A program made the position numbers and the translations under genes. Below the pieces are notes generated by a model that was not told the DNA's origin, made no database searches, and was given only the letters and a program-made list of their open reading frames with translations. A stretch of DNA of 10,435 nucleotides from Gemmatimonadota bacterium. GTDB lineage: Bacteria > 4572-55 > J002. Positions 1-10,435 of the stretch are shown one piece after another (the first letter of the stretch is position 1; every line of letters begins with the position of its first letter). The DNA lies in the NCBI GenBank assembly GCA_003697105.1, contig RFFQ01000129.1, positions 1 to 10,435 of the forward strand, written 5' to 3'.

Positions 1-575
1 CCAGTGGTCACAATTTCGATCTCCAGAGCGGTTTGAATTTTGACATCCCGGGTCACCGGATTGACCTGAACGGGGTAGATCAGCACCGGCACAAAGCGCA
101 CATCCCGCAAAATTTGCGGGTCGCCCACTTGAACTGTTTCCGCCGGAAAAAACGTATTTTGTTGATAATATTGTTCGTTTTCCGGGTAAATACCGGGTGT
201 GGGGGAGTGCGGCAACACCTGAACATCTGGTAACACGATTTCCCCCTCCGAACGGACGTGTACCCGGGCATCACTTGTGGGAGGGATGGCTATCCAAACG
301 GAGATTAAGGGCACTTCGGGAGCACCTTCGATTGTAGAAAATGTAGCCTCCGGCAACCGGAATCGGGTGTATTCGGTGCCATTTGCCGCTACGGTTTCCT
401 GCTCAATGCCAGTCAATTCAACGGTGAATGTCGTGCCCTCCGGATCGGCATGCTGTACCTCAATATGGGCAGGCGTGGGATCCGGGGTCGTCATCTCTAA
501 CCACGCGGAAAAACCGGATGTCCAACATCCTAGGGTAATCCCAAGAATCACCAAAAGTGTCGATACATTCGACAT
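1..575 (-). CDS. Secreted gingipain-like (peptidase C25 family) protein, N-terminal signal peptide and propeptide, partial
   Basis: The gene starts at 575 and runs off the left edge, so 191 N-terminal residues are visible and the 3' end is missing. The start is well fixed: AGGAGG (583-588) lies 7 bases upstream of ATG. Residues 1-24 form a signal peptide (short polar start, hydrophobic LLVILGITLG core, cleavage likely after GFSA). The rest resembles the C25 (gingipain) propeptide: a G-A-P-E-V-P-L motif near 84-90 followed by an IAIPP strand, and a late D-V-R-F-V-P-V-L-I-Y-P-V-Q-V-N-P segment (158-173) before another beta strand. In gingipains this propeptide precedes a caspase-like cysteine protease domain; here the catalytic part lies outside the window, so protease activity is inferred. 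A type IX-like sorting domain would be expected at its unseen C-terminus. It could also be a non-catalytic protein carrying only the propeptide-like domain. Confidence 0.75.
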   Translation of the reverse strand, partial: MSNVSTLLVILGITLGCWTSGFSAWLEMTTPDPTPAHIEVQHADPEGTTFTVELTGIEQETVAANGTEYTRFRLPEATFSTIEGAPEVPLISVWIAIPPTSDARVHVRSEGEIVLPDVQVLPHSPTPGIYPENEQYYQQNTFFPAETVQVGDPQILRDVRFVPVLIYPVQVNPVTRDVKIQTALEIEIVTT

Positions 576-669
576 AGAAAGTCCTCCTAAGGAATTAAAA
601 AATAGATATAGAAATAGTGTGGGAATTAAAATTGGAAGTTCCGACGAGGGGGATTTTGAGTTGGCTGTA

Positions 670-698
670 TATCTAAGGGTCTCGGGAAAAACTGTCAA
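670..698 (-). promoter_or_regulatory. Sigma-70-type promoter of the C25-like gene
   Basis: On the minus strand TTGACA (698-693) is followed after exactly 17 bases by TAGATA (675-670). Transcription would start near 663 and leave a leader of about 88 bases before the gene start at 575. It lies between the end of the ABC permease gene and the C25-like gene, so the latter is probably its own transcription unit. Confidence 0.6.
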
Positions 699-803
699 GA
701 AAAAATTGATATTTCCCCATCGAATTTCAGCATGAGGCGGATCAAATTTACTTTTATTGCCAACATGTTACAGAATCCGGTGCGGGTCGCTCTCATTGAG
801 GAA

Positions 804-1580
804 CTACTGGATCAAACGCCGGCGAAGCCGGTAGATCGCCAAATACCCAAAAATGAGCGTGATTAGCACACAATAAACGGCATCGAGAAGAAGAGAGGGC
901 TCAAAGTAAGGGATACAAACCATCCGTACCAACCGGACAGAATGAGTTAAAGGGAAAATCTCGGCGACAGGCTGAAGAATGCCCGGCAAATCCTGAATTG
1001 GGAAGACCACCCCAGAGAAGAAAAACATAGGGGATAAAAATCCCGTCATAAAGAAATTAAAATGATTGATATTTTTGACATAAGATGTCACAAACAATGA
1101 GATCGCGGCAAACATTAATCCCGTAATTAAGCCGATCAGGGGGGTCAGTAGGCTCAGAGAAATCGGAATAATCCCGAAACTGTAAATGATAACCAACACA
1201 CAAAACGAGAAGAAAAATCCCTTGCTACCCGCCCAGAGTATCTCCCCCACCAATAGGTCGGTGGCGGTAATGGGAGCCGCCAGCATTCCATCATACACTT
1301 TATCAAATTCCAGTCGGATAAACGTGCTGTAGGTACACTCAAACGCGGCGGTGTACATGGCAGATGTCACCAGCAAGCCGGTCGCTAAAAACTGGATGTA
1401 CGGCATCCCGGCCATTTCATCGATGTATTTACCCAGACCCAGCCCGATCCCGGCTAGGAAAATCAGCGGCTCCAAAAAGGGGGGCAACCCATTACTGACC
1501 AAATCCCGGGTGTAAACCAGCATGTGACGATACCAAACGCTGTAAATCCGTGCCAAATAGGGCGGTTTATTGTTGTTCAT
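804..1580 (-). CDS. ABC-2 type exporter permease (NodJ-like)
   Basis: A 258-residue membrane subunit of an ABC exporter. It has about six hydrophobic segments (roughly 33-50, 62-80, 108-134, 143-166, 174-194 and 229-250) and ends in a basic R-L-R-R-R tail. The family hallmark near the C-terminus is visible: a V-V-F-P-x-x-x-L-P stretch (191-199) and then the F-P-L-T-H-S-V-R-L-V-R segment (209-219), typical of ABC-2 permeases of the NodJ/DrrB group. The start at 1580 is chosen because GGGGAG lies 8 bases upstream and because the protein then has the usual length near 260. An in-frame open stretch continues back to 1883, but it only reads through the ATPase gene in another frame. The gene overlaps the ATPase gene by 14 bases (1567-1580), so the two are translationally coupled. 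The exported substrate cannot be told from sequence. Confidence 0.9.
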   Translation of the reverse strand: MNNNKPPYLARIYSVWYRHMLVYTRDLVSNGLPPFLEPLIFLAGIGLGLGKYIDEMAGMPYIQFLATGLLVTSAMYTAAFECTYSTFIRLEFDKVYDGMLAAPITATDLLVGEILWAGSKGFFFSFCVLVIIYSFGIIPISLSLLTPLIGLITGLMFAAISLFVTSYVKNINHFNFFMTGFLSPMFFFSGVVFPIQDLPGILQPVAEIFPLTHSVRLVRMVCIPYFEPSLLLDAVYCVLITLIFGYLAIYRLRRRLIQ

Positions 1581-2499
1581 TGAGCGTTCTCCCCGTTGCT
1601 TGAAGAAATAAATCTTCCAAATTGGATTGGCGTAGATAAAATTCACCATTTTGGAGTGATTCTGCCAAATGGCGCAAGGTATCCAGATCGTTGCAATAAA
1701 ACAGGGGGGGTTGTGAAGAATCATCGATCCGCACGGCGGAATTGTGAATTTGGCGGCGCAAAACCTCCCCAGCAGATTTTTTTTGGACTTCCAACACGTA
1801 GCGTTCAATGTGGTCGTCCAACAGTTGCTGTGGTTTTCCTTCCATGATTTTTTCGCCCTTATCCATGATGATGATCTGGTCACAAATCTGAAAGGCTTCT
1901 TCCATATAGTGGGTCGTCAATAAAATCGTGATGCCTTCCTCTTTAAGATGTTGTAATTTTTCCCAGATGAGACGGCGCACCTGCGGGTCTAGCCCGGTGG
2001 TAGGTTCGTCCAAAATCAGCAATTTCGGTTTATGAATCAGCGCCCGGGCAATCACCAGCCGGCGTTGCATTCCACCGGAAAGCTCCCGGATGCGAGCGTG
2101 CTTTTTCTCTTTCAATTCGACAAACTCAAGTAATTCATCAATGCGTTTCAATGCCATCGTTCGGGGCATATTATAAAACTTGGAGTACACAATCAGGTTT
2201 TGAATTACGGATAATTCCGTATCGAGGTTATTATCCTGAGGTACCACCCCTGATTGGTACTTAATTTCCAGTTCCTGTGTCGCTGGGTCATATCCCATCA
2301 CATTCACCACACTTGGGGGTACGTTATCGCGCACATTTTTGCCGTAGAGTATTTTCATCATGCTGGTTTTGCCGGCGCCGTTGGGTCCCAAAAAACCAAA
2401 ACAGACTGCCGGAGGAACATCAAAACTTAAATGATTGACTGCCTTAAATGTACCATATGATTTATGACAGTTCTCAACGTGAATCAACGCAGTACTCAT
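1567..2499 (-). CDS. ABC transporter ATP-binding protein (NodI-like)
   Basis: A 310-residue ATPase subunit that powers the permease encoded directly downstream. All nucleotide-binding motifs are present: Walker A GPNGAGKTS (38-46), Q-loop Q88, signature LSGGMQRR (140-147), Walker B LLILDEP (160-166), D-loop at G169-L-D-P and the switch histidine H197. The region after about residue 215 is a C-terminal extension typical of ATPases paired with ABC-2 permeases (NodI/DrrA/CcmA type). The start at 2499 is supported by GAGG 7 bases upstream. NodI itself belongs to lipo-chitin oligosaccharide export, but this subfamily is broad and includes drug, polysaccharide and lipid exporters; no neighbour narrows the choice. 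The gene is first in a two-gene operon. Confidence 0.93.
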   Translation of the reverse strand: MSTALIHVENCHKSYGTFKAVNHLSFDVPPAVCFGFLGPNGAGKTSMMKILYGKNVRDNVPPSVVNVMGYDPATQELEIKYQSGVVPQDNNLDTELSVIQNLIVYSKFYNMPRTMALKRIDELLEFVELKEKKHARIRELSGGMQRRLVIARALIHKPKLLILDEPTTGLDPQVRRLIWEKLQHLKEEGITILLTTHYMEEAFQICDQIIIMDKGEKIMEGKPQQLLDDHIERYVLEVQKKSAGEVLRRQIHNSAVRIDDSSQPPLFYCNDLDTLRHLAESLQNGEFYLRQSNLEDLFLQATGRTLNEQQ

Positions 2500-2568
2500 C
2501 TCTAGTCCTCATCGGGTGAAAATGCGCGGAGATATGGGCAATACCCGTAAGATCGGGTGTTCGACGGC

Positions 2569-2597
2569 AATTTATGATAATCTATTCGTTTTTTCAA
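2569..2597 (-). promoter_or_regulatory. Possible promoter of the ABC exporter operon
   Basis: TTGAAA (2597-2592), a 17-base spacer and TAAATT (2574-2569) on the minus strand, about 70 bases upstream of the ATPase start. It lies downstream of the htpG terminator, so the operon needs its own promoter about here. The region is AT-rich and a second overlapping pair is possible, so the exact boxes are uncertain. Confidence 0.4.
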
Positions 2598-2651
2598 GAG
2601 TACAATTTTTCAAAAATTATGGTTTCATCCACAGGTTCAGTACTGGGGTGT

Positions 2652-2688
2652 TCAAAATAAAAAGACCCGGAATGTCTCTTCCGGGTCT
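2652..2688 (-). terminator. Rho-independent terminator of htpG
   Basis: A perfect 10-bp stem (AGACCCGGAA at 2663-2672 and TTCCGGGTCT at 2679-2688) with a 6-base loop. On the minus strand it is followed by TTTTTATTTTG. It begins 25 bases after the htpG stop and separates htpG from the ABC operon. Confidence 0.92.
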
Positions 2689-2713
2689 GCTATTGGGGGG
2701 TATGATGGTTTGG

Positions 2714-4561
2714 TTACTTGGTCGCTTCCACCAGTAATTCCGTCATTCGGCTTACAAATTCTGCCGGTGAATTGAGATTATCGTCAATTAGCAACGCCCC
2801 TTCAAACAGTTGCAAAATGGTGTTGCGCAAGCGGGGGTCTTTGCTATCTGCCATGTTCAAACGGGAGAGGTTTTTGATCAACGGGTGGCGCATGTTCACT
2901 TCCAGCACCTTTTTAGGGGCGATGAAACTTTGGTCCATCATTTTCATCATGCGTTCCATTTGCGGGTCAAGGGCATCTTTGCCGGAGACCAGCGTCACCG
3001 CGGAATCTACCAGCCGCTTGGAGGGGATCACATCGGCAACTTTGTCACCCAAAGTCTCCTTGAACACTTCGATCAGAGATTTGGACAGATTTTCGTTTAA
3101 CGTTTCTTCAGCGGCGTCATCATCCGGTTTCAAATCCAAATCCGCTTTTTCAATGGATTGAATCGGCTTTTTGTCATACTCATTGATTCCGGGCACGATG
3201 AACACATCACCGGGGTCGGTCAGGAGCAACACTTCAATATCATTTTTCTTGAAGTATTCTAGGTTGGGATTCCGTTCAATGACCTCGCGATGTTCGCCGG
3301 AAAGATAGTAAATTTCCTTCTGATCCGGTTTCATGCGGCTGACATAATCTTTAAGCGAGGTGTAGTGTCCTTTTTCGGTTTTGGTCGTCTCAAACCGGAG
3401 CAGATCAATGATCTTATCACGGTTCGCAAAATCGGTATTGACCCCAAGTTTGAACATGGGACCAAAATTTTGGTAAAATTTCTCATATTTCGCGTTATCT
3501 TCTTTTGCCCACTCTTCTAGCATTCCCAAAATTTTGGTTGTCAGGGTCTTTTTGATCTTCGCCATGACGGGGCTATTTTGTACGGTCTCCCGGGAGACAT
3601 TCAGCGGCAAATCTTCGGTATCCACGACTCCGCGTACAAAACGTAGATACTCCGGTAGTAAATCCACACAATGCTCCTGAATCATCACTTTATTGGAGTA
3701 CAGGTGTAGTGACTTCTCCAAATCTTCCTTAAATAGCGTCATTGGCGCATGAGACGGAACAAAAATCAGAGCCTTAAAATTAACAACCCCTTCCAAATCC
3801 AACTGCAGATGTCCCAAGGGGTCTTCGTAGTCATTGCTGACAAACTTATAAAATTCGTTCAGTTCCTCTTCTTTGATCTCATCTTTGGATTTATGCCAGA
3901 GTGCCTGGACCCGGTTTACATTCTCGCCATTGACAGAAATGGGAAAATCCACAAAATTGGAGTACTTTTTGATGATATTCTTCACCCGCCAGTCTTCCGC
4001 AAATTCTTGATGATCATCTTTTAAGGTGAACATAATCTTAGTCCCTCGGGTTGGCTTATCGATCTCCTCAATGGTAAACGTACCTTCACCTTTGGAGGTC
4101 CAGCGCAATCCTTTGGAATCGGTGTCGGCATGGCGGGTTTCCACGATAATTTCATCCGTAACCATAAACACGGAATAAAACCCAACCCCAAATTGTCCAA
4201 TCAGATTCCCATCCACCGTTTGGTTTTGTTTTTTCACCTGCTTCAAAAATTCGAGCGTACCGGAGCTTGCCACCGTACCCAAACGGTAGATCAAATCCTC
4301 TTCGGTCATCCCGATACCCGAATCCTCAATGCTGAACTGTTTTTTTTCTTTATCCACCTCGATCTTGATTTCGAGGGGCGCATCTGGATCAAGCACATCG
4401 GTGTCAGTAAGTTGGCGAAATCGAATTTTATTGAGGGCATCGGACGCATTGGAAATTAACTCTCGTAAGAAAATTTCGGGGTGAGTATATAGCGAATGTA
4501 CAATTAAATGAAGTAGTTGCTTCATCTCCGCCTGAAATTCATACTCTTTGGGATGTGACAT
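2714..4561 (-). CDS. htpG: Chaperone protein HtpG (Hsp90 family)
   Basis: Cytoplasmic ATP-dependent Hsp90 chaperone of 615 residues, close to the usual bacterial length (about 620-630). The N-terminal GHKL ATPase domain (about 1-215) shows [16 protein letters not shown] (33-48) with catalytic E34 and Mg-binding N38, then EDSGIGMT (79-86) with D80 and G84, then GTVASSGT and the QFGVGFYS lid motif. The middle domain carries the conserved [12 protein letters not shown] segment near residue 300, followed by LNVSRETVQ with the phosphate-contacting arginine. The C-terminal dimerisation domain ends near E-L-L-V-E-A. The ATG at 4561 is chosen because AGGAGG (4568-4573) sits 6 bases upstream; an in-frame TTG at 4567 abuts the ribosome site and is too close. 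No CIRCE-like inverted repeat is seen upstream, so heat-shock control cannot be claimed. It is monocistronic. Confidence 0.98.
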
Positions 4562-4715
4562 AACCAACCTCCTGTGTTAAGGTGTCATTAAAAGGGTGTC
4601 AATTCGACAGAATATAACTTATGTCAGGAACTTTTATAAAAATTTGTGCCAATTTTAACAGTACGGGGGATTTTGATGACCTTGGCTGCCAGCAAGTATC
4701 ACAGCGGCTAAAAGC

Positions 4716-4787
4716 GAATCCGAACAAATGGAAATTTTGTTTTGTTTTTTGGAGGTAAAGCCCGTATATTACCCCCGATTCGGATTC
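4716..4787. repeat. Inverted repeat GAATCCGAA around the candidate rarD promoter
   Basis: GAATCCGAA at 4716-4724 and its exact complement TTCGGATTC at 4779-4787, 54 bases apart. The arms flank the candidate boxes at 4742-4770. They could be paired regulator sites or arise by chance; no regulator is encoded nearby. Confidence 0.4.
4742..4770 (+). promoter_or_regulatory. Candidate promoter of rarD
   Basis: TTGTTT (4742-4747), a 17-base spacer and TATATT (4765-4770) on the plus strand. Transcription would start near 4777, about 100 bases before rarD, and would include the short upstream ORF. The -35 box is weak and lies in a T-rich run. Confidence 0.4.
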
Positions 4788-4812
4788 CATAAACCCTTTC
4801 AGGAGAAGCACC

Positions 4813-4893
4813 TTGTCACGTAACTCCTTCCAGAATCAATTAAACCAGACTATTCGCACCATTGAGCCAGATCAACCATGTTATCTGCCCTGA
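4813..4893 (+). CDS. Possible 26-residue upstream ORF or leader overlapping rarD
   Basis: A TTG codon at 4813 sits 7 bases after AGGAG (4801-4805). It opens a 26-codon frame beginning L-S-R-N-S-F-Q-N-Q and ending P-C-Y-L-P with TGA at 4891-4893, 16 bases past the A of the rarD start codon. rarD itself has no visible ribosome site, so this ORF could deliver ribosomes to rarD by coupling. The peptide is polar, matches nothing I recognise and may not be made. Confidence 0.25.
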   Translation: MSRNSFQNQLNQTIRTIEPDQPCYLP

Positions 4894-5780
4894 TTGCCTA
4901 CATTTTGTGGGGGTTATTACCGGTTTACTGGAAATGGCTGTCTCACATACCGGCGTATGAGATTTTTCTCCACCGTACCGTGTGGTCGTTAGGGTTTGTT
5001 GTTGTCTTGCTGGCGTGGCAACGGCACTGGCACGGGTTGAAGCAGGCTCTGCACAGGCCGGGTGTGTTGTTCTCTGTGTTAGCAAGTTCTCTTTTGCTGG
5101 CAACCAACTGGCTAACCTACATTTGGGGGGTCACCTCCGGCAACATTGTAGAAACGAGCCTCGGCTATTTCATCAACCCGCTGGTCAATGTGCTATTCGG
5201 AATGCTTTTTTTACGGGAACAGTTGCGGTGGATGCAGGGTGTGGCCGTCCTGATCGCCGCTGCGGGAGTATTCTACCTCACCTTTAATTACGGACGGTTC
5301 CCTTGGATTGCCCTAACCTTGGCATTCAGTTTTGCGCTCTATAGCTTGCTCCGCAAAACCATGCCGCTTTCTTCATTGGAAGGCTTATCGATAGAAACGG
5401 CGATCCTTTTTTTACCGGCATTGGGCACCCTAATCGCTTTTGAATTCAAGGGGTTAGGGGCGTTTGGTCACACCGATATTCGAACAACGCTATTGCTAAT
5501 CTTTACGGGTGTCGCCACCGCATCTCCGTTACTCTTTTTCGCCAGAGGCGCGAAGTCCATCACCTTAACAACCCTTGGTTTACTTCAATATCTTGCTCCA
5601 ACGATCCAGTTTGGGTTAGGTGTCTTCGTCTATCATGAAGCGTTCAATACCACCCGGTTAATCGGTTTTAGTCTGATTTGGTTCGCATTAGTGATCTACT
5701 CCGGCGAAAGTATTTGGAGCTACCACCGCCAGCGTAACGGAAATCGTCCGGGTAGCACATCACGGTTGCCGGTTTCTTAA
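4878..5780 (+). CDS. rarD: RarD protein, EamA/DMT-type transporter
   Basis: A 300-residue inner-membrane protein of the drug/metabolite transporter superfamily, RarD branch. It has about ten hydrophobic segments in two EamA-like halves. RarD-specific sequence is clear: WGLLPVYWKWL (11-21), EIFLHRTVWS (28-37), N-W-L-T-Y-I-W-G-V (77-85) and V-E-T-S-L-G-Y-F-I-N-P-L (91-102). The second half has T-L-G-L-L-Q-Y-L-A-P-T. Its substrate is unknown; family members are annotated from a chloramphenicol-sensitivity name, so a drug role should not be assumed. ATG at 4878 is the earliest ATG after an in-frame stop at 4863 and gives the normal RarD N-terminus, although no ribosome site precedes it. The last 21 bases overlap the end of the convergent downstream gene. 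Confidence 0.93.
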   Translation: MLSALIAYILWGLLPVYWKWLSHIPAYEIFLHRTVWSLGFVVVLLAWQRHWHGLKQALHRPGVLFSVLASSLLLATNWLTYIWGVTSGNIVETSLGYFINPLVNVLFGMLFLREQLRWMQGVAVLIAAAGVFYLTFNYGRFPWIALTLAFSFALYSLLRKTMPLSSLEGLSIETAILFLPALGTLIAFEFKGLGAFGHTDIRTTLLLIFTGVATASPLLFFARGAKSITLTTLGLLQYLAPTIQFGLGVFVYHEAFNTTRLIGFSLIWFALVIYSGESIWSYHRQRNGNRPGSTSRLPVS

Positions 5781-7790
5781 TCGTATTTCCTCCCGGATGT
5801 CCTCCAAAGCGCGCACATACTCTTTTTGTTTGGGGTTCATACGTACCGCTTCTGCCAAATGATATTCCGCCAGTTCAAACCGATTTTCCACACGGTGTAC
5901 CGCCGCTAAGGTATAATGGGTCCGGGCATGGGGCATAATCTCCAACGAGGTTTCTAATGCCTTACGGGCATCGTCCCACATTTTTTGCCCGATTAAATAT
6001 TCGGCAAGTTGTTGGTAAATAACGGCATACCGTTCTTTATTATCCTCCCGTACCGGCTTGATAATGAATTGTACAAAAATTAAATCCATAAAATCGCAGT
6101 ATGCCGGTTTGTAAGTCTTTTTGCTGGCAATGCCAAGGGGTAAGGAGTTAAAAAACGGTTGGTACTTGGGATATTGGGGGGTAAAGGTCACAAACGTGAA
6201 ACGGTCTTCTCCTTGTTCTTTGAGGTCTAACATCAATTTGACAAGGGTGGCATCGTTCAAGCCATCCCCTTTGCGAGGATAAAAAAGCCATTTTTCCAGA
6301 TAGATGGGACCCAATTCCAGCGGATACCACCAGACATCGGTCATGATCGTTTTACCCGGTTGTTGTTGGGAGACTTCAATGAACCGTTCGCTGGCTTTCT
6401 TTTTATGATACAATAGATAAACTCCGCGTAACTGATTGGTAACACTAAATGCCAGTGCCACCAGCAAAACGCCAATCCAAACCGGCTTGAGGGATAGATG
6501 CGCCACCCGGATATGTTGCCATACGTACAGCGCAAGGATTGCACAAAGCGGGTAAAACATCAGCAAAAATCGAGAACCCCATTGCATGGCACCACTGAGC
6601 GGACTCACCAAGGAAAATTGAATCACAAACAACCCGAACGTCAAAAGAATAAAATTAATCCAAGGACGGTCGTCCTCCGGCTCAATTAAATTTTTGACTA
6701 AGAATCCAACGATAACAAGGGGTGTGCCCACCATAAAATTGCAGGAATACAAGCTCCCATAAACGGGATTATCATCCATGAATTTGGCAATTAACCCGAT
6801 CAAACTGATGATCAACGCCGAAATAAACGTGCCCAGCAGGATTTTATCTTTTTTACGAAACGCCGGAAGAAATGCAACAAGCAAAAACGCGGCATAAGGG
6901 ATCATCAAAATGGCACTGAGGGTGCGATCTTTCACGGTTTGAAAAAGCAAGCCATGAAATATCCGCCATTTTTCCGCTAAAATCGCCACCATCCCCGATT
7001 CCGGTTTAGCAACTTCACTCAATTCCCAGTTTTTTGTAATGTGAAACCCTAGCACAGACCCCGATACCTGCAAATTATACCACACCAGCGGAATCACCCC
7101 GATAGCAAAGGCAACCAAAAAAAAGATGATCCCTTTCCGGTGGCGATTGAACAACAGATAGGAAATCACCATCGCTGTAACAAGGGCATAAAGTTCCTGC
7201 CGCATCCACGTAGCAACCGCCAGAGAGAACCCGGCAATTATCATCTGGGATATTGGGGGTGTTTCCCATGAGCGAATGAGGATAAAAAAGGAGAGAACTA
7301 CCAGCATCGCCGCCGGGGCATGCTCCCAAAATGTCAGGGCATAAAAAAAGACCGGCGTCGCCAGACCGACTAGCGGGATGACCCATTCGGCACGATCTAT
7401 TTGAAGATGTTTCGCCAGTAAAAAGGTGAGCCAGAGCAATAGCACGGCAGAGAGGCAGGGTATAATATATAACCCCCCATAACCCAGCCCTTGTAACATA
7501 AACGAGGAGATCAACGGGAAAAAGAGGGGATAGACCGAATATAATTTGCCGTCGTTTAGTGCCGAAAAGCGCACCGAAAGAGGCACATTGTAAAATTCGG
7601 GGTCAAGTGCCTGACCCGGATAGACCAGATTCACATGTTGGTAATCATTCGCAATAAGACTGCGGGCATAAATCAGTTTGGCACCATTATCCACTACCCA
7701 AAAGCCCTTTTGTGGATAAACAACAATAAGTACCATATAAATCAATGCAATGAATATCATAAAAATAAAGGCATTCCGGGTGTTTACCAT
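5760..7790 (-). CDS. Multi-pass GT-C-type glycosyltransferase-like protein with C-terminal TPR segment
   Basis: A 676-residue membrane protein. It opens with a transmembrane segment (about 8-25) followed by a periplasmic loop containing D34-N35 in WVVDNGAK; an acidic residue there is typical of GT-C (GT39/PMT-like) enzymes that transfer sugars from polyprenyl-phosphate donors. About ten further hydrophobic segments continue to roughly residue 460, with a conserved-looking F-W-E-H-A-P (154-159) and W-M-R-Q-E-L-Y (195-201). A soluble region follows, and about 588-660 contains two or three TPR-like helical pairs (A-R-K-A-L-E-T-S-L-E-I-M-P, then F-E-L-A-E-Y-H-L-A-E-A). It resembles the LA_3751/LA_3752 group of putative glycosyltransferases, from memory rather than a search. 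The start at 7790 has AGAGGT just upstream. The gene begins 30 bases after the tRNA-Trp terminator with no clear promoter of its own. Donor and acceptor are unknown. Confidence 0.75.
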   Translation of the reverse strand: MVNTRNAFIFMIFIALIYMVLIVVYPQKGFWVVDNGAKLIYARSLIANDYQHVNLVYPGQALDPEFYNVPLSVRFSALNDGKLYSVYPLFFPLISSFMLQGLGYGGLYIIPCLSAVLLLWLTFLLAKHLQIDRAEWVIPLVGLATPVFFYALTFWEHAPAAMLVVLSFFILIRSWETPPISQMIIAGFSLAVATWMRQELYALVTAMVISYLLFNRHRKGIIFFLVAFAIGVIPLVWYNLQVSGSVLGFHITKNWELSEVAKPESGMVAILAEKWRIFHGLLFQTVKDRTLSAILMIPYAAFLLVAFLPAFRKKDKILLGTFISALIISLIGLIAKFMDDNPVYGSLYSCNFMVGTPLVIVGFLVKNLIEPEDDRPWINFILLTFGLFVIQFSLVSPLSGAMQWGSRFLLMFYPLCAILALYVWQHIRVAHLSLKPVWIGVLLVALAFSVTNQLRGVYLLYHKKKASERFIEVSQQQPGKTIMTDVWWYPLELGPIYLEKWLFYPRKGDGLNDATLVKLMLDLKEQGEDRFTFVTFTPQYPKYQPFFNSLPLGIASKKTYKPAYCDFMDLIFVQFIIKPVREDNKERYAVIYQQLAEYLIGQKMWDDARKALETSLEIMPHARTHYTLAAVHRVENRFELAEYHLAEAVRMNPKQKEYVRALEDIREEIRLRNRQP

Positions 7791-7816
7791 GACTAGACCT
7801 CTTTGGTGTGAATATG

Positions 7817-7848
7817 AAAACGCCCCGTCAGATAAAACTGACAGGGCG
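7817..7848 (-). terminator. Terminator after tRNA-Trp
   Basis: An 11-bp stem (7821-7831 with 7838-7848) and a 6-base loop. The one mismatch on the plus strand becomes a U-G pair in the minus-strand RNA, and the stem is followed there by TTTTC. The hairpin is therefore best formed in the tRNA-Trp transcript. The short U run may let some transcription pass into the downstream membrane protein gene. Confidence 0.85.
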
Positions 7849-7854
7849 ATTACA

Positions 7855-7930
7855 TGGCAGGAGTGGCAGGAATCGAACCCGCAGCCCTCGGTTTTGGAGA
7901 CCGATGCTCTGCCAATTGAGCTACACTCCT
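7855..7930 (-). tRNA. trnW: tRNA-Trp (anticodon CCA)
   Basis: A canonical 76-nt cloverleaf on the minus strand. The acceptor stem AGGAGTG pairs with CACTCCT, followed by discriminator G and an encoded CCA (7857-7855). The D-arm contains AGCTCAATTGGCAGAGC. The anticodon loop CTCCAAA reads UGG through anticodon CCA, and the T-arm is CGGGTTCGAATCCTG. It decodes tryptophan. It stands alone with its own promoter and terminator, not in the tuf-secE context common elsewhere. Confidence 0.98.
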
Positions 7931-7943
7931 ATATTTGGACGGT

Positions 7944-7972
7944 ATATTAGTGCGATTGATCCCGATTGTCAA
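7944..7972 (-). promoter_or_regulatory. Promoter of tRNA-Trp
   Basis: TTGACA (7972-7967), a 17-base spacer and TAATAT (7949-7944) on the minus strand. The predicted start near 7937 lies about 7 bases before the tRNA 5' end, as expected for a stable RNA promoter. Confidence 0.85.
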
Positions 7973-7990
7973 GCGTTTTTTGCAAAGGAT

Positions 7991-8031
7991 AACAAACAAA
8001 AAGCACGTCCTGCCTGTGCAAAACGTGCTTT
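7991..8031 (-). terminator. Terminator of the tRNA-like RNA
   Basis: A 9-bp stem (AAAGCACGT at 8000-8008 and ACGTGCTTT at 8023-8031) with a 14-base loop, followed on the minus strand by TTTGTTTGTT. It lies 6 bases beyond the CCA end of the RNA at 8038, which shows that the RNA is a discrete minus-strand transcript. Confidence 0.85.
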
Positions 8032-8037
8032 GAATAC

Positions 8038-8149
8038 TGGTGAGCAGGGTGGAATCGAACCACAATCAGCCGCAACTGACCCGGTACTCGCAACTGGCTT
8101 TCTAACCCGGTAACAGCATGTTACTGCTTGCTGACCACAGCTCCTGCCC
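8038..8149 (-). ncRNA. CCA-ended tRNA-like RNA of 112 nt, identity unresolved
   Basis: The 3' half is plainly tRNA-like: a 7-bp acceptor stem (GGGCAGG at 8149-8143 with CCTGCTC at 8048-8042, one G-U), discriminator A, encoded CCA, and a T-arm GTGG-TTCGATT-CCAC (8063-8049). The rest is not canonical. The T-stem has only 4 bp, so acceptor plus T-stem total 11 bp, or 8+4 if U8150-A8041 is added, which would cost the encoded CCA. The total length is 112 nt and no 7-base loop gives a sensible anticodon. GGTCAGC (8136-8130) can pair with GCTGATT (8070-8064) directly beside the T-arm, a tmRNA-like layout; alternatively GCTG/CAGC forms a minimal D-arm. GTAACA-TGC-TGTTAC makes an internal hairpin. It has a consensus promoter and a terminator. 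It could be an expanded or decaying type II tRNA, an allo-tRNA-like form, or a tRNA-like regulatory RNA. I do not call it tRNA-Sec: no UCA loop is present. Confidence 0.55.
8071..8114. repeat. Imperfect tandem duplication inside the tRNA-like RNA
   Basis: On the plus strand CGCAACTG then ACCCGGTAC occurs at 8071-8087 and again at 8089-8113. In the second copy the 8 bases GCTTTCTA separate the two parts. The extra length of the RNA relative to a type II tRNA is similar to one copy of this unit. Confidence 0.6.
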
Positions 8150-8192
8150 AGTGTGATGTCAATTTTTAGAATGATCGATAAATCAGTACAGA

Positions 8193-8221
8193 TATATAAT
8201 TGGTATAATCCGTGTTGTCAA
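8193..8221 (-). promoter_or_regulatory. Promoter of the tRNA-like RNA
   Basis: TTGACA (8221-8216), a 17-base spacer and TATATA (8198-8193) on the minus strand. The predicted start near 8186 gives a leader of about 37 bases before the acceptor stem at 8149, presumably removed by RNase P-like processing if the RNA is handled as a tRNA. Confidence 0.75.
8201..8209 (+). promoter_or_regulatory. Extended -10 promoter, probably for ygiQ
   Basis: TGGTATAAT (8201-8209) is an extended -10 element on the plus strand without a good -35 box. A second TATAAT lies at 8195-8200. It lies within the divergent minus-strand promoter and would give a leader of about 130 bases to the ygiQ start. Confidence 0.45.
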
Positions 8222-8348
8222 GGTTTTTGTTAGGTGTTTTTGGTCGTTTTCAGAATAAAACGCGATTTTTCTTGCGATAAGGGGTGTATTTATGTATTTA
8301 AAAGAAAATACGGATGCCATTATGTTGATTTTTTATCTGGGAGAAACC

Positions 8349-10262
8349 ATGAGCTATCGGTTGACTGACTGGTTACCCATCACCAAAAAAGAAGTTGAGA
8401 TGCGGGGTTGGGACGAACTCGATGTCATCCTCATTTCCGGTGATGCCTATGTCGATCATCCGGCATTTGGGCATGCCGTCATCGGACGCATCATCGAATC
8501 TGAAGGATTTCGGGTAGCGATTGTACCCCAACCCAACTGGCGGGATGACTGGCGCGACTTCAAGAAGATGGGCAAACCGCGTTACTTTTTTGGAGTTACC
8601 GCCGGTTGTATGGACCCGATGGTCAATCACTATACCGCCAACAAACGCCGGCGCTCCAACGATGCCTACACCCCCGGCGGAAAAGCTGGCTTCCGCCCCG
8701 ATTATGCCACCACGGTTTACACCCAAATTCTAAAAAAACTCTACCCCGATGTGCCCGTGATTATTGGTGGGATTGAGGCGTCTCTACGACGCGTGACTCA
8801 TTACGATTATTGGTCAGACCGGCTCATGCCCTCTATTCTGGTAGATTCAGGGGCAGACCTGCTGGTTTATGGCATGGGAGAACAACCCCTCCGCCAAATT
8901 TTAGCCCTGATGCGCAAAGGCGTTCCCTTTTCGTCACTCAAAACGATCCCCCAAACCGCGTTTTTACAGGATGCTAACCAACCCCTACCCAAAAATAAAA
9001 AATGGGAGACGCTCGAACTGGCCTCCCATGAGGAATGTTTGAATGACAAACGGACTTTCGCCCGTAATTTCAAGCACATTGAACAGGAATCCAACAAGCA
9101 ATTTGCCAACCGATTGACCCAGCGCACCGGGGATCATCTGCTAGTTATCAACCCCCCATTCCAGACGATGACGGAACACGAGATCGATGCCTCATTTGAT
9201 CTGCCCTATACGCGTATGCCACATCCCAAGTACAAAAAACGGGGAGCTATCCCCGCCTATGAGATGATCCGCCACTCCGTGAACATGCACCGGGGTTGCT
9301 TTGGCGGCTGTAGTTTCTGTACGATTTCTGCCCATCAAGGTAAAATGATCGCCAGTCGCTCTAAAGCATCCATCCTGAAAGAAGTGGAACAAATAACTCA
9401 AATGCCTGATTTTAAAGGGTATATCAGCGATCTAGGTGGTCCCTCTGCGAATATGTATAAAATGAAAGGCAAAGACCCATCCATTTGCGATCGCTGCGTC
9501 AGTCCCTCGTGTATTCACCCGACCGTGTGCCACAATCTGGATACCAGCCATAAGGCATTAACCGATATTTACCAATCGGTTCAGGCACATCCAAAGGTGA
9601 AAAAGGCGTTTGTCTCCAGTGGTGTGCGCTACGACCTGTGTCTCAGCCAATCCGAAGAAGCGGCAAAAACAGATGGAAAAGCAGAGTACATCGAGCAATT
9701 GGTCACCCACCATGTCTCCGGGCGGCTTAAAGTTGCTCCAGAACATACCTCCGAGGAAGTACTACGCCTGATGCGAAAACCCAAATTTACCTATTTCCAT
9801 GAATTCAAAAAACGCTTTGACGCCATCTGTAAAAAAGCCGGTCTCAACCAACAACTGATCCCCTATTTTATTTCCAGTCACCCCGGCAGCGACATCGAAG
9901 ATATGGCAAATCTAGCAGTGGAAACCAAAGCGCTCGGCTTTCAGTTAGAGCAAGTGCAAGATTTTACCCCCACCCCCATGACGGTGGCGACCGTGATTTA
10001 CTACTCCGGGTACCATCCCTATACGCTCAAACCGGTGAAAACGGTCAAAACACAAAACGAAAAACAACAACAGCATAAATTTTTCTTTTGGTACAAACCG
10101 GAATACCGCCGCTGGATTCGTACCACGTTGGATAAAATCGGGCGTTCCGATTTAGCCGATAAACTGCTTCAACCGGATAAATCCCACCCGAAAAAGCGTA
10201 CCTTGCTTAATCAACGAAACATCACCAAATATAAACCACGAAAAACATCCGGTAAAAAATAA
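8349..10262 (+). CDS. ygiQ: YgiQ family radical SAM protein
   Basis: A 637-residue cytoplasmic iron-sulfur protein of the YgiQ (UPF0313) family; the reaction it catalyses is unknown to me. The family opening L-T-D-W-L-P-I-T-K-K-E-V-E-M-R-G-W-D-E-L-D is at once recognisable, followed by ISGDAYVDHPAFG. The radical SAM cluster motif C317-x3-C321-x2-C324 (CFGGCSFC) binds the [4Fe-4S] cluster. A second cysteine group, C380, C383, C388 and C394, follows. The C-terminal DUF3362-like part runs from Q-D-F-T-P-T-P-M-T through G-Y-H-P-Y-T, and the end is lysine- and arginine-rich. The start at 8349 is chosen because GGGAG lies 5 bases upstream and homologues begin here; an in-frame ATG at 8292 with AAGGGG upstream would add 19 residues without family similarity. 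The gene is monocistronic, closed by a terminator. Confidence 0.95.
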   Translation: MSYRLTDWLPITKKEVEMRGWDELDVILISGDAYVDHPAFGHAVIGRIIESEGFRVAIVPQPNWRDDWRDFKKMGKPRYFFGVTAGCMDPMVNHYTANKRRRSNDAYTPGGKAGFRPDYATTVYTQILKKLYPDVPVIIGGIEASLRRVTHYDYWSDRLMPSILVDSGADLLVYGMGEQPLRQILALMRKGVPFSSLKTIPQTAFLQDANQPLPKNKKWETLELASHEECLNDKRTFARNFKHIEQESNKQFANRLTQRTGDHLLVINPPFQTMTEHEIDASFDLPYTRMPHPKYKKRGAIPAYEMIRHSVNMHRGCFGGCSFCTISAHQGKMIASRSKASILKEVEQITQMPDFKGYISDLGGPSANMYKMKGKDPSICDRCVSPSCIHPTVCHNLDTSHKALTDIYQSVQAHPKVKKAFVSSGVRYDLCLSQSEEAAKTDGKAEYIEQLVTHHVSGRLKVAPEHTSEEVLRLMRKPKFTYFHEFKKRFDAICKKAGLNQQLIPYFISSHPGSDIEDMANLAVETKALGFQLEQVQDFTPTPMTVATVIYYSGYHPYTLKPVKTVKTQNEKQQQHKFFFWYKPEYRRWIRTTLDKIGRSDLADKLLQPDKSHPKKRTLLNQRNITKYKPRKTSGKK

Positions 10263-10293
10263 ACCGTGCGGAAATAGTCATTCCGCACGGTTT
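10261..10293. terminator. Bidirectional terminator between ygiQ and the convergent gene
   Basis: A perfect 13-bp stem: AAACCGTGCGGAA (10261-10273) and TTCCGCACGGTTT (10281-10293) with a 7-base loop. It starts within the ygiQ stop codon. Runs of T follow on both strands (TTTCTC on plus, ATTTTTTACC on minus), so it can end both converging transcripts. Confidence 0.9.
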
Positions 10294-10323
10294 CTCATTG
10301 ATTCTATCCGATGCCACCCGCCG

Positions 10324-10435
10324 TTACTTCATCAACACGACCGAATGGGTTGCCCTAAAAGCATCTACGGTCAATTGGTAGAGATAAATACCACTGGCAA
10401 CCTCGTTACCATGCGAATCCCTACCGTTCCACTCC
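10324..10435 (-). CDS. C-terminus of a secreted protein with FlgD-Ig/type IX-like sorting domain, partial
   Basis: The last 36 residues plus stop of a minus-strand gene whose 5' part lies beyond the right edge. The visible sequence has E-W-N-G-R-D-S-H-G-N-E-V, then A-S-G-I-Y-L-Y-Q-L, and ends S-V-V-L-M-K. The W-N-G-x-D-x-x-G-x-x-V-x-S-G-I-Y-x-Y-x-L pattern, a short beta strand and a terminal K is typical of FlgD-Ig-like and type IX (Por) secretion C-terminal sorting domains in FCB-group bacteria. The protein was probably a secreted or surface protein; its main domain is unknown. It converges on ygiQ across the shared terminator. Confidence 0.8.
   Translation of the reverse strand, partial: EWNGRDSHGNEVASGIYLYQLTVDAFRATHSVVLMK

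Follow-up and report, generated by a model that had tools for sequence, protein, structure and literature searches.

Non-translational pseudo-tRNAs and irregular allo-tRNAs are already known. The tRNA-Other of Bacillus cereus is a pseudo-tRNA that is poorly aminoacylated, does not associate with polysomes and has a non-translational role (PMC3399842). Irregular allo-tRNAs (allo-tRNA-UAU, soil polycistrons), which were reported to be unusable in E. coli, have an extra junction stem, a 4-bp T-stem, stem-destabilising changes and sometimes an extra -1 pair (PMC7609411, reviewing Mukai et al. 2017). Here we describe one sequence from one genome, a tRNA-like RNA in a 10,435-nucleotide stretch of Gemmatimonadota DNA (the window), whose locus has the appearance of a genuine transcription unit that derives from a tRNA and does not belong to the standard set. 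Like tRNA-Other, it is a tRNA-like gene that lies outside the translating set, and its non-standard structure also agrees with a pseudo-tRNA. Compared by description, tRNA-Other differs in possessing a Trp anticodon and in being part of a longer RNA next to a genomic island (PMC3399842), whereas the RNA here is a tight promoter-terminator unit of 112 nt with no clear anticodon. With the irregular allo-tRNAs it shares the extra junction stem, the 4-bp T-stem, the stem-destabilising changes and a possible -1 pair, but allo-tRNAs have an 8/4 or 9/3 branch and many have Ser or Ala identity (PMC7609411). The RNA here is a single gene beside tRNA-Trp, and neither the Ser determinant (G73) nor the Ala determinant (G3:U70) is present, the discriminator being A73 and the G-U pair being G2:U71 in the register set by the CCA. 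Its acceptor and T stems sum to 7+4, the 11 bp originally counted, and approach the 12-bp allo-tRNA branch, as 8+4, only if U-1 pairs with A73. Bacterial tRNA-Sec (RF01852) has in common with it the UGGU D-loop, the UUCGAUU T-loop and a long variable region, although the RNA here lacks the 8+5 branch and the UCA anticodon and has discriminator A. The likeness to tmRNA (RF00023) is confined to a P2-like helix that can be drawn below the acceptor (8130-8136/8064-8070); its 7 pairs exist as proposed in the original prediction (5 Watson-Crick and 2 G-U), but folding gives the helix a probability of about 0.005, and the RNA is only 112 nt long with no match to the tmRNA model.

The RNA is encoded on the minus strand, as are all of its features given below, and runs from 8149 to 8038: GGGCAGG A GCUG UGGU CAGC A AGCAGUAACAUGCUGUU A CCGGGUUAGAAAGCCAGUUGCGAGUACCGGGUCAGUUGCGGCUGAUU GUGG UUCGAUU CCAC CCUGCUC A CCA. 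The 112-nt length, the 7-bp acceptor with discriminator A and CCA, the T-arm around TTCGATT and a terminator 6 bases past the CCA had all been described from the sequence, and all are in place. Upstream, a -35 box TTGACA (8216-8221) is separated by 17 nt from a -10 box TATATA (8193-8198), the last base of which is 43 nt upstream of the drawn 5' end of the RNA. This promoter scores 10/12; when the upstream 100 bases were shuffled 2000 times, 76 of the shuffles scored at least 10. The elements are therefore present as first reported, but to call them a consensus promoter was generous, because the -10 box matches TATAAT at only 4/6 positions. Many tRNA genes of this genome have promoters of the same style (TTGACA-17-TATATT/TATTAT/TAATAT). 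Downstream, the intrinsic terminator AAAGCACG...CGTGCTTT followed by TTGTTTG occupies 8031-8000. The next gene is an ordinary tRNA-Trp (7930-7855), and the tRNA-Trp unit (window 7821-7972) has its own promoter, TTGACA-17-TAATAT, and its own terminator, so the tRNA-like gene is a separate unit. The tRNA-Trp promoter is similar to that of tRNA-Leu(CAG) on contig C161. On the other side, the first ATG of the ygiQ frame is at 8292, but ATG 8349 (MSYRLTDW...) is the likelier start because similarity to most relatives begins near residue 24; a start at 8349 would separate the RNA from ygiQ by approximately 200 bp. Within the leader, ACUGG (8148-8152) is able to pair with CCAGU at the CCA (8036-8040); in the primary transcript the acceptor stem would have to compete with this pairing.

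The outer half of the RNA is firm, in that the acceptor, T and D-like stems are all strongly predicted. The acceptor 5' strand GGGCAGG (8143-8149) forms 7/7 pairs, one of them G-U, with the 3' strand CCTGCTC (8042-8048), with pair probabilities of 0.99-1.0, and is followed by the discriminator A73 (8041) and an encoded CCA (8040-8038). The T-arm GUGG-UUCGAUU-CCAC (8049-8063) has a fully paired 4-bp stem with a probability of about 0.88. An elongator tRNA would join a 7-bp acceptor and CCA, which the RNA has, to a 5-bp T-stem in a 7/5 branch, but here the T-stem stops at 4 bp, and pairing at the fifth position would be U.C. Overlooked in the original prediction was a D-like hairpin, GCUG-UGGU-CAGC (8130-8141), with a probability of about 0.71; when interiors were shuffled, a hairpin with exactly this UGGU loop and 4-bp stem arose in the same position in 0.06% of them, in what was a post hoc test. 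Next to it is a second hairpin, AGCAGUA-ACA-UGCUGUU (8112-8128), with a probability of about 0.6, that occupies the position of an anticodon arm and can alternatively be drawn with 5 bp and the 7-nt loop UAACAUG, without U33. A D hairpin plus a 5/7 arm in this geometry is found in 2.1% of shuffles. Beyond the second hairpin, the remaining 48 nt have two folds of roughly equal likelihood: the predicted structures include a possible long variable arm of up to 9 bp (8067-8096; RNA 54-62/75-83) and, about as likely, an alternative 6-bp hairpin at 8065-8080.

What might explain a tRNA body with intact ends and such an irregular middle? The interior contains a direct repeat, ACCGGGTTAGAAAGCCAGTTGCG (8089-8111) and ACCGGGTCAGTTGCG (8071-8085, with an 8-nt gap relative to the first copy), in which ACCGGGT[TAGAAAGC]CAGTTGCG is aligned with ACCGGGT-CAGTTGCG, 7+8 nt being identical; the self-alignment score was reached in 2 of 500 shuffles. 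Deleting one copy in silico shortens the RNA to 86 or 94 nt, about as long as a class II tRNA. With default settings ARAGORN calls these shortened versions tRNA-Asn(GUU), a call with the same ends being made for 15 of 500 shuffled interiors (3%). The repeat and the deletion test both came to attention post hoc, so their p-values are flattering. The Asn call takes U-1 as its first base, one position before the acceptor that the CCA defines, and therefore does not use the CCA in its normal place. Taken together, the repeat and the Asn call give moderate support to a tRNA with an expanded variable region. A second candidate, a diverged repeat of RNA 1-13 and 14-27, was rejected after 318 of 2000 shuffles matched it.

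We consider it about an even bet that the RNA is a lineage-restricted, transcribed but non-decoding pseudo-tRNA, remodelled by a rearrangement of its middle that probably included a partial duplication. We infer that a tRNA gene would have kept its transcription unit and both ends of the tRNA body while the middle was rearranged, and an RNA with such a middle would most likely be unable to read codons once mature. Transcription would begin at its own sigma-70-type promoter and stop at the hairpin past the CCA. With the acceptor/T-arm half unbroken, RNase P would be expected to cut the 5' end, and the 3' end to be trimmed to the encoded CCA. The product may then simply be degraded as inert, a by-product, or may have a non-translational role in which it occupies tRNA-binding proteins. 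Against the pseudo-tRNA stand the U-1 start of the Asn call, the post hoc nature of the two tests above and two further observations. The acceptor, D-like and T stems are undamaged where long decay should damage them, and so they do not look like the outcome of long neutral decay. The parent tRNA is also not recognisable: compared with 75 tRNAs of two genomes, that of the RNA and a related one, the interior matches no better than shuffles do, and as it resembles no tRNA of its own genome it did not arise by recent copying from one. By eye, tRNA-Ser(CGA) seemed a good match to the 3' half, and tRNA-Sec to some parts, but both resemblances were at shuffle level. The original prediction had left the choice between a new tRNA-like RNA and a tRNA in decay that has kept its promoter; the tRNA derivation and the tRNA-type promoter and terminator stand, a new functional class does not follow from one copy with no homologue in the searches, and the repeat, with the tRNA call after removal of one copy, inclines us towards a tRNA that was remodelled or is decaying.

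The intact stems could alternatively be those of a functional, non-decoding tRNA-like regulator. It would mimic a tRNA, carry extra hairpins and either bind a protein that recognises tRNAs (a synthetase, EF-Tu, RNase P or some other) or be charged for non-ribosomal use. Such a regulator would account for the dedicated promoter and terminator, for the preservation of every outer stem, for a UGGU D-loop and UUCGAUU T-loop identical to those of the genome's own tRNA-Sec, and for an acceptor plus discriminator identical to tRNA-Tyr at 13/15 positions, but we regard it as rather unlikely. The Tyr likeness is weak, since 2 of 45 real tRNAs match another isotype equally well, and we set it aside as evidence. 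The stability of the whole fold is ordinary (z -1.19, equalled by 25 of 200 shuffles). No homologue was found in the genomes, phages, plasmids or viral contigs searched. The RNA is present once in its own genome by DNA search, and DNA searches of 60 relatives, of the phylum and of 385 further genomes detected no homologue, the short matches being T-arm fragments or chance; a covariance model of the RNA had no match in 386 genomes. The phylum sample consisted of one other genome, G001, of the same class but another family, in which neither ygiQ nor an RNA match was found; a short match there was rejected as it falls within what appears by eye to be an aminoacyl-tRNA synthetase coding sequence. 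Judged by YgiQ, the relatives in GTDB are mostly Calditrichia and Bacteroidota, at no more than 75% identity, and the covariance model recognised the RNA at none of eight ygiQ loci (mostly Calditrichia). Synteny via the glycosyltransferase gene identified no relative among the genome contigs searched, and there was no match in phages and plasmids by distant blastn or in viral contigs with four exact patterns. More specific still, and improbable in our estimate, would be a new free-standing bacterial tRNA mimic, CCA-ended, with a five- or six-stem junction, an elbow of D- and T-loops and no anticodon, that engages tRNA-binding proteins. If related species had kept the RNA and its stems covaried, it would be a rare bacterial tRNA mimic that does not decode and a test case for the re-use of tRNA genes; if not, it would be an example of a tRNA gene decaying while its promoter and terminator persist.

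Could the RNA still decode? The original prediction saw no anticodon arm with U33 and a 7-base loop. In fact two can be drawn: ACAUG-CUGUUAC-CGGGU (8105-8121, anticodon GUU), with 4/5 pairs and one A.G mismatch, and CCGGG-UUAGAAA-GCCAG (8094-8110, anticodon AGA), with 3/5 pairs. Both arms are mispaired and of a quality common by chance, and the hairpin at 8128-8112, with which the GUU arm is mutually exclusive, is stronger than either. Arms with U33 and a 7-base loop occur in shuffled interiors at 48% with at least 3 pairs and 16% with at least 4. Forcing the GUU arm costs 5.6 kcal/mol, or 9.0 with the D arm chosen by ARAGORN, and forcing the AGA arm costs 3.8 kcal/mol; for 75 real tRNAs from this genome and its relative, the cloverleaf is 0 to 7.0 kcal/mol above the minimum, and at most 5.0 above it in 72 of the 75. 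A decoding arm is thus possible yet disfavoured. A working tRNA of exceptional architecture, reading with GUU (or AGA) and having a variable region of ~40 nt and an allo-tRNA-like 8+4 or 7+4 branch, would fit the C32, U33 and A37 of the loop CUGUUAC, the acceptance of the shortened versions as tRNA-Asn(GUU) and a GUU arm whose cost falls within the range of real tRNAs. We think it quite improbable: the 5-bp anticodon stem would contain a G-U pair besides its A.G mismatch, the hairpin at 8128-8112 is preferred, the full ARAGORN cloverleaf exceeds the real-tRNA range, and the genome already has an ordinary tRNA-Asn.

Neither ARAGORN nor the Rfam models, at their cut-offs, recognise the RNA, and the original statement that it fits no known tRNA, tRNA-Sec or tmRNA agrees with them. 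ARAGORN with default settings leaves it uncalled, tRNA-Trp being the sole call in the window, and neither ARAGORN nor Rfam RF00005 gives a standard tRNA call. RF00023 had no match in the window at E values up to 5, nor at the locus in a whole-genome search. The sole matching Rfam family is tRNA-Sec, whose gathering score of 47 bits is far above the 24.8 bits obtained (E 0.0035 on 151 bases). This match and the UGGU D-loop and 4-bp T-stem would suit a tRNA-Sec relative, either a second selC-like gene or an allo-tRNA, but that origin is very doubtful: the match uses a different 5' strand, from 8135, with two mismatches, and ignores the CCA, its end running into it; there is no UCA loop and no 8+5 (or 9+4) branch; the discriminator is A, not G; and a regular tRNA-Sec(UCA) is already present on contig C25, at 63 bits. 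That the locus is a chance or assembly artefact and no gene is the least credible reading, for although it comes from a draft assembly of 199 contigs and was seen in no second genome, the 7-bp acceptor, CCA, T-arm, promoter and terminator are in register on the same strand.

In addition to that tRNA-Sec, the genome has a normal tmRNA (contig C143) and 44 other tRNAs over the cut-off, including Asn, all four Ser, five Leu and Tyr. With its own tRNA-Sec and tmRNA and a nearly full tRNA set, nothing obvious depends on the tRNA-like RNA. Annotation pipelines miss such genes because neither ARAGORN nor Rfam models call them. Absent among the scored hits are tRNA-Ile(GAU), tRNA-Ala(UGC) and tRNA-Glu(CUC); tRNA-Ile(GAU) and tRNA-Ala(UGC) usually belong to rRNA operons, and the assembly may lack those operons. 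A tRNA-Leu at C78:5377-5459 has the anticodon AAG; the related genome G001 has GAG, as do most bacteria in that tRNA-Leu.
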